This document shows positions 1 through 64,000 of a stretch of 64,000 nt of DNA, in pieces. The translations under genes were made by a program, and so were the position numbers. The notes beneath the pieces were generated by a model. That model worked only from the letters and a program-made list of their open reading frames with translations, did not search any database and was not told the DNA's origin. The stretch covers positions 978,501 through 1,042,500 of the forward strand of contig NZ_CP045798.1 in NCBI RefSeq assembly GCF_000746025.2. The letters run 5' to 3'. The stretch is from Thermanaerosceptrum fracticalcis (GTDB lineage Bacteria > Bacillota > Peptococcia > DRI-13). Numbering within the stretch: position 1 is the stretch's first letter; each line of letters starts with the position of its first letter.

Positions 1-444
1 ATCGGTCGTAGAGAATTCAATGGTTCTACCGAAATTGCCCCCCGTATCTTCCGCCAAAATTCTTATTTTCTCCTGTTCGAGACACTTTTTCACTGCTTCT
101 GTATTACGTTCACCAATCCGCATGACGTTACTTGCCCCAGGAAAATTGAACATCTGGGCGCCACCGGCAATTTTGGCCACCAGGCGGGACTTTACAGCTC
201 CCAGTTTAACCATCTCTTCTATTAAAAGGGTAACTCCCGTATCAGCATATTTGGCTTTATTTTGTATACTGCGAGACTGGGTACTGTCGGGCAGCATAAT
301 ATGGGCCAGTCCTCCCACCTTCATAATAGGGTCCCATAAACAAACTCCCACGCATGACCCCAATCCCGTTGTAATTAACGTAAGGGGGGCCGGTGCAGCT
401 CTTAAATCGGCCATCCCCACTTTTATGGGTTCTGTCGTCATCAT
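1..444 (-). CDS. cheD: CheD, chemoreceptor glutamine deamidase (3' end outside window)
   Basis: CheD deamidates glutamines on methyl-accepting chemoreceptors and in Gram-positives also binds CheC and stimulates its CheY-P phosphatase activity. The visible 148 codons show the catalytic triad of the family: Thr25, Cys31 in a GLGSC loop and His48 in LAHIMLP. Their spacing equals that known for Thermotoga CheD (T21, C27, H44). The ATG at 444 overlaps the cheC stop in an ATGA junction, so the two are translationally coupled. The gene is cut by the window edge at position 1, so the C-terminal few residues are missing. It is the last visible gene of the flagellar/chemotaxis operon. Confidence 0.93.
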   Translation of the reverse strand, partial: MMTTEPIKVGMADLRAAPAPLTLITTGLGSCVGVCLWDPIMKVGGLAHIMLPDSTQSRSIQNKAKYADTGVTLLIEEMVKLGAVKSRLVAKIAGGAQMFNFPGASNVMRIGERNTEAVKKCLEQEKIRILAEDTGGNFGRTIEFSTTD

Positions 445-1055
445 AACACTCCCAGCGTACGCAATAATAACTCCAAGGTTTTGGGTTCGGGTAATAAAAA
501 GAAGTGCCCGTTGATATGCCTTTCTTGTTCAATAAACACGTTTTCTATGACTAAGGCATAGTCGCTAAATTCACCTATTTGCTGGAGAACATCGCCCAGG
601 ATGGCTCCGGCCATATCAATGGCCAGGGCGGGAACCGAGGGCGAATACACTTGCTGCGTAAAAGCGGAAAGGGCATTGAGGTAAGAACCGGCCAAAATAT
701 TGACGATTTCTTTGAGGGCCGAAAAATGCATCTCATTTAAATCCTGAGTAGTTCCCAGGGGTTGTCCGAAAATGAGGTCGATAAAAAAATACACCTGATC
801 TTTAGGAATGAGAAAGAGAATCCCCATGGGTGATTCTCCGTCCACCCTCATGTAGCCGCCGGCAACTTCTGATTCCGCCCCGCCAAGATAATTCATAATC
901 TGATTAAAGGGGGCAATATTGGCTTTGGGAACGCTCATATCAATTTTTCTCCCCAGCATGAGAGAAAGAGAAGTGGCGGCATTACCGGCTCCAATATTGC
1001 TGATTTCTTTAAGGGCATCGAGCTGAATGGCATTGAGCTCACTAAAGTCTTTCAT
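441..1055 (-). CDS. cheC: CheC, CheY-P phosphatase
   Basis: CheC dephosphorylates CheY-P and is tuned by CheD binding, giving adaptation in Firmicutes chemotaxis. The 204-residue product has the two pseudo-symmetric CheC signatures: EISNIGAGNAAT near residues 17-28 and EIVNILAGSYLNA near residues 104-116. Each supplies the E-x2-N active-site pair, with a proline about 22-25 residues later. Length fits the family. It lies directly after cheW with a short gap and overlaps cheD by four bases. The CheC-like folds of FliY are encoded further upstream in the same operon, but this stand-alone gene lacks a FliN domain. Confidence 0.95.
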   Translation of the reverse strand: MKDFSELNAIQLDALKEISNIGAGNAATSLSLMLGRKIDMSVPKANIAPFNQIMNYLGGAESEVAGGYMRVDGESPMGILFLIPKDQVYFFIDLIFGQPLGTTQDLNEMHFSALKEIVNILAGSYLNALSAFTQQVYSPSVPALAIDMAGAILGDVLQQIGEFSDYALVIENVFIEQERHINGHFFLLPEPKTLELLLRTLGVL

Positions 1056-1071
1056 TTTATCGCTCCTATCC

Positions 1072-1533
1072 TCATTGCTGCTCTATACTGAAATCCAATA
1101 CTCTATCTAAATCAAGGATAATCAGCAGGCGATCGGCGATTTTACCAATTCCTTTGACAAATTGATCATTTATGCCTCCGACACTTTGGGGTTTTTCTAT
1201 TTGCTCAAAAGAAAGGCGTATTACTTCCGTAACCAGATCTACGGTAAGACCAACAGTCACGTCTTCCAGGCGAAAAACAATGATTCGGGCGGTATCAGTG
1301 GTTTCTACCTGGGGAAGATTAAAACGCTTGTGGGAATCAATAACAGGTATGACCGTGCCCCGTAAATTGATAACACCCTTAACAAAGGGAGGAGCCTTGG
1401 GAACCCGTGTGATATGTGTCCAGCGTATGATTTCCTGTACAGCTAAAATGTCGACAGCATATTCTTCGTTCCCCAATTTAAAGGCCACCAGTTGAATTTC
1501 ATCTGCTATATTCCCTTGATTCTTATCATTCAT
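1072..1533 (-). CDS. cheW: CheW, chemotaxis coupling protein
   Basis: CheW links chemoreceptors to the kinase CheA in the polar signalling array. The product (153 residues from the chosen start) is a single CheW/SH3-like domain with typical strings such as FKLGNEEYAVDI, VPKAPPFVKGVINLRG and IPVID. An upstream in-frame ATG exists at 1569. The start at 1533 is preferred because TAAGGAGGA lies about eight bases before it and the protein then begins close to the domain. It sits between cheA and cheC, as in many Clostridia. Confidence 0.94.
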   Translation of the reverse strand: MNDKNQGNIADEIQLVAFKLGNEEYAVDILAVQEIIRWTHITRVPKAPPFVKGVINLRGTVIPVIDSHKRFNLPQVETTDTARIIVFRLEDVTVGLTVDLVTEVIRLSFEQIEKPQSVGGINDQFVKGIGKIADRLLIILDLDRVLDFSIEQQ

Positions 1534-1546
1534 GAGAAAATCCTCC

Positions 1547-3544
1547 TTAGAATAAAGTCCCGATATCAAGAATTAAGGAAACTTTGCCATCACCCAGAAT
1601 GGAGGCACCGGCTATACCCGGTAAACCGGTGAGTAACTTGCCCAGGGAATTGATGACGATCTCCTGCTGTCCAATGAGTTCATCAACTACTAAGCCCACC
1701 TGCTGCTCACCTTTTCTCACGACAACCACATACAGCTCATGCTGTTCCTTATGGCCGGGTACTGCCAGGAGATTTTTAATAAATAATAGGGGCAGGACTT
1801 TACCTCTTAAAACCATGACCTTTTGTCCCTGAATATTTTTGATATGATCTGCTTCCAGGTTAGTCGTTTCATCAATATTGCCAAGAGGTATGGCAAAGGT
1901 TTCCTCTTGTACCTTGACCAATAAGGACTGGATAATGGCAAGGGTTAAGGGAAGTTTAATCACAAATTTAGTACCTTGGCTCTGTTTCGTTTCTAAATGA
2001 ACTTGCCCACTTAAGGCCTGAATCCTACTCTTAACCACATCGAGGCCCACACCGCGGCCTGAGATATCCGTAATAGTTTGAGCCGTAGAAAAACCCGGTT
2101 CAAAGACAAGATTGACAATGGCCTGGTCATCCATATTTTCTACCTGGGCAGGCGTAACCAGGCCGTTCTTAAGGGCCATTTCCCTTACCGCATTGACATT
2201 AATACCCTTACCGTCATCCTCTACCACAATCACCACCTGGTTTCCTTCATGGCGCGCCGCCAGTTTTAACATTCCTTCCCTATTTTTGTTGGCCTTGACC
2301 CTTTCTTCGGGAGATTCCAGGCCATGGTCGATGGCATTGCGAATCAAATGAACCAGGGGATCACCAATTTCGTCAATCACTGTACGGTCTAATTCAGTTT
2401 CCTTTCCTTCCAGGATAAGGTTTACTTCTTTACCTAATTCTTTGGCTAAATCCCGCACCATCCGGGGAAATCTGTTAAACACTTGTTCAATTGAGACCAT
2501 TCGCACATTTTGTACCACGTTTTGCAGGTCTGTGGCAATCCGGTCAATCTGTTCAATGGTTTCATTCAATCCCATGGTGTTATTGGTTAAATGAATTTGT
2601 TCCAGGCGGGTTTTGTTAATGACTAATTCACCGACGAGACTCATCAGTTTGTCTAAACGCCCAATATCTACCCTTACCGTCTGGTGTATTCTCTGTTTTT
2701 TATTGTTATTTATTTTATTTTCCTCTTTGACGATGTTGTTATTGCTATTGGTTCCTGGAATTTCTTCATAGGGCTGAGAACTGGGTTTATACGAACCAAG
2801 GGGAGTAATGTTGGCCAGTTTTACTTCAGAGATGACATCCAGCTGGGTTTTGATTTCAGTTTCTTTCTGGTGTGTAACAAGGACAACGGTAATGTGGTTA
2901 TCGAACTTTTCGTCTTCAATATCCTGCACACTGGGGCGGGAGGCAATAATCTCACCGACAGTTTCCAGGTTGCGAAAAACCATAAAGGCCCTGACGCCTT
3001 TCATTAAACACTGCTCATCAATATGGATTTGCAGCTGGTAGGCATGATAGCCCTTTTCTAAGGCGGCATTAATTAAATTCTTTTCATATTCATTAAACTG
3101 AATAGAGACATCTGCCGTGGGGGCAGGGGATTCTACATTTTGTTTTATGAGCGCATGTTTACTCTCGCCTTTTTCCAAAAGAGCCAAGCCTGCTGCCAGT
3201 TGGCCAATGGCTGTTTGAGGTTCCCTTCCTTCTCTAATGCTGCCCACCATTTCTTCCAGGGCATCGACACATTGAAAGAGGGTATCAATAATTTCCGGGC
3301 TTAAAGACAACTTTCTTTCCCGTAACTTATCCAGGAGGTTTTCCATTTGGTGCGTCAATTGTGCAATGGAATTATATCCCATGGTTGCCGACATGCCTTT
3401 TAAGGTGTGGGCTGCGCGGAAAATTTCATCCAGCAGGTCTAACCTTTCCGGATTATTCTCCAGAGCAAGCAGGCTTTGGTTTAGGTTTTGTAAATGTTCC
3501 AGGGATTCTTCCAAAAATAAGTCTAAGTATTGATTCATATCCAT
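1547..3544 (-). CDS. cheA: CheA, chemotaxis histidine kinase
   Basis: CheA autophosphorylates in response to receptor state and passes phosphate to CheY and CheB. The 665-residue protein shows an N-terminal HPt domain with phospho-acceptor His46 in AAHTLKGM. A variable region that may bind response regulators follows, then a dimerisation helix pair. The HATPase domain has LIRNAIDHGLESPEER (N box), DDGKGI (G1) and GRGVGLDVV (G2). A C-terminal CheW-like regulatory domain completes it. The ATG at 3544 is chosen over one at 3559 because GGAGGT sits just upstream of it. It lies between cheB and cheW. Confidence 0.96.
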   Translation of the reverse strand: MDMNQYLDLFLEESLEHLQNLNQSLLALENNPERLDLLDEIFRAAHTLKGMSATMGYNSIAQLTHQMENLLDKLRERKLSLSPEIIDTLFQCVDALEEMVGSIREGREPQTAIGQLAAGLALLEKGESKHALIKQNVESPAPTADVSIQFNEYEKNLINAALEKGYHAYQLQIHIDEQCLMKGVRAFMVFRNLETVGEIIASRPSVQDIEDEKFDNHITVVLVTHQKETEIKTQLDVISEVKLANITPLGSYKPSSQPYEEIPGTNSNNNIVKEENKINNNKKQRIHQTVRVDIGRLDKLMSLVGELVINKTRLEQIHLTNNTMGLNETIEQIDRIATDLQNVVQNVRMVSIEQVFNRFPRMVRDLAKELGKEVNLILEGKETELDRTVIDEIGDPLVHLIRNAIDHGLESPEERVKANKNREGMLKLAARHEGNQVVIVVEDDGKGINVNAVREMALKNGLVTPAQVENMDDQAIVNLVFEPGFSTAQTITDISGRGVGLDVVKSRIQALSGQVHLETKQSQGTKFVIKLPLTLAIIQSLLVKVQEETFAIPLGNIDETTNLEADHIKNIQGQKVMVLRGKVLPLLFIKNLLAVPGHKEQHELYVVVVRKGEQQVGLVVDELIGQQEIVINSLGKLLTGLPGIAGASILGDGKVSLILDIGTLF

Positions 3545-3560
3545 AAATAACACCTCCATT

Positions 3561-4622
3561 TTATCTCAGGGCTTGTACAATTCTCTCTGCTATCTCCTGA
3601 ACGGGCACTTCATAATCAACAGCACCCAACTGCATAGCGGCTTTGGGCATACCGTAAACGACGCATGTTTCAGGGCTTTCTCCTATATTAATGGCACCTG
3701 CCTTTTTGAGGGCCAGCATTCCCTGGGCACCATCATGGCCCATGCCCGTCATAATCACACCAACCTTTGGGGCATTAATCCTGGCTACAGAGTGCATGAG
3801 GACATCGACTGAGGGCCTGTGGCCATTGACATTTGGTCCTTGATGTAAATGGATAAATAATTTTTCCTGTCTTGGCAGCACTTCCATGTGGTAATTACCC
3901 GGCGCTATGTAAGCAAAACCGTTTTTTACCTCATCTCCCTCTTCTGCTTCTTTGATTGCTAAGGGTGAAATGGAATCCAAGCGCTGCGCCAGAGATTTGG
4001 TGAAACCCGGGGGCATATGCTGGACAATAAACAGGGCCGCATTTAAGTCGGCTGGTATCCTGCTGATCACCTCGTGTAACGCTTTAGGTCCACCGGTAGA
4101 TGTACCGATGGCTACCAGGGTAAAGACGTTAGGGGAGAAGGTTCTGTTTATATAATTCTTTTTCTGCAAGCCTAAGGAATCTTGCCGGCAGTTTTTGCAT
4201 TTATGCCGCGGTATTTCCGCGGCCATTCTTATTTTATTGTTGATTTCTTCTTTGGATTTGCCTATATCTAAAGAAATAGACCCTCCCGGTTTGGCTAAAA
4301 AATCAACTGCCCCTCTTTCCAGGGCACTGATGGTAGCACTGGCTCCTGCCCTGGTTAAGGCAGACAGCATGATCACCGGTACAGGGTACTGTTCCATGAT
4401 TTTCTCAAGGGTAGAAAGCCCGTCCAGCACCGGCATCTCCACATCCAGGGTAATGACGTCAGGTTGCAGGGTTAAAGCCTTCTGTAATGCTTCCTCACCG
4501 TTACGGGCTGTTCCCACCACTTCGAGGTCTGAATCGCTGTTGATGATATCGCTCAAAACTTTCCGCATGAAAGCTGAATCATCGGCCACCAAAACCCGTA
4601 TCTTTTCCCCTGTATTATGCAA
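3561..4622 (-). CDS. cheB: CheB, receptor methylesterase / glutamine deamidase
   Basis: CheB removes methyl groups from chemoreceptors when phosphorylated by CheA. It has an N-terminal receiver domain with phospho-acceptor Asp60 in ITLDVEMP. The C-terminal esterase domain carries the Ser-His-Asp triad at S175 (GTSTGGP), H202 (QHMPPG) and D297 (GMGHDG). Length of 353 is typical. The interdomain linker contains an unusual HKCKNC pair of cysteines near residues 140-145. The stop of the PilZ gene upstream is immediately adjacent to its start. Confidence 0.96.
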   Translation of the reverse strand: MHNTGEKIRVLVADDSAFMRKVLSDIINSDSDLEVVGTARNGEEALQKALTLQPDVITLDVEMPVLDGLSTLEKIMEQYPVPVIMLSALTRAGASATISALERGAVDFLAKPGGSISLDIGKSKEEINNKIRMAAEIPRHKCKNCRQDSLGLQKKNYINRTFSPNVFTLVAIGTSTGGPKALHEVISRIPADLNAALFIVQHMPPGFTKSLAQRLDSISPLAIKEAEEGDEVKNGFAYIAPGNYHMEVLPRQEKLFIHLHQGPNVNGHRPSVDVLMHSVARINAPKVGVIMTGMGHDGAQGMLALKKAGAINIGESPETCVVYGMPKAAMQLGAVDYEVPVQEIAERIVQALR

Positions 4623-5294
4623 TCATAGCAGCCCCCTTTTTCTCAGCTCTATTTGGCGTTGGAAAACATATTTAATAATACGACCCCTGGCCTTTTCTGA
4701 AATACATGTAAATTTTATACCAACAAAATATCGCTGGATTCCACTTGCGTCTGTTTCCAGACTGAGCCATGCCACTTTGCCACGGGCCCTGATTTCCTCA
4801 TTTTCCAGAGTAAAAGCAATATCAACCTCATTACCTTTAACAAGTTTGGGGGACTTTGTAAAAATCAGCATCACGCCGCCACCACTGATATCCCTGGTCA
4901 CGCATTTTATTTCCTGGTAACCAAAATGGTGATGCACAAAACTTACGACAGCCTCCAGGCTTACAGGCACCCGGACAAAATCCCGCTGTTGTATTTTATT
5001 AATTTTACCGGGAATGGCCAGGTGCAATAAGGGGATACGGGAATTGCTTCTATTGATAACTTTAGTTGTGAAGTTATAAGCGGCAGAATTATCCCACAGT
5101 ATAATGTTCAGAGTTGTATCAACGCAAACAGGAATGGTCACCCTGTCTCTGATGGGTGCAACGACAATTATTTCCGTTTCGCCGATATTCTCCACGCGGC
5201 TAGGGTACCGTTCTGTTTCACCGGTTTCATCCCTTACTTCAATTTGTATCAGTTGATTGACCTTGAGCACCTTCGTAATATCCATGCCGCTCAC
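4623..5294 (-). CDS. YcgR/YpfA-type PilZ protein, c-di-GMP flagellar brake
   Basis: PilZ proteins of this type bind cyclic di-GMP and slow or stop the flagellar motor. The 223-residue product has an N-terminal YcgR-like beta domain (about 1-100). A C-terminal PilZ domain has the c-di-GMP signature RDFVRVP near residue 105 and DISGGG (the D-x-S-x-x-G motif) near residue 140. Its place between flhG and cheB inside the flagellar operon supports a motor-control role. The brake function is inferred from family knowledge and context. Confidence 0.9.
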   Translation of the reverse strand: MSGMDITKVLKVNQLIQIEVRDETGETERYPSRVENIGETEIIVVAPIRDRVTIPVCVDTTLNIILWDNSAAYNFTTKVINRSNSRIPLLHLAIPGKINKIQQRDFVRVPVSLEAVVSFVHHHFGYQEIKCVTRDISGGGVMLIFTKSPKLVKGNEVDIAFTLENEEIRARGKVAWLSLETDASGIQRYFVGIKFTCISEKARGRIIKYVFQRQIELRKRGLL

Positions 5295-5304
5295 CTATTT
5301 TCAT

Positions 5305-6192
5305 CTATTTCAAAAAGTTTGCAACCTTATGAAAGAAGCCTTTCACGCCATGGTAAAGGGGAGGTTTATACTCCTGGTTACAAATTTTTGCCGCCATTAA
5401 ATAAATGTCATGGGTAGCCTGTGTGTGGGGAAAAGCAAGAGCAAAAGGCTGCTGCTCTCTGACAGCCTGAGCTACTTTGGGATCTTCATTGATATACCCC
5501 AAAAAATCTAAAGAATACTTCAGGAAGCGATTTACAACTATTTTCAGTTTATTATAGGCAACATTGGCTTCGGCAGAAGAAAAAACCCTGTTCACCACGA
5601 GATTAACTTTACCCTGATAGCGCTGCTGGCGAATAGTTTTAATAAGCCCATAGGCATCAGTAAGGGCTGTAGGCTCAGGAGTGGTAATTACGATGATTTC
5701 ATCGGCCGCCAGGGCAAAGCTTAAGACACTGCGGGAAAGCCCCGCACCTGTGTCAATGAGGAGAATATCCGCATCTCCTTCCAGTTGGCTCAGCTTGGCA
5801 AGAAAATGTTCCAGCTGCCAGTCCTTTAAATTGGCTAATTCATGCATGCCGGAACCACCGGGGATAATTTTCACACCTTTGGGTCCCTCGCACAGGATTT
5901 CCTTGATGGTTTGTTCCCCCGCCATGACGTGAGCCAGATTATAGGCGGGGGATATCCCCAAAATTACATCTATATTGGCCAGGCCCAAATCCGCATCTAA
6001 AATGATTACCTTCTGTCCCAATTCACATAAGGCAATGCCTAAGTTTACCGTGAAATTGGACTTACCTACCCCGCCCTTACCGCTGGTAACCGTTATGACT
6101 CTGGTTATCTTTGTCTCACCATTTATCTGGGCCTGTAAATTGCTTTTCATACGCTGCGCTAATAAACGTAGATTTTCGGCCTGATTGTTCAT
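5305..6192 (-). CDS. flhG: FlhG (YlxH/FleN), MinD-like ATPase controlling flagellar number
   Basis: FlhG is a ParA/MinD-superfamily ATPase that works with the GTPase FlhF to set the number and place of flagella. It has the deviant Walker A motif TSGKGGVGKSNF near residues 36-47, the switch string ILDADLGLANIDV and the D-x-G-A-G motif LIDTGAGLSR. The 295-residue length is typical. It starts six bases after flhF, in the conserved flhA-flhF-flhG order. A C-terminal amphipathic segment (KGFFHKVANFL) could be the membrane targeting sequence. Confidence 0.94.
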   Translation of the reverse strand: MNNQAENLRLLAQRMKSNLQAQINGETKITRVITVTSGKGGVGKSNFTVNLGIALCELGQKVIILDADLGLANIDVILGISPAYNLAHVMAGEQTIKEILCEGPKGVKIIPGGSGMHELANLKDWQLEHFLAKLSQLEGDADILLIDTGAGLSRSVLSFALAADEIIVITTPEPTALTDAYGLIKTIRQQRYQGKVNLVVNRVFSSAEANVAYNKLKIVVNRFLKYSLDFLGYINEDPKVAQAVREQQPFALAFPHTQATHDIYLMAAKICNQEYKPPLYHGVKGFFHKVANFLK

Positions 6193-6198
6193 AACTGG

Positions 6199-7359
6199 TT
6201 ACTCCTTTACCAACAATTGAGCAAGTTTGATGGGGTCGGCTATCTCAATATCATCAGGAATATTCTGCCCCGTTGTAAAATAAGAAAGGGGGAGCTTGCT
6301 GCGGCAGGCTATGTTATAGATAGGGCCAAAGCTGGATGTTTCATCCAATTTGGTGAAAATCAAACGGTTGATATTTAAATCCAGATAGGTATTGATGATC
6401 TCCAGCATATCCTGGTATTTGGCCGTACTGGAAAGTACTAGAAAAGTATGATCAGGATTGGCTATTTCCAGGTAACTTTTTAGTTCCGTAATCTGCATGA
6501 CATTTTTATGGCTGCGTCCCGCCGTATCCAGGAAAATAATATCTTTATCCGTAAGCTCCCCGAGACATTCTCGTAAATTTTGCGGGGTAAACACAACCCT
6601 AACGGGTACACCCATAATTTCTCCTACTGTTTTTAACTGCTCCACAGCTGCGATACGATAAGTATCGACCGTAACCAGAGCCACCTTTTTGCGTTCCATA
6701 ATGGCATACATGGCGGCCAGTTTGGCGATGGTAGTGGTTTTGCCCACACCGGTAGGACCTACCAGAGCACAGAGTAAAGGTCTCTTTTGCCTGTCTTTTC
6801 CTAAGGCAATGGGTTTACTTTTTTTGAGAGATTTCAAAATATTGGTTAAGAAAATATGCTCTAACTGTTCCGGTGTAAGCTGGGGCTGCAGGGTTACTTG
6901 CTGCAGCATTGTTTTTACAATTTTCCTGGCGATTTTATCTTCAACTTCTTGTTTGATTAGACGCTGGTATAAATTCTGTCCTAGCCTGGGAAACTGGGGC
7001 ATTTGAGCGACCTGCTCAATTTGCTCTACCATCTCCTGCATTAAATCTTTCATTTCTTTTAATTCATAAGTGAGAAGTGAGGAGGTCTTGACCAGGGGCA
7101 CGCTTGGGTTTGTTTCGGAGTCGCTCCTGTCTTCATCCCTGGTTACCAAGGATTTGGCAACCTGAAATACCGGCTGCAGATTAGGTTTAGGCTGTTCCAG
7201 GGCGGCCGTCACTTCCACATAGTTTTTGGCAAAAAGCCCCAGGAATCCCCCTTCTTTAAAGTGGCGAGTATGAAGAATGACAGCATCATTACCCATTTCG
7301 TTTTTAACCTTTGCCATGGCTTCCTGCATATTTGTGGCCACGAAACGTTTAACCCGCAT
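6199..7359 (-). CDS. flhF: FlhF, SRP-type GTPase for flagellar placement
   Basis: FlhF is one of the three SRP GTPases (with Ffh and FtsY) and recruits the first flagellar components. The 386-residue protein has a basic N-terminal B domain, a middle N-like helical region and a C-terminal NG GTPase domain. The latter shows [15 protein letters not shown] (P-loop), VDTYRIAAVEQL, DTAGRS and TKLDE. The start directly follows the flhA stop (adjacent bases), so coupling is expected. Partner flhG follows. Confidence 0.95.
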   Translation of the reverse strand: MRVKRFVATNMQEAMAKVKNEMGNDAVILHTRHFKEGGFLGLFAKNYVEVTAALEQPKPNLQPVFQVAKSLVTRDEDRSDSETNPSVPLVKTSSLLTYELKEMKDLMQEMVEQIEQVAQMPQFPRLGQNLYQRLIKQEVEDKIARKIVKTMLQQVTLQPQLTPEQLEHIFLTNILKSLKKSKPIALGKDRQKRPLLCALVGPTGVGKTTTIAKLAAMYAIMERKKVALVTVDTYRIAAVEQLKTVGEIMGVPVRVVFTPQNLRECLGELTDKDIIFLDTAGRSHKNVMQITELKSYLEIANPDHTFLVLSSTAKYQDMLEIINTYLDLNINRLIFTKLDETSSFGPIYNIACRSKLPLSYFTTGQNIPDDIEIADPIKLAQLLVKE

Positions 7360-9417
7360 TTAAATCTTCACCATCCCCACTGATTCTACCTCCAGGTGGC
7401 CGGGTATTTCATTATAAGACACTACGGGAAGACTGGGGGCTACCCGTTCGATTAGTTTGCGAAAATAAGGCCTAATTATTGGGTTAACCAAAACCACCAG
7501 TTGTTTGCCTAAATGCCCTGTTTTTTCCATAAGCCCCGTTAACTGCCGGATAATATCCTGGGCAGTGGCAGGATTTATGGCAAGATAGGTGCCATGTTCG
7601 CTCATCTTTATGCTATCCTTCACTATTTCTTCCACCCTTGGGTCCAGGGTAATACAATATAATTTACCTTCTTCATCACTATAAAGCTGGCCAATCTGCC
7701 TTGCTAATTTTTGCCGCACATATTCCGTCAAAATATCCGTATCCTTGGTGACAGTACCCCAATCTCCCAATGCTTCCAGGATAGAGACCATATCTCTAAT
7801 GGGAATGCGCTCCCTTAACAGGTTAGCAAGGACTTTATGTACATCGGCCAAGGAAAGGACATTGGGTACAACTTCCTCCACCACAGCAGGATATTCTTTT
7901 TTCACATTATCCAGTAAAACTTTTATATCTTGCCTGCTCAAGATATCCGCGGCGTTGTTTTTCAGGAACTCTGTCAAATGGGTGGCAAGTACCGAGGGAG
8001 GATCAACCACGGTAAAACCGAGGAGTTCCGCCTGCTCCCGCACTGACTCGCTGATCCATTTGGCAGGTAAGCCAAAAGCAGGTTCCCGGGTGGGTATACC
8101 CGGCAGCTCAGCGTCTCCTCCCATGGCCAGATAATGATTCAGCATTATTTCACCCCGGGCTAAAGGGACACCTTTCAATTTCAGCAAATATGTATTAGGC
8201 ACAAGCTGCATGTTATCACGTATGCGGATAGGCGGGATCACCAGGCCCAATTCCACGGCACACTGGCGCCTGATCATGACTACCCTTTCCAGAAGATCTC
8301 CCCCTTGCTGCGTATCCACTAAGGGGATCAACCCGTATCCCATTTCTAACTCTATGGGATCCAACTGGAGAAGTGAGTAGACACTGTCGGGCTTTTTGAT
8401 TTCAGCCACTTCCGCTTTCTCCGCTTCTTGGGCTTCCTCCCGGAGAATAGTCCGCTTCGCTTGATACATGATATAGGCCAAGGCAGCCAAACCAAAACCT
8501 AATAAGAAAAAGGGCAGTTTGGGCAAACCGGGAACAAGCCCCAGGAAAAGAAGGACACCGGCAGCAATAGACAGCACTTTGGGCTGGGAAAAGACTTGTG
8601 CCGTTAAATCATCCCCCAAACTGTTATCTGAAGCAGCCCGGGTCACAATAATGCCTGTGGCAGTGGACAGGAGTAATGCCGGTATCTGGCTGACCAGTCC
8701 GTCACCCACGGTGAGCAAAGTATACACTTTAGCTACCTCCGTAATACTGCCCATTTCTTTTTGGAGGAGCCCCACTGCCATGCCTCCCAGAATATTGATG
8801 ATGGTAATCACAATACCGGCAATGGCATCTCCTTTCACAAACTTACTGGCACCATCCATGGCACCATAGAAATCGGCTTCCCGTTGAATGGTCATTCTTC
8901 TTTTCCTGGCTTCATCTTCGGAAATCAGACCGGCATTTAAGTCAGCATCGATGCTCATTTGTTTACCGGGCATAGCATCCAGTGTAAACCGCGCCGCTAC
9001 CTCTGCTACACGTTCGGCACCTTTGGTGATAACAATAAATTGAATAACAATCAAAATTAAAAAGATAACCAAGCCAACAAAAGGGTTTCCTCCCACCACG
9101 AATTGACCAAATTGCTGTATCACTTCCCCGGCATTACCCTCCAGTAAGATCAAACGCGTGGAGGAAACATTTAAGGACAAACGATACAAGGTCATTACCA
9201 GAAGTAAAGAAGGAAATACGGAAAAGTCCAGGGGTTCCTTGTTGTACATAGCTACCAGGAGAATAACCAGGGAGCAGGTGATATTGAAGACCAGCAAGAC
9301 ATCGAGCAGCCGGGGATTCAGCGGAATAATCATCATGATGACCATAGCAATAATCCCTACTGCTACGATAATATCGGTATGCCGCATTAATTTATGGGTT
9401 AGAGGGGTTGTTGACAT
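7360..9417 (-). CDS. flhA: FlhA, flagellar type III export gate protein
   Basis: FlhA forms the nonameric export gate of the flagellar type III secretion system. The N-terminal half (about 1-330) has roughly eight hydrophobic segments. It contains the FHIPEP-family signature region, with the ARFTLDAMPGKQMSID string near residue 145. The C-terminal half is the cytoplasmic chaperone/substrate docking domain. Length 685 is typical. It lies between flhB and flhF, with a start 11 bases after the flhB stop. Confidence 0.97.
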   Translation of the reverse strand: MSTTPLTHKLMRHTDIIVAVGIIAMVIMMIIPLNPRLLDVLLVFNITCSLVILLVAMYNKEPLDFSVFPSLLLVMTLYRLSLNVSSTRLILLEGNAGEVIQQFGQFVVGGNPFVGLVIFLILIVIQFIVITKGAERVAEVAARFTLDAMPGKQMSIDADLNAGLISEDEARKRRMTIQREADFYGAMDGASKFVKGDAIAGIVITIINILGGMAVGLLQKEMGSITEVAKVYTLLTVGDGLVSQIPALLLSTATGIIVTRAASDNSLGDDLTAQVFSQPKVLSIAAGVLLFLGLVPGLPKLPFFLLGFGLAALAYIMYQAKRTILREEAQEAEKAEVAEIKKPDSVYSLLQLDPIELEMGYGLIPLVDTQQGGDLLERVVMIRRQCAVELGLVIPPIRIRDNMQLVPNTYLLKLKGVPLARGEIMLNHYLAMGGDAELPGIPTREPAFGLPAKWISESVREQAELLGFTVVDPPSVLATHLTEFLKNNAADILSRQDIKVLLDNVKKEYPAVVEEVVPNVLSLADVHKVLANLLRERIPIRDMVSILEALGDWGTVTKDTDILTEYVRQKLARQIGQLYSDEEGKLYCITLDPRVEEIVKDSIKMSEHGTYLAINPATAQDIIRQLTGLMEKTGHLGKQLVVLVNPIIRPYFRKLIERVAPSLPVVSYNEIPGHLEVESVGMVKI

Positions 9418-9428
9418 TGTTTTCTCTC

Positions 9429-10508
9429 CTAAGTTCGCCGCTTCATTCTATAAACATAGGCCAGTACCTCCGCTACAGCCTGATATAATTCGGCGGGAAT
9501 GGCCTCTCCTATTTCCACTTTCTGATACAATAACCTGGCCAGAGGTTTATTCTCTACCATCACCACGTTATTTTCCCGGGCGATTTCTTTAATCTTCAGG
9601 GCGATCTGGTCCTGCCCTTTCGCCACGACTACGGGTGCACTCATGTTTTCTGTGTACTGTAAGGCTACGGCGTAGTGCGTAGGGTTCGTAATCACAACTG
9701 TGGCTTTAGGCACATCGTGCATCATACGCCGGGTGGCCAGCTGGCGCTGCCGTTCTTTTATTTTTGCCTTTAACAGGGGGTCTCCTTCGATGGTTTTATA
9801 CTCCTCTTTAATCTCCTGTTTGCTCATTTTTAACGATTGCTCATATTCATAGCGCTGGTAAGCAAAATCAAGCACAGCAAGTACCAACAAAACAAGGATA
9901 ATGCGCCAAAGAGCAGAGAAGATGACATCACCCACCACCGTGATGGCGCTCATGAGGGGATAATCCATTAAGACGGTGAGGCGGGGAAGCTGTTCCAGCA
10001 GAAAAGAAACAGCAATAAAACCCACTAAAACAGTCTTTAAAACAGACTTTACCAGTTCAGCCAAGGCCCGCTTGGATAGAATCCGTTTTAAACCGGAGAT
10101 GGGATTTATCCTGTTTAAATCAAACTTTAAGGGTTCTGTGGTAAAAAGGAAACCAACCTGACCCACATTGGCCACATATCCCGCCACTAAAGCCGTGAGA
10201 ACAACAGGACCTACCATTTTCAAAGTTAATAACAGTACCTCATAGATCAAAAGTGAGGCATTTTCTACCGTCAGGTCATTTCCAGCGTAGTTAAAAACAT
10301 TAGCAAAAAATGCTTTGAATTCTACCATCATCTGGGGAAGCCACATCTTAAGCACCAGAAGCGACAAGGTCAGAACGATAACAGTAATGATCTCATTACT
10401 TTTACTGACCTGCCCCTTTTTTCTGGCTTCCTCTCTTCTGCGCGGCGTGGCTTTTTCCGTTTTTTCCCCGGCAAAAAGCTGTAAATTGATTTTGAAATGA
10501 TTTATCAT
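9429..10508 (-). CDS. flhB: FlhB, export apparatus protein and substrate-specificity switch
   Basis: FlhB is the export-gate component that self-cleaves to switch export from rod/hook to filament proteins. It has a basic N-terminus (GEKTEKATPRRREEARKKG), four hydrophobic segments and the autocleavage motif NPTH at residues 275-278. A normal FlhB C-terminal domain follows. Length 359 is typical. Its start overlaps the fliR stop by four bases. A separate C-terminal-only paralogue is encoded at 61456-61743. Confidence 0.97.
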   Translation of the reverse strand: MINHFKINLQLFAGEKTEKATPRRREEARKKGQVSKSNEIITVIVLTLSLLVLKMWLPQMMVEFKAFFANVFNYAGNDLTVENASLLIYEVLLLTLKMVGPVVLTALVAGYVANVGQVGFLFTTEPLKFDLNRINPISGLKRILSKRALAELVKSVLKTVLVGFIAVSFLLEQLPRLTVLMDYPLMSAITVVGDVIFSALWRIILVLLVLAVLDFAYQRYEYEQSLKMSKQEIKEEYKTIEGDPLLKAKIKERQRQLATRRMMHDVPKATVVITNPTHYAVALQYTENMSAPVVVAKGQDQIALKIKEIARENNVVMVENKPLARLLYQKVEIGEAIPAELYQAVAEVLAYVYRMKRRT

Positions 10509-11281
10509 ACCAGAACACTCATGATCTTATAGGTTTGTTGAATTAAATCCGTAAGCATTGCATTTAAAAGATAAACATAAAAGGGAATGACGACGATGAG
10601 AATGGCAAAACCCAAAACGATTTTAGCGGGCATGCCAACCATGAAGATATTCATTTGGGGAACGGTCCTGGACATAATCCCCAGGATAAAATCAGCAGCC
10701 AGGAGTGCGCCCACCAGCGGTAGGGATAACTTAAAGCCAAGTTCAAAGATATTGCCGAATAAACTAATCATACTTTGGTAAAATTCCGGACGAAGCGAGA
10801 GACTGCCAATGGGGATTACCTGAAAACTTTCGAAAAGGGCTTGCAAAAACAGGTGATGACCGTCTATCTGCAGGTATACTAAGAGCGCCAGGATGTATTT
10901 AAAATTACCCAACAGGGGAGCTTGCGTACCACTCATGGGGTCAATGACATTGACAATACCAAAACCCATTTGGGTATCAATAATTTGTCCTGCCAACTGA
11001 ACAGCGGCAAAGAAAAACTGTGTCGTGAGGGCCAGGGCAAAACCGATTAAAAACTCAGAGATAAATATGACGGTATAGGCCAGAAAACTTTCCGGGACAC
11101 TAAAATCATCAGCAACTCCCAGTCTCCAGGCCAGGAAGGATAAAATTAAGGCCAGGGCACCTTTCCAGAGAGCCGGAATACCCCTCGTACTGAAAATCGG
11201 GGCAAAGGCCAAACCAGAAAGACGTGCTAAGAGGATCAAGAACTTGTCATTTTCCTGTAAAAAAATTGTCAAAATGTCCAT
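10505..11281 (-). CDS. fliR: FliR, flagellar export apparatus membrane protein
   Basis: FliR forms part of the FliPQR export channel core in the basal body. The 258-residue product is highly hydrophobic with about six membrane segments. It has the family strings FAPIFSTRGIP and IDTQMGFGIVNVIDP. It follows fliQ and overlaps flhB by four bases. Start and length agree with the family. Confidence 0.96.
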   Translation of the reverse strand: MDILTIFLQENDKFLILLARLSGLAFAPIFSTRGIPALWKGALALILSFLAWRLGVADDFSVPESFLAYTVIFISEFLIGFALALTTQFFFAAVQLAGQIIDTQMGFGIVNVIDPMSGTQAPLLGNFKYILALLVYLQIDGHHLFLQALFESFQVIPIGSLSLRPEFYQSMISLFGNIFELGFKLSLPLVGALLAADFILGIMSRTVPQMNIFMVGMPAKIVLGFAILIVVIPFYVYLLNAMLTDLIQQTYKIMSVLV

Positions 11282-11297
11282 ACTACTTCCTTAAATA

Positions 11298-11567
11298 TTA
11301 ATACATCAACCTGGGTATAACTGCAAAGAGATTGCTGGTAAAGGCAATTAATAAATTGAGCATCCAGGGGCCGAAAATGATTAAACTCAAGAACACTACC
11401 ACGATCTTGGGCACAAAAGTCAACGTTTGTTCCTGAATTTGGGTGGTAGCCTGGAAAATGCTCACCAAAAGGCCGATAAGGAGACTGGCTCCTAAGAGTG
11501 GCCCTGCCAAAAGGAGAATAGTGTAAACAGCTTCCCGGCCTAAATAAATAATAAACTCCTGAGACAT
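11298..11567 (-). CDS. fliQ: FliQ, flagellar export apparatus membrane protein
   Basis: FliQ is a two-helix membrane protein of the FliPQR export channel. From the chosen ATG the product has 89 residues, the usual FliQ length, with two long hydrophobic segments and the family string QATTQIQEQTL. An in-frame ATG at 11585 is rejected because GAGGAGG lies about nine bases upstream of 11567. It lies between fliP and fliR as normal. Confidence 0.96.
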   Translation of the reverse strand: MSQEFIIYLGREAVYTILLLAGPLLGASLLIGLLVSIFQATTQIQEQTLTFVPKIVVVFLSLIIFGPWMLNLLIAFTSNLFAVIPRLMY

Positions 11568-11589
11568 GGGTTCTATCCTCCTCATCAGA

Positions 11590-12345
11590 CTAACGGAAGC
11601 TCATGATCAAGGTTTGCACTACCAGGTTCCAGCCATCCACCAGGATAAACAGGAGCAACTTAAAGGGTAGTGAGATCATCATAGGCGGGAGCATCATCAT
11701 ACCCATAGACATTAAGGTGCTGGAGACAACCATATCAATGACTATAAAAGGAATATAGATGATAAAGCCTATTTGGAAAGCGGTTTTTAACTCACTGATG
11801 GCAAAAGCGGGAATGATCACGTAAGTGGGAACTTCCTGAATACTATTAGGCTTATTCATTTTAGCCAAGTTAACGAATAAGGCCAAATCTTTCTCCCTGG
11901 TCTGTTTGACCATAAAATCACGGAGCGGAGTCATCCCTTTGGTTAAGGCTTCTTCTTGCGTAATAGCTCCCCTAAGATATGGCTGCAGAGCATTTTGATT
12001 TACTTCGTTCCAGACGGGAGCCATGACAAAAAAGGTTAAGAAGAGTGCCAGTCCAATTAACACCTGGTTGGGCGGCATTTGCTGCGTAGCCAGGGCGTTT
12101 CTGAGAAAAGAAAAGACTACAATAATCCGGGTAAAGGCTGTCATCAGAATAAGGATAGCCGGGGCTAAGCTTAAGATGGTTAAAAGGGCCAGAATCTGTA
12201 AGCTTAGAGCAATATCCTGGGGTTTCTCCGACGTACCCACATCAATACCTATTTTGGGAATAGGTAAGGGAGCAGCTAATGCTGTGGAAGATATCAGGAC
12301 CAATAAAACTATCGTGACTATGAAAAGTTTCTTCATCCTACTCAT
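11590..12345 (-). CDS. fliP: FliP, flagellar export channel protein
   Basis: FliP builds the pentameric core of the flagellar export channel. The 251-residue precursor begins with a cleavable signal peptide (basic start, then a hydrophobic run ending ALAAP). It has four membrane segments. Family strings are RIIVVFSFLRNALATQQMPPNQ and the C-terminal MMLPPMMISLPFK. GAGGAGAG precedes the ATG, and the start overlaps the fliO 3' end by eight bases. Confidence 0.96.
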   Translation of the reverse strand: MSRMKKLFIVTIVLLVLISSTALAAPLPIPKIGIDVGTSEKPQDIALSLQILALLTILSLAPAILILMTAFTRIIVVFSFLRNALATQQMPPNQVLIGLALFLTFFVMAPVWNEVNQNALQPYLRGAITQEEALTKGMTPLRDFMVKQTREKDLALFVNLAKMNKPNSIQEVPTYVIIPAFAISELKTAFQIGFIIYIPFIVIDMVVSSTLMSMGMMMLPPMMISLPFKLLLFILVDGWNLVVQTLIMSFR

Positions 12346-12868
12346 CGTGCTCTCCTCTTTTTACCATACGTGTCAAACGATGGGCACGATCAATTTGCTC
12401 TTTTAACTGCCGTTCAAAGGAGTTTGTTTCATCTTTCCCCGAACCTTGGCCAAGAGTTTTCCAGAGCTCCTTCATCCTGAACAAACCGCCTTTCAGGGGT
12501 TTCGGAGGATTCATCATACTGTCTTTTAATTCCAGCCAGGTAGTGTTGTCGGGTTCGATTTCTTGTAAAATGTTGATTTGCCCCTCACTTACCCCGACAA
12601 CATAAATCCTGGAGAAGATTTGCATCAGATAGATGCCTCTGTTCATACCTAAGGCTTGATAGTCGTAGATTTCAATCCAGCCTTTCTGTCTCTGCTCCAG
12701 AGTTTGCTGTTTTTTAAGAAGCTTAAGAATTCCGTAGGTTAATAAAAGAATAAGCGCAAGACTTATGATAATGCGGAAAAATAACCCTGCCACACTGGGA
12801 AGTTTTGCAATCTCCTGTGTCGAAGGATCACTCTGTGCAGTCAATATGAAAGGAAAAAAGTCCATCAT
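12338..12868 (-). CDS. fliO: FliO/FliZ, flagellar export assembly protein
   Basis: FliO (FliZ in Bacillus) is a bitopic membrane protein that helps FliP assemble. The product has one hydrophobic segment near residues 25-45 followed by a cytoplasmic SH3-like part with the pattern LEQRQKGWIEIYDYQALGMNRGIYLMQI. A basic tail follows. Sequence conservation is low in this family, so the assignment rests also on its place between cheY and fliP. The ATG at 12868 has AGGAG four bases upstream and is preferred over 12883. Confidence 0.86.
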   Translation of the reverse strand: MMDFFPFILTAQSDPSTQEIAKLPSVAGLFFRIIISLALILLLTYGILKLLKKQQTLEQRQKGWIEIYDYQALGMNRGIYLMQIFSRIYVVGVSEGQINILQEIEPDNTTWLELKDSMMNPPKPLKGGLFRMKELWKTLGQGSGKDETNSFERQLKEQIDRAHRLTRMVKRGEHDE

Positions 12869-12916
12869 TATGCTCCTGTACACACTAACTCCCCTTTACG
12901 GCAAAACCGAGTCGCC

Positions 12917-13279
12917 TTAACCTAAGGCTTTTTTGACAGCTTCCAGTACTCTCTCAGGCTGGAAGGGTTTTACGATAAAGTCTCTGGCTCCAGCTTGAAT
13001 AGCATCGATTACCATAGCCTGCTGCCCCATGGCACTGCACATGACGATACGGGCATTAGGATCAAACTGCTTGATCTTTTTTACCGCCGATATCCCATCA
13101 AGTTCAGGCATCGTAATATCCATGGTGACCAGGTCGGGGCGCAGGTCTTTATATTTATCCACGGCAATTTGTCCATTTTCAGCTTCACCTATCACATCAT
13201 AGCCGTTTTTTGTCAGGATGTCTTTTAACATCATCCTCATAAAAGCTGCGTCATCAACAATCAGTATTTTGAATCCCAT
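12917..13279 (-). CDS. cheY: CheY, chemotaxis response regulator
   Basis: CheY is the single-domain receiver that, when phosphorylated, binds the FliM/FliY switch and changes motor rotation. The 120-residue protein shows the acidic pocket D9-D10, phospho-acceptor D54 in VTMDITMP, the conserved Thr/Ser in VMCSAMG and the lysine in FIVKPF. It lies between fliY and fliO, the standard position in Bacillus and Clostridia. Confidence 0.96.
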   Translation of the reverse strand: MGFKILIVDDAAFMRMMLKDILTKNGYDVIGEAENGQIAVDKYKDLRPDLVTMDITMPELDGISAVKKIKQFDPNARIVMCSAMGQQAMVIDAIQAGARDFIVKPFQPERVLEAVKKALG

Positions 13280-13306
13280 TTGTGCTCCTCCTTTAATTCA
13301 TCATGT

Positions 13307-14419
13307 CTATTGTAAATTTTTTACCCTTTCCATAGGTGAAACAATTTCTGTAACCCTTACACCAAAGTTTTCATCAATAACAACAACTTCACCTTTTGCC
13401 AAGAGCTTTCCGTTTACCAGGATATCCACAGGTTCACCGGCCAGTTTATCCAATTCTATAATGGAACCTGAGGTCAATTCTAAAATTTCCCTAATCTTTT
13501 TATGGGTACGGCCCAGCTCAACTGATAACTGGAGACTGACATCCATGATCAAGTTAAGATTGGGTGGTACATTCATCGGGTTCATTTCATGATGCAACTG
13601 CGCAAATTGCACCTGAGAAACGGAAACATGGGCCTGCGACGGTGTTTCCGGCGCCGGTTTATGTTCGGGGATATAGGGTTGTGATACGGGCTCCGCCTTT
13701 TTCGTGAATTCATTTTGTACCGGTTTTTGCTTGGGTTGATATTTGGACATATCATTTGTACCCAGAAGTTCAGCCACCATATCCTTGGCGAAAGGTACGG
13801 GGATTAACTGCATCATCTCACTGTCTACCAGACCCTGGATGACAACCCGAAAAGATATTTTCACCAGGCTGTCGGGATACCCTCCCATAATGTCCTGTTC
13901 CCGCAGGTCAATTAAATCCAGAGTCGGGGGCGAGATATCGATACGTTTATTCAACATCTGGGACATAGAAGTGGCCGCAGAACCCATCATTTGGTTCATG
14001 GCTTCGCTCACGGCGCTGATATGTAGATCTGTAAGCTCCAGAGGAGGGTTACTGCCATCCCCCCCCATCATTAAGTCAACAATGACTCCCGCATCGTAGG
14101 TATGGATCACAAGAACGTTAGATCCTTTTAAACCATGGGTATATTTCACATCAACCACCACATAGGGTTTGGGGTAATTTTCTCTGATGGCCCGCAGATT
14201 TGTGATGGAAATCTGCGGTGTAGTAATTTCAACTTTTTTCCCTAGCAGGTAAGACAAGGTAGTTGCCGCCGATCCCATGGAGATATTGGCCAGCTCACCT
14301 AAGGCATCTTTTTCCAAATCACTTAACGTATCAGGAAGTATTTCATTTGTAGAAGTATTCGGGGTCACAGTTCCCCTTAACAGGGCATCTATCTCCTCTT
14401 GAGACAGAATGCTACTCAT
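13307..14419 (-). CDS. fliY: FliY, flagellar motor switch phosphatase
   Basis: FliY is a C-ring component in Firmicutes that combines a CheC-like CheY-P phosphatase with a FliN (SpoA) domain. The N-terminus SQEEIDALLRG is the CheY-P-binding peptide. Two CheC-like repeats follow (LGELANISMGSAAT and VSEAMNQMMGSAAT). A charged proline-rich linker leads to a C-terminal SpoA/FliN domain (SVELGRTHKKIREILELTSGS). The ATG at 14419, which overlaps the fliM stop by eight bases, is chosen over one at 14494 because the EIDALL peptide is normally N-terminal. Confidence 0.95.
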   Translation of the reverse strand: MSSILSQEEIDALLRGTVTPNTSTNEILPDTLSDLEKDALGELANISMGSAATTLSYLLGKKVEITTPQISITNLRAIRENYPKPYVVVDVKYTHGLKGSNVLVIHTYDAGVIVDLMMGGDGSNPPLELTDLHISAVSEAMNQMMGSAATSMSQMLNKRIDISPPTLDLIDLREQDIMGGYPDSLVKISFRVVIQGLVDSEMMQLIPVPFAKDMVAELLGTNDMSKYQPKQKPVQNEFTKKAEPVSQPYIPEHKPAPETPSQAHVSVSQVQFAQLHHEMNPMNVPPNLNLIMDVSLQLSVELGRTHKKIREILELTSGSIIELDKLAGEPVDILVNGKLLAKGEVVVIDENFGVRVTEIVSPMERVKNLQ

Positions 14420-15407
14420 TATCCTCACTCCCCTCCTGTTGAATCCTGCTGATTTGCACAGCCAGCTTGCTGCCCAACAAACCAGGTTTGCCATAGAATT
14501 TCAAACGCGACCCGGCATAAATTTCAATCTCAGAGTCCTTTTTTCTTTCCAAATCTATGACATCTCCCACCTGGAGTTCCAATAATTCTTTTACGGTAAG
14601 ACTGGTTTTACCTAGTACAGCCGTGAGAGGAATCCTGGCTTTTTCCACCACTTTCTGAATAAACTTGGAGCTGTCCTGATGCTGGGCTTTAATATTTGTA
14701 GTAAACCAAAATTTCGTGTTCAGTTTGCCCGAAAGGGTCTCCAGCATTAAACAAGGCAAACAAATGTTGATTAAGCCTTCCGTTTCCCCTATCTGGGTAT
14801 TGAGAGTAATGATAACCACCATCTCCAGAGGCGAAACAATTTGGGTGAATTGGGGGTTAATCTCGATGTTTTCTAAAAAGGCGTCTACATGAATCAGACT
14901 GGCCCAGGTTTCTGTAAAGAGGGAAAGAATTTTTTCTACGATTCTTTCCATGACGGTTTTTTCGATTTCGGTAAGGGGTCTGCCTTTAATTGTACTAAAG
15001 CCCGGTCCGCCGAACAGCCTGTCGATAATACTGAAGCCGATAACGGGGTTAATTTCCAGGATGGCCTTTCCTTCCAAAGGAGCTAGACTAAAAATATTTA
15101 AAATGGTTGGGTTTGGTATGGAACGGGTAAATTCCTCATAGGTTACCTGTTCCACCGAAGCCACCTTGACCATTACCCGGGTCCGCAGGCTGCCCGAAAG
15201 CAGGGTTGTGAGGAGTCGACAGAAATTATCATAAATGACTTCTATCGTATTCAACTGGTCTTTAGAAAATTTATTGGGACGGCGGAAATCGTAAACCCTG
15301 ATTTTTTTTGTGTTTTGTTCTTCACGAATTGCTTCAACGTCAACTTCCCCCGACTGCAGGGCTGACAATAACGCATCTATTTCCGATTGGGATAAAACCT
15401 CACTCAC
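14412..15407 (-). CDS. fliM: FliM, flagellar motor switch protein
   Basis: FliM forms the middle of the C-ring and binds CheY-P through its N-terminal peptide. The 331-residue product starts with SEVLSQSEIDALLSAL, then has the FliM core (RRPNKFSKDQLNTIEVIYDNF, NPVIGFSIIDRLFGG) and a C-terminal SpoA domain. The start codon is GTG with GGGAGGTGA upstream. It overlaps fliY downstream. Confidence 0.96.
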   Translation of the reverse strand: MSEVLSQSEIDALLSALQSGEVDVEAIREEQNTKKIRVYDFRRPNKFSKDQLNTIEVIYDNFCRLLTTLLSGSLRTRVMVKVASVEQVTYEEFTRSIPNPTILNIFSLAPLEGKAILEINPVIGFSIIDRLFGGPGFSTIKGRPLTEIEKTVMERIVEKILSLFTETWASLIHVDAFLENIEINPQFTQIVSPLEMVVIITLNTQIGETEGLINICLPCLMLETLSGKLNTKFWFTTNIKAQHQDSSKFIQKVVEKARIPLTAVLGKTSLTVKELLELQVGDVIDLERKKDSEIEIYAGSRLKFYGKPGLLGSKLAVQISRIQQEGSEDNE

Positions 15408-15450
15408 TTACTCACCTCCCACGCAGCCGCACAGCTAGATTAGTATATAT

Positions 15451-15894
15451 CTAGCTAAACAAGAAACTTTTAAAGTATACTTTTTGTACTTTACCTTTCT
15501 CCAGGAAAGAATTAACGGCCTCCATTACCGACTCCTTCAGTTTTTCTTTTCCTTCGGGTGTGCTTAAAACCTCCAGGGATTGTTTGGCTAAAACTGTAAT
15601 AATAGCATCCTGTAAGAGGGGCAGTTTTTCTTCCAGTTCTGATTTTACTTTACTGTTAGATAATTCTAAAGCAAATTGGGCTTTGATATAACGTTTTGTG
15701 GATTCGGAAAGATTTACCGTAAAAGATTCTGTCTCAAACATGGGACCCAATTGAACCTTTTTGTTTTCCGTTTCCTGGCCCTTTGTGGGCTGGGACAGAT
15801 TAACAATCCAAAAGACGAAAACACCAAGCAAGAGGATAACCACAGCCAGTAAAATCAACCGTATGTTTTTGGCAAGACCTTCCTTGGTATTCAT
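15451..15894 (-). CDS. fliL: FliL, flagellar stator-associated membrane protein
   Basis: FliL surrounds and supports the MotAB stator at the basal body. The 147-residue product has one N-terminal membrane helix (about residues 12-32) and an extracytoplasmic stomatin-like domain. The domain carries the family strings FTVNLSES and RYIKAQFALELS. The ATG at 15894, with AAAGGAAG upstream, is preferred over the GTG at 15903. It lies between motB and fliM. Confidence 0.93.
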   Translation of the reverse strand: MNTKEGLAKNIRLILLAVVILLLGVFVFWIVNLSQPTKGQETENKKVQLGPMFETESFTVNLSESTKRYIKAQFALELSNSKVKSELEEKLPLLQDAIITVLAKQSLEVLSTPEGKEKLKESVMEAVNSFLEKGKVQKVYFKSFLFS

Positions 15895-15911
15895 TTGGAA
15901 CACTTCCTTTG

Positions 15912-16676
15912 CTATTTGGGTTCATTTTTCATAATACTCTCACGGAGAATGACAATATCCACGCGGCGGTTTTTGCGGCGGTTCTCTTCACTATTGTTAT
16001 TTGGCACCAAAGGACGGTATTCTCCATAGCCAACGGCTGATAATTTACGCCCGTCTAATCCTTGAGTGATTAAAAACCTTAGCACGTTGGTGGCCCGTGT
16101 GGTGGATAATTCCCAGTTGGAAGGAAATTGTGGTGTATTGATGGGTAAATCGTCGGTATGGCCCTCGATGCGGACAGCATTGGGGATGTCTTTCAGTATC
16201 CCGCTGACATGTTTTAAGGTAGAAATAGAATCATTCAACAGGTCAGCCTTGCCCTTGGCAAAAAGCACACTGTCCTGAAACCTTAAAATCAAACCTCTTT
16301 CTTCTAAGTTTACCGTTATTTGTGCCTGGAGTTTTTTTTCTTCCAGGTAAGCTTCTAAATTTTTCTTAATTTCCTGGAGACTCTGCATCTCTTTTTGGGA
16401 TTGTAAATATTCGTCCAAATCCTTTTTACCTACCCCTTGACCACTCTCGGCCAGTTCCATGGCCGGCCCAGTAACTAAGGTATTACCGCCGTCCAATACA
16501 CCTAAAGCCCCTTTGATGGACATCACCACAGCCTGCCATTTAACGGCATCGATGGAGGAATAGGAATAGAGAAGGACAAAGAAAGTAAGGATCAGCGTTA
16601 CCATATCACCGTATGTAGTGAGCCAGAGGGGAGCCCCCGGGGGAGGCGAATCTTGTTTACGTCTGCGCCTAACCAT
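15912..16676 (-). CDS. motB: MotB, flagellar stator subunit
   Basis: MotB forms the peptidoglycan-anchored stator with MotA. The short basic N-terminus precedes a single membrane helix containing the proton/sodium-binding Asp in TYGDMVTLILTFF. The C-terminal OmpA-like domain has IEGHTDDLPI and the ELSTTRATNVLRFL peptidoglycan-binding helix. The 254-residue length is typical. The start overlaps motA by eight bases. Confidence 0.96.
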   Translation of the reverse strand: MVRRRRKQDSPPPGAPLWLTTYGDMVTLILTFFVLLYSYSSIDAVKWQAVVMSIKGALGVLDGGNTLVTGPAMELAESGQGVGKKDLDEYLQSQKEMQSLQEIKKNLEAYLEEKKLQAQITVNLEERGLILRFQDSVLFAKGKADLLNDSISTLKHVSGILKDIPNAVRIEGHTDDLPINTPQFPSNWELSTTRATNVLRFLITQGLDGRKLSAVGYGEYRPLVPNNNSEENRRKNRRVDIVILRESIMKNEPK

Positions 16677-17460
16677 GGGCCGTACCCTCTTCCCTTAGCT
16701 TTTCCAAACGCATTCTTTCTTTGGGCTCCAGGAAGGCCTTCATCTTCTCACCCACAATACGGGGGTTTTCCCCAGCCTGGATAGAGAGGATCCCTTCAAT
16801 CATAACTTCTTTGATTAATAACTCTTCACTGCTCCTGAGTTTTAACTTGCCCGCGATAGGTAAAAAAAGCAGGTTAGCTAAGAGGGAACCGTAAAAAGTG
16901 GTGATTAAGGCTACCGCCATGCCGGGGCCTAATTTACTGGGGTCGTTGAGGTCACGCAGCATGAGAATAAGGCCGATCAGGGTTCCCAGCATACCGAAGG
17001 CCGGTGCGCTGGCACCCATGGCTTCAAAGATGCCTGCCCCCACTTTATGACGCTCTTCCACAAAACTTATCTCCGTCTCCAGGATATTACGGACAAGCTC
17101 AGGATCAGTACCGTCTACAATCAACTGGATACCTTTCTTCAAGAATTCGTCTTTCGACTCTTCCGCTTCCGCCTCCAGGGCTAAAAGCCCCTCTCTTCTG
17201 GCTTTTTCCGCCAGTTTTACCAGGGTTATGATAACCTCTGCAGGCTTCTGGGTCTCTCCCTTAAAAGCAACTTTCACTATACTCATCACACTGACAATTT
17301 GGGAAAGGGGATAATTGATGAGGGTAGCGGCCATGGTGCCACCCAACACAATCATCGCCGAAGACAAACTCCAAAAGGAGGATAGTTCACCTTCCACAAG
17401 AATTGAGGCTACAATTAAGATGATTCCTGATACTGCGCCAATAATCGTTGCGAGATCCAT
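16669..17460 (-). CDS. motA: MotA, flagellar stator subunit
   Basis: MotA is the ion-channel stator subunit that pushes on FliG. The 263-residue product has four membrane segments. It has a cytoplasmic loop with charged residues (KLAEKARREGLLALE) and the signature region GASAPAFGMLGTLIGLI. The C-terminal part after the last helix is basic and charged. It is coupled to motB and follows flbD, so in this genome the stator genes lie inside the flagellar operon, unlike the separate motAB of Bacillus. Confidence 0.96.
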   Translation of the reverse strand: MDLATIIGAVSGIILIVASILVEGELSSFWSLSSAMIVLGGTMAATLINYPLSQIVSVMSIVKVAFKGETQKPAEVIITLVKLAEKARREGLLALEAEAEESKDEFLKKGIQLIVDGTDPELVRNILETEISFVEERHKVGAGIFEAMGASAPAFGMLGTLIGLILMLRDLNDPSKLGPGMAVALITTFYGSLLANLLFLPIAGKLKLRSSEELLIKEVMIEGILSIQAGENPRIVGEKMKAFLEPKERMRLEKLREEGTAHG

Positions 17461-17474
17461 GAAACCCCCTCTTT

Positions 17475-17672
17475 CTACAGGGAAACTGCTCTATGGTAGA
17501 TAGCTTGCTTGTAAGTGATGGTCTTTGCAATGATTTCCTCTACCGATTCTTTGACCACAAACTTTTTACCCGTAGTCAGCGTAATTATGGAATCGGGAGT
17601 GGCTTCCACTGTTTCAATCAGCTCGGCATTAACCGTGATGATATCGCCGTTAAGTCTGGTTAATGTAATCAT
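17475..17672 (-). CDS. flbD: FlbD/SwrD family flagellar protein
   Basis: FlbD (SwrD in Bacillus) is a small conserved protein encoded after flgE that increases motor torque. The 65-residue product begins MITLTRLNGD and contains NAELIETVEATPDSIITLTTG, the typical pattern of the family. It lies between flgE and motA, separated from flgE by a hairpin. Confidence 0.9.
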   Translation of the reverse strand: MITLTRLNGDIITVNAELIETVEATPDSIITLTTGKKFVVKESVEEIIAKTITYKQAIYHRAVSL

Positions 17673-17688
17673 CTTAACCCTCTTTCTG

Positions 17689-17725
17689 AAAAGCCCACCA
17701 CCCCGTAGTAAGGGTGGGGGCTTTC
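17689..17725 (-). terminator. Intra-operon hairpin between flgE and flbD (attenuator-like)
   Basis: On the minus-strand RNA, AAAGCCCCCACCC pairs with GGGTGGTGGGCTTT across an eight-base loop. The stem has about 13 pairs with one bulge and is followed by a short U run (TTTTC). It begins about ten bases after the flgE stop and ends before the flbD start. It may terminate part of the transcription or protect the flgE-side RNA 3' end. The weak U tract suggests only partial termination. Confidence 0.6.
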
Positions 17726-17735
17726 TTATTTATTA

Positions 17736-18953
17736 TTATCTACGCAGGTTCACCAGTTCTTCCAAAACCTGGTCGGAAGTGGTAATTACCCGGGAATTGG
17801 CCTGGAAACCCCGCTGGGTAATGATCATATCCACAAATTCTTGGGATAAATCCACGTTGGACATTTCCAGGGTCTCGGGCTTGATGATACCTCTGCCGGA
17901 AATACCGGGGATCCCTTTATCAGGCTCGCCGGAGTTGTTGGAAAACTGGAAAAGGTTGTTCCCTGCTTTTATCAGACCAGATGGGTTCGTAAAAGTGGCA
18001 ATGGCTACTTGGGCCAGTTTGCGGCTTTGTCCGTTGGAGTAACTACCGGTAATGGTACCGGTAGTATCTACGCTAACACTCTGAAGGTCACCATATGTAT
18101 AACCATTTTGATTAAAGGCCAAAGCGGTAAAATCTCCCGCAAATTGGGTCATTTTGCTAAAGTCCAATGATATATTCAAATCATTGGCACCAGGCAATAA
18201 CGGCAGAGTAGCATTAAATGTACCAGAGTTAAATGTCCCATCTGTATTGAAGCTTATGGTACTTGTCGGCCCTGCAATGATACCGTCTATCTCCACATCC
18301 ACGTTCCACTCGTTGTCTGTGCCACTTGGTGTAAATATGGCTGTTAAAGTGTGAGTATTACCCTGTGAATCATATACCGTAATTGTACTGCTGAAACTAG
18401 TAGGGGCAGTTGCCCTTGCATCAAGGTTTTTGGCAAACTCCACTTTTGTAGTTGCACTGGGAATCGTAGATAACTTTGATGCCAAGTTAATATCCGTAAT
18501 GGCCCCCTTGGGATCAATCCCGCCATTAGCGTCTGCCATAATACCCTGAACAATCATGCCGTTTGCAGTGTTATAAAATGTCTTATTGTAATCGAAATCG
18601 AAATTGCCCGCTCGGGTATAATATATATTTTGCCCGTCACTTAGCATGAAGAAGCCTTCCCCTTCGATAGACAAGTCTGTATTCTTTCCTGTGGACTGGG
18701 GACTGCCGGGAGTATGAATCACATCAATGGAAGCTAAGGACATACCCAGACCAACCTGCATGGGGTTAGTACCTGCCCTGTTCCCCTGGGGGGTAGAAGC
18801 CCCGCGCAGGGTCTGGCTTAGCATATCCTGGAAAGTAACCCGGCTCTTTTTAAAACCGACGGTGTTGACGTTGGCAATGTTGTTGCCAATGACGTCCATA
18901 CGGGTCTGGTGGTTTTTCAAGCCGGAAACACCGGCAAAAAGTGAACGCATCAT
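17736..18953 (-). CDS. flgE: FlgE, flagellar hook protein
   Basis: FlgE polymerises into the hook. The 405-residue protein has the N-terminal rod/hook signature LFAGVSGLKNHQTRMDVIGNNIANVNTVGFK. It has a FlgE central domain and the C-terminal FVDMIITQRGFQANSRVITTSD helix that packs in the core. The start ATGATG at 18953 has AAAGGAGGTC upstream. It follows flgD and a small conserved flagellar operon gene. Two hairpins precede it in the leader. Confidence 0.96.
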   Translation of the reverse strand: MMRSLFAGVSGLKNHQTRMDVIGNNIANVNTVGFKKSRVTFQDMLSQTLRGASTPQGNRAGTNPMQVGLGMSLASIDVIHTPGSPQSTGKNTDLSIEGEGFFMLSDGQNIYYTRAGNFDFDYNKTFYNTANGMIVQGIMADANGGIDPKGAITDINLASKLSTIPSATTKVEFAKNLDARATAPTSFSSTITVYDSQGNTHTLTAIFTPSGTDNEWNVDVEIDGIIAGPTSTISFNTDGTFNSGTFNATLPLLPGANDLNISLDFSKMTQFAGDFTALAFNQNGYTYGDLQSVSVDTTGTITGSYSNGQSRKLAQVAIATFTNPSGLIKAGNNLFQFSNNSGEPDKGIPGISGRGIIKPETLEMSNVDLSQEFVDMIITQRGFQANSRVITTSDQVLEELVNLRR

Positions 18954-18989
18954 AAATAAATGACCTCCTTTTAATTAGAAACTCAAAAG

Positions 18990-19042
18990 AACCGATTTCT
19001 GTCAATCATCGGTTTCGGGCTTCCTCTGAGAGGTCCAGCCCG
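18990..19042 (-). promoter_or_regulatory. Two-hairpin leader upstream of flgE
   Basis: On the minus-strand RNA, CGGGCT (19042-19037) pairs with AGCCCG (19021-19016) around an inner CCTCTCAGAGG hairpin. Then AACCGAT (19014-19008) pairs with ATCGGTT (18996-18990), followed by CTTTTG. Both lie in the 95-base gap before flgE. They could be an RNA processing, attenuation or translation-control site. No known riboswitch is recognised. Confidence 0.4.
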
Positions 19043-19048
19043 TCTAAT

Positions 19049-19432
19049 TTAAATGATGACGGCACTGTCAATGTTGGTAAAGACGTTTTCTTTACGACTT
19101 TCACCATCTACGGCCGTGATCACCGTCTTGTTTTTAATGCTGACCACAAAAGCCAGGTCGTCAATTAAAACCAGGGATTCCCTGGCCCCTTTGGCCTGGG
19201 CTTTTTGCACCGCCACGTTAAGCCTTTCCAGATGTTGAGGTGTCAGTTTGATTTTCCGTAAATCCAGTCTCTCCTGGGCATGGCGGGAAAATTTCAGTTC
19301 TTCCCCTTTCTGCAGTTCTTCTTGCAGCACCTGGTTAAAGGGTGTTTTTACACCCGCAGGTGTTTGTCTGGGGACCGCTGGTTTGCCTACAGGTTGTATG
19401 GGTTGGGGTATGATAAAGGGTTTGTCTACCAT
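19049..19432 (-). CDS. Flagellar operon protein, TIGR02530-like
   Basis: This 127-residue protein resembles the conserved small flagellar operon family (TIGR02530) found between flgD and flgE in Firmicutes. It has the typical core KFSRHAQERLDLRKIKLT and the end LAFVVSIKNKTVITAVDG. No membrane segment or signal is seen. Its role in hook assembly is inferred from position; the molecular function is not known to me. Confidence 0.85.
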   Translation of the reverse strand: MVDKPFIIPQPIQPVGKPAVPRQTPAGVKTPFNQVLQEELQKGEELKFSRHAQERLDLRKIKLTPQHLERLNVAVQKAQAKGARESLVLIDDLAFVVSIKNKTVITAVDGESRKENVFTNIDSAVII

Positions 19433-19440
19433 GATCTCAC

Positions 19441-19911
19441 CTACTTGATTAATGTAATTTTATCCAGTGTCACCTCTTCTCCGTCTACCACAGCCACGTA
19501 CTGCCCGTCTTTCTGTTTCAATGCTGTCACTATGCCTGACAGCTCTTCCGTACCTTTCTTAAAAGTAACCACGTGTCCCAGGAGGTTCAGCCCTTGCTTC
19601 AGTTCATTTCCGGCCATGAGATAACCTAATTGTTGCATTATCCCTGTTAATTTTGTTTCCAAACCCTTTTGCGCTTCAGCCAGGGCCATTAAACCCGATT
19701 CCAGGGATTTATTGATGTTCTGCATTTGTTCCAGCGAAGAAAACTGGGCCATCTGGGTAATAAACTCCCTATCTTCCATGGGTTTCATGGGGTCCTGGTA
19801 ACGCAACTCGGTGACGAGCAGCTTCAAGAAATCATCTTTACCCAAGGTTTTATCCTTGAGAGCAGTTTGGGAATTTGTGTTTTGCACACTTGTTGCGGCG
19901 GTTACCGTCAT
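19441..19911 (-). CDS. flgD: FlgD, hook cap / hook assembly scaffold
   Basis: FlgD caps the growing hook and is needed for FlgE polymerisation. The product has the N-terminal export and capping signature LGKDDFLKLLVTELRYQDPMKPMEDREFITQ, where aromatic and acidic residues are conserved. A short C-terminal Tudor-like part covers GHVVTFKKGTEELSGIVTALK. At 156 residues it is at the short end, lacking the fibronectin-type insertion of enteric FlgD. It lies between fliK and the TIGR02530-like gene. Confidence 0.94.
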   Translation of the reverse strand: MTVTAATSVQNTNSQTALKDKTLGKDDFLKLLVTELRYQDPMKPMEDREFITQMAQFSSLEQMQNINKSLESGLMALAEAQKGLETKLTGIMQQLGYLMAGNELKQGLNLLGHVVTFKKGTEELSGIVTALKQKDGQYVAVVDGEEVTLDKITLIK

Positions 19912-19923
19912 ATCCTCACTCCT

Positions 19924-21201
19924 TTACACCGTATAATCTACTGATCCGCGACTCATCATTTGCATCCTTGGTTCCCCTGGTTGTTCACTTTCGGAAAGGT
20001 AGCCGCTGTCGGCCCGTAACCAGTTCTGCGCCCAATAGTTTCCTCTGTTCCAGGATGGTTGCTGTTGTTGGTGTTGTTGGTAAAACTGCTGCTGGCTTAA
20101 GGACTGGCCGCCCAGCTCTATCTCCATCCTGCCGGGCTTAAGCCCTTGTTCGGAGAAAGACTGACGTAAGGCTTGCAAACCGTTTTCCAGGAGGTCCCGG
20201 GTCACTGGGTGTTCCGCAATAATTCTTACGGAGACGACCCCTTCTTCGCTAAGCAATTTTACCACCATCTTGCCTAAATCCTGTGGTTCCAGGTGAATAA
20301 CCACTTCGCTGGCGGCGTTTTTCCCTCCAGAAACAAGGCGGGAAAACACTACCTTGGGGAATTCTTTGGGAAATTCCTGGACAGGTACTTTCACAGGATG
20401 CTGGGGTATTTCTTCAGACGGAGGGGCACCATCGACCGGTAGAGCCGTTAGTGTTGTGTCTTTCCATACCAGATTATTGTCGCCTTTTAGTTCCGGCTGG
20501 TTAGTGGCTTCCTGTAATTCTTCTGTCTTTCCAACAGGTGGAACTAAAGGTTTAAGAAGTTCCGGTGAGACTTTCGCGGTGTTCACAGCCGCCTGCCGGG
20601 TAACAAGTATCACTTCCCTGTTTTCAACCTGTCCAGCGGTAAAAACCAGAGCCTCGCCCTTCTCATTTTCCTTCTTCACTTCCATCCTGTTTATACCTAG
20701 CTGCTGAACTAACTGAGGGTTTAGCAGGCTATTGTCCAGGCCGGACAGATGAGGGACCGGATTCTGGGTAGGTATGGGATTTTCCTTCATTGTAACCGGG
20801 AATTGCCTGGGCGGTATGGTTTGAGCGGTTAAAACCGGAAGCGCCTTAGGATACTCCGGGAAAATACCTAGAGCCGCAGGCTGGAACTCAGTACCTTTAA
20901 AGGCTGCCGTTTCTCCCTGCAGCAAGTCCATACCTTTATTCATTCCCGGCATCTGGACGTCCTCAACAAGATATGGGTTGTGAAACAGCAAAGCCGGCTG
21001 AATAAAGGTGGCTCCATCCGGTTGAACATTTACTTCCTGCAGTCTCTCTTTTCGCTCATCCTGATTGGCTGTCATATTCCCATTGGAAAGGATAGAAAAC
21101 AGCATACCAAGAAAGTCCCCGCCAGTTTCCACCTGCACATTTTCCTGGATTTTAACAGTTTGTCCCAGCTGCCCCAATAAAACATTATTTACGTTTAACA
21201 C
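19924..21201 (-). CDS. fliK: FliK, flagellar hook-length control protein
   Basis: FliK measures hook length and triggers the FlhB specificity switch. The central region is low-complexity (Pro, Gln and Glu rich). The C-terminal Flg_hook domain has VVIHLEPQDLGKMVVKLL and LLENGLQALRQSFSEQGLKPG, followed by a Gln-rich tail. The start is taken as GTG at 21201, where AAAGGAGGTGA is ideally spaced. An ATG at 21237 that overlaps the ylxF stop would add 12 unlikely residues. Confidence 0.9.
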   Translation of the reverse strand: MLNVNNVLLGQLGQTVKIQENVQVETGGDFLGMLFSILSNGNMTANQDERKERLQEVNVQPDGATFIQPALLFHNPYLVEDVQMPGMNKGMDLLQGETAAFKGTEFQPAALGIFPEYPKALPVLTAQTIPPRQFPVTMKENPIPTQNPVPHLSGLDNSLLNPQLVQQLGINRMEVKKENEKGEALVFTAGQVENREVILVTRQAAVNTAKVSPELLKPLVPPVGKTEELQEATNQPELKGDNNLVWKDTTLTALPVDGAPPSEEIPQHPVKVPVQEFPKEFPKVVFSRLVSGGKNAASEVVIHLEPQDLGKMVVKLLSEEGVVSVRIIAEHPVTRDLLENGLQALRQSFSEQGLKPGRMEIELGGQSLSQQQFYQQHQQQQPSWNRGNYWAQNWLRADSGYLSESEQPGEPRMQMMSRGSVDYTV

Positions 21202-21236
21202 ATTCTCACCTCCTTTCCAGAGTTTGTTATCACTCA

Positions 21237-21785
21237 TTACTGGTTCCCCAATAACAGCTGCGTGATTCGTGCTGCCCGCTGGGGTTCCATTAATGCCAGT
21301 ATTTTTCCCGTTTGTTCCTTATTCAGCAAAGGAAGTATGGTAATCACAGTATCATCATCTAAATTTTCCATGACCTTGACAATAGCTTCCGGTTTCATTT
21401 CACTGTAATAAAGAGCCAGTTGTTTGGCGTGAATGGCTTTTTTTTCGTTGTTCTCTTTATATGCGCGGAGAGAGGTTACCTCTTGCTGGAGCTGATAAAT
21501 CTGCTCCAGCATTTTGGTTTTTTCGCTTTCCAAAGCCATCATCTTAGCTTCAAAATCTTTAAGGTCACTTCTCAGTTTTTGATTTTCCTGCTCAATGGGT
21601 GAAATAACAGGGATTTTTGGAACAGGGGCAGGCTCTTTTGCATATTTACTAAGGACCGGTATTTTTTGCAAGGCAATGCGTAAATCAATTAACCCAGCTT
21701 TGTCAGCGGCCCATAACCCGCCCAATACAATGGCAATGAGACACAAAATTATTAATTTTAACGAAATACTCTGTTGTCCTTGCAT
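21237..21785 (-). CDS. ylxF: YlxF-like MgtE N-domain flagellar operon protein
   Basis: The protein has one N-terminal membrane helix (about residues 8-28) and a coiled coil (about 65-115). A C-terminal MgtE intracellular N-like domain carries LYYSEMKPEAIVKVMENLDDDTVITILPLLN. This architecture matches YlxF/FlaA-locus proteins encoded between fliJ and fliK in Firmicutes. The MgtE-like part here is not a magnesium transporter. Its function is probably in rod/hook export or assembly, by context. Confidence 0.82.
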   Translation of the reverse strand: MQGQQSISLKLIILCLIAIVLGGLWAADKAGLIDLRIALQKIPVLSKYAKEPAPVPKIPVISPIEQENQKLRSDLKDFEAKMMALESEKTKMLEQIYQLQQEVTSLRAYKENNEKKAIHAKQLALYYSEMKPEAIVKVMENLDDDTVITILPLLNKEQTGKILALMEPQRAARITQLLLGNQ

Positions 21786-21790
21786 GAGAA

Positions 21791-22222
21791 TTATCTTCTC
21801 CTAGCGGCTAATGCCAGTTCATCGATAAAAATCTGTTCTCTTCTATTTTCTTCCACCATGAAGCGCCGGTATTGTTTTTCCCGGATTTTATCTATGATTT
21901 TCCGGTTCTTCACAGCTTCTCTTAACCTTCCTTGTGCATCTCTGAGTTCGGTATATCTTTGCGTTACGAGCTCTGTTTGCCTTTCTAAAAGTTCCTGTAA
22001 ATGTTCAAGGTAATAACTGTTAACCATTACCGCCGTTAGAGATACATTTCCTTCCTGGACACGGGCCAGCTCCCCTTGGATTTCTTTCACCATTTGTTCA
22101 AGTTCGCCCTGTTTTTGTTCGGCCAGCCTCAGCCTGTTTATACATTGTCCCACTTCTTCCTGGCATCTCTTCTCTTTATATTCATAGAGCCTTCGAACAC
22201 TGGCTAAGCGAAACTTGAACAT
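21791..22222 (-). CDS. fliJ: FliJ, flagellar export chaperone / ATPase stalk
   Basis: FliJ is the coiled-coil stalk of the FliI ATPase ring and escorts export substrates. The 143-residue product is almost entirely helical and highly charged (for example KRCQEEVGQCINRLRLAEQKQGELEQM), with no membrane segment. It follows fliI by 12 bases. Sequence identity in this family is low, but size, coiled coil and position are diagnostic. Confidence 0.9.
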   Translation of the reverse strand: MFKFRLASVRRLYEYKEKRCQEEVGQCINRLRLAEQKQGELEQMVKEIQGELARVQEGNVSLTAVMVNSYYLEHLQELLERQTELVTQRYTELRDAQGRLREAVKNRKIIDKIREKQYRRFMVEENRREQIFIDELALAARRR

Positions 22223-22234
22223 AGTGTCCTCCTT

Positions 22235-23551
22235 TTAGAAAATGTTTATTCTATCCCGGATAGCCATTAACTGCTGCAAAGTATCCTCATAACCGCTTCT
22301 TTCGTCGATCCCTTGTCTTAAAAAATCATTTAATACATCGATCAGACTCATGGCTAAATCTATTTTCTTGTTCGTCCCTTGCTGATATGCTCCCACATCA
22401 ATTAAATCTTTGGCTTCACTGTAAACGGCCAGGAGTTCCTTGAACCTGCCGGCGGCATCAAAATGCTGCTGTTCTATGATATTATACATTACCCTGCTGA
22501 TGCTGTTTAACACATCTATAGCCGGGTAATGGCCTAAAGCGGCCAGCTGCCTGGAGAGCACGATATGCCCGTCCAGTATCCCCCGTACAGCGTCGGCAAT
22601 GGGCTCGTTCATATCATCGCTGTCCACCAGGACTGTGTACAAACCTGTGATGCTTCCGTTCTCCGATGTACCGGTTCTTTCCAGCAGCCTGGGCAATAAG
22701 GCAAATACAGAAGGAGTATACCCTTTGGTAGCGGGGGGCTCCCCGATGGCCAATCCAACTTCACGCTGGGCCATGGCAAAACGGGTTACGGAATCCATCA
22801 TCAAAATGACTCTGGCCCCCAGATCCCTAAAATATTCAGCAATGGCTGTGGCCACAAAGGCTCCCTTTATTCTGACCAGGGCGGGTTGATCGGAAGAGGC
22901 CACGATGACTACGGAACGTTCCAGGCCTTTTTCGCCCAGGTCATTTTCCATAAATTCGCGAACTTCTCTGCCTCTTTCCCCAATCAGGGCAATGACATTG
23001 ACATCGGCGTCGCTGTTCCTGGCCACCATGCCTAAAAGAGTACTTTTGCCCACACCGCTTCCGGCAAAGATTCCCAAGCGCTGCCCGTCGCCACAGGTCA
23101 ACAGGCCGTCGATGGCTCTCACTCCCAAAGGCAGTGGCTCAACGATTCTTTTTCGTTTTAAAGGGTGGGGCGGTGCCGCATCCAGGGGATACTCAAGATC
23201 CCAGGAAATTTTTCCTTTGTCATCAAGGGGTTCTCCCAAACCATTGAGAACGCGTCCCACTATATGAGGGCCAACCTTTACCTTTAAAGAACCACCGGTT
23301 GCAATAATCTTATTGCCCGGCGAGATACCTTTTAAATTCCCCAGAGGCATCAGCAGTGTTTTCTTTTCGCGAAAACCCACCACTTCCGCTGGGATAAGTT
23401 CTATGTCGTTATCAATATATACCAACTCACCGATGCTGGCCCTGGGGCCGGCAGCATGGATGATCAAACCGATGATTTCGCTGACATGGCCTTTAAACTG
23501 TATGGTCTTAGTTTCTTTGACGGCTTGTTTTAATCTGGCGAATTCTAGCAT
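22235..23551 (-). CDS. fliI: FliI, flagellum-specific export ATPase
   Basis: FliI is the F1-beta-like ATPase energising unfolding and export. It has the Walker A motif GIFAGSGVGKSTLL and the GERGREVREF string. It also has the Walker B region ILMMDSVTRFAMAQREVGLA and the conserved GYTPSVFALLPRLLER. The ATG at 23551 overlaps the fliH stop by seven bases and gives 438 residues, the usual length. An upstream in-frame ATG at 23644 lies deep in fliH and is rejected. Confidence 0.96.
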   Translation of the reverse strand: MLEFARLKQAVKETKTIQFKGHVSEIIGLIIHAAGPRASIGELVYIDNDIELIPAEVVGFREKKTLLMPLGNLKGISPGNKIIATGGSLKVKVGPHIVGRVLNGLGEPLDDKGKISWDLEYPLDAAPPHPLKRKRIVEPLPLGVRAIDGLLTCGDGQRLGIFAGSGVGKSTLLGMVARNSDADVNVIALIGERGREVREFMENDLGEKGLERSVVIVASSDQPALVRIKGAFVATAIAEYFRDLGARVILMMDSVTRFAMAQREVGLAIGEPPATKGYTPSVFALLPRLLERTGTSENGSITGLYTVLVDSDDMNEPIADAVRGILDGHIVLSRQLAALGHYPAIDVLNSISRVMYNIIEQQHFDAAGRFKELLAVYSEAKDLIDVGAYQQGTNKKIDLAMSLIDVLNDFLRQGIDERSGYEDTLQQLMAIRDRINIF

Positions 23552-24276
23552 GTACCGGCCACATCCCGTAAAGCCTGTTTTAAGAGAGCGATCTGACCTT
23601 CCAATTGGGCATCGATAATACCATTTTCGGAGATGATGACACATCCCCCGGGTTTAACGGATACATCCTCCTGGATCACAACATTATCGGGAAAATCGAA
23701 AGCCTGCTCACGGGAGATATTCAAATAGGGTATATGGAAAGGATTCACTTTTACCATAATCTTTCCGTTTTCCGCAGTTTGGCTTAAAGTACGGGAGATC
23801 ACACCGTTAATAATTTCCGGTTTGACCTCAACGATTACACCTAAGATTTTTTCTGTTATCAGCATAACTAAATCTAACAGCTCAGATTCATAAGCTTTTA
23901 GCATATTCAGTTTTTCTTGTTGTAAGGCACCGATTAATTCCTGGGCATGCCCGTGCAGTTCTTTAATTTCATGCTGGGCCTCTGCCAAACCTTTTTCATA
24001 TCCCAGGCGGTAGCCTTCCTCATAAGCCCTGTTTTTAATGTCCTGGCTTTCCTGATGAGCCGTTTCCAGGATCATCTGAGCCTGACTCCTGGATTTCAGC
24101 GTAATTTCATCGGCTTTCTGCTGGGCTTCGGCAATTAGTTCTTCAATCATCACTTTAGTTTCCAAGTAAATAGCCTGGGCAGTATCACGGGTCAGAGGAA
24201 TGTCCTGATTATCTGCGGCAGGTAATTTGGTGCGGCCTTCATTTTTCACGAAGTTTGCCTTTATGATCTTAGACAA
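23545..24276 (-). CDS. fliH: FliH, flagellar export ATPase regulator
   Basis: FliH is the peripheral stalk that binds and regulates FliI. The 243-residue protein has an N-terminal disordered part and a long charged coiled coil (about 40-115, with AQQKADEITLKSRSQAQ). A C-terminal V-ATPase E-like domain has the pattern LVMLITEKILGVIVE. The start codon is TTG at 24276, with GGAGGAGATGA upstream, overlapping fliG by eight bases. Confidence 0.92.
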   Translation of the reverse strand: MSKIIKANFVKNEGRTKLPAADNQDIPLTRDTAQAIYLETKVMIEELIAEAQQKADEITLKSRSQAQMILETAHQESQDIKNRAYEEGYRLGYEKGLAEAQHEIKELHGHAQELIGALQQEKLNMLKAYESELLDLVMLITEKILGVIVEVKPEIINGVISRTLSQTAENGKIMVKVNPFHIPYLNISREQAFDFPDNVVIQEDVSVKPGGCVIISENGIIDAQLEGQIALLKQALRDVAGTC

Positions 24277-25282
24277 TCAGCTCATCTCCTCCACCACGGG
24301 ATATAATGATCTCACCGGCTTCTTCCAGTCTCCGGATGACATTAACAATACGCTGCTGTGCTTCTTCTACATCTCGCAAACGCACCGGCCCCAGGAAGGC
24401 AATATCTTCGTCCAGCATCTCCGCCGCCCGCTTGGACATGTTCTTTTTAACCTTACTGGCGACCTCTTCACTGGAACCTTTAAGGGCCAAAGCCAGGTCT
24501 TTGCTGTCAACTTCCCGCAATACCATTTGAATGCTTCTGTCATCCATTTTCGTAATGTCTTCAAAGACAAACATCAGTTTCTTAATCTCTTCGGATAAAT
24601 CAGGGTCCTGTACCTCCAGGGTTTCCAGAATAGTTTTTTCCGTAGCCCTGTCCACATTGTTTAAAATCTGTACGATGGCATTGATGCCGCCGGCGATGGT
24701 ATAGTCCTGGGTGCCCAGAGTGGCTAATTTTTTTTCCAGGACACCTTCCACTTCCCTGATGATTTCGGGAGAAGTCCTGTCCATAATGGCAATTCTCCGG
24801 GCCACGTCGGACTGGCGGTCAGTGGGCAGAGCCGAAAGGATGACAGCGGCCTGCTGCGGGTCCAAATACGACATGATTAAAGCGATAGTCTGGGGATGTT
24901 CGTTTTGGATAAAGTTCAAGAGCTGACCGGGGTCAGTCTTGCGCACAAAGTCGAAAGGTCGCAACTGCAGGTTGGAGGAAAGCCTGTTGATAATACTAAA
25001 GGCTTTTTCTGTACCTAAGGCCCGTTCCAGAATCTGCTTGGCATAATCTATACCGCCTTGGGCAATATACTGGGAAGCCATAAAGATCTGGTTAAATTCC
25101 TCTAGAACGGCATCTAACTGCTCTCCTTGAATTTTTCTCACATTGGCTATTTCCAGGGTTAACTGTTCTATTTCTTCTTCCGTGAGATGTTTCATAACAC
25201 GGGCCGACTTCTCTGGTCCCAAACTAATGAGAAGGATGGCTGCTTTCTGTCGCCCTGTTAAACGCTGTTGCTTGTTAGCCAT
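24269..25282 (-). CDS. fliG: FliG, flagellar motor switch protein
   Basis: FliG is the rotor protein that takes torque from MotA. The 337-residue product has three FliG domains. These show LTGRQKAAILLISLGPE at the N-terminus, the middle-domain signature NEHPQTIALIMSYL and the C-terminal torque helix MVLREVDSKDLALALKG with conserved charged residues. It lies between fliF and fliH. Confidence 0.97.
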   Translation of the reverse strand: MANKQQRLTGRQKAAILLISLGPEKSARVMKHLTEEEIEQLTLEIANVRKIQGEQLDAVLEEFNQIFMASQYIAQGGIDYAKQILERALGTEKAFSIINRLSSNLQLRPFDFVRKTDPGQLLNFIQNEHPQTIALIMSYLDPQQAAVILSALPTDRQSDVARRIAIMDRTSPEIIREVEGVLEKKLATLGTQDYTIAGGINAIVQILNNVDRATEKTILETLEVQDPDLSEEIKKLMFVFEDITKMDDRSIQMVLREVDSKDLALALKGSSEEVASKVKKNMSKRAAEMLDEDIAFLGPVRLRDVEEAQQRIVNVIRRLEEAGEIIISRGGGDELIV

Positions 25283-25293
25283 CTCCTTTCCCC

Positions 25294-26835
25294 CTACTCT
25301 TCAACTAACCATGTTTTTAGTACTTGTGCTACATCTTCTGAATTCGTTTGGGCAAGTTTCTCTATTTGCGTACGCAGAGCCTTCTTTTCCAAAGCCTCCG
25401 GCGATAAGGATAAATCTACTTCAAGATCACCCATAGCGGCAACTTGCTGAAAGCCGCTGACAGGAACCTGTGTTTTTTGCCTGGCCAGATTGCGGCCGAT
25501 AAAATAGATAAGTCCCAGGGTTAACAGGGCTCCCAAAGAAGCTAAAGCTATTTTGATATATTCATTTCTTTGCTTAGCTTTTTCGGCCAGGGCCATTTCC
25601 TCTTCCAGTTTTTTCGACAGTTCGTTATTAAAAGGCAGGGCCACCACCGAAACCTGGTCTCCCCTGCTTAAGTCAACACCTGCCGCCATTTTCACAGCAT
25701 TGGTAATTTGTTCCTGTTCCTGCTGGGGAATTTCTCCGTCCAGCAATACGGAAACAGAAACCTTCGTAATTTTTCCTGTTGCAGCCACTTTTGTTTCTAC
25801 GGTTTTGCTGACTTCATAATTACGGGTTCTTTCACTGGACTGGTATTCCGAGTCACCGGATGAACCCATATTTCCATAACTGGGCCCGCCCATATTGGCA
25901 TCGGCAGGGTTACCACCTGTGCCATTGGTTCTTCCCTTCGACGACTCTTCTTTGGCATGTTCGCTCACTAACACGGCATCGCCGTAGGTTTCGGAACGTT
26001 TCTCCACCTGGTCGAAATCCATAGTGACATTAACCCTGACCACAGCTTTACCCGGTCCCCGCATTCTTTCCAGCATACTCTGGATAGAACGGGCTAAATC
26101 CTGTTCATATTGTTGTTTTATAGCCAGTTGATTGGCCGAAATACGGGAGAGATTGGCACCCGGTCCGTCGGCAAGCCCTTCTGAAAGCAGGTTGCCGTTT
26201 ACATCCATCACCGTAACATTTTGCGGTTTTAAGCCTTCCACACTATGACTGACAAAAGCCAAAATAGATTTAACCTGTTCAGGTTTTAGCTGCGCATAGG
26301 GTTTCAGGCGCAAGAGAACGGAAGCGGTGGCTTCTTTCTGGTCTTTAATAAAAAGGCTTGGCTGGGGAAGAGCGATATGTACTTTGGCAGAGTCTACTTC
26401 GTCTAATTCCTCAATGGTCCTGGTGAGTTCGCCCTGTAAAGCCACTAAAAACTTTACTCGTTTATCGTTTTCCGTTTCCCCAAAACGGGTCTCGTTAAAG
26501 GACTCAAATCCAACTACCCCGCCTAAGTTAACCTTTCCTGCCACATCCAGGCGCAGTTGATATTTATCCTCCTTCGGAACCAGAATGGTTTTCCCGTCAT
26601 CCGCTAATTTATAATTCACTTTCTGTTCTTTCAGCTTTGCTGTAATGGCACTGGCGTCTCTAGGATCCAGATTGGTAAACAGCGGCTCCATTTTCGGCTG
26701 CTGAGCATAATAGCTCATGACAATGATGACAATTAGAGCAATGCCACCCACACCGCTGAGCATGATTTTTTGCCATAAACTAAATTTGCGCCACAAGTTT
26801 TTTACTTGTTCCGTAAGCTGCGCCCAAAAACCCAT
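25294..26835 (-). CDS. fliF: FliF, flagellar MS-ring protein
   Basis: FliF forms the MS ring that nucleates the basal body. The 513-residue protein has two membrane segments, near residues 24-45 and 435-457, flanking YscJ/ring-building motifs. A flexible Gly/Ser/Asn-rich linker lies near 300-330. The cytoplasmic C-terminal tail binds FliG (ending LAQTNSEDVAQVLKTWL). It lies between fliE and fliG. Confidence 0.97.
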   Translation of the reverse strand: MGFWAQLTEQVKNLWRKFSLWQKIMLSGVGGIALIVIIVMSYYAQQPKMEPLFTNLDPRDASAITAKLKEQKVNYKLADDGKTILVPKEDKYQLRLDVAGKVNLGGVVGFESFNETRFGETENDKRVKFLVALQGELTRTIEELDEVDSAKVHIALPQPSLFIKDQKEATASVLLRLKPYAQLKPEQVKSILAFVSHSVEGLKPQNVTVMDVNGNLLSEGLADGPGANLSRISANQLAIKQQYEQDLARSIQSMLERMRGPGKAVVRVNVTMDFDQVEKRSETYGDAVLVSEHAKEESSKGRTNGTGGNPADANMGGPSYGNMGSSGDSEYQSSERTRNYEVSKTVETKVAATGKITKVSVSVLLDGEIPQQEQEQITNAVKMAAGVDLSRGDQVSVVALPFNNELSKKLEEEMALAEKAKQRNEYIKIALASLGALLTLGLIYFIGRNLARQKTQVPVSGFQQVAAMGDLEVDLSLSPEALEKKALRTQIEKLAQTNSEDVAQVLKTWLVEE

Positions 26836-26850
26836 TTTATCACCTCAAGA

Positions 26851-27147
26851 TTACACCTGCATTCTCATTACTTCCTGATATGCTTCGATGACTTTATTAC
26901 GTATCTGTACTGTTAACTGTAAAGCGAGACTTGCTTGTTCCGTTGCCAGCATGACTTGATGTAATTCTACGTTCTTGCCCAAGGCTAAATCTTGGCTGAG
27001 TTTTTCTGCCTGGAGATTGGCCTGATTTACTTTGCCGAGATACTCGGCCAAAAGAGCTCCAAAATTTTGTTCCGAAGGGGAATTTTTGGGAGTTTCTTTA
27101 TCCAGGAGAGGGGTAGTCAGTGTTGAAGTAATCTTATTAATCTCCAT
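26851..27147 (-). CDS. fliE: FliE, MS ring-rod junction protein
   Basis: FliE joins the MS ring to the rod and is the first exported substrate. The 98-residue product has the family pattern FGALLAEYLGKVNQANLQAEKL and ends LQLTVQIRNKVIEAYQEVMRMQV, with the conserved helix that contacts the gate. It lies between flgC and fliF. Confidence 0.95.
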   Translation of the reverse strand: MEINKITSTLTTPLLDKETPKNSPSEQNFGALLAEYLGKVNQANLQAEKLSQDLALGKNVELHQVMLATEQASLALQLTVQIRNKVIEAYQEVMRMQV

Positions 27148-27157
27148 ATATTACCTC

Positions 27158-27607
27158 CTAACCTCTTCCGATTTCCAGTGTTTTCAAAGCCATGTTCTTC
27201 GTGGCATTTAAGGTGGTGACGTTGGCTTCGTAGGCCCGGGAGGCAGTGATCAACTCCACAATTTCCTTCATGACATCGACGTTGGGATACTCCACGTAGC
27301 CGTCGGCAGAGGCATCGGGGTGTTTGGGATCATACACTCTTTTATTGGGCGTAGGGTCGGTGACAATTTTCTCTACCCGGACACCGGAATAGGGGAAATT
27401 ATTTTGCATGGCATTCTGCAAAGTCTTTTTGAAATTATTGGTGTTGTACATACCCGGTGACAGTAAGGCCACCTGCCTCCGGTAAGGCCCCCCCTGGGGG
27501 GAACGGGTTGTATTGGCATTGGCAATGTTGGCAGATATCACATCCATCCGCAGCCTTTCAGCACTTAGCCCTGATGCGCTTATTTTCAGGGGATTAAAGA
27601 GATTCAT
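27158..27607 (-). CDS. flgC: FlgC, proximal rod protein
   Basis: FlgC is a proximal rod subunit. The 149-residue product has the N-terminal rod signature LKISASGLSAERLRMDVISANIANANTTRS and the C-terminal VNVMKEIVELITASRAYEANVTTLNATK-type helix, here with VDVMKE. It is immediately downstream of flgB and upstream of fliE, in the usual flgB-flgC-fliE order. Confidence 0.96.
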   Translation of the reverse strand: MNLFNPLKISASGLSAERLRMDVISANIANANTTRSPQGGPYRRQVALLSPGMYNTNNFKKTLQNAMQNNFPYSGVRVEKIVTDPTPNKRVYDPKHPDASADGYVEYPNVDVMKEIVELITASRAYEANVTTLNATKNMALKTLEIGRG

Positions 27608-27609
27608 GC

Positions 27610-28002
27610 TTAGCGTCTCCCTTCCGAAATAGACTGTCTTAAGAGTGCCAGCTGTGAAGACAGCAAGTGGGTCAGGCTGTTAAAGTACAGGTTATTCTCA
27701 GCCAGAGCAGAAAGTTCCATGTCGATGTCCACGTTGTTGCCATCATTCCGTAAAGTTGTTTCCCTGTTTTCCTGTATAAAGGGTTGCAACTCCTCGTTAG
27801 CCATGGGCAAATGTTTTTTGCTTGTGGTTTTGAGAGTCTGCCGGGGTTCTAATGTATTTTCTAAAACGTGCTGGAAACTTACTTCAATTTTTTTATAGCC
27901 CGGTGTGTTGGCATTGGCAATATTATTGCCGATAGCGCTGTGACGCAATGAACTGCCGGTCAAAGCTTTTTCCAGGAGATTCATGGTGTTTGTTTTTAAC
28001 AT
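27610..28002 (-). CDS. flgB: FlgB, proximal rod protein; first gene of the flagellar operon
   Basis: FlgB is a proximal rod subunit. The 130-residue product has the rod signature SSLRHSAIGNNIANANTPGYKK and a C-terminal helix with NNLYFNSLTHLLSSQLALLRQSI. It opens the long minus-strand operon. AAGGTGG lies six bases before the ATG. A TATAAT sits just upstream of that site, but too close to the start codon to be a convincing promoter. Confidence 0.95.
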   Translation of the reverse strand: MLKTNTMNLLEKALTGSSLRHSAIGNNIANANTPGYKKIEVSFQHVLENTLEPRQTLKTTSKKHLPMANEELQPFIQENRETTLRNDGNNVDIDMELSALAENNLYFNSLTHLLSSQLALLRQSISEGRR

Positions 28003-28045
28003 AAAACCACCTTATTATACAAAGTTTTACTTAAAGATAAAAGAT

Positions 28046-28076
28046 TTGACATCTGATACTAAATTCGCCTTATAAT
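28046..28076 (+). promoter_or_regulatory. Plus-strand sigma-A-like promoter in the flgB-codY gap
   Basis: Perfect hexamers TTGACA (28046-28051) and TATAAT (28071-28076) are separated by 19 bases. Both flanking genes read on the minus strand. Transcription from here would run for about 60-70 bases into the symmetrical codY terminator hairpin at 28144-28179, giving a short RNA of roughly 100 bases. The 19-base spacer is longer than the optimum of 17, so activity is uncertain. Confidence 0.35.
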
Positions 28077-28143
28077 GCAAAATTCCTTTTTATTCTAATT
28101 GATAAATGTATGATTTTGCTAGACTGTTAGTTAAGAAAAACGC

Positions 28144-28179
28144 AAAAAAAGACTGTAGATTTTTGTTCTACAGTCTTTT
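28144..28179 (-). terminator. Rho-independent terminator after codY
   Basis: A perfect 12-base-pair stem, AAAAGACTGTAG against CTACAGTCTTTT, has a nine-base loop. On the minus strand it is followed by seven U. It separates the hslVU-codY transcript from the flagellar operon. The stem is symmetrical and would also act, less strongly, on plus-strand RNA. Confidence 0.92.
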
Positions 28180-28184
28180 GATAT

Positions 28185-28970
28185 TTAGCGTAATTTAGCC
28201 AGCTCATCTAATAGGTTTTCGTTTAAGATACGGATGTAAGTACCCTTCATCCCTAAAGACTTTGATTCAATCACGCCGGCACTTTCAAACTTTCTGAGGG
28301 CGTTAACGATGACGGAACGGGTTATGCCTACTCTATCGGCAATCTTGCTGGCAACCAACAGCCCTTCTTTACCTTTTAACTCCGCAAAGATATGCTCAAT
28401 AGCTTCTAATTCCGAATAGGAGAGAGTTCCAATGGCAATCTGTACCGCAGCTTTACGCCGGGCATCTTCTTCAATCCTTTCAGCTTTGGCCCGGAGAATT
28501 TCCATACCTATTACAGTGGCCCCGTATTCCGCCAGAATCAAATCCTCATGGGTAAATTCCTGGTCGAATTTGGCTAGAAGAAGCGTACCTTGTCTTTCAC
28601 CGCCGCCCATGATGGGGACAACGGTGGTAATCTTACCTTCAAAGAGACACCCTCCTTCACTGGCAACACCAAAAACACATTCCGCTTTCTCTTTTTTCAG
28701 ATTGGCCTGGGTTTGGGTAATCCTCAAAAGATCTTCGTTATAGTTTTCCGGGAACCTTTCCGTATTGAGGACAATATCTTCGATGGTTTTGCACTGGAAA
28801 CCATCCATAAAAGCATAACCTAAAATTTTACCTCGTCTGCCTACAATATAGATGTTGGCATCTATTAAATCACTTAATACTTTCGCCATCTCTGTAAATT
28901 CCACAGGATTGCCTGCTGTTTTTTGCAGCAGTTTGTTAATAGTACGGGTTTTTTCCAATAAACTTTTCAT
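28185..28970 (-). CDS. codY: CodY, GTP/branched-chain amino acid-sensing global repressor
   Basis: CodY represses nutrient-limitation genes when GTP and branched-chain amino acids are plentiful. The 261-residue protein has an N-terminal GAF domain ([17 protein letters not shown] start) and a C-terminal winged helix-turn-helix. The helix region is [29 protein letters not shown], which is strongly conserved. The hslV-hslU-codY order followed by flgB is the classic Firmicutes arrangement. Confidence 0.97.
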
Positions 28971-28991
28971 TTATCTTCCTCCTGTTTTTAA

Positions 28992-30380
28992 TTACAAAAT
29001 GTAACGGCTTAGGTCTTCGTTCTTGACAATGGACTGCAGTTTTTCCCGGACATAGTCGCTATCAATTAAGATGTGCTTGTCTTCCAGATCGGGGGCATTA
29101 AACAAAATGTCCTCAAGTAACTTTTCCATAATGGTATGAAGCCGTCGTGCACCAATATTTTCAGTTTGGTCGTTTACAGTATACGCAATATCTGCTATTT
29201 CATCAATAGCATTTTCAGTAAATTCAAGCGAAATGCCCTCAATTTTTAATAATTCAGTGTATTGTTTGATCAGAGAGTTGCGCGGCTGGGTCAAAATCAG
29301 CTTAAAGTCCTCACAACTAAGGTTGTCTAACTCTACCCGAATGGGAAAACGTCCCTGGAGTTCCGGGATAAGATCCGATGGTTTGGTGACATGGAAAGCG
29401 CCTGCGGCAATAAACAAGATATAGTCTGTTTTTACCGGTCCGTACTTTGTCATCACAGTGGAACCTTCAACAATAGGCAGAATATCTCTCTGGACACCCC
29501 CTCGTGATACATCTGGGCCGTAGGACTCCCGGCTTGCTATTTTATCGATTTCATCCAGAAAAATAATACCATTTTGTTCGGCATTATTTATAGCTTCTGC
29601 TGTTACCTGCTCCATATCGATTAGCTTTTGTGCTTCAGCCTGTGTTAAGATTTTTCTGGCCTCTTTTACCGTGACTTTCCTCTTTTTCTTCTTTTTGGGG
29701 AACATGTTGCCAAAGAGGTCCTGAAAATTCAGTCCCACTTCCTCCATATTTCCCCCTACAAACATATCCAGGGGCGGAGCCACGGCGTCTTCAACTTCTA
29801 TTTCCACATATTCCTGATCCAATTCGCCTTTTAATAGTCTTTCTTTTATTATTTTCCTTTCCCTTAAAATATTTTCCTCCTGGGGTTTTTTTTGTTCTGC
29901 AGGAGCTGGATTGTTACCAAAGAGAACCTCAAAAGGATTCTTCATGGCCTGGTCACCGGGAGGTAATGGCACCATGATTTCCACCAGCAAGTCATCGGCA
30001 ATCTCGGAAGCTTTTTTTTCAACTTGACGGACTTTCTCATGTTTGACCATTCTAATAGAAACTTCTAATAAATCACGGATCATGGATTCTACATCACGAC
30101 CCACGTACCCCACTTCCGTGAATTTGGTAGCTTCCACTTTAATAAAAGGAGCATTGACTAATTTAGCCAGTCTTCTGGCGATTTCGGTTTTCCCTACGCC
30201 AGTGGGGCCAATCATCAAAATATTTTTAGGCATTACTTCCTCTCTTAATTCCGGAGGTAGCTGGCTCCGCCTGTACCTGTTTCTTAAAGCAATAGCGACA
30301 CTCTTTTTGGCTTTTTCTTGTCCCACGATGTATTTGTCAATCTCTTTGACTACCTCTTTGGGCGTTAAAGTTTCTAACAT
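28992..30380 (-). CDS. hslU: HslU (ClpY), ATPase subunit of the HslUV protease
   Basis: HslU is the AAA+ unfoldase that feeds substrates to HslV. It shows [21 protein letters not shown] at the N-terminus, Walker [12 protein letters not shown], the GYVGRDVES pore-loop string, Walker [12 protein letters not shown] and sensor 2 GARRLHTI. The ATG at 30380 has AGAGGGGA upstream. An ATGA overlap start at 30398 is less likely. Confidence 0.96.
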
Positions 30381-30394
30381 TTTTAATCCCCTCT

Positions 30395-30925
30395 TCATAC
30401 TTCTTCAATAATAATATTTTCATTTGTATAAACGCAAATGGAAGCGGCTATTTCCATGGCCGTCCTGGCTATTTCTGCCGCCGTGAGACTGGTGTGCCTG
30501 GTTAAAGCCTTAGCCGCAGCCAGGGCATAGGCTCCTCCCGAACCTATGGCAGCAATGCCGTCATCAGGCTCTATGACTTCCCCTGTGCCGGAGATGATTA
30601 ATAAATTGGTACTGTCAGCCACAATCAGCATAGCTTCCAAATGACGCATGTATCTGTCCGTACGCCATTCTTTAGCCAATTCCACTGCGGCCCGTGACAG
30701 GTTTCCCCGGTATTCCTCCAGCTTTTTCTCAAATTTCTCAAAAAGCATAAAAGCATCGGCTACCGAACCGGCGAAACCGGCCACTACCTTACCCTGGTAA
30801 AGGCGTCTTACCTTTTTGGCCGTATGTTTCATAATAGTATTTTGTCCGAGGGTTACCTGACCGTCGCCGGCCACAGCCGTCTTTTTGTCTTTCTTGACCG
30901 CAACTATAGTAGTACCGTGAAACAC
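30395..30925 (-). CDS. hslV: HslV (ClpQ), peptidase subunit of the HslUV protease
   Basis: HslV is the proteasome-beta-like N-terminal-threonine peptidase. The 176-residue product begins [10 protein letters not shown]. Removing a four-residue propeptide would expose Thr5 as the nucleophile, with the conserved AGDGQVTLG and Lys in the active site region. It lies between xerC and hslU in the conserved order. Confidence 0.96.
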
Positions 30926-30938
30926 GCTTTTCCCTCCC

Positions 30939-31844
30939 TCAGGCCCTGGGATGGGCCAGATGATATACTTTTCGTAATTTACTGCGAGAAACGTGGGTAT
31001 ACACTTGCGTTGAGGAAATTTTACTATGACCTAATAATTCCTGGACAACCCGTAAATCTGCTCCGTTATCCAGTAAATGCGTGGCAAAGCTATGCCGGAA
31101 ACCGTGGGGTGAAATACATTCTTTGGTTTGTGCTCCATGACAGTATTTTCGGACAAATGTCCGGACTGACCTGTCACTCAAACGCCCGCCCTTTTGATTA
31201 ACAAATAGGGCAGGATTATCCGGGTTGGCCCAAAGGGGTCGGGCCACCTTTTGATATTGCTCCAGAGCTTCTATGGCGGGCTTTCCTATGGGCACAAGCC
31301 TTTCTTTGCTTCCTTTGCCGAAAACACGGACAAACCCGTATCTTAAATCCAGGTGCTCCGTGTCCAGCATCACCAGTTCACTGACTCGTATACCGGCACC
31401 ATACAACAGTTCAAGGATAGCTTTGTCACGTATACCTGTTTCCGTAGCAGAGGAAGGCTGTTCCAAAACTCTGGCCATTTCCTTTTGTTCTAAATATTGG
31501 GGTAACTTTTTGGGTATTTTAGGCGTAGCCACATGAACCAGGGGGTTTTGTAAAATAATTTCCTTCCGCAGCAAGTAACGGAAGAAACTTTTTAGGGAGG
31601 CAAGTCTCCTGGCCATAGTCGTCTTGGTTAGTCCCCTATGATTTAAAAAGGCCAGGTATTTTCTTACCACTCCGTGATCAACATCTTCCACATGTGCGGT
31701 GTGAGAACTTAGTTTCATTTCCTCTTCTAGAAAATTAAAAAAATCTTGCCAGTCACTGTTATAGGCTTTAATGGTTTTAGAGGACATGTTCTTTTCGGCT
31801 TGTAAGTAATAGAAAAAGGTATCTACCAGAGGTGCCAAAAGCAT
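30939..31844 (-). CDS. xerC: XerC/CodV, site-specific tyrosine recombinase
   Basis: XerC resolves chromosome dimers at dif during division. The 301-residue protein has the N-terminal SAM-like domain and a C-terminal catalytic domain. Catalytic residues visible are R in [11 protein letters not shown]-x-x-R in [15 protein letters not shown] in [11 protein letters not shown] and the nucleophile Tyr in VYTHVS. It sits between trmFO and hslV as in Bacillus (codV), so it is the housekeeping enzyme rather than a phage integrase. Confidence 0.95.
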
Positions 31845-31857
31845 CTATCTATCCCCC

Positions 31858-33165
31858 TCAAGTAACCTTGTTTTTCCACATTTCAACTTCTTCCAGAGCC
31901 CGTTTGGCAATCCGGAGATTTTTTGCTTTCTTGTCTTTGATTTTTTCCGGCCAGGGCGGGATGAGACCAAAGGTTATATTCATAGGTTGAAAGTCCCCTG
32001 TTGAAGCATGTGTAATGTAATACAACAAAGAACCAATGGCCGAATTACGCGGCGGGACCAGGGGTTCTTGCTGACGGGCCAGGCGTGATGCATTAATACC
32101 GCTGATTAATCCGGACGCCGCAGATTCCACGTAACCCTCCACCCCTGATATCTGTCCGGCAATCAAGAGATTATGTCTTGTTTTCAACTGCGTTGTCATT
32201 TCCAGTAGCTGTGGCGCATTGATATATGTATTACGGTGCATGACACCGTAACGTACAAATTCTGCCTCTTCCAGGCCCGGTATCATCCGGAAAACTCTCT
32301 GCTGTTCTCCCCATTTTAAATGGGTTTGAAAACCCACCAGGTTGAAAAGGGTTCCCGCGGCATTGTCTTTCCTGAGCTGGACAACGGCATAAGGACGAGT
32401 ATTGGTCCTTGGGTCTGCCAACCCCACAGGTTTGAGGGGGCCAAACAAAAGGGTTTGAGGCCCCCGGCTGGCCATAACTTCCACCGGCATACAACCCTCA
32501 AAATAAATTTCTTTTTCAAAATCATGTAATTTATGCACTTCTGCCGAGATAAGGGCCTGGTAGAATCGCTCATACTCTTCCTGATTCATGGGGCAATTGA
32601 GATAATCAGCGGTTCCCTTGTTATAGCGAGAACCCCAAAAAACTTTGTCATAATTGATGGTCTCACCATCAACAATGGGGGCAGCAGCGTCATAAAAATA
32701 CAGGTAATCAGTGCCTGTAAGTTTTCGCAAATCATCGACCAAAGCCTCGCTGGTGAGAGGACCCGAGGCTAGCACAGTGACTCCATCCCGGGGCAGCATT
32801 TTTACTTCTTCCCTGATGATTTCCACAAGAGGATGCTCCTGGAGCCTCTTCGTTACCGCCTGGGAAAATCCCGTACGGTCAACAGCTAAAGCTCCCCCTG
32901 CCGCCACCGCATTTTCATCGGCACAAAGCATAATGAGGGAGTTAAGCCGGCGCATTTCCTCTTTTAAAAGGCCTACGGCATTTTCCAGATTGTTGGCCCG
33001 CAGTGAATTGCTGCAGACCAATTCGGCGAAATAGGGAGTATGGTGAGCCGGTGTCATTTTATCCGGGCGCATCTCATATAACTTCACTTTGATACCTCTT
33101 TGGGCAATTTGCCAGGCCGCCTCACTACCGGCAAGTCCTGCCCCGATGACGGTTACAGCATCCAA
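31858..33165 (-). CDS. trmFO: TrmFO, folate-dependent tRNA U54 methyltransferase
   Basis: TrmFO makes ribothymidine at position 54 of tRNA using methylene-tetrahydrofolate and FAD. The 435-residue protein starts with the FAD-binding [16 protein letters not shown] motif. It has the family strings [27 protein letters not shown] and [13 protein letters not shown], and conserved cysteines in CSNS and EGCMPVE. The gene lies between topA and xerC, as in Bacillus. Confidence 0.96.
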
Positions 33166-33196
33166 AAAGAGCCCTCCTTAGTTTTCACCATTCCTA

Positions 33197-35284
33197 CTAC
33201 TTATCTATAGTTTGGACATATTTGCAATTCTCATTAGAACAGACCAGTCTTTCTCCTGCTTTTTTACCCTGCTTCTTGACCATATAACTCATACAGCGAG
33301 GGCATTTTTCTGCGGTAGGTTCATCCCAGGAAACATACTTGCATTCCGGGTAACTACTGCAGCCGTAAAACTTTTTCCCTTTTTTACTGCGTCTAAGCAC
33401 CACTTTCCCCTGTTGACACTGGGGACAGGTTATTCCTGTTTCTTCCAAGAGGGGCCTGGTGTTCTGGCACTCGGGAAATCCGGGGCAGGCCAGGAATTTA
33501 CCATAACGTCCAAACTTTATTACCATATTGCGCCCGCATTTTTCACATTTCTCTTCCGTCTCTTCTTCCGCTACTGCAATACGTCCAATATCTTTATCTG
33601 CAAACTCCAATTCTTGCAGAAAGGGTTGATAAAAATCCATGAGTATTTTTTTCCAATCTACATTTCCTTCTTCAATAGAATCAAGTTTTTCTTCCATTTG
33701 GGCCGTAAATTCTTCATCAATGATTTCGGGAAAATACTTTTTTAATAAATCAACGACGACACAGCCAAGTTCCGTAGGATGAAACTGTTTCTGTTCCCTT
33801 ACCGCATAGCCCCTGGTAACAATGGTATCCAGGATAGGCGCATAAGTACTGGGTCTTCCTATCCCTTTTTCCTCCAGTGTTTTAACGAGTGTGGCCTCAG
33901 TATAGCGAGGTGGGGGCTGGGTAAAATGCTGTTTGGGCACTATTTTATTTACTTTGATTTCTTCTCCTACCTCGAGGGGCGGTAAAATATTATTTTCGTC
34001 CTTTTCACTGTCATCCCGGCCTTCGATATAAACTTTCGTAAAACCGGGGAAGACGAGAATAGACCCCGTTGCCCGGAAGGTAAAATAATCGTACTTCAAA
34101 TCGACTGTCGTTACATCAAGGAGGGCCGAGGCCATTTGGGAAGCGATAAACCGGTCCCAGATGAGTTTATACAGCTTATATTGTTCATTTGAAAGAAATT
34201 TTTTAATTTCTTCCGGCGTTCTCTGCACATAGGTAGGCCTGATGGCCTCGTGGGCATTTTGAATTTTCCCTTTAGTCGTATATTCCCGGGGTTTTTCAGG
34301 GAGATAGTCTTTCCCGTACTTTTCCAGGATATATTCTTGGGCTTCTTTTTGTGCCTCTTCACTAATCCGGGTGGAATCAGTCCGTATATAGGTGACTAAA
34401 CCGACTGAGCCAATTTCCTTGCCCAAATCCAGTCCTTCATACAACTGCTGGGCTATCATCATGGTCTTTTTGGCTGTAAAATTTAATTTGCGAGAAGCCT
34501 CCTGCTGTAAACTGCTGGTTGTAAAAGGAGGCGCGGGATTACGCCTTTGCTGTCGTTTCTTGATAGAATCTACAGTCAGGTTGTTCTTACCTATTTTTTT
34601 AATTATCTCATTAACTTCTTGTTCATTCTTAAGCTCGGCTTTATCCTCGTTAATTTTAACCAGTTTGGCTTCGAAGGCCGTTTTATCTTTATTTAGTCTG
34701 GCAGTGATAGACCAAAACTCTTCAGGAATAAAACTGTTGATTTCCTCTTCGCGGTCGCAGATAAGACGTACAACGACAGACTGGACCCGTCCGGCACTTA
34801 AACCCTTTTTAATTTTCCGCCAGAGCAAGGGACTCAGGTTATAGCCAACCAACCTGTCTAAGACCCGGCGGGCTTGCTGGGCCTCGACCCGGTCGCGGTC
34901 AATTTGGCGGGGTTTTTTAACAGCTTCGGTAACCGCCTTTTTTGTTATTTCATTAAATTCAATACGGCATTGAGCATCCTCAGGTATTTTTAAGACATGC
35001 TGCAGGTGCCAGGCGATAGCTTCCCCTTCCCGGTCGGGGTCAGTGGCTAACAGTATCCTAGCACTTTTGGAAGCAGTGTTTTTTAATTCTTGCAAAAGCT
35101 CCCCTTTGCCGCGAATCGTAATGTATTTTATGGAAAAATCATTCTCCACATCTACCCCGAATTGGCTTTTGGGGAGATCCCTCACATGACCCATAGAGGC
35201 CCGTACGGTATAATTTCTTCCTAAAAACTTACCAATCGTTTTGGCTTTGGCTGGAGATTCCACAACGACTAAAACTTTTGTCAA
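33197..35284 (-). CDS. topA: TopA, DNA topoisomerase I
   Basis: TopA relaxes negative supercoils. It has an N-terminal Toprim domain (VVESPAKAKTIGKFLG; DPDREGEAIAWHL) and the catalytic Tyr in GLVTYIRTDSTRIS. Three C-terminal zinc ribbons follow: CEKCG with CPGFPEC, CPQC with CSSYPEC, and CPRC with CSNENC. The start is TTG at 35284 with GAGGTGA upstream. The open frame upstream of it runs into repeat DNA and is not protein-coding. The product has about 695 residues. Confidence 0.96.
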   Translation of the reverse strand: MTKVLVVVESPAKAKTIGKFLGRNYTVRASMGHVRDLPKSQFGVDVENDFSIKYITIRGKGELLQELKNTASKSARILLATDPDREGEAIAWHLQHVLKIPEDAQCRIEFNEITKKAVTEAVKKPRQIDRDRVEAQQARRVLDRLVGYNLSPLLWRKIKKGLSAGRVQSVVVRLICDREEEINSFIPEEFWSITARLNKDKTAFEAKLVKINEDKAELKNEQEVNEIIKKIGKNNLTVDSIKKRQQRRNPAPPFTTSSLQQEASRKLNFTAKKTMMIAQQLYEGLDLGKEIGSVGLVTYIRTDSTRISEEAQKEAQEYILEKYGKDYLPEKPREYTTKGKIQNAHEAIRPTYVQRTPEEIKKFLSNEQYKLYKLIWDRFIASQMASALLDVTTVDLKYDYFTFRATGSILVFPGFTKVYIEGRDDSEKDENNILPPLEVGEEIKVNKIVPKQHFTQPPPRYTEATLVKTLEEKGIGRPSTYAPILDTIVTRGYAVREQKQFHPTELGCVVVDLLKKYFPEIIDEEFTAQMEEKLDSIEEGNVDWKKILMDFYQPFLQELEFADKDIGRIAVAEEETEEKCEKCGRNMVIKFGRYGKFLACPGFPECQNTRPLLEETGITCPQCQQGKVVLRRSKKGKKFYGCSSYPECKYVSWDEPTAEKCPRCMSYMVKKQGKKAGERLVCSNENCKYVQTIDK

Positions 35285-35310
35285 ATCTATCACCTCAAAT
35301 AAAAGGGTAA

Positions 35311-35392
35311 GGGGACACACCTGCTGAAGTAACAAGGTCAGGGGACACACCTGCTGAAGTTTTGGTCATTCTGAGGAGACAGGAATATCCCC
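35311..35392 (+). repeat. Degenerate copy of the GGGGACACACCTGC repeat element upstream of topA
   Basis: Two heads GGGGACACACCTGCTGAAGT (35311 and 35341) are followed by a tail GAGACAGGAATATCCCCA (35375-35392). The second head plus tail aligns along its length with the 58-bp units at 49484-49887. It fills the gap between the topA start and the dprA stop. It is a diverged member of the same dispersed family. Confidence 0.8.
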
Positions 35393-35415
35393 AATATAAA
35401 AACAATCATTTGATT

Positions 35416-36501
35416 TTATATCTTTACATAATACTTTCCTGGAAGCTGTCTTATTAAACCCTGTAATTCAAGTTTTAACAAAATTTCGTAAACATTTCCC
35501 CTTTGTATATCCCACCTGGCCAAAATACTGTCAATATGGAGCGGTTCCCAGGCAATTATATTTAAAAGCTCTTTTTCTTCACGGGTTATGTTTATTATTT
35601 TTTCCTGATGCCTGTTAAATAAATTATATGTATATTCATAACCCAATTCTTCCAAAATATCCTGGGCATAGATGACAAGTTTAGCACCCTGCTGGATCAG
35701 GCGTAAGGGGCCCATGCTCAAAGGACTGGTAACAGGACCAGGCAGGGCGAATACTTCTTTACCCTGTTCCAGGGCATAGTCGCATGTAATCAGAGACCCA
35801 CTTTTAGCCTGTCCCTCCACAATAAAAACACCTGAACTTAACCCACTGATGATCCTGTTACGTACCGGGAAATTGATATCCAGGGGCTGGGTACCGGGAG
35901 GAAATTCGCTGAGCAATAAACCGGCCTCGCCAATTTTATGATAAAGGTCTTTATTCTCGCGGGGATACGGTATATCCACTCCTGACCCTAATACGGCAAC
36001 TGTCTTTCCACCGGCGGCAAGGGCTGCTTCGTGAGCCGCACCATCAATCCCCCGGGCCAGGCCGCTGACAATCACCAAATCATGCTGCGCTAATTCTTGA
36101 ACGATGGTTTTGGTTTGAGTTAAACCATAAGGGCTGGCTTTCCTGGCACCGACAACGGCAAGGGCTTTTTTCTGTAAAAAGTTAAGATCACCACGATAAT
36201 ATAGCATACACGGTGTGTTGGCAATTTGCAACAAGGTAGCCGGAAATGTTTCTTCTAAGCGGGTAACAACCTTAATTTTCTTCCTCTCTAATTCTTGCAC
36301 CAGGGCTAAAGGATTAAGTGTTTTACGGCGCTCCAGAAACTTTTCCCACATGTATAAAGGCATATTTCCCGGTGGCGGAGCTTGGTGTCCCCTTTCCCAC
36401 ATCTCCTGCCAGGAACCATAGTACTCATATAATGGAAGGAAATGTTTATTAAACTGCAGCCCAAAAATCTGATGTAAGGCCACGGCGTAGATCTGGTCCA
36501 T
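35416..36501 (-). CDS. dprA: DprA/Smf, DNA-processing protein
   Basis: DprA loads RecA on incoming single-stranded DNA in competent cells and is present in most bacteria. The 361-residue protein has a SAM-like N-terminus. The Rossmann domain carries LAVVGARKASPYG, VSGLARGIDGAAHEAAL, VLGSGVDIPYP and FPVRNRIISGLS. A C-terminal winged helix covers the last 60 residues. The ATG at 36501 has AGGGAG upstream. It precedes topA, as in Bacillus. Confidence 0.95.
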   Translation of the reverse strand: MDQIYAVALHQIFGLQFNKHFLPLYEYYGSWQEMWERGHQAPPPGNMPLYMWEKFLERRKTLNPLALVQELERKKIKVVTRLEETFPATLLQIANTPCMLYYRGDLNFLQKKALAVVGARKASPYGLTQTKTIVQELAQHDLVIVSGLARGIDGAAHEAALAAGGKTVAVLGSGVDIPYPRENKDLYHKIGEAGLLLSEFPPGTQPLDINFPVRNRIISGLSSGVFIVEGQAKSGSLITCDYALEQGKEVFALPGPVTSPLSMGPLRLIQQGAKLVIYAQDILEELGYEYTYNLFNRHQEKIINITREEKELLNIIAWEPLHIDSILARWDIQRGNVYEILLKLELQGLIRQLPGKYYVKI

Positions 36502-36620
36502 TGTAATCACTCCCTTGTTTTACTCTCTTCGGTAGGAGTGAGATTATTCCTGCTTTCCCGGCGAAAGTTGTTGGGAATTTGTGATTTTATTGTGTTGGTC
36601 TTTGGTAAATCCATTAAAAT

Positions 36621-36647
36621 AAAAGAGATAGCTGAGCGCTATCTTTT
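36621..36647 (-). terminator. Terminator overlapping the stop of the metal-dependent hydrolase gene
   Basis: On the minus strand AGATAGC pairs with GCTATCT across a five-base loop, followed by CTTTTATTTTA. The stem's left arm includes the stop codon region of the gene starting at 37338. Confidence 0.75.
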
Positions 36648-37338
36648 AATCGTTGAGTATTATTTTGTCCCCTGGTTTCATGACCTGACCTTTTAAATGC
36701 AAATCCTTGAGTTTTTTCACAAACTGGTCGGGGTCCTGGGCTATGACAGGAAATGTATTGTAATGCATAGGAACTGTCAGTTTGGCCTGGAGCATGGTGG
36801 CTGCCCGTAAGGCATCATCGGGACCCATGACATAATTATCGCCAATGGGTAAAAGGGCACAGGCGAGAGGGTACATCTCCGCGATCAGCTTCATATCGCC
36901 AAAAAGTCCCGTATCTCCGGCGTGATAAATATACTTATTGTCCATGTGCACAAGAAATCCGCAGGGTGTACCGGTATAAGTAATGCCTTTTTCATCGATC
37001 ACGGCCGAACCGTGCCAGGCAGGTGTTAATTTAACCCTGCCGAAAGAAAATTGATAAGAACCCCCGATATGCATGGGATGAATGTTAGCGCCTTTGGACT
37101 GGCAGTATAGGGCCAGTTCATTGGGAGCGATAATGGGAGCACCCGTGTCCTTAGAAAGGGCTATGGCATCACCTAAATGGTCACCGTGACCATGTGTTAC
37201 CAGGATATGTGTGGGATGAAGATCTTTTATCGTTACATCAGCCAGCGGGTTATTGGTGATAAAGGGATCAATGATCACATCATATGTACTGTTCACTAAC
37301 CTAAAACAAGCATGTCCATGAAAAATTAAATTTAACAA
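36646..37338 (-). CDS. UPF0173-type metal-dependent hydrolase (metallo-beta-lactamase fold)
   Basis: The 230-residue protein has the metallo-beta-lactamase fold with metal ligands in LVTHGHGDHLGDA (H-x-H-x-D-H), H in AWHGSA, D in YHAGDTGLF and a late H in VPMHYNTFP. This matches the UPF0173/UlaG-like family, whose substrates are mostly unknown. A TTG at 37338 has AGGAG well spaced. ATG at 37344 is the alternative but sits only two bases from the ribosome site. It is a single-gene unit with its own terminator. Confidence 0.88.
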   Translation of the reverse strand: MLNLIFHGHACFRLVNSTYDVIIDPFITNNPLADVTIKDLHPTHILVTHGHGDHLGDAIALSKDTGAPIIAPNELALYCQSKGANIHPMHIGGSYQFSFGRVKLTPAWHGSAVIDEKGITYTGTPCGFLVHMDNKYIYHAGDTGLFGDMKLIAEMYPLACALLPIGDNYVMGPDDALRAATMLQAKLTVPMHYNTFPVIAQDPDQFVKKLKDLHLKGQVMKPGDKIILND

Positions 37339-37425
37339 GGCCATCACTCCTGGTTTTTTCTACCATTATATCTTTACTTTCCGTACTTAGTCAATGACCA
37401 GGAGTTGTTTCACGTAATATGCAGG

Positions 37426-37617
37426 TTATTCTTCCTTCTTATCTGTTACGTACTCGTTTAACACTTTTACCCACTGGTTAAAAACATCCTTTTTTCGGTT
37501 CATTTTTTCCCTGCGGATAATTTCTTCTAGAAAACGGAGCTGTTTTACATTTAAATTTTGTATACTTTCTTTTATTTTCGTAACCTCTTCATCCTCGTAA
37601 ATTAGACGAATCAACAC
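37426..37617 (-). CDS. Small charged helical protein of unknown function
   Basis: The product of about 63 residues is mostly helical and charged, with the pattern VTKIKESIQNLNVKQLRFLEEIIRREK and a lysine/glutamate tail. The start is taken as GTG at 37617, preceded by AGAGGAGA; a GTG at 37635 would overlap that site. I do not recognise the family. It has no membrane segment, cysteines or DNA-binding motif visible. It is divergent from yqhV. Confidence 0.6.
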   Translation of the reverse strand: MLIRLIYEDEEVTKIKESIQNLNVKQLRFLEEIIRREKMNRKKDVFNQWVKVLNEYVTDKKEE

Positions 37618-37799
37618 TTTACATCTCCTCTTCACGCAAATATAATGATTCTGTGTTATTCGACACCACTTGCTATTTTGCCTTTATGTAAATGATTCCA
37701 ACTAAGTTATTAAAAATTTTCGATTTTCTTTACGTAATAAGATATAATTATTAATAAATTAGTAAATCAATAAAATTTTATGCAAAAGGTGGAGTTCAC

Positions 37800-38066
37800 A
37801 TGGGTGAAGATATTACAATAAAATTGATGTTTGCTTTACGTATCCTTATTGCCGTCATTTCTACCGGTGCCGCTCTTTTAATGCTAAAATTCAACACCAT
37901 TCCTGATGCCTTAAGAATCAATGCTTTCGTCGGTCTTGTAAACCCTATAATCTTTTTAAGTATCAGTCTCCTGGGAATTGCCAATATGGCTTCCCAAATA
38001 TCACTTCCTAAACTCATGGCTTTAATCATTGGTGTCTTCCTGGTTTTATGGGGAACCATGAAATAA
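37800..38066 (+). CDS. yqhV: YqhV-like membrane protein (DUF2619)
   Basis: This is an 88-residue protein with about three membrane helices. Its pattern LRILIAVISTGAALLMLKFNTIPDALRINAFVGLVNP matches YqhV/DUF2619, a family confined to spore-forming Firmicutes and of unknown function. AAGGTGGA lies six bases upstream of the ATG. It is probably co-transcribed with the radical SAM gene 35 bases downstream. Confidence 0.85.
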   Translation: MGEDITIKLMFALRILIAVISTGAALLMLKFNTIPDALRINAFVGLVNPIIFLSISLLGIANMASQISLPKLMALIIGVFLVLWGTMK

Positions 38067-38101
38067 CTCTTTTACGGAGATAGAACGGGAGGTAGCTTTT
38101 C

Positions 38102-38977
38102 TTGAATTATGATTACCCGCTGTACCGGCCGCCCAGTGAAGCCTACAGTTTAATTTTACAGGTCACTATTGGCTGTTCCCATAACGCTTGTACTTTTTGT
38201 ACAATGTACAAACAAAAAAGATTCCGGCAGAAAGACTGGCCGGAAATCAGTGAACTGATTAACACCGCATCTCAAGAATACCCCCGTACCAAAAGAATCT
38301 TTTTGGCCGATGGCAATGCCCTGGCTCTGCCTACGGAAACCCTTGTCAAGACCCTTAAGCTATTATATGAAAACTTCCCTTCGCTAGAGCGGGTTAGTAT
38401 CTACGGGGGACCGAAAGACATTCTTAGCAAAACCTCTGCCGAACTGGAAACCCTTTATCAAGAAGGGTTAGGCCTTGTCTACTTAGGGATTGAAAGCGGC
38501 AGTGAAAAAATTTTAAAACTCGTCAATAAAGGCGTTTCTCCACTGGAAATGATTGAGGCAGGCCAGAAGGTTAAAAAAAGCGGACTTCAATTATCAGCCA
38601 CCATTATTTCGGGACTGGGGGGTAAAGAACTGTGGGAAGAACATGCCCTGGAAACGGCACGGGTAGCTTCAGAAATTAATCCCCATTACCTTGCTTCTTT
38701 AACCTTGCTGTTGGAAGAAGGGGCTCCCCTTTTACGGAAAATCAAAGAAGGCAGGTTTATCTTCTTGACTCCCTGGGAAACCTTAAGGGAATTATACTTA
38801 TTAATGCAGCATGTTAACCTGGATAAATGCATTTACCGCGCTAATCATGTTTCTAATTATTTTAGCCTGGCCGGGGTACTTAACCAGGAAAGAAACCTTA
38901 TCCTGCAAAAGCTGGAATATTATCTGAGCCGTGCCGATATCAAGGCTTTGCCTGTAGACTATAACCGGATGCTATAG
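38102..38977 (+). CDS. Radical SAM protein with GCSHNACTFC cluster motif
   Basis: The 291-residue protein binds a 4Fe-4S cluster and S-adenosylmethionine. The cluster motif is GCSHNACTFC, with spacing C-x4-C-x2-C rather than the common C-x3-C-x2-C. The same spacing is known in the family beginning with YRPPSEAYSL. The Elp3-like barrel continues with LADGNAL, SIYGGP and LGIESGSEKIL. The start is TTG at 38102 with GGGAGGT nine bases upstream. The reaction is unknown. A terminator follows. Confidence 0.85.
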   Translation: MNYDYPLYRPPSEAYSLILQVTIGCSHNACTFCTMYKQKRFRQKDWPEISELINTASQEYPRTKRIFLADGNALALPTETLVKTLKLLYENFPSLERVSIYGGPKDILSKTSAELETLYQEGLGLVYLGIESGSEKILKLVNKGVSPLEMIEAGQKVKKSGLQLSATIISGLGGKELWEEHALETARVASEINPHYLASLTLLLEEGAPLLRKIKEGRFIFLTPWETLRELYLLMQHVNLDKCIYRANHVSNYFSLAGVLNQERNLILQKLEYYLSRADIKALPVDYNRML

Positions 38978-38997
38978 TATCTTCCCCTTAAAAAAGC

Positions 38998-39022
38998 AAG
39001 AGGAGCAACGCTCCTCTTATTT
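38998..39022 (+). terminator. Terminator after the radical SAM gene
   Basis: AAGAGGAGC pairs with GCTCCTCTT across a three-base loop, followed by ATTTTA. It lies 20 bases after the stop of the gene ending at 38977. Confidence 0.85.
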
Positions 39023-39036
39023 TATGTTAAATTTAT

Positions 39037-39075
39037 GTTAATTAGTTGAGGTGCCTGGCACCTCAACTAATTAAC
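39037..39075. repeat. 39-bp near-perfect palindrome with GGTGCCTGGCACC core
   Basis: The left arm 39037-39055 (GTTAATTAGTTGAGGTGCC) is the exact reverse complement of 39057-39075, with a single-base centre. It has no U tract and lies between convergent genes after a separate terminator. A GGTGCCTG string also occurs at 40322. It is likely a REP-like or mobile palindromic element. Confidence 0.75.
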
Positions 39076-39092
39076 ATTCCCCCGTACAAAAT

Positions 39093-39494
39093 TTATTTAG
39101 ACTGACCTTTTTTAAGATATAAACCTAATCCTGCCACCAGTATGATGATGCCACCCACAAAAGCAATATAAACACCAGGAAAAGCCAGTTGAATACTGGT
39201 AGCCAAATTGAATCCACCAATATGATAACGGACGGGCATAGTAAAAAAACTTAAGGCGGCAGTAAGAGGTACGATTATACCGATTGCTAAAAGAGAATGC
39301 CTTTCTCTTTCTTTGGCCAGGTAAAGATTATATAAAGTAACAAGACCTAAAAATAAGGTGACGGCACCAAACCAGTCTTCTACGCCGTTGATTATGTTTA
39401 AGCCCTTTTTACCCCAGGCTGATGCAGACCCGTAAATAACCATTCCGGCCCCCAAAGTTTCCAGGAAATACGACCACCAGAATTTATTGCTCAT
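39093..39494 (-). CDS. Small membrane protein of unknown function (four helices)
   Basis: This 133-residue protein has about four predicted membrane helices: residues 8-28, 43-60, 68-88 and 105-128. It ends in a lysine tail (YLKKGQSK). The string MPVRYHIGGFNLATSIQLAFPGVYIAF is unlike any family I can name; a DUF981-like domain is possible. It follows the gene at 39507-39938 by 12 bases, so the two probably form an operon. Confidence 0.65.
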   Translation of the reverse strand: MSNKFWWSYFLETLGAGMVIYGSASAWGKKGLNIINGVEDWFGAVTLFLGLVTLYNLYLAKERERHSLLAIGIIVPLTAALSFFTMPVRYHIGGFNLATSIQLAFPGVYIAFVGGIIILVAGLGLYLKKGQSK

Positions 39495-39506
39495 TGCTTT
39501 CCCCCC

Positions 39507-39938
39507 TTAATCCTGTAAAATATTATCATTGATAAAAATGCGTAAGAGACCAATAATCATAAATCCTAAAGATGTTAAACCTCCCCAGGTATAAAGATTT
39601 GCATAGAGCGGTAAATAAGCGAGGCTAACATTCTCCGTGCCAATTTTTAATAAAACCTGTCCCAGCCGAAGGTACTCATCCCTGAATAAATCGATACATA
39701 CCCAAAGGGTAATAGCCCAGGTCAAAATATCAACCACCCGCAATTTTTTAGAAAAAATATTGAGAATACGGTCATACCATTTCCATAGTCTAATACTAAG
39801 ACTAAAAGATATGACTAGTACAATACTAAAGATAAACCAGATAAGTACAGGCGATACCTTATAGAGTACTGGGGGCACTATCAGTATTTTCAGGAGATAG
39901 AAACCAGTGAACATGAGAGCTAAACTAAGTAAAATCAT
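39507..39938 (-). CDS. Membrane protein of unknown function
   Basis: The 143-residue product has four hydrophobic segments, near residues 1-22, 30-48, 67-84 and 112-135. A short positively charged loop (RLWKWYDRILNIFSKKLR) lies between helices two and three. I do not recognise the family. It is upstream of, and probably co-transcribed with, the 133-residue membrane protein gene. No enzyme motifs are visible. Confidence 0.65.
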   Translation of the reverse strand: MILLSLALMFTGFYLLKILIVPPVLYKVSPVLIWFIFSIVLVISFSLSIRLWKWYDRILNIFSKKLRVVDILTWAITLWVCIDLFRDEYLRLGQVLLKIGTENVSLAYLPLYANLYTWGGLTSLGFMIIGLLRIFINDNILQD

Positions 39939-40039
39939 CCATCTGCCTCCTATAATGCTTAAACCATATACTTGTCTACCATTTACTCAGCTTGATTTTG
40001 GTTCATTTCATTATGCCATCAATTGTTAATAATGTTTTA

Positions 40040-40068
40040 TTGACATCATAGCCTGTTTCACCTATAAT
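40040..40068 (+). promoter_or_regulatory. Sigma-A promoter of tRNA-Trp
   Basis: TTGACA (40040-40045) and TATAAT (40063-40068) are perfect hexamers with an optimal 17-base spacer. Transcription would start near 40075, just before the tRNA 5' end. Confidence 0.92.
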
Positions 40069-40086
40069 ATTAAACGTAACACGCGC

Positions 40087-40162
40087 AGGGGTATAGCTCA
40101 ATTGGTAGAGTAGCGGACTCCAAATCCGTTGGTTGTGGGTTCAAGTCCTACTGCCCCTGCCA
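40087..40162 (+). tRNA. tRNA-Trp (anticodon CCA)
   Basis: A 76-base cloverleaf has acceptor AGGGGTA pairing TGCCCCT and the D arm GCTCAATTGGTAGAG. The anticodon loop is CTCCAAA in the GGACTCCAAATCC arm, and the T arm contains GGTTCAAGTCC. It has a G discriminator and an encoded CCA. The anticodon CCA and acceptor pairs are those of bacterial tRNA-Trp. Confidence 0.96.
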
Positions 40163-40175
40163 AAACTTTAAATAC

Positions 40176-40200
40176 AACACCTGTACAGGGTGTTTTTTTT
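40176..40200 (+). terminator. Terminator after tRNA-Trp
   Basis: ACACC pairs with GGTGT across TGTACAG, followed by a run of eight T. It lies 13 bases after the tRNA. Confidence 0.85.
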
Positions 40201-40289
40201 ATACCCAGCCGTGGGGATGTGAAGCTCGGAAATAATTATATCATAGTATTTTAGGCAAATCATTGTCTCCCTCGTGTTAAGATATCCAA

Positions 40290-40321
40290 AAGAAAAAGGG
40301 AGTGTTGCACTCCCTTTTTTT
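40290..40321 (-). terminator. Terminator after the EF-G-type gene
   Basis: AAAAAGGGAGTG pairs perfectly with CACTCCCTTTTT across a three-base loop. On the minus strand it is followed by TTTTTC, close to the stop at 40336. Confidence 0.9.
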
Positions 40322-40335
40322 GGTGCCTGCCTGAC

Positions 40336-42375
40336 TTAACTGGTTTTCTCCTGGTTTCTCATGGCCTCTTCAATAATTTCTTTGGCAATTTGCTGCGGTA
40401 CATCTTCATAATGGGAGAACTCCATCTTGAAATGACCACGCCCCTGGGTAATGGATTTTAAATCAATAGCGTAACGATACATTTCGGAAAGGGGAACCTG
40501 GGCTTTTACTACCTGCCATTTTCCTTTTGGTTCCATACCCATGATGCGTCCTCTCTTACCGTTCAAATCACTGATAATATCTCCCATGAACTGTTCAGGT
40601 ACATAGACTTCCACGTTCATAATAGGTTCCATTAAAACAGGTCTCGCCTTCTCTACACCCTTTTTAAAAGCCATATTGGCGGCAATCTTGAAGGACATTT
40701 CAGAAGAGTCAACTTCATGATAAGAACCGTCATAGAGAGTTACCTTGATATTGGTCACGGGATATCCGGCCAGGATTCCTTCTACCATAGCTTCCCGCAC
40801 GCCTTTTTCTACAGCTGGATGGTAGTTCTTAGGCACAGCACCGCCAAAAATGGTTTCGGCAAACTCAAATTCTTTATCAGGAAGGGGTTCAAAACGGAGC
40901 TTAACGTGTCCGTACTGTCCATGTCCGCCCGACTGCTTCTTGTGTTTGTATTCATATTCAGCAGTGCCGCGGATGGTTTCACGATAAGGTACACGCGGCG
41001 TAGAAAGATTTACTTCTACCCCGAATTTTCGTTGCAGTCTTTCCATGATAATATCCAGGTGCTGCTCACCCATACCGGTGAGAATTGTTTGTTTCGTTTC
41101 CGTATTCTTCTCCAGTCTTAAGGTGGGATCTTCCTCTAATAACCTGTAGAGTGCATTACCTACTTTATCTTCATCATTACGGGATTTTGCTTCTACAGCT
41201 ACAGAGTAGGTGGGAGCAGGGAAGTTAACACCCGGGAGAATTGGAGTTTTGTCTTTTATACCCAGTGTATCACCGGTTACAGTGACAGCCAGCTTGGCAA
41301 TAGCTACAATATCCCCGGGATATGCTTCCGTCACTGTATCCTGGTTTTTACCCCGCATGACCATTAATGAACCAAAGCGTTCCTCTTTTTCCTTATTGAC
41401 ATTGTAAACCGTACTATCACCTTTCAAGATACCGCTGACAACTTTCACAAAACTGAGTTTACCAACAAAGGGGTCGGCCAGGGTCTTAAAAACAATAGCA
41501 GCCAGAGGTTCTTTGGTTAAGTCTTTTCCCTCTGCATGATCCACAGGAGAGGGCAGCAGTTCCAAAACAGCGTCCATGAGAGGTTGAATACCGATATTTT
41601 TCAAGGCAGAACCACAAAAGACGGGAACTACTTTAGCATTCATAACACCGGCCTTCAAACCAGTGTAAATCTCTTCATCGGTAAGGGGCTCTCCCTCCAA
41701 ATATTTCATGAGAAGCTCGTCATCGCCTTCAGCCGCGGCTTCCATTAAAGCCTCTCTGTATTTCTCCACCTCGGTTTTCAGGTTATCGGGAATGGGCTCT
41801 TCTTTTACTTTATTTCCGTCAAATTTGTAGGCTTTTTGTTTAAGAATATCGACAACGCCGGCAAAACTGTCTTCCGCACCGATAGGCAGCATAATAGGCA
41901 CCACATGGTTACCGAAACGCTGCTGCATATCGTCTAACACCCGGTAAAAGTTGGAATTTTCCCGGTCCAGTTTATTGATAAAGGCCAGACGAGGTATTTT
42001 AGCCTCTTCAGCGGCATCCCAGTGTACTTCGGTTTGGACTTCCACGCCGGAAGCACCACACACCACCATGATAATACTATCAATAGCCCTCATTGCACTT
42101 TTGACTTCACCTATAAAATCAGCATAACCCGGTGTATCCAGAATATTGATCTTTGTGTCCTTCCATTCTACAGGAGCAAGGGTTGTACTAACAGTAACTT
42201 TACGTTTGATTTCCTCGGGAAGATAATCCGTAACCGTATTTCCGTCATCAACTTTACCTAAACGAGTGGTGTGACCGGCATTAAACAGTATGGCCTCGGT
42301 TAAAGAGGTTTTACCCGCACCTCCATGAGCTAATATGCCCACATTTCTGAGTTTCTTACTGTCATAGGTTCGCAA
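40336..42375 (-). CDS. Elongation factor G-like GTPase (EF-G type II, FusA2)
   Basis: This 679-residue translational GTPase has motifs AHGGAGKTSLTEAIL (P-loop), DTPGYADF (G3) and NKLDRE (G4). EF-G domains II-V follow, with GGHGQYGHVKLRFEPL in domain IV. The P-loop AHGGAGKTS, instead of AHIDAGKTT of canonical EF-G, places it in the EF-G2 subfamily, whose role in ribosome dynamics differs and is less clear. It is not beside rpsL/rpsG/tuf, so it is probably a second copy. AAAGGAGG precedes the ATG. Confidence 0.9.
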   Translation of the reverse strand: MRTYDSKKLRNVGILAHGGAGKTSLTEAILFNAGHTTRLGKVDDGNTVTDYLPEEIKRKVTVSTTLAPVEWKDTKINILDTPGYADFIGEVKSAMRAIDSIIMVVCGASGVEVQTEVHWDAAEEAKIPRLAFINKLDRENSNFYRVLDDMQQRFGNHVVPIMLPIGAEDSFAGVVDILKQKAYKFDGNKVKEEPIPDNLKTEVEKYREALMEAAAEGDDELLMKYLEGEPLTDEEIYTGLKAGVMNAKVVPVFCGSALKNIGIQPLMDAVLELLPSPVDHAEGKDLTKEPLAAIVFKTLADPFVGKLSFVKVVSGILKGDSTVYNVNKEKEERFGSLMVMRGKNQDTVTEAYPGDIVAIAKLAVTVTGDTLGIKDKTPILPGVNFPAPTYSVAVEAKSRNDEDKVGNALYRLLEEDPTLRLEKNTETKQTILTGMGEQHLDIIMERLQRKFGVEVNLSTPRVPYRETIRGTAEYEYKHKKQSGGHGQYGHVKLRFEPLPDKEFEFAETIFGGAVPKNYHPAVEKGVREAMVEGILAGYPVTNIKVTLYDGSYHEVDSSEMSFKIAANMAFKKGVEKARPVLMEPIMNVEVYVPEQFMGDIISDLNGKRGRIMGMEPKGKWQVVKAQVPLSEMYRYAIDLKSITQGRGHFKMEFSHYEDVPQQIAKEIIEEAMRNQEKTS

Positions 42376-42802
42376 TATGAGCCCCTCCTTTGGAAGAATT
42401 TTTTATTACGTTCGTCTGTAGGCAATAAGGACAAACGTGGTTTATTTAACTAATAATATTAATCACAAGTTTAAAAAATCCTTCTTTTTGTTAATCATAA
42501 AATTACACCAAATTTCCGGCAATTTTACCAAATGGAAGGTTATGGCTCTGTTTGCTTATATTATTTCCCCTTTTTTTCTTTTAATATATTTTTTGTATTT
42601 TTCTCAACAGGTTACTATGGGTTATCTATAAGGTGCAGGGGCATCTCTTCCCCGCTCCATTGAAAAATTTATGATTAAAACTGAGAATGCTGCATGTGGC
42701 AGTCTTTTTTTATGCTTTTACATGGCTCTCCCGGAAATAGTGATGATATTTTTCTCCGTAATGACATAGTTATTTTTAAGTGTAAAACGTTGGAGGATTA
42801 TT
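42376..42802. other. 427-bp gap between divergent fusA2-like gene and spoVB
   Basis: This AT-rich stretch contains no convincing gene; a 64-codon frame at 42437-42631 has no ribosome site and biased T-rich content. On the plus strand two hairpins occur. The first is GCAGGGG with CCCCGC (42635-42655). The second is GCTGC with GCAGT (42689-42703), followed by seven T, like a weak terminator. A candidate sigma-E promoter for spoVB follows. A small leader RNA is possible. Confidence 0.4.
42745..42772 (+). promoter_or_regulatory. Candidate sigma-E promoter for spoVB
   Basis: GATATT (42745-42750) and CATAGTTA (42765-42772) are 14 bases apart. They resemble the sigma-E -35 (ATA-T) and -10 (CATA) elements and lie about 30 bases before the spoVB start. 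In Bacillus, spoVB is transcribed by sigma-E in the mother cell, so the site fits the gene. Only the core CATA and ATA match well. Confidence 0.45.
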
Positions 42803-44329
42803 ATGGCTAAACATTCTTTTCTGAAGGGAGCTTTTATCCTGGTTATGGCCAACGGCCTGGTGAAAATAATAGGGTTCATTTATCAAATCATTATTGTCAG
42901 AATCATCGGCACCGAGGGGGTGGGAGTTTTTAACATGGTTTTCCCTCTTTATATTACAGCCATGGTCATCACCAACGCAGGAATCCCCCTGGCCGTATCC
43001 AAGAGCGTTGCTGAAACAAATAACGAGAAAGAATCCCAAAAAATATTAGGAATGGCTCTGACCCTCCTCATCCTCTTATCTACCGGCGGGTCATTTCTTT
43101 TAATCCTTTTCTCACCTTTTATCATTAGTAAATTATACGCCGATCCCCGGGTCATCCCCTGCTTTCTGGTACTTATCTCCTCTCTCCTTCTGGTGGCAGT
43201 ATCTTCAGGTTTCCGGGGCTATTTCCAGGGTACCCAGGATATGAGACCAACGGCCTTGACGCAGCTTGTGGAACAGGTAGTTCGGTTTATAACGGGGTTG
43301 TCCCTGGTAATTATATTAGTTCCCTATGGTTTAACCTGGGCGGCGGTTGGTTTGGCCGGCGGCATTTTTCTCAGTGAAATCGCAGGCTTAGTCTACATTT
43401 GGCACAGGTACAGGCGAAATGTGGACGTTAGTCGGCTCATTGTCTGGCCTTCCTTGAAAGTCTTGCACAAATTATTTTCTTTCGGGATACCAGTTACCAT
43501 CACCAGGCTGGTAATAACGCTTTGTATGGCCGTAGAGGCCAGTTTGATTCCACAGCAGTTAATGAAATCAGGCTTTTCTCTTTCCCGGGCCACCTCATTT
43601 TACGGTGAATTAACAGGAATTGTGTTTACCCTCATCTCCATCCCTTCTATTTTAACCTTCTCCCTGGCCACCACCTTAGTACCAGCCATTGCTGAAGCCC
43701 AAAGCCGAAAACAGGCAAACTTTTTGAGCCAGCGTACAGCAGACGCTATCGGGATCACCCTGCTGGCAGGGGTCCCCAGTATACTGGTTTTATTTTTTTG
43801 GGGTCCTGCCCTCTCCGCTTTGTTATTTAATGTAACACAGGCCGGCGTATTGCTGAAAATTATGTCTTGCGGCTGTATCTTCTTATATTTGTCACAAACC
43901 ATGTCAGGTATGTTACAAGGATTGGGTTACGTAAAAATTATTTTTCTCACCACTTTATTAGGGGGGCTCATCCGTATCTCCGGAATTTATTATTTCGGTG
44001 CCCAACCGGACATGGCAGAAACGGCAATTGCCCTCAGTTATATCTTAAGCTACGTTATTACCTGTTTTATTAATCTATGTGTTGTTAAAAACAAAACCAA
44101 ATTTACGCTTAATCACACTCTGTACGTGAGGCTTTTTTTGAGCAGCATGATTCTAATCTTTTTATTATTCACCTTTGCACCCATGATTGAGCAGAATCTC
44201 ATGGTCTTATTAACTCTGTCATTCCTTTTTACCGGTATTTTTTACCTGGTGATGTTCTTGACCGGTGATAAATATATCCGTCTGATTATAGAACAGGTGA
44301 AACAAAATATAATAAAAAAGCCTGTCTAA
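42803..44329 (+). CDS. spoVB: SpoVB-type lipid II / polysaccharide flippase (MATE-like)
   Basis: The 508-residue membrane protein has about 14 helices. Its N-terminal pattern FLKGAFILVMANGLVKIIGFIYQIIIVRIIGTEGVGVFN is characteristic of SpoVB/YtgP proteins of the MOP superfamily, which move wall precursors across the membrane. SpoVB is needed for spore cortex synthesis. Paralogues YtgP/MurJ-like exist, so the exact role is inferred. GGAGGA lies upstream of the ATG. The stop falls in a bidirectional terminator shared with surE. Confidence 0.88.
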   Translation: MAKHSFLKGAFILVMANGLVKIIGFIYQIIIVRIIGTEGVGVFNMVFPLYITAMVITNAGIPLAVSKSVAETNNEKESQKILGMALTLLILLSTGGSFLLILFSPFIISKLYADPRVIPCFLVLISSLLLVAVSSGFRGYFQGTQDMRPTALTQLVEQVVRFITGLSLVIILVPYGLTWAAVGLAGGIFLSEIAGLVYIWHRYRRNVDVSRLIVWPSLKVLHKLFSFGIPVTITRLVITLCMAVEASLIPQQLMKSGFSLSRATSFYGELTGIVFTLISIPSILTFSLATTLVPAIAEAQSRKQANFLSQRTADAIGITLLAGVPSILVLFFWGPALSALLFNVTQAGVLLKIMSCGCIFLYLSQTMSGMLQGLGYVKIIFLTTLLGGLIRISGIYYFGAQPDMAETAIALSYILSYVITCFINLCVVKNKTKFTLNHTLYVRLFLSSMILIFLLFTFAPMIEQNLMVLLTLSFLFTGIFYLVMFLTGDKYIRLIIEQVKQNIIKKPV

Positions 44330-44342
44330 TCAGGCTTTTAGG
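44314..44342. terminator. Bidirectional terminator between convergent spoVB and surE
   Basis: AAAAGCCTG pairs with CAGGCTTTT across a six-base loop that contains the spoVB stop. U tracts are present in both directions, serving both convergent genes. Confidence 0.85.
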
Positions 44343-45114
44343 GTTTTACCGCTTCAATTCCCCACTCTTTTACTTTATTGATAATTCGATAATTGGTCAA
44401 ATCAAAATGGATGGGTGTTACTGAGACAAAATTGTATTCCACAGCCACCAAATCAATTTCCGGGTCTTCTTCCCGCGAAGGAATGATGTCGCCAGCCAGC
44501 CAGTAATAGGGCCGCCCCCTGGGGTCAGTACGTTTATCAAAGACATTTTCATATTCACGAATCCCCAGTTTGGTAACTTTGTAACCTTTGAGCCGCTCTC
44601 TGGGCACCGGGGGTACATTAATGTTCAGAAGGGTATCCGGCGGCAAAGTCTCCTTGTTGGCATACAGTTGTTCTGCCACAAATAAAGCTACCTCTGCGGA
44701 AAGTTTGTAATCATCTGCTTCATATGAAGCCAGGGAAACAGCTATCGAAGGTATACCTAAAAGTACACCTTCAATGGCTGCAGAGACTGTCCCTGAATAC
44801 AAAACATCGGTCCCTAGGTTAGGGCCATTATTAATTCCGGAAATGACCAGGCTGCATTCCTTAGAGACCAGTTCTTTAAGACCAAGTTTTACACAATCTG
44901 CCGGTGTGCCGGTTACGGCCCAAGCTTGCCCTATACCGGGTAAGTGAAATTCTTTGATTCGCAGGGGCTGGTGAATAGTAATGCCATGTCCGGTGGCACT
45001 CTTTTCTTCCGCCGGTGCTACTACAATGACTTCTCCCAGTTTTGTCATTGTTTTGGCCAGTTCTAAAAGGCCCGGCGCCATAATACCATCGTCATTGGTC
45101 ACTAAAATCTGCAT
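44338..45114 (-). CDS. surE: SurE, 5'/3'-nucleotidase
   Basis: SurE is a metal-dependent nucleoside monophosphatase involved in survival and RNA turnover. The 258-residue protein starts with the metal-binding TNDDGIMAPGL. It has the family motif SGINNGPNLGTDVLYSGTVSAAIEG and the C-terminal FVSVTPIHFDLT. It is the only gene visible upstream of the convergent terminator on its strand, with ypmA located 36 bases upstream. Confidence 0.95.
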   Translation of the reverse strand: MQILVTNDDGIMAPGLLELAKTMTKLGEVIVVAPAEEKSATGHGITIHQPLRIKEFHLPGIGQAWAVTGTPADCVKLGLKELVSKECSLVISGINNGPNLGTDVLYSGTVSAAIEGVLLGIPSIAVSLASYEADDYKLSAEVALFVAEQLYANKETLPPDTLLNINVPPVPRERLKGYKVTKLGIREYENVFDKRTDPRGRPYYWLAGDIIPSREEDPEIDLVAVEYNFVSVTPIHFDLTNYRIINKVKEWGIEAVKP

Positions 45115-45150
45115 ATCTTCCTCCTGTTTTGCCGGATGAGTCCACTTAGG

Positions 45151-45327
45151 TTAGAACTCGTAAATATTAATGTACAGCCTTTTCTTTTCTTTATCCTTTT
45201 TAAGACCTAGCATAACTCTTTTTTCTTTTAGATTTTTATTAAGAAAATCGATAACTTTATACATTTCTTCGTATTCTGCAAAACTTTTGGTGGCCACAAG
45301 TTCTAACTTTTCTTCAGTTATTTCCAT
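45151..45327 (-). CDS. ypmA: YpmA-like small protein (DUF4264)
   Basis: The 58-residue protein has the pattern ATKSFAEYEEMYKVIDFLNKNLKEKRVMLGLKKD of the YpmA/DUF4264 family, which is of unknown function. The ATG at 45327 has GGAGGT four bases upstream. An in-frame ATG at 45390 gives an implausible Cys/Arg-rich extension into insertion-sequence DNA. The IS110 element now abuts its upstream side and may have replaced its promoter. Confidence 0.82.
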   Translation of the reverse strand: MEITEEKLELVATKSFAEYEEMYKVIDFLNKNLKEKRVMLGLKKDKEKKRLYINIYEF

Positions 45328-45439
45328 AAAAACCTCCATCTCGCGCCGCCGGTGCGGGCGACACAAATAGTAATGAAAACAGGTGCACACCCACCCTGAT
45401 TACAGTACAATCTGTCTGAGGAGAAGGCACACTACAAAG

Positions 45440-45600
45440 CACGGTGAGGCGAGTTGCAGACTGCCTCTTGGCTTAAATCAGTATAAAAACCAGTGTAAGG
45501 ATCGCCTTACAAGCACAAATAAGTGGTGCCATGAGGCCGCACGCTAATCATTGTTTTAACTCAGCGTTAAATGTGCGGCGATCCAGTCACTGTCTTCTCC
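45440..45600 (+). ncRNA. Candidate IS110 bridge RNA
   Basis: IS110 transposases are known to use a bridge RNA encoded in the non-coding end next to the gene. Here the left end shows several hairpins. GAGGC (45446-45450) pairs GCCTC (45463-45467). TGTAAGG (45494-45500) pairs CCTTACA (45505-45511). GCCGCAC (45536-45542) pairs GTGCGGC (45573-45579) around an inner TTTAAC/GTTAAA hairpin. The loop guides and exact ends cannot be assigned by eye. Confidence 0.5.
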
Positions 45601-45630
45601 CTCACAATTTCATTGCAAGGAGGGAGAATT

Positions 45631-46890
45631 CTGAGAATCGTTTATCCCATCTGTTGTGGCGTCGATGTACACAAGACATTTCTCGTCGCTACGCTCATCA
45701 CAACGCAGGGTATCGTTCCGAGTTACAAAAAAAAGCGTTTTTCTACCTTTAACAAATCCATTCTGGCGTTTAAGCAGTGGCTGATTGACAACAACTGCTT
45801 TGACGTTTGCATGGAGAGCACCGGGAAGTATTATGTTCCCATATACAATTTGCTGGAGGACAGCATCCGGGTTACCGTCGCCAACCCCAAGTGGGTTGCT
45901 GCTGTTAAGGGCAACAAGGATGATGTCAAGGATTCCAAGTGGATCGGCGATCTTTTTCGCCTCGGTCTGGTTCCCGGTAGCTTTATCCCGTCCAAGAACA
46001 TCCGCATTTTGCGGGAGTATACGCGATACCGCTTCAAGCTCGTTTCCTGTAAATCCAGCGAAAAGAACCGCTTTCAGAACGCTTTCACCGTTTGCAATGT
46101 CGCCCTTGATGCTGTCGTTTCCGACATGTTTGGCAAATCTGCCTCTTCCATCACGGACTACCTTGTAAACTCGGATTCTTTCGATCCAAAACATTGCGTT
46201 TCCTTGCTGCAACGCTCCTTGAAGAAGAAAGCCGACGAGGTCATCGAATCTATTGAGGGTTTTCAAATGTCTGCGGAACAGAAGACACGCATCCGTTTCG
46301 TCCGCAAACACTTGGATTTCGTGGAGCAGCTCATTGCCGACCTCGACCAAACCATCGCCCGGTTGGCTGCACCCTTGGAAAGCGCCATTGCCCTACTGTG
46401 TACCATTCCCGGAGTTGACCGTAACATAGCCATTACGATCCTCTCCGAAATTGGTACGGATATGTCTCAGTTCTCATCCTCGAAACGCTTATGCTGCTGG
46501 GGGGGACTAACGCCCGGCAACAATCAATCCGCAGGCAAAAAGAAGTCCGTTCGCATTACGAGGGCCGGGGTTTATCTCAAGCCCACGCTCGTGCAAGCAG
46601 CCCATGCCGCTGTAAAATCGAATTCTTCCGCTTACTACCGTATCAAATATGAGCGGATATCCAAGCGCCGAGGGAAGAAACGAGCCATAATCGCCATTGC
46701 CAGAATGATACTTACAGCCACTTATCATATGCTCCAATCAGGTGAAGTCTTCAATCCTTGTGACCTCTACCATGTTGATATGCCGGTGGAGCTTCGCAAT
46801 AAGCAAAAGGAGAAAGCTTTGAGGCAAGCTGCTAAACTCTTGGTTGCCCATGGTATCGTAAACCCCGAACATATCACGCTGCCTGCTTAA
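45631..46890 (+). CDS. IS110-family DEDD transposase (RNA-guided recombinase)
   Basis: The product of about 420 residues has a RuvC-like DEDD domain at the N-terminus: CGVDVHKTF (D), MESTGKYYVPIY (E) and KDDVKDSKWIGDLFRLG (D-D). A C-terminal Transposase_20 domain carries IPGVDRNIAITILSEIG and a likely catalytic serine region WGGLTPGNNQSAGK. The ribosome site GGAGGGAG is followed by ATT (45628) and CTG (45631), with no ATG/GTG/TTG at the right distance. An upstream ATG at 45571 would overlap the RNA region. The frame is intact. Confidence 0.93.
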   Translation: MRIVYPICCGVDVHKTFLVATLITTQGIVPSYKKKRFSTFNKSILAFKQWLIDNNCFDVCMESTGKYYVPIYNLLEDSIRVTVANPKWVAAVKGNKDDVKDSKWIGDLFRLGLVPGSFIPSKNIRILREYTRYRFKLVSCKSSEKNRFQNAFTVCNVALDAVVSDMFGKSASSITDYLVNSDSFDPKHCVSLLQRSLKKKADEVIESIEGFQMSAEQKTRIRFVRKHLDFVEQLIADLDQTIARLAAPLESAIALLCTIPGVDRNIAITILSEIGTDMSQFSSSKRLCCWGGLTPGNNQSAGKKKSVRITRAGVYLKPTLVQAAHAAVKSNSSAYYRIKYERISKRRGKKRAIIAIARMILTATYHMLQSGEVFNPCDLYHVDMPVELRNKQKEKALRQAAKLLVAHGIVNPEHITLPA

Positions 46891-47004
46891 TCTTTCTGCG
46901 CTCTGCTTCCGTTAGGGCTTGTTTGCTATACCCTTTTTTAAGCTCAGGGGTCTTCGACGCTTGTCGAGAATGTTTTCACGCTATCCTCCTTGAAGTTTTC
47001 AAAT

Positions 47005-47565
47005 TTATTTCCCCCTGATAAGTGAAAGAGCCTCGGCCCTGGTGGCATTATTGCTGCGGAATAATCCTCTTACCGCCGAAGTGATGGTTTTACTGCCAGG
47101 CTTCTTGACCCCACGCACAGTCATACACATGTGTTCCGCTTCAATAACCACGATAACGCCCAGCGGGTTTAGAACCTTCATGATGGAGTCAGCTATTTGT
47201 GTGGTTAAGCGTTCCTGAAGCTGGGGTCTCCGGGCATATCCCTCCACAACACGGGCCAACTTCGACAGGCCCGTTATTTTACCTTTGCGCGGTATATAGG
47301 CTACATGGGCTTTACCGAAGAATGGTAAGAGATGATGTTCACAAAAAGAGTAAAGGGGGATATCTTTGATCAGGACCATTTCTTCATGTTCTTCCGTAAA
47401 GCATACTTCCAAATGCATACCGGGGTCTTCTTTCATTCCCGAGAATATCTCCTCACACATCTTCGCTACCCGTAAAGGGGTTCCCCGCAAACCTTCCCTT
47501 TCCGGATCCTCGCCAATAGCCTCGAGAATCATCCTGACCGCTTTTTGGATTTTTGCCTCGTCCAT
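47005..47565 (-). CDS. folE: FolE, GTP cyclohydrolase I
   Basis: FolE converts GTP to dihydroneopterin triphosphate, the first step of folate synthesis. The 186-residue protein has the zinc and active-site region [20 protein letters not shown] and [23 protein letters not shown]. It also has [17 protein letters not shown], containing the second zinc cysteine. Length is typical. It is monocistronic here, next to the insertion sequence, without other folate genes. Confidence 0.96.
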
Positions 47566-47616
47566 TTACTAACCTCTTTCTAAAGATCTTCCATCTTATT
47601 CTATCACAATCAAAGA

Positions 47617-48747
47617 TTATTCTAAACCTAACGCTTTATTATAATAATCCACGGCCAGGGATTTGGCCTCTAGGCCTTCATAAATTTGCGCTATAGTTGT
47701 CCAGGCAATTTTTTGCCAGCCCTTCATCTTGCCCAGATGTTCCAAGATATCAATGGCTTCCAGATACTTTTCCTGTTTTTTGAGGCAGCAAGCTAAATTG
47801 TAGATAACATAAGGATTGCCGGGTGATAAAGCAAGACTTCGCCAATAATTGTGCTCGGCTTCCTCCAGGAGCTGGAGGTTTTCGTAGGTCCAGGCCAGGT
47901 TATTTAAAATATCCGTATCCTGGGGGTTAGACAGCAGCAAATCCTTAAGTATTTCCAATGCTCTGGTGGATTCTCCATTTTTAGCATAAATACTGGCCAT
48001 GTTAAGTTTTGTTTCCGGGTCATCAGGATCAACTTCCAGGGCTTTCCGGTAATACTGCAGGCTTTCTTCCCATTTTTCTACACATCCGTAGCAAAAGGCC
48101 ATGCTTTTACAGATCTCTTTGTCATGATGCTGGTCCATATTTTCATATATTTGTAAAGCCTCTGGATACTTCTGCTGCCTAATATAAGTCAGGCCTAAAT
48201 TATGTGAAATGGTCTGGTCACGTGGCTTTAAGGCCAGGGCTTGTCCCAAATAATGTCCTGCTTTGTCTGTATCACCCAGATAAAAAAAACATAAACCCGC
48301 TGCATTTAACACTTCAGTATCTTTGGGGCTGGTTTTCAAATATTCCCGGAACAACTCCAGGGCTTCTTCATAAATTTCTTTTTTCATTAAGATATGTCCT
48401 TTAGCGGCCAGGGCAGTACCATAATTGCCAAGGACTGCCTCGTCATACAGGACTTCGGCCTCTGCTGTATTACCTAAATTTTCCTGGGCAGTACCGAGCC
48501 AGTATAGATATTGGGCCTTACGCCGGCTAATTTGTACTGCCTTTTGGAAGGACTGGGCGGCTTCCTCCCACCTCTCTAGCTGGGATAATAAAAGACCCAA
48601 GTGCCACCAGTCCCTGTCTGAAGCATGTGCAGTTTGCGTTATTTTTTGCAAATAATCTATGGCCACCTGGTACCTACCTAACAGTCGGTAAAAAAAGGAC
48701 ATATTCCTTAAACGGAATACAGCAAATTTTTCCTTTAAACTCAACAC
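47617..48747 (-). CDS. Tetratricopeptide-repeat protein
   Basis: The protein of about 376 residues is built of eight to ten TPR units, each with the W/L-G-Y-A-P type pattern. Examples are AIDYLQKITQ, AQSFQKAVQISR, AGHYLGQALALKPRD, SLQYYRKALEVDPDDPETK and AEHNYWRSLALSPGNP. No membrane segment or signal is present. TPR proteins mediate protein contacts; the partner is unknown. GTG at 48747 is the likely start; a TTG at 48765 is possible. Confidence 0.85.
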   Translation of the reverse strand: MLSLKEKFAVFRLRNMSFFYRLLGRYQVAIDYLQKITQTAHASDRDWWHLGLLLSQLERWEEAAQSFQKAVQISRRKAQYLYWLGTAQENLGNTAEAEVLYDEAVLGNYGTALAAKGHILMKKEIYEEALELFREYLKTSPKDTEVLNAAGLCFFYLGDTDKAGHYLGQALALKPRDQTISHNLGLTYIRQQKYPEALQIYENMDQHHDKEICKSMAFCYGCVEKWEESLQYYRKALEVDPDDPETKLNMASIYAKNGESTRALEILKDLLLSNPQDTDILNNLAWTYENLQLLEEAEHNYWRSLALSPGNPYVIYNLACCLKKQEKYLEAIDILEHLGKMKGWQKIAWTTIAQIYEGLEAKSLAVDYYNKALGLE

Positions 48748-48878
48748 TAACCTAACCCCCCACAAAAATAAATTTTAATTATTATTTTCTACGCTCAACT
48801 TACATTTCCTTCCATATTTGTTTTATTTTGTACCTCATTGTTAATTAATTCATATTTACAGGTATCCAGCATAAGGAT

Positions 48879-49304
48879 ATGTTAAAAAGATCGCTGGGGG
48901 TGAGGCAATTGAGAGAAAATTATCATACTGGCGAGGGTTTACAGTTCCGTTCAGTTATCAAAGGTATCATGTGGTCTCTTATCATAACAATTTTATTAGG
49001 TTTAATTGTTAGCCTAATTCTTCAATTTACATCGCTGTCTGAAAACCTTTTATCCAGTTTTTCCACTTTTATCTTCTTTGTCAGCATGTTTCTGGGGGCC
49101 ACTATTGGTGCCCGGGCAGCAGGTTCTAAGGGTTTAATCCATGGCCTGGCCATAAGCTTCACCTATTTCGTACTGCTCATAATCATTGGACTTGTCTGGA
49201 ACCCGGCTGGTTTTTCTCTTTATGTCTTAGGGAAGAAGTTTGCCTTTTCTTTTGCAGCGGGTGCCTTAGGGGGAATCATTGGTATCGGCCTTGCTTCCCG
49301 CTAG
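48879..49304 (+). CDS. TIGR04086-like membrane protein
   Basis: The 141-residue protein has four membrane helices with the pattern MFLGATIGARAAGSKGLIHGLAISFTYFVLL, typical of the TIGR04086 (DUF3792) family of small membrane proteins in spore-formers. Function is unknown. The ATG at 48879 lacks a clear ribosome site; TTG at 48909, after GGGGGTGAGG, is a good alternative. It is convergent with the 31-residue ORF that follows with almost no gap. Confidence 0.8.
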   Translation: MLKRSLGVRQLRENYHTGEGLQFRSVIKGIMWSLIITILLGLIVSLILQFTSLSENLLSSFSTFIFFVSMFLGATIGARAAGSKGLIHGLAISFTYFVLLIIIGLVWNPAGFSLYVLGKKFAFSFAAGALGGIIGIGLASR

Positions 49305-49305
49305 G

Positions 49306-49401
49306 CTAAGGCAGGATGAAGGTTAAAAGACCTAAAAACCCACCCACACCAATTAAAATAAGGGCAACCCTCATGGTTAATAGACTGTGGTTCTTTAACA
49401 T
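49306..49401 (-). CDS. 31-residue single-helix membrane peptide
   Basis: ATG at 49401 has AAGGAGGT seven bases upstream, an ideal ribosome site. The peptide begins MLKNHSLLTMR and then has one hydrophobic helix (residues 12-30: VALILIGVGGFLGLLTFIL), ending at TAG. Polar-basic start and helix give an N-in single-pass topology. I do not recognise a family. It is too short for routine gene finders. Confidence 0.6.
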   Translation of the reverse strand: MLKNHSLLTMRVALILIGVGGFLGLLTFILP

Positions 49402-49483
49402 ATCCGCTACCTCCTTAAAATGCTCGTAGTAGCTTTTTATATGCGGGAAACAATCTTTTGGTGAATACTATTAATTAAGGAAA

Positions 49484-49887
49484 GGGGACACACCTGCCGG
49501 AGCTTGGGTTACCTATGGGGACAGGAATGTCCCCATCGGTATTGGACACACCTGCCGGAGCTTGGGTTACCTATGGGGACAGGAATGTCCCCATCGGTAT
49601 TGGACACACCTGCCGGAGCTTGGGTTACCTATGGGGACAGGAATGTCCCCATCGGTATTGGACACACCTGCCGGAGCTTGGGTTACCTATGGGGACAGGA
49701 ATGTCCCCATCGGTATTGGACACACCTGCCGGAGCTTGGGTTATCTATGGGGACAGGAATGTCCCCATCGGTATTGGACACACCTGCCGGAGCTTGGGTT
49801 ACCTATGGGGACAGGAATGTCCCCATCGGTATTGGACACACCTGCCGGAGCTTGGGTTATCTATGGGGACAGGAATGTCCCCAGTAA
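49484..49887 (+). repeat. Tandem array of seven 58-bp units, each with a GGGGACA hairpin
   Basis: Units begin at 49486, 49544, 49602, 49660, 49718, 49776 and 49834 (period exactly 58). Six are full length and the last is shortened. Each holds GGACACACCTGCC and the perfect inverted repeat GGGGACAGGAATGTCCCC (7-bp arms, GGAA centre). Units differ only at one base (ttAcc or ttAtc; the T variant is in units 5 and 7). All three plus-strand frames are open because 58 is not a multiple of 3. There are no unique spacers. Confidence 0.95.
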
Positions 49888-49888
49888 T

Positions 49889-49927
49889 AAATAAACAGGG
49901 GTGATCTCCAGTCACCCCTGTTTATTT
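49889..49927 (-). terminator. Long hairpin terminator after the SpoVM-like ORF
   Basis: AAATAAACAGGGGTGA pairs over 16 bases with TCACCCCTGTTTATTT across a seven-base loop. It overlaps the stop codon of the 25-residue ORF and borders the repeat array. It can serve both directions. Confidence 0.8.
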
Positions 49928-49999
49928 AATGACCTTTTTTAAGATGTTTTTTAAAAAGTTAGGCAGCGGAATAAAATATAAAGCTTTAATGTCTTTCAT
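49922..49999 (-). CDS. 25-residue amphipathic peptide resembling SpoVM
   Basis: ATG at 49999 follows GGAGGGTGA by six bases, a strong ribosome site. The peptide starts MKDIKALYFI, has the core PLPNFLKNIL and ends in lysines. Aligned without gaps to Bacillus SpoVM (core KLPKFLGGIV), it shares Y, I, L, P, F, L and I at matching positions, including the Pro before the helix. SpoVM marks the curved forespore membrane. It lies 34 bases after an unknown membrane protein gene and ends in a terminator. The homology is suggestive, not proven. Confidence 0.6.
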   Translation of the reverse strand: MKDIKALYFIPLPNFLKNILKKVIK

Positions 50000-50033
50000 G
50001 AACTGTCACCCTCCATCACACCAGATTCTCTAT

Positions 50034-50579
50034 TTATCTTATTAAGTTTAAGATAAAAGGTGACCGTTTTTTCGAAAATAAGTAGCAAAGAATGATAAGG
50101 GTACTCCAATAAAAGCCTTGAGGCCAGGGCACATGAAATAAAGTCACCAGCCCCAAACTAACACGCCAGATATGCACGCTCCAGGTAAAATTGCGCGTAA
50201 ATAAAAAACAGACAATAGCCATGGTGAAAGACCCTTGAAAACACAGGGCATTGTGGGCTATAGTCATCCCAAGAAAAGAGAGCCAGGCAGAATAATAAAG
50301 CCCTTTTACCAGGGAAACCACCAGAAAATTAGCCATAATAAATATCCCAGCGGGAATTAGCCACCAGGCCCCACAGGATGTGATCAAGACAGAACACCAT
50401 AACCAGGATTTAAAAATGGCGGCAAAAATGACGAAGAAAAAGAAAAATACCCCTTTATTATGCTTGACTAAGAGCCACCCCTCGTGGGGATAGGAAAGAT
50501 TCTTGCTTAACCGGTAAAGGAGTACTTCCTCATTAAAAAATATACCCATTAACAATGACAGCAAGCAAAAAAAGAGCAT
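50034..50579 (-). CDS. Unknown polytopic membrane protein
   Basis: The 181-residue protein has about six membrane helices and is rich in Phe and Trp (for example VFFFFFVIFAAIF and FKSWLWCSV). It ends in a basic tail. No family is recognised. The ATG at 50579 has AAGGGGTGA upstream. An ATG at 50672 would include repeat DNA. It is downstream of psd-pssA and directly upstream of the SpoVM-like ORF, suggesting a membrane- or sporulation-related role by context only. Confidence 0.65.
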   Translation of the reverse strand: MLFFCLLSLLMGIFFNEEVLLYRLSKNLSYPHEGWLLVKHNKGVFFFFFVIFAAIFKSWLWCSVLITSCGAWWLIPAGIFIMANFLVVSLVKGLYYSAWLSFLGMTIAHNALCFQGSFTMAIVCFLFTRNFTWSVHIWRVSLGLVTLFHVPWPQGFYWSTLIILCYLFSKKRSPFILNLIR

Positions 50580-50587
50580 AATATCAC

Positions 50588-50635
50588 CCCTTGTCCCCAA
50601 TGATGTCCCCAATAATATATATGTGTGACAAGGGC
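50588..50635 (-). repeat. Fragment of the GGGGACA repeat family between pssA and the membrane gene
   Basis: On the minus strand the strings TTGGGGACATCATTGGGGACA occur in the gap just upstream of the start at 50579. They resemble the tail part of the dispersed repeat seen upstream of dinG and in the 58-bp array. It is short and partly diverged. Confidence 0.5.
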
Positions 50636-50674
50636 GACTAATGCCAAATAAAAAGAGGTGGCAAACCACCACCT

Positions 50675-51178
50675 CTAATACTTCGGTACTTTAATATTGC
50701 TAACCATAAGATAAGACAACACGATGGACATGATGACATAAAACTCGAGGGGCAATCTATTAGAGAGGAGCACGAAAATTGCCATAAGCGGCCCGCAAAT
50801 CGTAATAAGCACACCCACAAAATGTGTCTTAATGTTTAAAACATTAAACCTGGCAAGTCTTATGGCACCACAGAGAGCAAAGATAATGGCAATTAATAAC
50901 CCCCAGTAACCTATGGTATTTAATATACTACCATATGTTAACAGGGCAGGTGCCACCCCAAAAGAAACTAAGTCTGACAAGGAATCTAACTCTTTGCCAA
51001 AGTCAGAAGTAACGTGAAGACGCCGGGCTAAGCGGCCATCCATCCCATCCAGGACCATAGCAAATAAAATGGCCACTGCCGCTTCTTTATACTGACTTTC
51101 CATAGTTAACCATAAGGATGTAATCCCAAAAAACAGATTGGCCAGGGTAACTATGTTAGGTATTAACCTTTTACTCAT
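50675..51178 (-). CDS. pssA: PssA, CDP-diacylglycerol-serine O-phosphatidyltransferase
   Basis: PssA makes phosphatidylserine from CDP-diacylglycerol and serine. The 167-residue membrane enzyme has the CDP-alcohol phosphotransferase motif DGMDGRLARRLHVTSDFGKELDSLSD (D-G-x2-A-R-x8-G-x3-D-x3-D). It has several helices. The ATG at 51178 has GGGAGGT six bases upstream and overlaps the psd stop by eight bases. With psd it forms the phosphatidylethanolamine pathway. Confidence 0.95.
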   Translation of the reverse strand: MSKRLIPNIVTLANLFFGITSLWLTMESQYKEAAVAILFAMVLDGMDGRLARRLHVTSDFGKELDSLSDLVSFGVAPALLTYGSILNTIGYWGLLIAIIFALCGAIRLARFNVLNIKTHFVGVLITICGPLMAIFVLLSNRLPLEFYVIMSIVLSYLMVSNIKVPKY

Positions 51179-51863
51179 TATAGAACCTCCCGATAATAGT
51201 CTCTCCTCCTCTAACCTTTTGTCCCTTTTGCACAAATATATGACTCCCTTTTGGTAAATATACTTCGGTACAGGAGCCAAATTTTATAAGACCAAACCTT
51301 TCACCTTGTTGTAATACCTCCCCCTCTTTTACCCAGCAAACAATTCTGCGGGCGATAAAACCTGTAATTTGCACAACCAAAACTCTATTGCGGGGATTAT
51401 TCTCACTAACAATGCCAACATAATTTCTTTCGTTCAAATGAGAAGCGTGGCCTTTAAAAGCGGGAAGAAATTTTCCGGCCTGGTAAAAAACATAGGCCAC
51501 TTTGCCGGCAATAGGACTTCTATTGACATGCACGTTAAAGATATTTAAAAAAATACTTACTTTCACCGCCGGACCATTTAAGAATCTATCTTCCCTAACT
51601 TCCTCCACCGCCAAAATCACACCGTCGGCAGGGGATACGACATCTTCGGCCTTACACTCCACACACCGTTCAGGATTACGGAAAAAGTACAACGTAAATA
51701 TCACGAAAAGAAAAGGTATAAATGCCCACGGAAACCCCAGCCAGAAATATATGATTAAAGTTAACGCGATGCCAAGAGCAAGCATAGGCATAGCGTCCGG
51801 TACGATGATCCATTTTCTTTTATCCAATGCTCTGTTCCTTTCTTCTCTATAATTTGCCTTCAT
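51171..51863 (-). CDS. psd: Psd, phosphatidylserine decarboxylase proenzyme (short type)
   Basis: Psd decarboxylates phosphatidylserine to phosphatidylethanolamine and uses a self-made pyruvoyl group. The short-type protein (about 230 residues) has one or two membrane helices near the N-terminus. It has SPADGVILAVEEV, NVHVNRSPIAG with the conserved His, and the self-cleavage site FGSC near the C-terminus (in place of LGST). The serine would become the pyruvoyl group. Its start is uncertain (51863 or 51929). It is coupled to pssA. Confidence 0.92.
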   Translation of the reverse strand: MKANYREERNRALDKRKWIIVPDAMPMLALGIALTLIIYFWLGFPWAFIPFLFVIFTLYFFRNPERCVECKAEDVVSPADGVILAVEEVREDRFLNGPAVKVSIFLNIFNVHVNRSPIAGKVAYVFYQAGKFLPAFKGHASHLNERNYVGIVSENNPRNRVLVVQITGFIARRIVCWVKEGEVLQQGERFGLIKFGSCTEVYLPKGSHIFVQKGQKVRGGETIIGRFYNE

Positions 51864-51904
51864 TTTACCATCTTTTACAGGACCGTTAAAGTAAAAGTTG
51901 AAAT

Positions 51905-54685
51905 TTATCCCCCGGAAGTCTTGAACCATTTACGAACCTGTTCAACGACAAAGCCGGTATCTCCTGCATAGTATTTCTGTTGCGGCAGGGAGTTAATAAA
52001 TTTTTTTCCGTAACGTTTTTTGACAATCCTGTTATCCAGAACAACAATCACACCCCAGTCCTCCACAGTTCTGATGAGCCTGCCATAACCCTGTCTAAAT
52101 CTTAATACGGCCTGGGGCAAACTGTAACCATAGAAACCATCTTTGCCTTCGTGGGTCAAAGCCTCAACCCTGGCTTCTACCAGGGGAAGATTGGGCGGGG
52201 CAAAGGGCAGTTTAACCATAATTACGGACGTTAAAGCGGCGCCGGGCAGGTCAATTCCTTCCCAAAAAGCATTGGCTCCAAAAACCACCGCCTGGGGGTT
52301 TACTTTAAGCTCCTCCACGAGCAATGACCTGCTGCCATTGATGCCGTCGGCGAATAATTCTAATCCTGCCTGTTGCAGAGGGTCATGAAGGACATCGAAC
52401 ATTAGGCGCAGCTGCTTATAGGAAGTAAACAAAACAAGGGTTCTGCCGCCCGTGACCAGTAAAATTTTTAGCAAAGCTTCCTGAATGGCTAAGGAATACA
52501 GTTCTTCACTGGTTTTGCCCGGATCGGGTAAGCTGCTGTCCACCAGGAGCAGGGACTGCTCATCATAATAAAATGGCGAAGGTATCTGCAGGGTATCCAC
52601 CAATTCTTCGGGTAAGCCCAGCTGTTCAATGAGAAAGGCAAAACTTCCATCAACGGTTAAGGTGGCAGAAGTAAGGACTGTGCCGGTCTTTGAAATAAAC
52701 AAATGATCATAAAGTTGCTGGGCAACTTTGATAGGGGTAATGTGGAGACGGAGATCTTTAAGGGCATTATCCCTTTCAAACCAGTAAACTTTTTCTTCTC
52801 CTCCGGCAGCAAAGAAATTTTCGATTACCTGAGCCTCCACGACACTTTCGTTGATATGAGCCTTCAAGTGGCGTAAAGGAATTTCCCAGGTGGCATAATC
52901 TAATTCTGCAGCAATGTAATCATAAAGACTTTGCAGTTCCCTTAAGAGCCCTACAATGTTTGAGCGCAGGTTAGCAAAAAGAATATTCAGCGTTTCCCAC
53001 CAGGCAGCGTGTTTAACCCCTTCCTGCACACGGCTTAGTTCAAGGGAAGGATTCTCCTCCAGCACACAAAGAATATCATGAATTTGCATATTTATATTTT
53101 CAGCCAGATGTTGCGCATCTGCCAGGCGGTTCTGGATGTGACCTAAGTCCTGCACTTCCTTGGTTAACAGGGACTGGATAAATGAAAACAAACCAAATTT
53201 GCGGTAATTGTCCTTTTTCAACAGGGCACCTATTCTTTTCTGTAATGCATAAAGAGAAAAAGTTTCAGTGAATTGTTTTGTAGCTTCCTCTTCTAAATGG
53301 TGGGCCTCATCCACCACTAAATACTGATATTTAGGTAAGAGGGCCTCACCTAATTTTAAATCAGATAAGAGCAGGGAATGGTTCACAATTATCAAATCTG
53401 CTTCCAGGGCCTTTTGCTTAGCCCGCTGGTAAAAACACTCCCCGATAAAGGGACAGTTACTTCCCAAACAAATATCTTTGACTGAAGAAACTTGCTGAAA
53501 AAACTCCTTTTCCCAGCCTCTTAAGTTTATAGAATCCCTGTCGCCTGTACCGTTTTCCCTAAGCCAAAGACTAATCCTGGACATCAGAAGTTTTTCCGGC
53601 CAGCTTAAACCATGTACAGCTTCCTTGAATTCTCGCCATTTATGAAGGCACAGGTAGTTGTTTCTCCCTTTTAGAACTGCGGCACTAAAATGAAAAGGCA
53701 GGACTTTTTCTAAAAATTTTATTTCACCACGGGCCAGTTGTTCCTGTAAGGCGATGGTGTGGGTGGCCACTACGATCTTTTCTCCCTGGGAAACAGCCCA
53801 GGCTAAAGCAGGTACGAGATAGGCCAGGGATTTACCAACTCCCGTCCCGGCTTCAACCAGTAGGTGGCGCTCTTGTTCTAATACTTTGGCTACGGCCTTT
53901 AACATTTGGATTTGTGGTGTTCGAGTTTGATAATTGAGTAGCTGCCCGGCAATATATCCTCCCGGTAGAAACATTTCTTCCAGGGCCTTCACACTCCACT
54001 GGAAGGCACGTTTATTTTTTGCCGTACTACTCTTTTCATTTTCTTCTACACAGGCTGTTTCCAACTGTTGTGTAAAATCATAATGCCTTATCTGGTCTTT
54101 GAGGATTTCCTGCAAATACCAGGACAAGCCCTGGGGGTTATCCTGCAGGAAAGAACATATCTCCTGGAGTGCATAAATCGGAAGTTTTTTTAGGGTATCT
54201 GTTAAGGCGTAAAATAATTTTTCCAGAGCCCTGGTATCCGGCAGGGCCCGGTGAGCAGGTTCCTGATTCAACTGATAAGTTCTTACCAGATTTCTTAAGC
54301 TGTACGATGGTGTATGGGGTAAAAGCAGTTTGGCTAATTCCACGGTATCGATGTATAAATTCGGAAGAGGAAATCCTAAGGCTTTTTCCAAAAAGCCGAG
54401 ATCAAAGGCTGCATTATGGGCCACAATTACTTTCTGCCCCAGGAACTCTAACAGGTCCTTTTTGATGTCAGCCATGGTCGGCGCGGTCCTTATCATCTCC
54501 CCGGTTATGCCGGTCAGTCTTGTAATATGCGGTGGTAAAGGCACCTCCGGATTAAGCAAGTGGTGAAATATTTGTTTTTCACCATTTTCATCCATACTGA
54601 GGGCGGCAATTTCAATGATTTTATCCCTTTCAGGCTGCAGGCCTGTAGTTTCCAGGTCTAAAAAAACCCAGTTAAATTGGACCAT
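51905..54685 (-). CDS. dinG: DinG-type helicase with N-terminal 3'-5' exonuclease domain
   Basis: The 926-residue protein joins a DnaQ-like exonuclease to an XPD/DinG superfamily 2 helicase. The exonuclease shows FLDLETTGLQPERDKIIEIA, HNAAFDLGFLE and HRALPDTRALEKL. The helicase has Walker A EAGTGVGKSLAYL, DEAHHLEEE and GRLIRTVEDWGV. A cysteine in NYLCLHKW and C-x4-C-x5-C in DICLGSNCPFIGECF match the spacing of the E. coli DinG iron-sulphur cluster, so a cluster is likely; Bacillus DinG lacks it. The preceding gap is filled by repeats. Confidence 0.93.
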   Translation of the reverse strand: MVQFNWVFLDLETTGLQPERDKIIEIAALSMDENGEKQIFHHLLNPEVPLPPHITRLTGITGEMIRTAPTMADIKKDLLEFLGQKVIVAHNAAFDLGFLEKALGFPLPNLYIDTVELAKLLLPHTPSYSLRNLVRTYQLNQEPAHRALPDTRALEKLFYALTDTLKKLPIYALQEICSFLQDNPQGLSWYLQEILKDQIRHYDFTQQLETACVEENEKSSTAKNKRAFQWSVKALEEMFLPGGYIAGQLLNYQTRTPQIQMLKAVAKVLEQERHLLVEAGTGVGKSLAYLVPALAWAVSQGEKIVVATHTIALQEQLARGEIKFLEKVLPFHFSAAVLKGRNNYLCLHKWREFKEAVHGLSWPEKLLMSRISLWLRENGTGDRDSINLRGWEKEFFQQVSSVKDICLGSNCPFIGECFYQRAKQKALEADLIIVNHSLLLSDLKLGEALLPKYQYLVVDEAHHLEEEATKQFTETFSLYALQKRIGALLKKDNYRKFGLFSFIQSLLTKEVQDLGHIQNRLADAQHLAENINMQIHDILCVLEENPSLELSRVQEGVKHAAWWETLNILFANLRSNIVGLLRELQSLYDYIAAELDYATWEIPLRHLKAHINESVVEAQVIENFFAAGGEEKVYWFERDNALKDLRLHITPIKVAQQLYDHLFISKTGTVLTSATLTVDGSFAFLIEQLGLPEELVDTLQIPSPFYYDEQSLLLVDSSLPDPGKTSEELYSLAIQEALLKILLVTGGRTLVLFTSYKQLRLMFDVLHDPLQQAGLELFADGINGSRSLLVEELKVNPQAVVFGANAFWEGIDLPGAALTSVIMVKLPFAPPNLPLVEARVEALTHEGKDGFYGYSLPQAVLRFRQGYGRLIRTVEDWGVIVVLDNRIVKKRYGKKFINSLPQQKYYAGDTGFVVEQVRKWFKTSGG

Positions 54686-54698
54686 AAAACCTCCTCTA

Positions 54699-54833
54699 TT
54701 GGGGACATTCCTGTCTCAAAAGAAGTAATTGGGGACATTCCCTTCCCTTTTACCGCTTTCCGTTTTCCGACTTCCGAAGTCCGACAAAAATCACCAATAA
54801 CTAGTAACTCCTAAGATAAGCAGGTGTGTCCCC
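54699..54833 (-). repeat. Dispersed repeat element between ahcY and dinG with nested GGAAGTCGG repeat
   Basis: Read on the minus strand it opens GGGGACACACCTGC (54833-54820) and closes GAGACAGGAATGTCCCCA (54717-54700), the same head and tail as the 58-bp units. A longer middle includes CGGACTTCGGAAGTCGGAAAA (54781-54761 region) and a second GGAATGTCCCC. It lies directly before the dinG ribosome site. Confidence 0.75.
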
Positions 54834-54840
54834 TCTCCTC

Positions 54841-56094
54841 TTACATCGCCCAGTCATTGAGATATTGCTTTTGTTCCGGTGTTAGTTCATCGATCTGGCG
54901 GCCCAGGGCTTCTAAGCGGAGCCTGGCCACGCCCTGATCAATCTCAGTGGGAACAGGGATGACTCCCGGGCGCAGCTGCTCCCGGTTCTTTTCTAGATAG
55001 GCCAGCGACAAGGCCTGAATGCCAAAAGACAAATCCATTATTTCCACAGGGTGCCCGTTTCCGGAGGCCAAATTGACCAGCCTGCCTTCGGCCAGCAAGA
55101 AGAGTTTTCGTCCGTCCTGTAAAACAAATTCTTCTACGTTAGGCTTGACCGTTCTAACCGACACAGCCAGTTCTTTTAAATCGGGTTTACTGATCTCTAC
55201 ATCAAAATGGCCAGCATTGGCCAATATTGCGCCGTCAGCCATCACGCTGAAGTGTTCTTTGCGGATCACAGCCTTGTTGCCGGTTACGGTAATAAAGAAG
55301 TCACCAAGGGCAGCCGCCTTCTGCATGGGCAGTACTTCAAAACCGTCCAAGATAGCCTCATTGGCTTTGATAGGGTCTATTTCCGTGACGATTACCCGGG
55401 CCCCCAAACCTTTGGCCCGTAAGGCCACGCCTTTACCGCACCAGCCGTAGCCTACCACTACCACATTCTTCCCTGCCACTACTAAGTTGGTGGTGTTTGT
55501 TATGGCATCCCAAACCGATTGTCCGGTACCATAACGGTTATCGAATAAATATTTCATATAAGCATCGTTGACGGCGACAACGGGTATTTTTAAGACTCCA
55601 GTCTTTTCCATGCTGCGCAGTCTGATCAGACCTGTAGTGGTTTCCTCACAGCTCCCGGTGACAGCGGGAATTAAATGCTGATATTCCCCATGAAGCAGTG
55701 AAACAAGGTCCCCCCCGTCGTCAATGATTAAGTTGGGTTCTGTCTCCAGGGCAAGTTTCAGGTGCTGGTGATATTCGGCATCAGTAGCCCCATGCCAGGC
55801 ATAAGCCCGGATGCCGTTTTGTACCAGGGCTGCCACTACATCGTCCTGGGTGGACAAAGGGTTGGAGGCTACTACGGTAACTTCGGCACCTCCTGCCTTT
55901 ATCACTTGCGCAAGATAACCTGTTTTTGCTTCCAGATGCAGGCAAATAACCACTTTTTTCCCGGCGAAGGGTTGTTCGGCGCTGAACTTGTCTTTAATCT
56001 GGTTAAGTATAGGCATAAATTTTTGCACCCAACTGAGCTTTTGCTCTCCTTTAGGGGCAAGATTGATGTCGCGAATCTGCGATTCTTTAAGCAT
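54841..56094 (-). CDS. ahcY: AhcY, S-adenosylhomocysteine hydrolase
   Basis: AhcY splits S-adenosylhomocysteine to adenosine and homocysteine with bound NAD. The 417-residue protein has EAKTGYLAQVI, IIDDGGDLVSLLH and GSCEETTTGLIRL. The NAD-binding VVVGYGWCGKGVALRAKGLGARV and the catalytic region NDAYMKYLFDNRYGTGQS with essential Lys and Asp follow. It is the short type, lacking the C-terminal extension of eukaryotic enzymes. It overlaps the DUF2889 gene by eight bases. Confidence 0.96.
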   Translation of the reverse strand: MLKESQIRDINLAPKGEQKLSWVQKFMPILNQIKDKFSAEQPFAGKKVVICLHLEAKTGYLAQVIKAGGAEVTVVASNPLSTQDDVVAALVQNGIRAYAWHGATDAEYHQHLKLALETEPNLIIDDGGDLVSLLHGEYQHLIPAVTGSCEETTTGLIRLRSMEKTGVLKIPVVAVNDAYMKYLFDNRYGTGQSVWDAITNTTNLVVAGKNVVVVGYGWCGKGVALRAKGLGARVIVTEIDPIKANEAILDGFEVLPMQKAAALGDFFITVTGNKAVIRKEHFSVMADGAILANAGHFDVEISKPDLKELAVSVRTVKPNVEEFVLQDGRKLFLLAEGRLVNLASGNGHPVEIMDLSFGIQALSLAYLEKNREQLRPGVIPVPTEIDQGVARLRLEALGRQIDELTPEQKQYLNDWAM

Positions 56095-56572
56095 TTAAGT
56101 CGCCCTCCTGTTCTTCCCTGTTCCGGGAATAATAATAGCAGGTATCTTTTAATTCCTGATTAAAAATATGTACTCTCTCTTCCGGACTGTAATGATGATG
56201 GACCCAACTGTATTTCCCTTGTTTGATCACTTTCACCATATCTAAAAATAAATCGGCCAAATGATAACAGCCCTGGGGACCACCCAGTTTTTGCTGAACA
56301 ATTTTTGTTATGCCCGACTTAATGGGGATACCGTTTAAGCTTTGGATACGTTTTTCTACGTCTTTACATAGTGTGTGCGGAGTACGAACCATCCATGCTT
56401 TTACATCTATGATCGTTAAATCCGCCAGACTGGCTTTGGCTTCAAGCACCATTTCATGTGCTGTATCGGTTAGACTCACCTGTGCCCACAATTCGTCACC
56501 CACTAGTTTGACACTGTAATTTTTCGCCCTGTTAAAAAGGTACACTTGCTTTCTCTCCTTCGTCTTTTTCAC
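56087..56572 (-). CDS. DUF2889-type protein
   Basis: The 161-residue protein has the DUF2889 pattern VSLTDTAHEMVLEAKASLADLTIIDVKAWMVRTPHTLC and GIPIKSGITKIVQQKLGGPQGCYHLADLFLDMV. Members have no established function. It is coupled to ahcY by an eight-base overlap, which may link it to methyl-group metabolism, by context only. No membrane segment is present. The C-terminus is acidic. Confidence 0.85.
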   Translation of the reverse strand: MKKTKERKQVYLFNRAKNYSVKLVGDELWAQVSLTDTAHEMVLEAKASLADLTIIDVKAWMVRTPHTLCKDVEKRIQSLNGIPIKSGITKIVQQKLGGPQGCYHLADLFLDMVKVIKQGKYSWVHHHYSPEERVHIFNQELKDTCYYYSRNREEQEGDLNA

Positions 56573-56709
56573 TTTTCCATTTTAGCAAACATCATAGCGA
56601 ATGCCTATTATTTTTTCTGCCAGCCTAAAAGTGTTTCTCAGTGGTTAGAATACAACTTGCCTTGTATTTCACCGGAATCTGTGCCAGAATATGTGTGGAG
56701 GTGAGAAAC

Positions 56710-57030
56710 CTGGACATATCGGAAATGCAGTTGGAGGTAGACCGCTGGATAAGGCAATTCGCCGAAGGCTATTGGCAGCCTTCCTCCATGACTTTACGTC
56801 TAATGGAAGAAGTGGGTGAACTGGCCCGGGAGGTCAACCATTTATATGGCGAAAAACCAAAAAAACCTGAGGAGCCCGAAACTGATTTAGAACTAGAACT
56901 GGGCGATATCTTATTTATTATCTTGTGTTTTGCCAATGCCCAGGGTTTAGACTTAAACCGGTCTTTTACCCGGGTAATGCAAAAATACTATGAAAGGGAT
57001 TCCCATAGATGGACCCGTCTAAATCCTTGA
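56710..57030 (+). CDS. mazG: MazG-family nucleotide pyrophosphohydrolase
   Basis: The product of about 107 residues is a single MazG domain. Its metal ligands lie in LMEEVGELAREVNHLYG (E-x-x-E) and LELELGDILFIILCFANAQG (E-x-x-D). It cleaves nucleoside triphosphates to monophosphates in house-cleaning. GGAGGTGA is ideally placed before CTG at 56710; ATG at 56725 is the next ordinary start, and ATG at 56641 lacks a ribosome site. It is divergent from the DUF2889 gene. Confidence 0.88.
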   Translation: MDISEMQLEVDRWIRQFAEGYWQPSSMTLRLMEEVGELAREVNHLYGEKPKKPEEPETDLELELGDILFIILCFANAQGLDLNRSFTRVMQKYYERDSHRWTRLNP

Positions 57031-57037
57031 TTTACCT

Positions 57038-57066
57038 TTGACAATTCTTCTTTTATGGTATATACT
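57038..57066 (+). promoter_or_regulatory. Sigma-A promoter of tRNA-Arg
   Basis: TTGACA (57038-57043) and TATACT (57061-57066) have a 17-base spacer. They stand 27 bases before the tRNA and beyond the mazG stop. Confidence 0.88.
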
Positions 57067-57093
57067 CAATAATGTTATTTTTTCTCCCACTAG

Positions 57094-57168
57094 GCGCCCG
57101 TAGCTCAGTGGATAGAGCGCTGGCCTCCGGAGCCAGGTGCGTAGGTTCGATTCCTACCGGGCGTACCA
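57094..57168 (+). tRNA. tRNA-Arg (anticodon CCG)
   Basis: A 75-base cloverleaf has acceptor GCGCCCG pairing CGGGCGT, D arm GCTCAGTGGATAGAGC and the anticodon arm CTGGC-CTCCGGA-GCCAG (anticodon CCG). The T arm is TAGGTTCGATTCCTA, and CCA is encoded. It decodes CGG arginine codons. It stands alone with its own promoter and terminator. Confidence 0.96.
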
Positions 57169-57393
57169 CTACTACTATAAAGGTAATGCGACTTCGCCGC
57201 TTCGACATCCGATATCAGATATCCGAACAGTTGATTTTTACCGAACAAAAAACTCCTGAGATCTCAGGAGTTTTTTTGTTGAAGAAAAATATTAATAAAA
57301 AGACTTGCTATAAAAATTGGAAAATCGGTAATGCCACAGGCACAAGTCTCGCTATGTCGGAAGTCGGAAAGCGGTAATCGGATAACGTCGTTT
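57169..57393. other. Gap after tRNA-Arg with terminator and GGAAGTCGG repeat copies
   Basis: A strong terminator lies at 57247-57278. CCGATATCAGATATCCG (57209-57225) is a short palindrome. The string TGTCGGAAGTCGGAAAGCGGTAA lies at 57356-57378; its reverse complement pattern also occurs in the ahcY-dinG gap at 54751-54786. An open frame through the tRNA is not coding. Confidence 0.6.
57247..57278 (+). terminator. Terminator after tRNA-Arg
   Basis: AAAAAACTCCTGAG pairs perfectly with CTCAGGAGTTTTTT, followed by TTG. It is symmetrical and may act in both directions, but lies about 80 bases after the tRNA. Confidence 0.88.
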
Positions 57394-57855
57394 TCATTTC
57401 AAGCCAGGGAAATCGTGCTGCCTTAGAGCTTCATAAACCATAACAGCAACAGAATTGCTAAGGTTTAAAGAACGGGCGTCTTCCCGCATGGGCAAGCGGA
57501 AACACTTGTCCGGATATTTGTGTAATAAACTCTCCGGTAAACCTTTGGTCTCTTTGCCGAAAACTAAGTAGGCGCCTGGTGGGTAATATATCTTTGTATA
57601 GCATTGCGCACCCTTGGTAGTGGCTAAAAAGTATAGCTCAGGATTAGTTTTCACAAGGAATTCATCCAGGCTTTTATAGATGTGTACATCTAAAAGATGC
57701 CAGTAATCCAAACCCGCTCGTTTTAAATGTTTGTCATCAATGGAAAAACCCAAAGGCTCTACAAGATGCAGGCTGCAGCCTGTAACCGCACATGTTCGGG
57801 CTATATTCCCCGTATTGGCAGGAATTTCCGGTTCAACCAGGACAATGTTAAACAA
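57394..57855 (-). CDS. trmL: TrmL (YibK/CspR), tRNA 2'-O-methyltransferase for wobble base 34
   Basis: TrmL methylates the 2'-O of C34/U34 in leucine tRNAs. The 153-residue SPOUT enzyme has PEIPANTGNIARTCAVTG, LVFGKETKGLPESLL and LNLSNSVAVMVYEALRQ. These motifs form the SAM-binding trefoil knot. Length is typical. It follows the YkgJ-like gene by two bases. Confidence 0.95.
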   Translation of the reverse strand: MFNIVLVEPEIPANTGNIARTCAVTGCSLHLVEPLGFSIDDKHLKRAGLDYWHLLDVHIYKSLDEFLVKTNPELYFLATTKGAQCYTKIYYPPGAYLVFGKETKGLPESLLHKYPDKCFRLPMREDARSLNLSNSVAVMVYEALRQHDFPGLK

Positions 57856-57857
57856 AA

Positions 57858-58529
57858 CTACTCACCTTTCTCATACAGCTCGTTCCACAAACTTGACGGG
57901 ACAATATCCTTTAAATAGACCTGTTGGGGAGTTATTTTACCGGTCCAGGCATTTTCTGACCAGTCTTCTTCGTTTATTTCCGGGTCCCAGGCTTCGTGAA
58001 TCACTAACCCATCTTTTACAGATGACCTGAACCACAACCGTACTAACTCGTCCTCTCCCGTATTGACAATGGTATCCCTTAATTTTCTCGCTCTAGGGGC
58101 AAGAGGCGTACAGATATAGGTCCTGCAGACCAGAGGACGTTCATTGTAGTTTAAACAGCGGCGGGTCTCCCTGTTTAAAAAGATACACTTCTCGTCACTC
58201 TGCCTGGCCAGAGTAATATCCACCACAGGGCCCGAAACACAAACATTAGTAAACCTCTTGAAAAATTCCCCCAAAGGCAGCCCGGGGGCTAGGCCCTTTT
58301 GTAGTACCAATACATCTAAACTGGTAAGGGGGACTCGTTCCTGGCAGCAGACATCACAGCCCTCGCATTTTCCAGTCTCCGCCCGTACTCTCTGGTACGT
58401 GCCCCTCTCAATATATTCTTCTAAAGCCGAAAGATAATCTGCCAGGGTGGCCTCTTCCGAATGTATAACCACATCTATTCCCGTTTTTCCTTCTATGTTA
58501 ATGGGTACAAATTCTACACAGGGGTTCAT
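57858..58529 (-). CDS. YkgJ-type cysteine cluster protein
   Basis: The 223-residue protein carries the YkgJ pattern of metal-binding cysteines: CEGCDVCC, then C in KCIFLNRETRRCLNYNERPLVCRTYICTP. Such proteins bind iron-sulphur or zinc; the biochemical role is unclear. It overlaps the MFS gene by four bases and is followed closely by trmL. The C-terminal region is acidic without recognised domains. Confidence 0.85.
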   Translation of the reverse strand: MNPCVEFVPINIEGKTGIDVVIHSEEATLADYLSALEEYIERGTYQRVRAETGKCEGCDVCCQERVPLTSLDVLVLQKGLAPGLPLGEFFKRFTNVCVSGPVVDITLARQSDEKCIFLNRETRRCLNYNERPLVCRTYICTPLAPRARKLRDTIVNTGEDELVRLWFRSSVKDGLVIHEAWDPEINEEDWSENAWTGKITPQQVYLKDIVPSSLWNELYEKGE

Positions 58530-59698
58530 AATAATACCCCTTCTTCTTTCTTTACTGCTGAGGTTTCCGATAGCTTTAGGAAACCAGTTAAAATGAGGGC
58601 TGGTATGAGAAGAAGAGCTGTCATTAAAAGAGCAGGTATGTACCCCATTTTATCAGCTAACATTCCGGTGAGAGAAGTGCCTATCCCGCCCAGGCCGAAG
58701 GCAAAGCCCATGGTCATACCTGAGGCTAACCCTGCCCGTTCCGGTAATAGTTCTTGGCCAATAACCACTGTGACGGGCCCTGTACCATGGATGATGAGGC
58801 CCAATATCACCAGAACCCAGTTACGTAAAGGGGGGCTGACGTAAAAATAAAGTGGCAGGACCACAAGCGTCAATAAGAAATAGACCGCAAGTGTTTTCTT
58901 TTTGCCTAACAGAGGGCAGATATAACCACAAAGAAAACCTCCCAATGTCCCGGCCAGTAAATAGTAAGTAAGAACCAACCCGGCCTGCTTTTCATCTGTT
59001 CCCTGAGCCACCAGCCAAAGGGGAATGAATGTGGTTGTAGCCGTTACGAGCCAGGAACGTAAACCCACAATGCCGCTCAGCATCCACAACGAACGGTAAT
59101 TCCTGCCATCATTGGCACAGTAAACCGGCTCTTCATATATTTTTTCGGATTCGGATTTAGGTATAAGACGGAGCAACATAATCCAGATAAGTCCCGGAAT
59201 GACCAGATATACAAGGCCGTTTAAACCCCATTTGGCCACAATAAGTGCAGTGATGGCCGGTGCAAAAGCGAAGCCGAAATTGCCACCCGCACTGTACACA
59301 GACATTTTGATGGCTTTGTGTGAATTTGCCCCCTCTACGGCTTTAGTAGCGCCTAAGGGGTGATATAAGGCTGAGCCTAATCCTCCCAAAGCCACCAAAA
59401 AGAGAAACAGAGGATAATTTTGCACATAAGCCAGCAGGCTCATGGGTATGGCAATAGCCGCTAAGGCCAGACCTAATGACCAGTTCCACTTTGCTTTGTC
59501 AATGAGATAGCCAAATACGGGCTGCAGGAAATTGGCTGTTATAGTTTGTACCGTTACAGCCAGGGCTAGTTGGGTGTTATTTAAGCCCCATAATATGCCT
59601 ATAAAAGGCAACAAAGGAGGTAACATATTTACATAGAAATCTACCCAAAAATGTCCTCCCGAAACTAAAAGGGTCCCGCCCCATTTTGTCTGCAGCAA
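58526..59698 (-). CDS. MFS transporter, fosmidomycin-resistance (Fsr)-like
   Basis: The product of about 390 residues has 12 membrane helices. The N-terminal pattern GGHFWVDFYVNMLPPLLPF and TITANFLQPVFGYLIDK resemble Fsr-type major facilitator exporters. Substrate is unknown. The TTG at 59698, after AAGGGGATGAGAAG, is chosen. An ATG at 59878 would add a charged 60-residue part that overlaps the preceding gene's terminator and is unlikely. It overlaps the YkgJ-like gene. Confidence 0.88.
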   Translation of the reverse strand: MLQTKWGGTLLVSGGHFWVDFYVNMLPPLLPFIGILWGLNNTQLALAVTVQTITANFLQPVFGYLIDKAKWNWSLGLALAAIAIPMSLLAYVQNYPLFLFLVALGGLGSALYHPLGATKAVEGANSHKAIKMSVYSAGGNFGFAFAPAITALIVAKWGLNGLVYLVIPGLIWIMLLRLIPKSESEKIYEEPVYCANDGRNYRSLWMLSGIVGLRSWLVTATTTFIPLWLVAQGTDEKQAGLVLTYYLLAGTLGGFLCGYICPLLGKKKTLAVYFLLTLVVLPLYFYVSPPLRNWVLVILGLIIHGTGPVTVVIGQELLPERAGLASGMTMGFAFGLGGIGTSLTGMLADKMGYIPALLMTALLLIPALILTGFLKLSETSAVKKEEGVLL

Positions 59699-59785
59699 TG
59701 TCTTCTCATCCCCTTGTCCAATAATCTTGCACAGATAATTATATACGCAGCACAGGAAGTTGAGCAACAAATATTGGTTACTAAC

Positions 59786-59823
59786 GACAAAAATCAAAGT
59801 GGTTTTTTCAACCACCTTGATTC
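59786..59823 (-). terminator. Terminator after the solute-binding lipoprotein
   Basis: On the minus strand AATCAAGGTGGTT pairs with AACCACTTTGATT (one mismatch), followed by TTTTG. The stop codon of the poly-G-corrected frame (59808-59810) lies inside this hairpin. Confidence 0.8.
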
Positions 59824-59991
59824 TGGCCCGATCCTCCCTGCTGCTGACCTTCTCTTTCTTTTTTACCTTCCTCTTCACCCTTTATTTCTATACTTTCCAC
59901 TTCCCCGGTGATATTCATCTGGAATTCCTGCCCATCTTTGGTTTTTATCTTGACTACAGTCTTTTTACCTTTTTGGCCTTGTCCTTGTTGA

Positions 59992-61101
59992 TTACTCCCA
60001 CCCTCTTGCTGCTGGCTTTGTTGATTCCCCCCCCCCTTGGTTACCGCCAGGTTTTTTTTCCGGGCTCTCTTTTTTCTCCCGTTGTTTCTTGATAGTTTCC
60101 AGCCTTTCTTTCATCAGCGAAAGATTTTCTTTGGTTATGGCGCGAATGGGTGTAAACCTTGCGGGTACCGTATGGCTTCCGTTATTTATAAGCTGTTCGT
60201 ATTCCCAGGGCTCATCTTTCTCCAAATCCTTGGCCGCTTGAAGCGAAACTTGAGCAACCAGTTCAGGCATGATATCGATCTCTGCTGCATGGTATCCCTT
60301 TTCCATGGCTTCCACAATTTTTTGGTCGGTGCCAATACCAAAAGTCTTAACTTTCCCGGCCATACCTTTTTGCTCCAGAGCCTGCAAGGCACCTAATGAC
60401 AATTCGGGTGAGGAAGCTAAAATGGCTTGAGGAATTTTATTGTTTTCCAGATACTTTTTCACAACATTAAAGGCCAATGAAGGATCCCAGTTTACTATTT
60501 CCTCCGTCCAGATGGCTCCTATGTTTTTATTTTCACGCAAAACATTCAAATTACCTTTTACAATACGTTCAGCAATAGGGTCCCCCCGTGAACCCCTCAG
60601 CAACAAAACCGTATAAGGCTCGTTTCCTTTAATAGTTTGTAGCATTTGCTGGGCCTGCATTTCCCCGGCCCTCTCAAAATCAGGGGTGATAAAGGCATCA
60701 GCCGTGCTGTCTGGCGGTAGAGAACCAAGAGCGATAATCTTCGCATCTTTTTTCTGGATATCCCCAAACTTCTTGGTTAACATTTCGGGGTTGACCGGCT
60801 GTACAATAATAACTTTAACCTTTTCTTTCAGTGCTTCTTCCAAATCCTTGTCCTGTTTCAGGGGATCATTCTGGGCATCGAGCCAGGAAATCTCCATTTT
60901 TTCTTCTCCAGCTTTTTTCGTCATGATTTCTTTCAAAACTATATAGTTTTCGTTGGTGGAATTGGGTATGCTTACGGCAATTTTGGTCTTGTTTTGCTCT
61001 TCTTGTTGTTTCTTAGGTCTTAATTGAGGTACCCTACTGCAACCCGCTGCCAGCAAAAATACCAGCATAATACAGATAGCCTGTCGCCAATTTTTTTTCA
61101 T
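59992..61101 (-). CDS. Sugar-binding-type solute-binding lipoprotein, C-terminus split by a G10 run
   Basis: The 369-residue protein has a lipoprotein signal (LLAAGC, lipid Cys near residue 21) and a periplasmic-binding fold of the ribose/xylose type. Strings include IAVSIPNSTNENYIVLKEI, VIIVQPVNPEML and LRGSRGDPIAERIVKG. No ABC transporter is adjacent. At 60027-60036 ten G lie in the coding strand. As read, the frame ends at 59992. With nine G it continues 72 codons (Gln/Gly/Lys rich, with TVVKIKTKDGQEFQ) to 59808, ending in the terminator. Phase variation, programmed slippage or a sequence error may explain this. Confidence 0.88.
   Translation of the reverse strand: MKKNWRQAICIMLVFLLAAGCSRVPQLRPKKQQEEQNKTKIAVSIPNSTNENYIVLKEIMTKKAGEEKMEISWLDAQNDPLKQDKDLEEALKEKVKVIIVQPVNPEMLTKKFGDIQKKDAKIIALGSLPPDSTADAFITPDFERAGEMQAQQMLQTIKGNEPYTVLLLRGSRGDPIAERIVKGNLNVLRENKNIGAIWTEEIVNWDPSLAFNVVKKYLENNKIPQAILASSPELSLGALQALEQKGMAGKVKTFGIGTDQKIVEAMEKGYHAAEIDIMPELVAQVSLQAAKDLEKDEPWEYEQLINNGSHTVPARFTPIRAITKENLSLMKERLETIKKQREKKESPEKKPGGNQGGGESTKPAARGWE
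60027..60036 (-). repeat. Poly-G (C10 on plus strand) homopolymer in the lipoprotein gene
   Basis: Ten consecutive C on the plus strand follow TTGATT. In the gene they lie inside codons CAA GGG GGG GGG GAA. Loss of one G joins the main frame to a 72-codon downstream frame that shares the same Gln/Gly-rich linker. Confidence 0.9.
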
Positions 61102-61252
61102 TTATATCACCTAATTTTATAGTGCTATTTCTAGTATGATATTTCCTAATAAAATTATGAGATTTCCATTATATTTTTGTATATTGCTGGTAATATTTAC
61201 TAAATTTTTGGTAAAGCTATAAATGGGAAATTATTGAAGGAGGTGACCTAAA

Positions 61253-61414
61253 TTGGCTGGTTACGCATGTCCAGTATGCGGTAAAAAGTCAAGACTTCCG
61301 GGATTCTGCTGTGGACAAACCATGGTGCAGCAGGGAACATATTATTGTGATAGATGCAGAGCCCAATCCAACTGTGCTGCAGATTGTTGTGGTTCACCCA
61401 TGAAGCTTATCTAA
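61253..61414 (+). CDS. 53-residue cysteine-rich (zinc-ribbon-like) protein
   Basis: AAGGAGGTGA lies six bases before TTG at 61253, an ideal ribosome site. The peptide carries nine cysteines: CPVCG (6, 9), FCCGQ (19, 20), CDRC (32, 35), C41 and CC (45, 46). Two C-x2-C pairs suggest zinc or iron binding. It starts MAGYACPVCG and ends MKLI. I do not recognise the family. It is alone on the plus strand between minus-strand genes and shares a terminator with the FlhB-like gene. Confidence 0.75.
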   Translation: MAGYACPVCGKKSRLPGFCCGQTMVQQGTYYCDRCRAQSNCAADCCGSPMKLI

Positions 61415-61434
61415 AATAACTACATAAACTAAAT

Positions 61435-61476
61435 AAAAACAGGGAAGCCAGCTTTTTAGCTTTCTTCCCTGTTTTT
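61435..61476. terminator. Bidirectional terminator between the Cys-rich ORF and FlhB-like gene
   Basis: AAAAACAGGGAAG pairs perfectly with CTTCCCTGTTTTT. The loop includes the stop region of the minus-strand gene ending at 61456. U tracts exist on both strands. Confidence 0.85.
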
Positions 61477-61743
61477 ACTGTTTTTTTCTTGATCAAGCCG
61501 GTACAAAAAAGCAAGAACCCGGGCTACCGCTTCATACAGATCAGGAGGAATTTCCGTCCCCAGGGGTACTTCTATAAGTTTCGCCACTATTTCCCTGTTT
61601 TCCAGGATAGGTATCCCGTGGTCCCGGGCTACGCTTAAGATTTTCTCCGCCATCAAACCCTCACCCACAGCTATGACTTTCGGTGCCCCTTGGGGCTCTT
61701 CCAGATTATAGTCCAGAGCTGCAGCCTGTTTTTTACCTTTCAT
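61456..61743 (-). CDS. FlhB C-terminal-domain paralogue (YlqH/FlhX type)
   Basis: The 95-residue protein aligns with the FlhB cytoplasmic domain after the NPTH site: ARDHGIPILENREIVAKLIEVPLGTEIPPDLYEAVARVLAFLYRL. It lacks membrane segments and NPTH. Such free FlhB-C proteins (Bacillus YlqH, FlhX elsewhere) can partly replace the FlhB C-terminal part. In Bacillus, ylqG-ylqH lie near sucCD-dprA-topA. Here the pair with the upstream gene is kept, though about 25 kb from dprA. Confidence 0.88.
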   Translation of the reverse strand: MKGKKQAAALDYNLEEPQGAPKVIAVGEGLMAEKILSVARDHGIPILENREIVAKLIEVPLGTEIPPDLYEAVARVLAFLYRLDQEKNSKNREES

Positions 61744-61752
61744 TTTCTCACC

Positions 61753-62499
61753 TCATACAGTGCAATCAATACTGTCTCGCACTTCTTTTCGAATCAAAGG
61801 ACCCATGGGTGCGGGGACGACCTGGCAAATAGTAGTGGCTGTCTTCAGAATACCGATGCGCTCCTTAAGTAAAATTTCCGTATCTTCCTGTTCCGGCCAC
61901 ATTTGGACATAGGTATATCCATCTACTACTGTGAGCACAATCTGGATATGTCCTAATTTTTTATAATCCATCTGCATGTGAATTTCAAAAATCTTCTTAT
62001 CTTTAGCTTTCTGCCCATAGTGTAATATCTCTATGGACTCATAGCCACCCTTTTGTTTATTATTGGGGAAAAGTAAAGCCAACATGATATGGGGATCCAC
62101 CAAATAACGCAAAGCTTCTCCTTGGGCAACCGGAATTCTTCTTAAAGCTGTTTCAATTTTTGTCATCTCTTTATCGATGGAAAACCCATATTTTTTCATC
62201 AATTGTTTTAAAGGATCTTCTTTTTTAACTTCTTTTTCCTCCATCCCGGCCGGTATAGTTTTAAAGAGAACCTTTTGGCCTTCATGGCTTAAAACCTGAA
62301 GGCGCATAACCTGGCCGATTTCCAGGGGGATATGGGATTGGGCAACAATTAACCGGGCCCCCAACTGCAAAATATAGTTATTTCCTTCCCTTGAAACCAC
62401 GGTAGCCATAAACTTTTGCCCGGGAGAAAATGTCAAAAGAGTATTTTCTTTCGTTGATGTTCCCAGACATAAAATGAGATTGTTCATTTTATCCATCAT
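61753..62499 (-). CDS. Unknown protein upstream of FlhB-like gene (YlqG-like by position)
   Basis: The 248-residue protein has an N-terminal beta-rich part (FSPGQKFMATVVSREGNNYILQLGARLIV). A C-terminal domain holds KIFEIHMQMDYKKLGHIQIVLTVVDGYTYVQMWPEQEDT, whose shape recalls the FliK C-terminal domain: Asp-x-Lys-x-Leu-Gly-x-Ile. No signal or membrane segment is present. The pairing with an FlhB-C protein matches ylqG-ylqH and suggests a link to export switching, but the assignment is weak. Confidence 0.65.
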   Translation of the reverse strand: MMDKMNNLILCLGTSTKENTLLTFSPGQKFMATVVSREGNNYILQLGARLIVAQSHIPLEIGQVMRLQVLSHEGQKVLFKTIPAGMEEKEVKKEDPLKQLMKKYGFSIDKEMTKIETALRRIPVAQGEALRYLVDPHIMLALLFPNNKQKGGYESIEILHYGQKAKDKKIFEIHMQMDYKKLGHIQIVLTVVDGYTYVQMWPEQEDTEILLKERIGILKTATTICQVVPAPMGPLIRKEVRDSIDCTV

Positions 62500-62535
62500 A
62501 TTATTACAACTCCAGCATATAAAGAAAAATGCCGG

Positions 62536-63390
62536 TTAATCGGCATAAAAGAACAAGGCTATGGTGCCGGGACCAGCATGGGTACCTACTACCGCCCCGA
62601 TATCAGAAATAATGTGTTCACTACACCTGAGTTCGGAAATCATACGTTTATGGAAGGCAATTGTTTCATCGAGCACATCAGCATGGACCAGCGCACAACG
62701 AATCTCGCGGCCTTCATGGGCATCGGAAAATTTACGGGCCAGTTCTAAAATCCGTTCTAATGCTTTCCCCTTTCCCCTTACTTTTTCAAAAGATGCCACA
62801 AAACCATCCTGGAGGGTGAGTATGGGTTTGATATTCAACATGGTGCCCAAAAGGGCCTGAGCCTTACCAATACGCCCTCCTTTTTGCAAGTATTCCAGAG
62901 TATCCACCACAAAGTATGTATTTACCTTATTCATTACGTTATGGGCAATATTGATAATTTCCAATTTATTTTTGCCTGCCCTGGCCGCCCGGGCAGCCTC
63001 AATCACCACCAAACCTAAGGCCATGGAAACAAGTTTACTGTCAATGACGGTGATATCTCTACCAGGCAAAGCATTTTTCGCAATCAAGGCAGCCTGGTAT
63101 GTCCCACTCATGTTAGCGGAAATGTGAATGGAAATTACAGAAGAGCCGTCCGCCGAAAGACTATTAAATACTTCCTGAAATTCTCCCGGTGAAGGCTGGG
63201 ATGTGGTGGGGAGCTTATCACTTTCCTTCAATTTCTCGTAAAATTCCCTGGCGCTGATATCAACACCTTCACAGTAAACGTTTTCCCCAAAGAGGACTTT
63301 AAGAGGTACAACAGTAATACCCAATTCCTTTATCAAGGCCAGAGGTAAATCGGCTGTACTGTCAGTAACAATCTTTACCTGACTCATCAT
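62536..63390 (-). CDS. DegV-family fatty-acid-binding protein (FakB-like)
   Basis: DegV/FakB proteins bind a fatty acid and present it to the kinase FakA. The 284-residue protein has VKIVTDSTADLPLALIKELGITVVPL, the TTSQPSPGEF motif and SIHISANMSGTYQAAL. It ends with VGTHAGPGTIALFFY, with the conserved Ser, Thr and His in the lipid headgroup pocket. It is 13 bases downstream of the fakA-like gene, its expected partner. Confidence 0.93.
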   Translation of the reverse strand: MMSQVKIVTDSTADLPLALIKELGITVVPLKVLFGENVYCEGVDISAREFYEKLKESDKLPTTSQPSPGEFQEVFNSLSADGSSVISIHISANMSGTYQAALIAKNALPGRDITVIDSKLVSMALGLVVIEAARAARAGKNKLEIINIAHNVMNKVNTYFVVDTLEYLQKGGRIGKAQALLGTMLNIKPILTLQDGFVASFEKVRGKGKALERILELARKFSDAHEGREIRCALVHADVLDETIAFHKRMISELRCSEHIISDIGAVVGTHAGPGTIALFFYAD

Positions 63391-63403
63391 AACACCTCAT
63401 TTT

Positions 63404-64000
63404 TTACTCTAAGGATATTAGGTAATAATACAAGGGTTGGCCACCAAAGTGTAATTCAAAATCGATGCCCGGATACTTATCTGCCAGGTATTCTACCAGA
63501 TTGTGTGCTTCCTCTTCCCCAATCCCTTCGCCATAATAAATCGTCACCAATTCATGGTCGTTCCGCAAGGTCCTATCAATAACAGTTTCCACTGTGTCTT
63601 TCACGTTACTGCCTGTGGTGACTAGTTTGCCATCTACCAGCCCAAGTATTTGTCCTTTTTGGATATCATGCCCTTCAAACTGGGCTTCACGTACCGCATA
63701 GGTTATTTCCAGAGAAATTACCTCTTTACTTGCGTCTTCCATTTTGGACTTGTTGGCCATAAGGTCATACTCGGCATTAAAAGCCATTAGTGCGGCAATA
63801 CCCTGGGGTATTGTTTTTGTGTTAATAACTTCCACGGGTTTACTGGAAAGTTTGGCCGCTTGCCGGGCAGCCAGGACGACGTTACTGTTGTTGGGTAAAA
63901 TAATGACTTCTTCCGCCAAAATATTCTCAATGGCTTCCACGAAATTTTCTGTGCTGGGATTCATGGTCTGACCACCAGATATGATAATGTCTACCCCTAG
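63404..64000 (-). CDS. FakA/YloV-type DAK kinase-family protein (5' part outside window)
   Basis: The visible 198 codons are the C-terminal part of a YloV/FakA-like protein: ILPNNSNVVLAARQAAKLSS, VINTKTIPQGIAALMAFN and DLMANKSKM, ending in YYGEGIGEEEAHNLVEYLADKYP. FakA is the kinase that phosphorylates fatty acids held by FakB/DegV. The catalytic DAK domain would be upstream, outside the window. The reading frame runs off at 64000. It is coupled with degV. Confidence 0.92.
   Translation of the reverse strand, partial: LGVDIIISGGQTMNPSTENFVEAIENILAEEVIILPNNSNVVLAARQAAKLSSKPVEVINTKTIPQGIAALMAFNAEYDLMANKSKMEDASKEVISLEITYAVREAQFEGHDIQKGQILGLVDGKLVTTGSNVKDTVETVIDRTLRNDHELVTIYYGEGIGEEEAHNLVEYLADKYPGIDFELHFGGQPLYYYLISLE

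Follow-up and report, generated by a model that had tools for sequence, protein, structure and literature searches.

In Helicobacter canadensis, tracts of G10 or longer give rise to C-terminal phase variation (PMC2823697), and replication slippage at G10-G11 has been documented in a Gram-positive bacterium, Bifidobacterium breve, where one of the tracts is a coding G10/G9 (PMC9187656). In Clostridioides difficile, phase variation of a c-di-GMP phosphodiesterase occurs by means of DNA inversion (PMC9286219). Singleton frameshifts that are confirmed by homology represent indel mutations or sequencing errors, and most of those in databases are expected to be errors (PMC3711429). The locus described here lies in a window of 64,000 nucleotides of the Thermanaerosceptrum fracticalcis genome (contig NZ_CP045798.1, positions 978,501 to 1,042,500), the whole stretch that was analysed, in which a lipoprotein gene carries a run of ten G within its coding sequence. 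The favoured reading, with a probability of roughly 0.5, is that a G tract arose by chance in a linker under weak constraint and underwent a one-base slip in the DNA, and that it is not an evolved switch.

Architecture and Genomic Context of the Lipoprotein Gene

The features of the gene are listed below in window coordinates.

59992..61101, minus strand: lipoprotein gene in the ten-G reading, encoding a probable orphan solute-binding lipoprotein of 369 aa with lipobox LLAAGC and Peripla_BP_4 at residues 41-295
60027..60036, minus strand: G10 homopolymer in the Gln/Gly-rich linker (C on the plus strand), one base (+1) beyond the register that the homologues use
60052..60059, minus strand: A8 run in the same linker, just upstream of the G10, with the frame intact
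59811..60026, minus strand: ancestral C-terminus of 72 codons (linker, beta-hairpin module and Gln/Gly tail), out of frame at ten G
59862..59966, minus strand: conserved module KKTVVKIKTKDGQEFQMNITGEVESIEIKGEEEGK, modelled as two strands in the sister protein, with G390 and G399 (sister numbering) invariant in 19 sequences
59790..59822 (approximate), minus strand: intrinsic terminator hairpin, which includes the TGA at 59808-59810 that ends the full-length form

The N-terminal part of the product is a binding protein with a match to PF13407 (Peripla_BP_4) of 144.3 bits against a curated cut-off of 35.1. The lipoprotein signal was judged from the N-terminal lipobox and from the conservation of C21, which is invariant in 19 sequences; surface exposure of the product is predicted. 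Among solved structures, the closest (2ioy, 3m9w) belong to RbsB/XylF-type sugar-binding proteins and cover the binding domain alone. The likeness to these proteins extends along the whole length of the binding domain, however the lipoprotein carries an additional linker and beta-hairpin module that fall outside every matched PDB chain. Sequence comparison and structure modelling together show an architecture in which a predicted lipid anchor is followed by the binding domain, a linker of disordered Gln/Gly sequence, a small beta-hairpin module in the C-terminal part and a Gln/Gly tail.

The surrounding gene order is kept in relatives (DegV, FliK-like, FlhB-like, binding protein, MFS, CxxCxxCC, TrmL-like and AdoHcyase-like), with neighbours named by Pfam in the window and by eye in the relatives. 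A test for a CUT2 ABC importer identified no recognisable sugar permease or ATPase gene adjoining the binding protein, in the window or in related loci, and because none adjoins it the gene probably encodes an orphan binding lipoprotein. The overlap of the downstream MFS ORF (58526-59878, minus strand) with the lipoprotein extension is due solely to a mechanically assigned GTG start at 59878; a better fit to the homologous neighbours suggests a start near the TTG at 59698. In the sister genome, the MFS gene is missing from between its flanking genes. A 53-aa cysteine-rich, zinc-ribbon-like ORF with a TTG start (61253-61414, plus strand) lies on the other strand from the binding-protein gene and is conserved in genomes G001, G010 and G004.

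Reading Registers at the G Tract

A recount of the letters returned the ten consecutive G of the original prediction, and the ORF of 369 aa ends at 59992 as had been described. The register one base shorter reads through a further 72 codons (NQQSQQQEGG...SGQNQGG) up to the TGA at 59808-59810, in agreement with the extension predicted for nine G, while the third register remains open for 23 codons past the tract. The placement of the extended-frame stop within a terminator hairpin likewise held: the predicted fold has an energy of -22.9 kcal/mol (z -6.35) and is followed by a T run. In the ten-G state, the protein stops 14 codons past the slip and the conserved module is lost. The 72 open codons are by themselves weakly improbable (P about 0.036), and the extension is established through homology with related proteins, not through the length of the open frame.

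Homologues and the Ancestral Register

The closest relative, at 93% identity, is found in the sister genome G001 (MAG Peptococcaceae bacterium M1_7_4_bin.22). Its gene contains GGGGGATGGA at the position of the G10, with no long run, and encodes a protein of 430 aa with the same tail; nine G corresponds exactly to the length of the sister sequence between matched flanks. The original prediction called for a search for homologues with the 72-residue extension, and the tail is kept in 33 homologous genes (10 among 60 relatives, with a further 23 from 398 genomes sampled from the phylum), none of which ends at the ten-G stop. As judged from the sister protein and these genes, the nine-G register is the ancestral, full-length form, as had been proposed.

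The C-terminal element follows the consensus T-K-L-x-I-K-T-x-D-G-K-x-x-E-x-x-I-x-G-E-I-x-S-x-E behind a low-complexity Gln/Gly/Ser linker, and both module glycines are invariant in an alignment of 19 sequences. The compact beta-like stretch noticed earlier in the extension corresponds to a two-stranded hairpin in the structure model of the sister protein (residues 380-386 and 392-398, pLDDT about 80), preceded by a linker modelled as disordered (pLDDT below 50). A Pfam search of the sister protein gave no match over this motif, and no second copy of the module was found elsewhere in the genome. The analysis thus defines a conserved, probably orphan binding lipoprotein with a C-terminal hairpin module that has no Pfam match. 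The high-scoring relative L093 was assigned to a different subfamily, having neither linker nor module, and in L092 (G129) and L094 (G091) the beta-hairpin motif occurs twice in tandem.

These comparisons also lend some support to the main rival explanation, a possible but doubtful one, in which the true gene has nine G and encodes the full-length protein, the tenth being a miscount made in sequencing or assembly. No homologue of the subfamily is truncated, and nine G restores the exact length of the sister. Homology-confirmed singleton frameshifts are often errors (PMC3711429), and G tracts are difficult to count; in B. breve, the reference record itself disagreed with the population (PMC9187656).

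Neither the sister nor any homologue examined has a long G tract at this site; runs in the homologues reach at most G7, C7 and, once, A9, each within an intact frame. Programmed recoding sites are usually conserved, and the lack of a conserved tract in any homologue argues against recoding, by which slippage of RNA polymerase or the ribosome on the G10 would yield both products from one DNA sequence; nor was any stimulatory element noticed in passing. Both C-terminal frames are open and homopolymers can, as a general statement, give transcriptional slippage in bacteria (PMC3711429), however this explanation is considered highly improbable.

Selection on the Extension and Linker

When read in the nine-G register, the extension differs from the sister at 16 nucleotides, 11 of which are third codon positions (dN 0.041, dS 0.264). 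Within the module core, all six differences are at third positions (dN 0.012, dS 0.324). These dN and dS values are the sum of both branches, this species and the sister. The excess at third positions and the low dN therefore suggest that the frame abandoned at ten G was under purifying selection until recently, with the values summing both branches. Because the lost frame is still under codon-wise constraint, the ten-G lesion would be recent or unfixed. Residues 301-355 of the linker are fast-evolving relative to the sister (dS 0.47).

G Tracts in the Genome and the Origin of the Ten-G State

A second-order Markov model predicts about 0.14 ten-G sites per 64 kb and about 8 per genome. Four loci with at least ten G are present in the genome (0 to 9 in relatives), so that no genome-wide excess of long homopolymers, as a contingency-locus repertoire, was found against the roughly 8 ten-mers expected; because the genome has four such loci, the length of the G10 is unexceptional. 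The only coding runs in this class are the G10 described here and a G27 tract in an HD-GYP gene. Two intergenic G10 tracts (G000:C1:1302339-1302348 and 2348782-2348791) lie near nitroreductase-like and ABC sugar permease genes.

Shorter tracts bear on the accuracy of the assembly, and speak against a miscounted tenth G. Both coding G9 tracts are in intact frames, every exact G8 tract genome-wide but one lies within or next to an intact frame, and all runs of 7-8 bases in the coding sequences of the window are in frame. The gene broken at the remaining G8 tract codes for a uracil-DNA glycosylase of the UDG family (G000:C1:2575926-2576367, L056); it carries an in-frame TAG as well as a +1 frameshift at a C8/G8 run and has an intact sister copy of 213 aa; with both lesions it looks like a real pseudogene. 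Systematic homopolymer error was rejected, as runs of 7-9 bases are in frame almost everywhere, and gross miscounting of homopolymers is unlikely because only one G8/G9 tract breaks a gene and that gene has a second lesion. MutS and MutL are intact, and broken mismatch repair was accordingly rejected as a cause of slippage.

The favoured reading, a one-base slip in a chance tract, would proceed as follows. Substitutions in the linker of this lineage, most likely through drift, created an uninterrupted G run, as GGGGGATGGA in the sister shows. This run is prone to slippage, and the sequenced clone or consensus would carry a +1 slip; the frame is directly visible, while the slip is placed in the DNA by deduction. 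The slip would end the protein 14 codons on and remove the conserved module, in a lesion that may be recent or unfixed. Revertants to full length are probably present in the same population, as an accident of tract length and not through an evolved switch. The case would illustrate that a chance homopolymer in a linker under low constraint can mimic a phase-variable gene, and that homologues tell the two apart.

A Conserved Poly-G Tract in an HD-GYP Gene

Of particular relevance as a contrast outside the window is a G27 tract (G000:C1:1704680-1704706, L040:2001-2027), longer than any other G run in this genome, at the 3′ end of a gene encoding a PocR-GAF-GAF-HD-GYP protein by Pfam. It was first taken as an assembly artefact, however the tracts of homologues at the same place speak against this. 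Orthologues with about 70-78% identity, from many families, carry G8-G20 at this position in 16 other genomes (L115, L124, L125, L127-L135, L166-L169, L172, L173 and L175); those without a tract are L116, L170 and L174. A hydrophobic tail (TLIALLGEILFLLRR), with the sequence T-L-I-A-L-L-G-E-I-L-F-L-L-R-R or a variant, is encoded in one frame at 19 distinct loci, whichever frame is open. At present L127, L166, L169 and L172 read into the tail, while most of the others have it out of frame. Pairwise differences between the loci at first, second and third codon positions number 563:179:1045, with two loci counted twice, a pattern as expected of coding sequence. Differences in tract length are between assemblies, except in the single-contig genome G335, which has two copies of the gene, with G14 and G15, that are identical over 685 bp bar two single-base gaps.

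On sequence comparison, the tract is thus a good candidate for phase variation, across Firmicutes, at the C-terminus of a putative c-di-GMP phosphodiesterase. A literature search did not find poly-G phase variation of such an enzyme, only the DNA inversion in C. difficile (PMC9286219). Should this be confirmed, the retention of a poly-G tract at a single site in many Firmicutes families would mean that C-terminal phase variation reaches a signalling enzyme, and would extend the phenomenon past the host-associated bacteria that have been its main study ground so far. This comparison case is of greater importance than the lipoprotein finding itself.

The presence of this convincing candidate elsewhere in the same genome lends some weight to an evolved contingency locus at the lipoprotein gene, where reversible slippage of the tract would toggle between forms with and without the C-terminal module. 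The length and 3′ position of the G10 match the C-terminal phase variation candidates of H. canadensis (PMC2823697), the product is predicted to be surface-exposed, and the extension is still under constraint. However, neither the sister nor any homologue examined has the G tract, just four loci of the genome reach ten G and two of these are intergenic, and MutS and MutL are intact, such that an evolved locus is considered unlikely. It is also quite unlikely that the G10 is a young but genuine stochastic switch by which the beta-hairpin module is removed from or displayed on a surface lipoprotein, in a Firmicute whose HD-GYP gene would already be under a poly-G switch at its C-terminus. The phase-variable lipoprotein of the original prediction is therefore not upheld, as the tract is missing from relatives and no set of such tracts exists in the genome. 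Compared with its orthologues, the HD-GYP locus resembles a conserved phase-variable tract, whereas the lipoprotein G10 does not.

Comparison with Known Systems

Two features of C-terminal phase variation in H. canadensis, G10 or more near the 3′ end and alternative C-termini (PMC2823697), are present in the lipoprotein gene. As in that species, the tract lies near the end of the coding sequence and the change of frame affects the C-terminus alone. However, H. canadensis has eight such genes in one genome and shows, in reads, the variation of tract length within a population that defines such a system, whereas the present case consists of one lineage-specific tract in assembled sequence, and here the frame change loses a module that homologues conserve. 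Retention of the tract in relatives, a supporting criterion of our own that is outside the published definition, is not seen, since the sister and the homologues have no long G tract at this site.

The slippage switch in the sortase-dependent pili of B. breve (PMC9187656) is similar in that it involves a Gram-positive bacterium and a coding G10 in which G9 restores the long frame. In that genus, G tracts recur in the pilus clusters and variation was measured, whereas here the sister species is without the tract. The singleton frameshifts of the GeneTack survey (PMC3711429) share with the lipoprotein gene a single frameshifted member in a family otherwise intact and, with no feature found that sets the lipoprotein case apart, this class is the default for the G10 finding.
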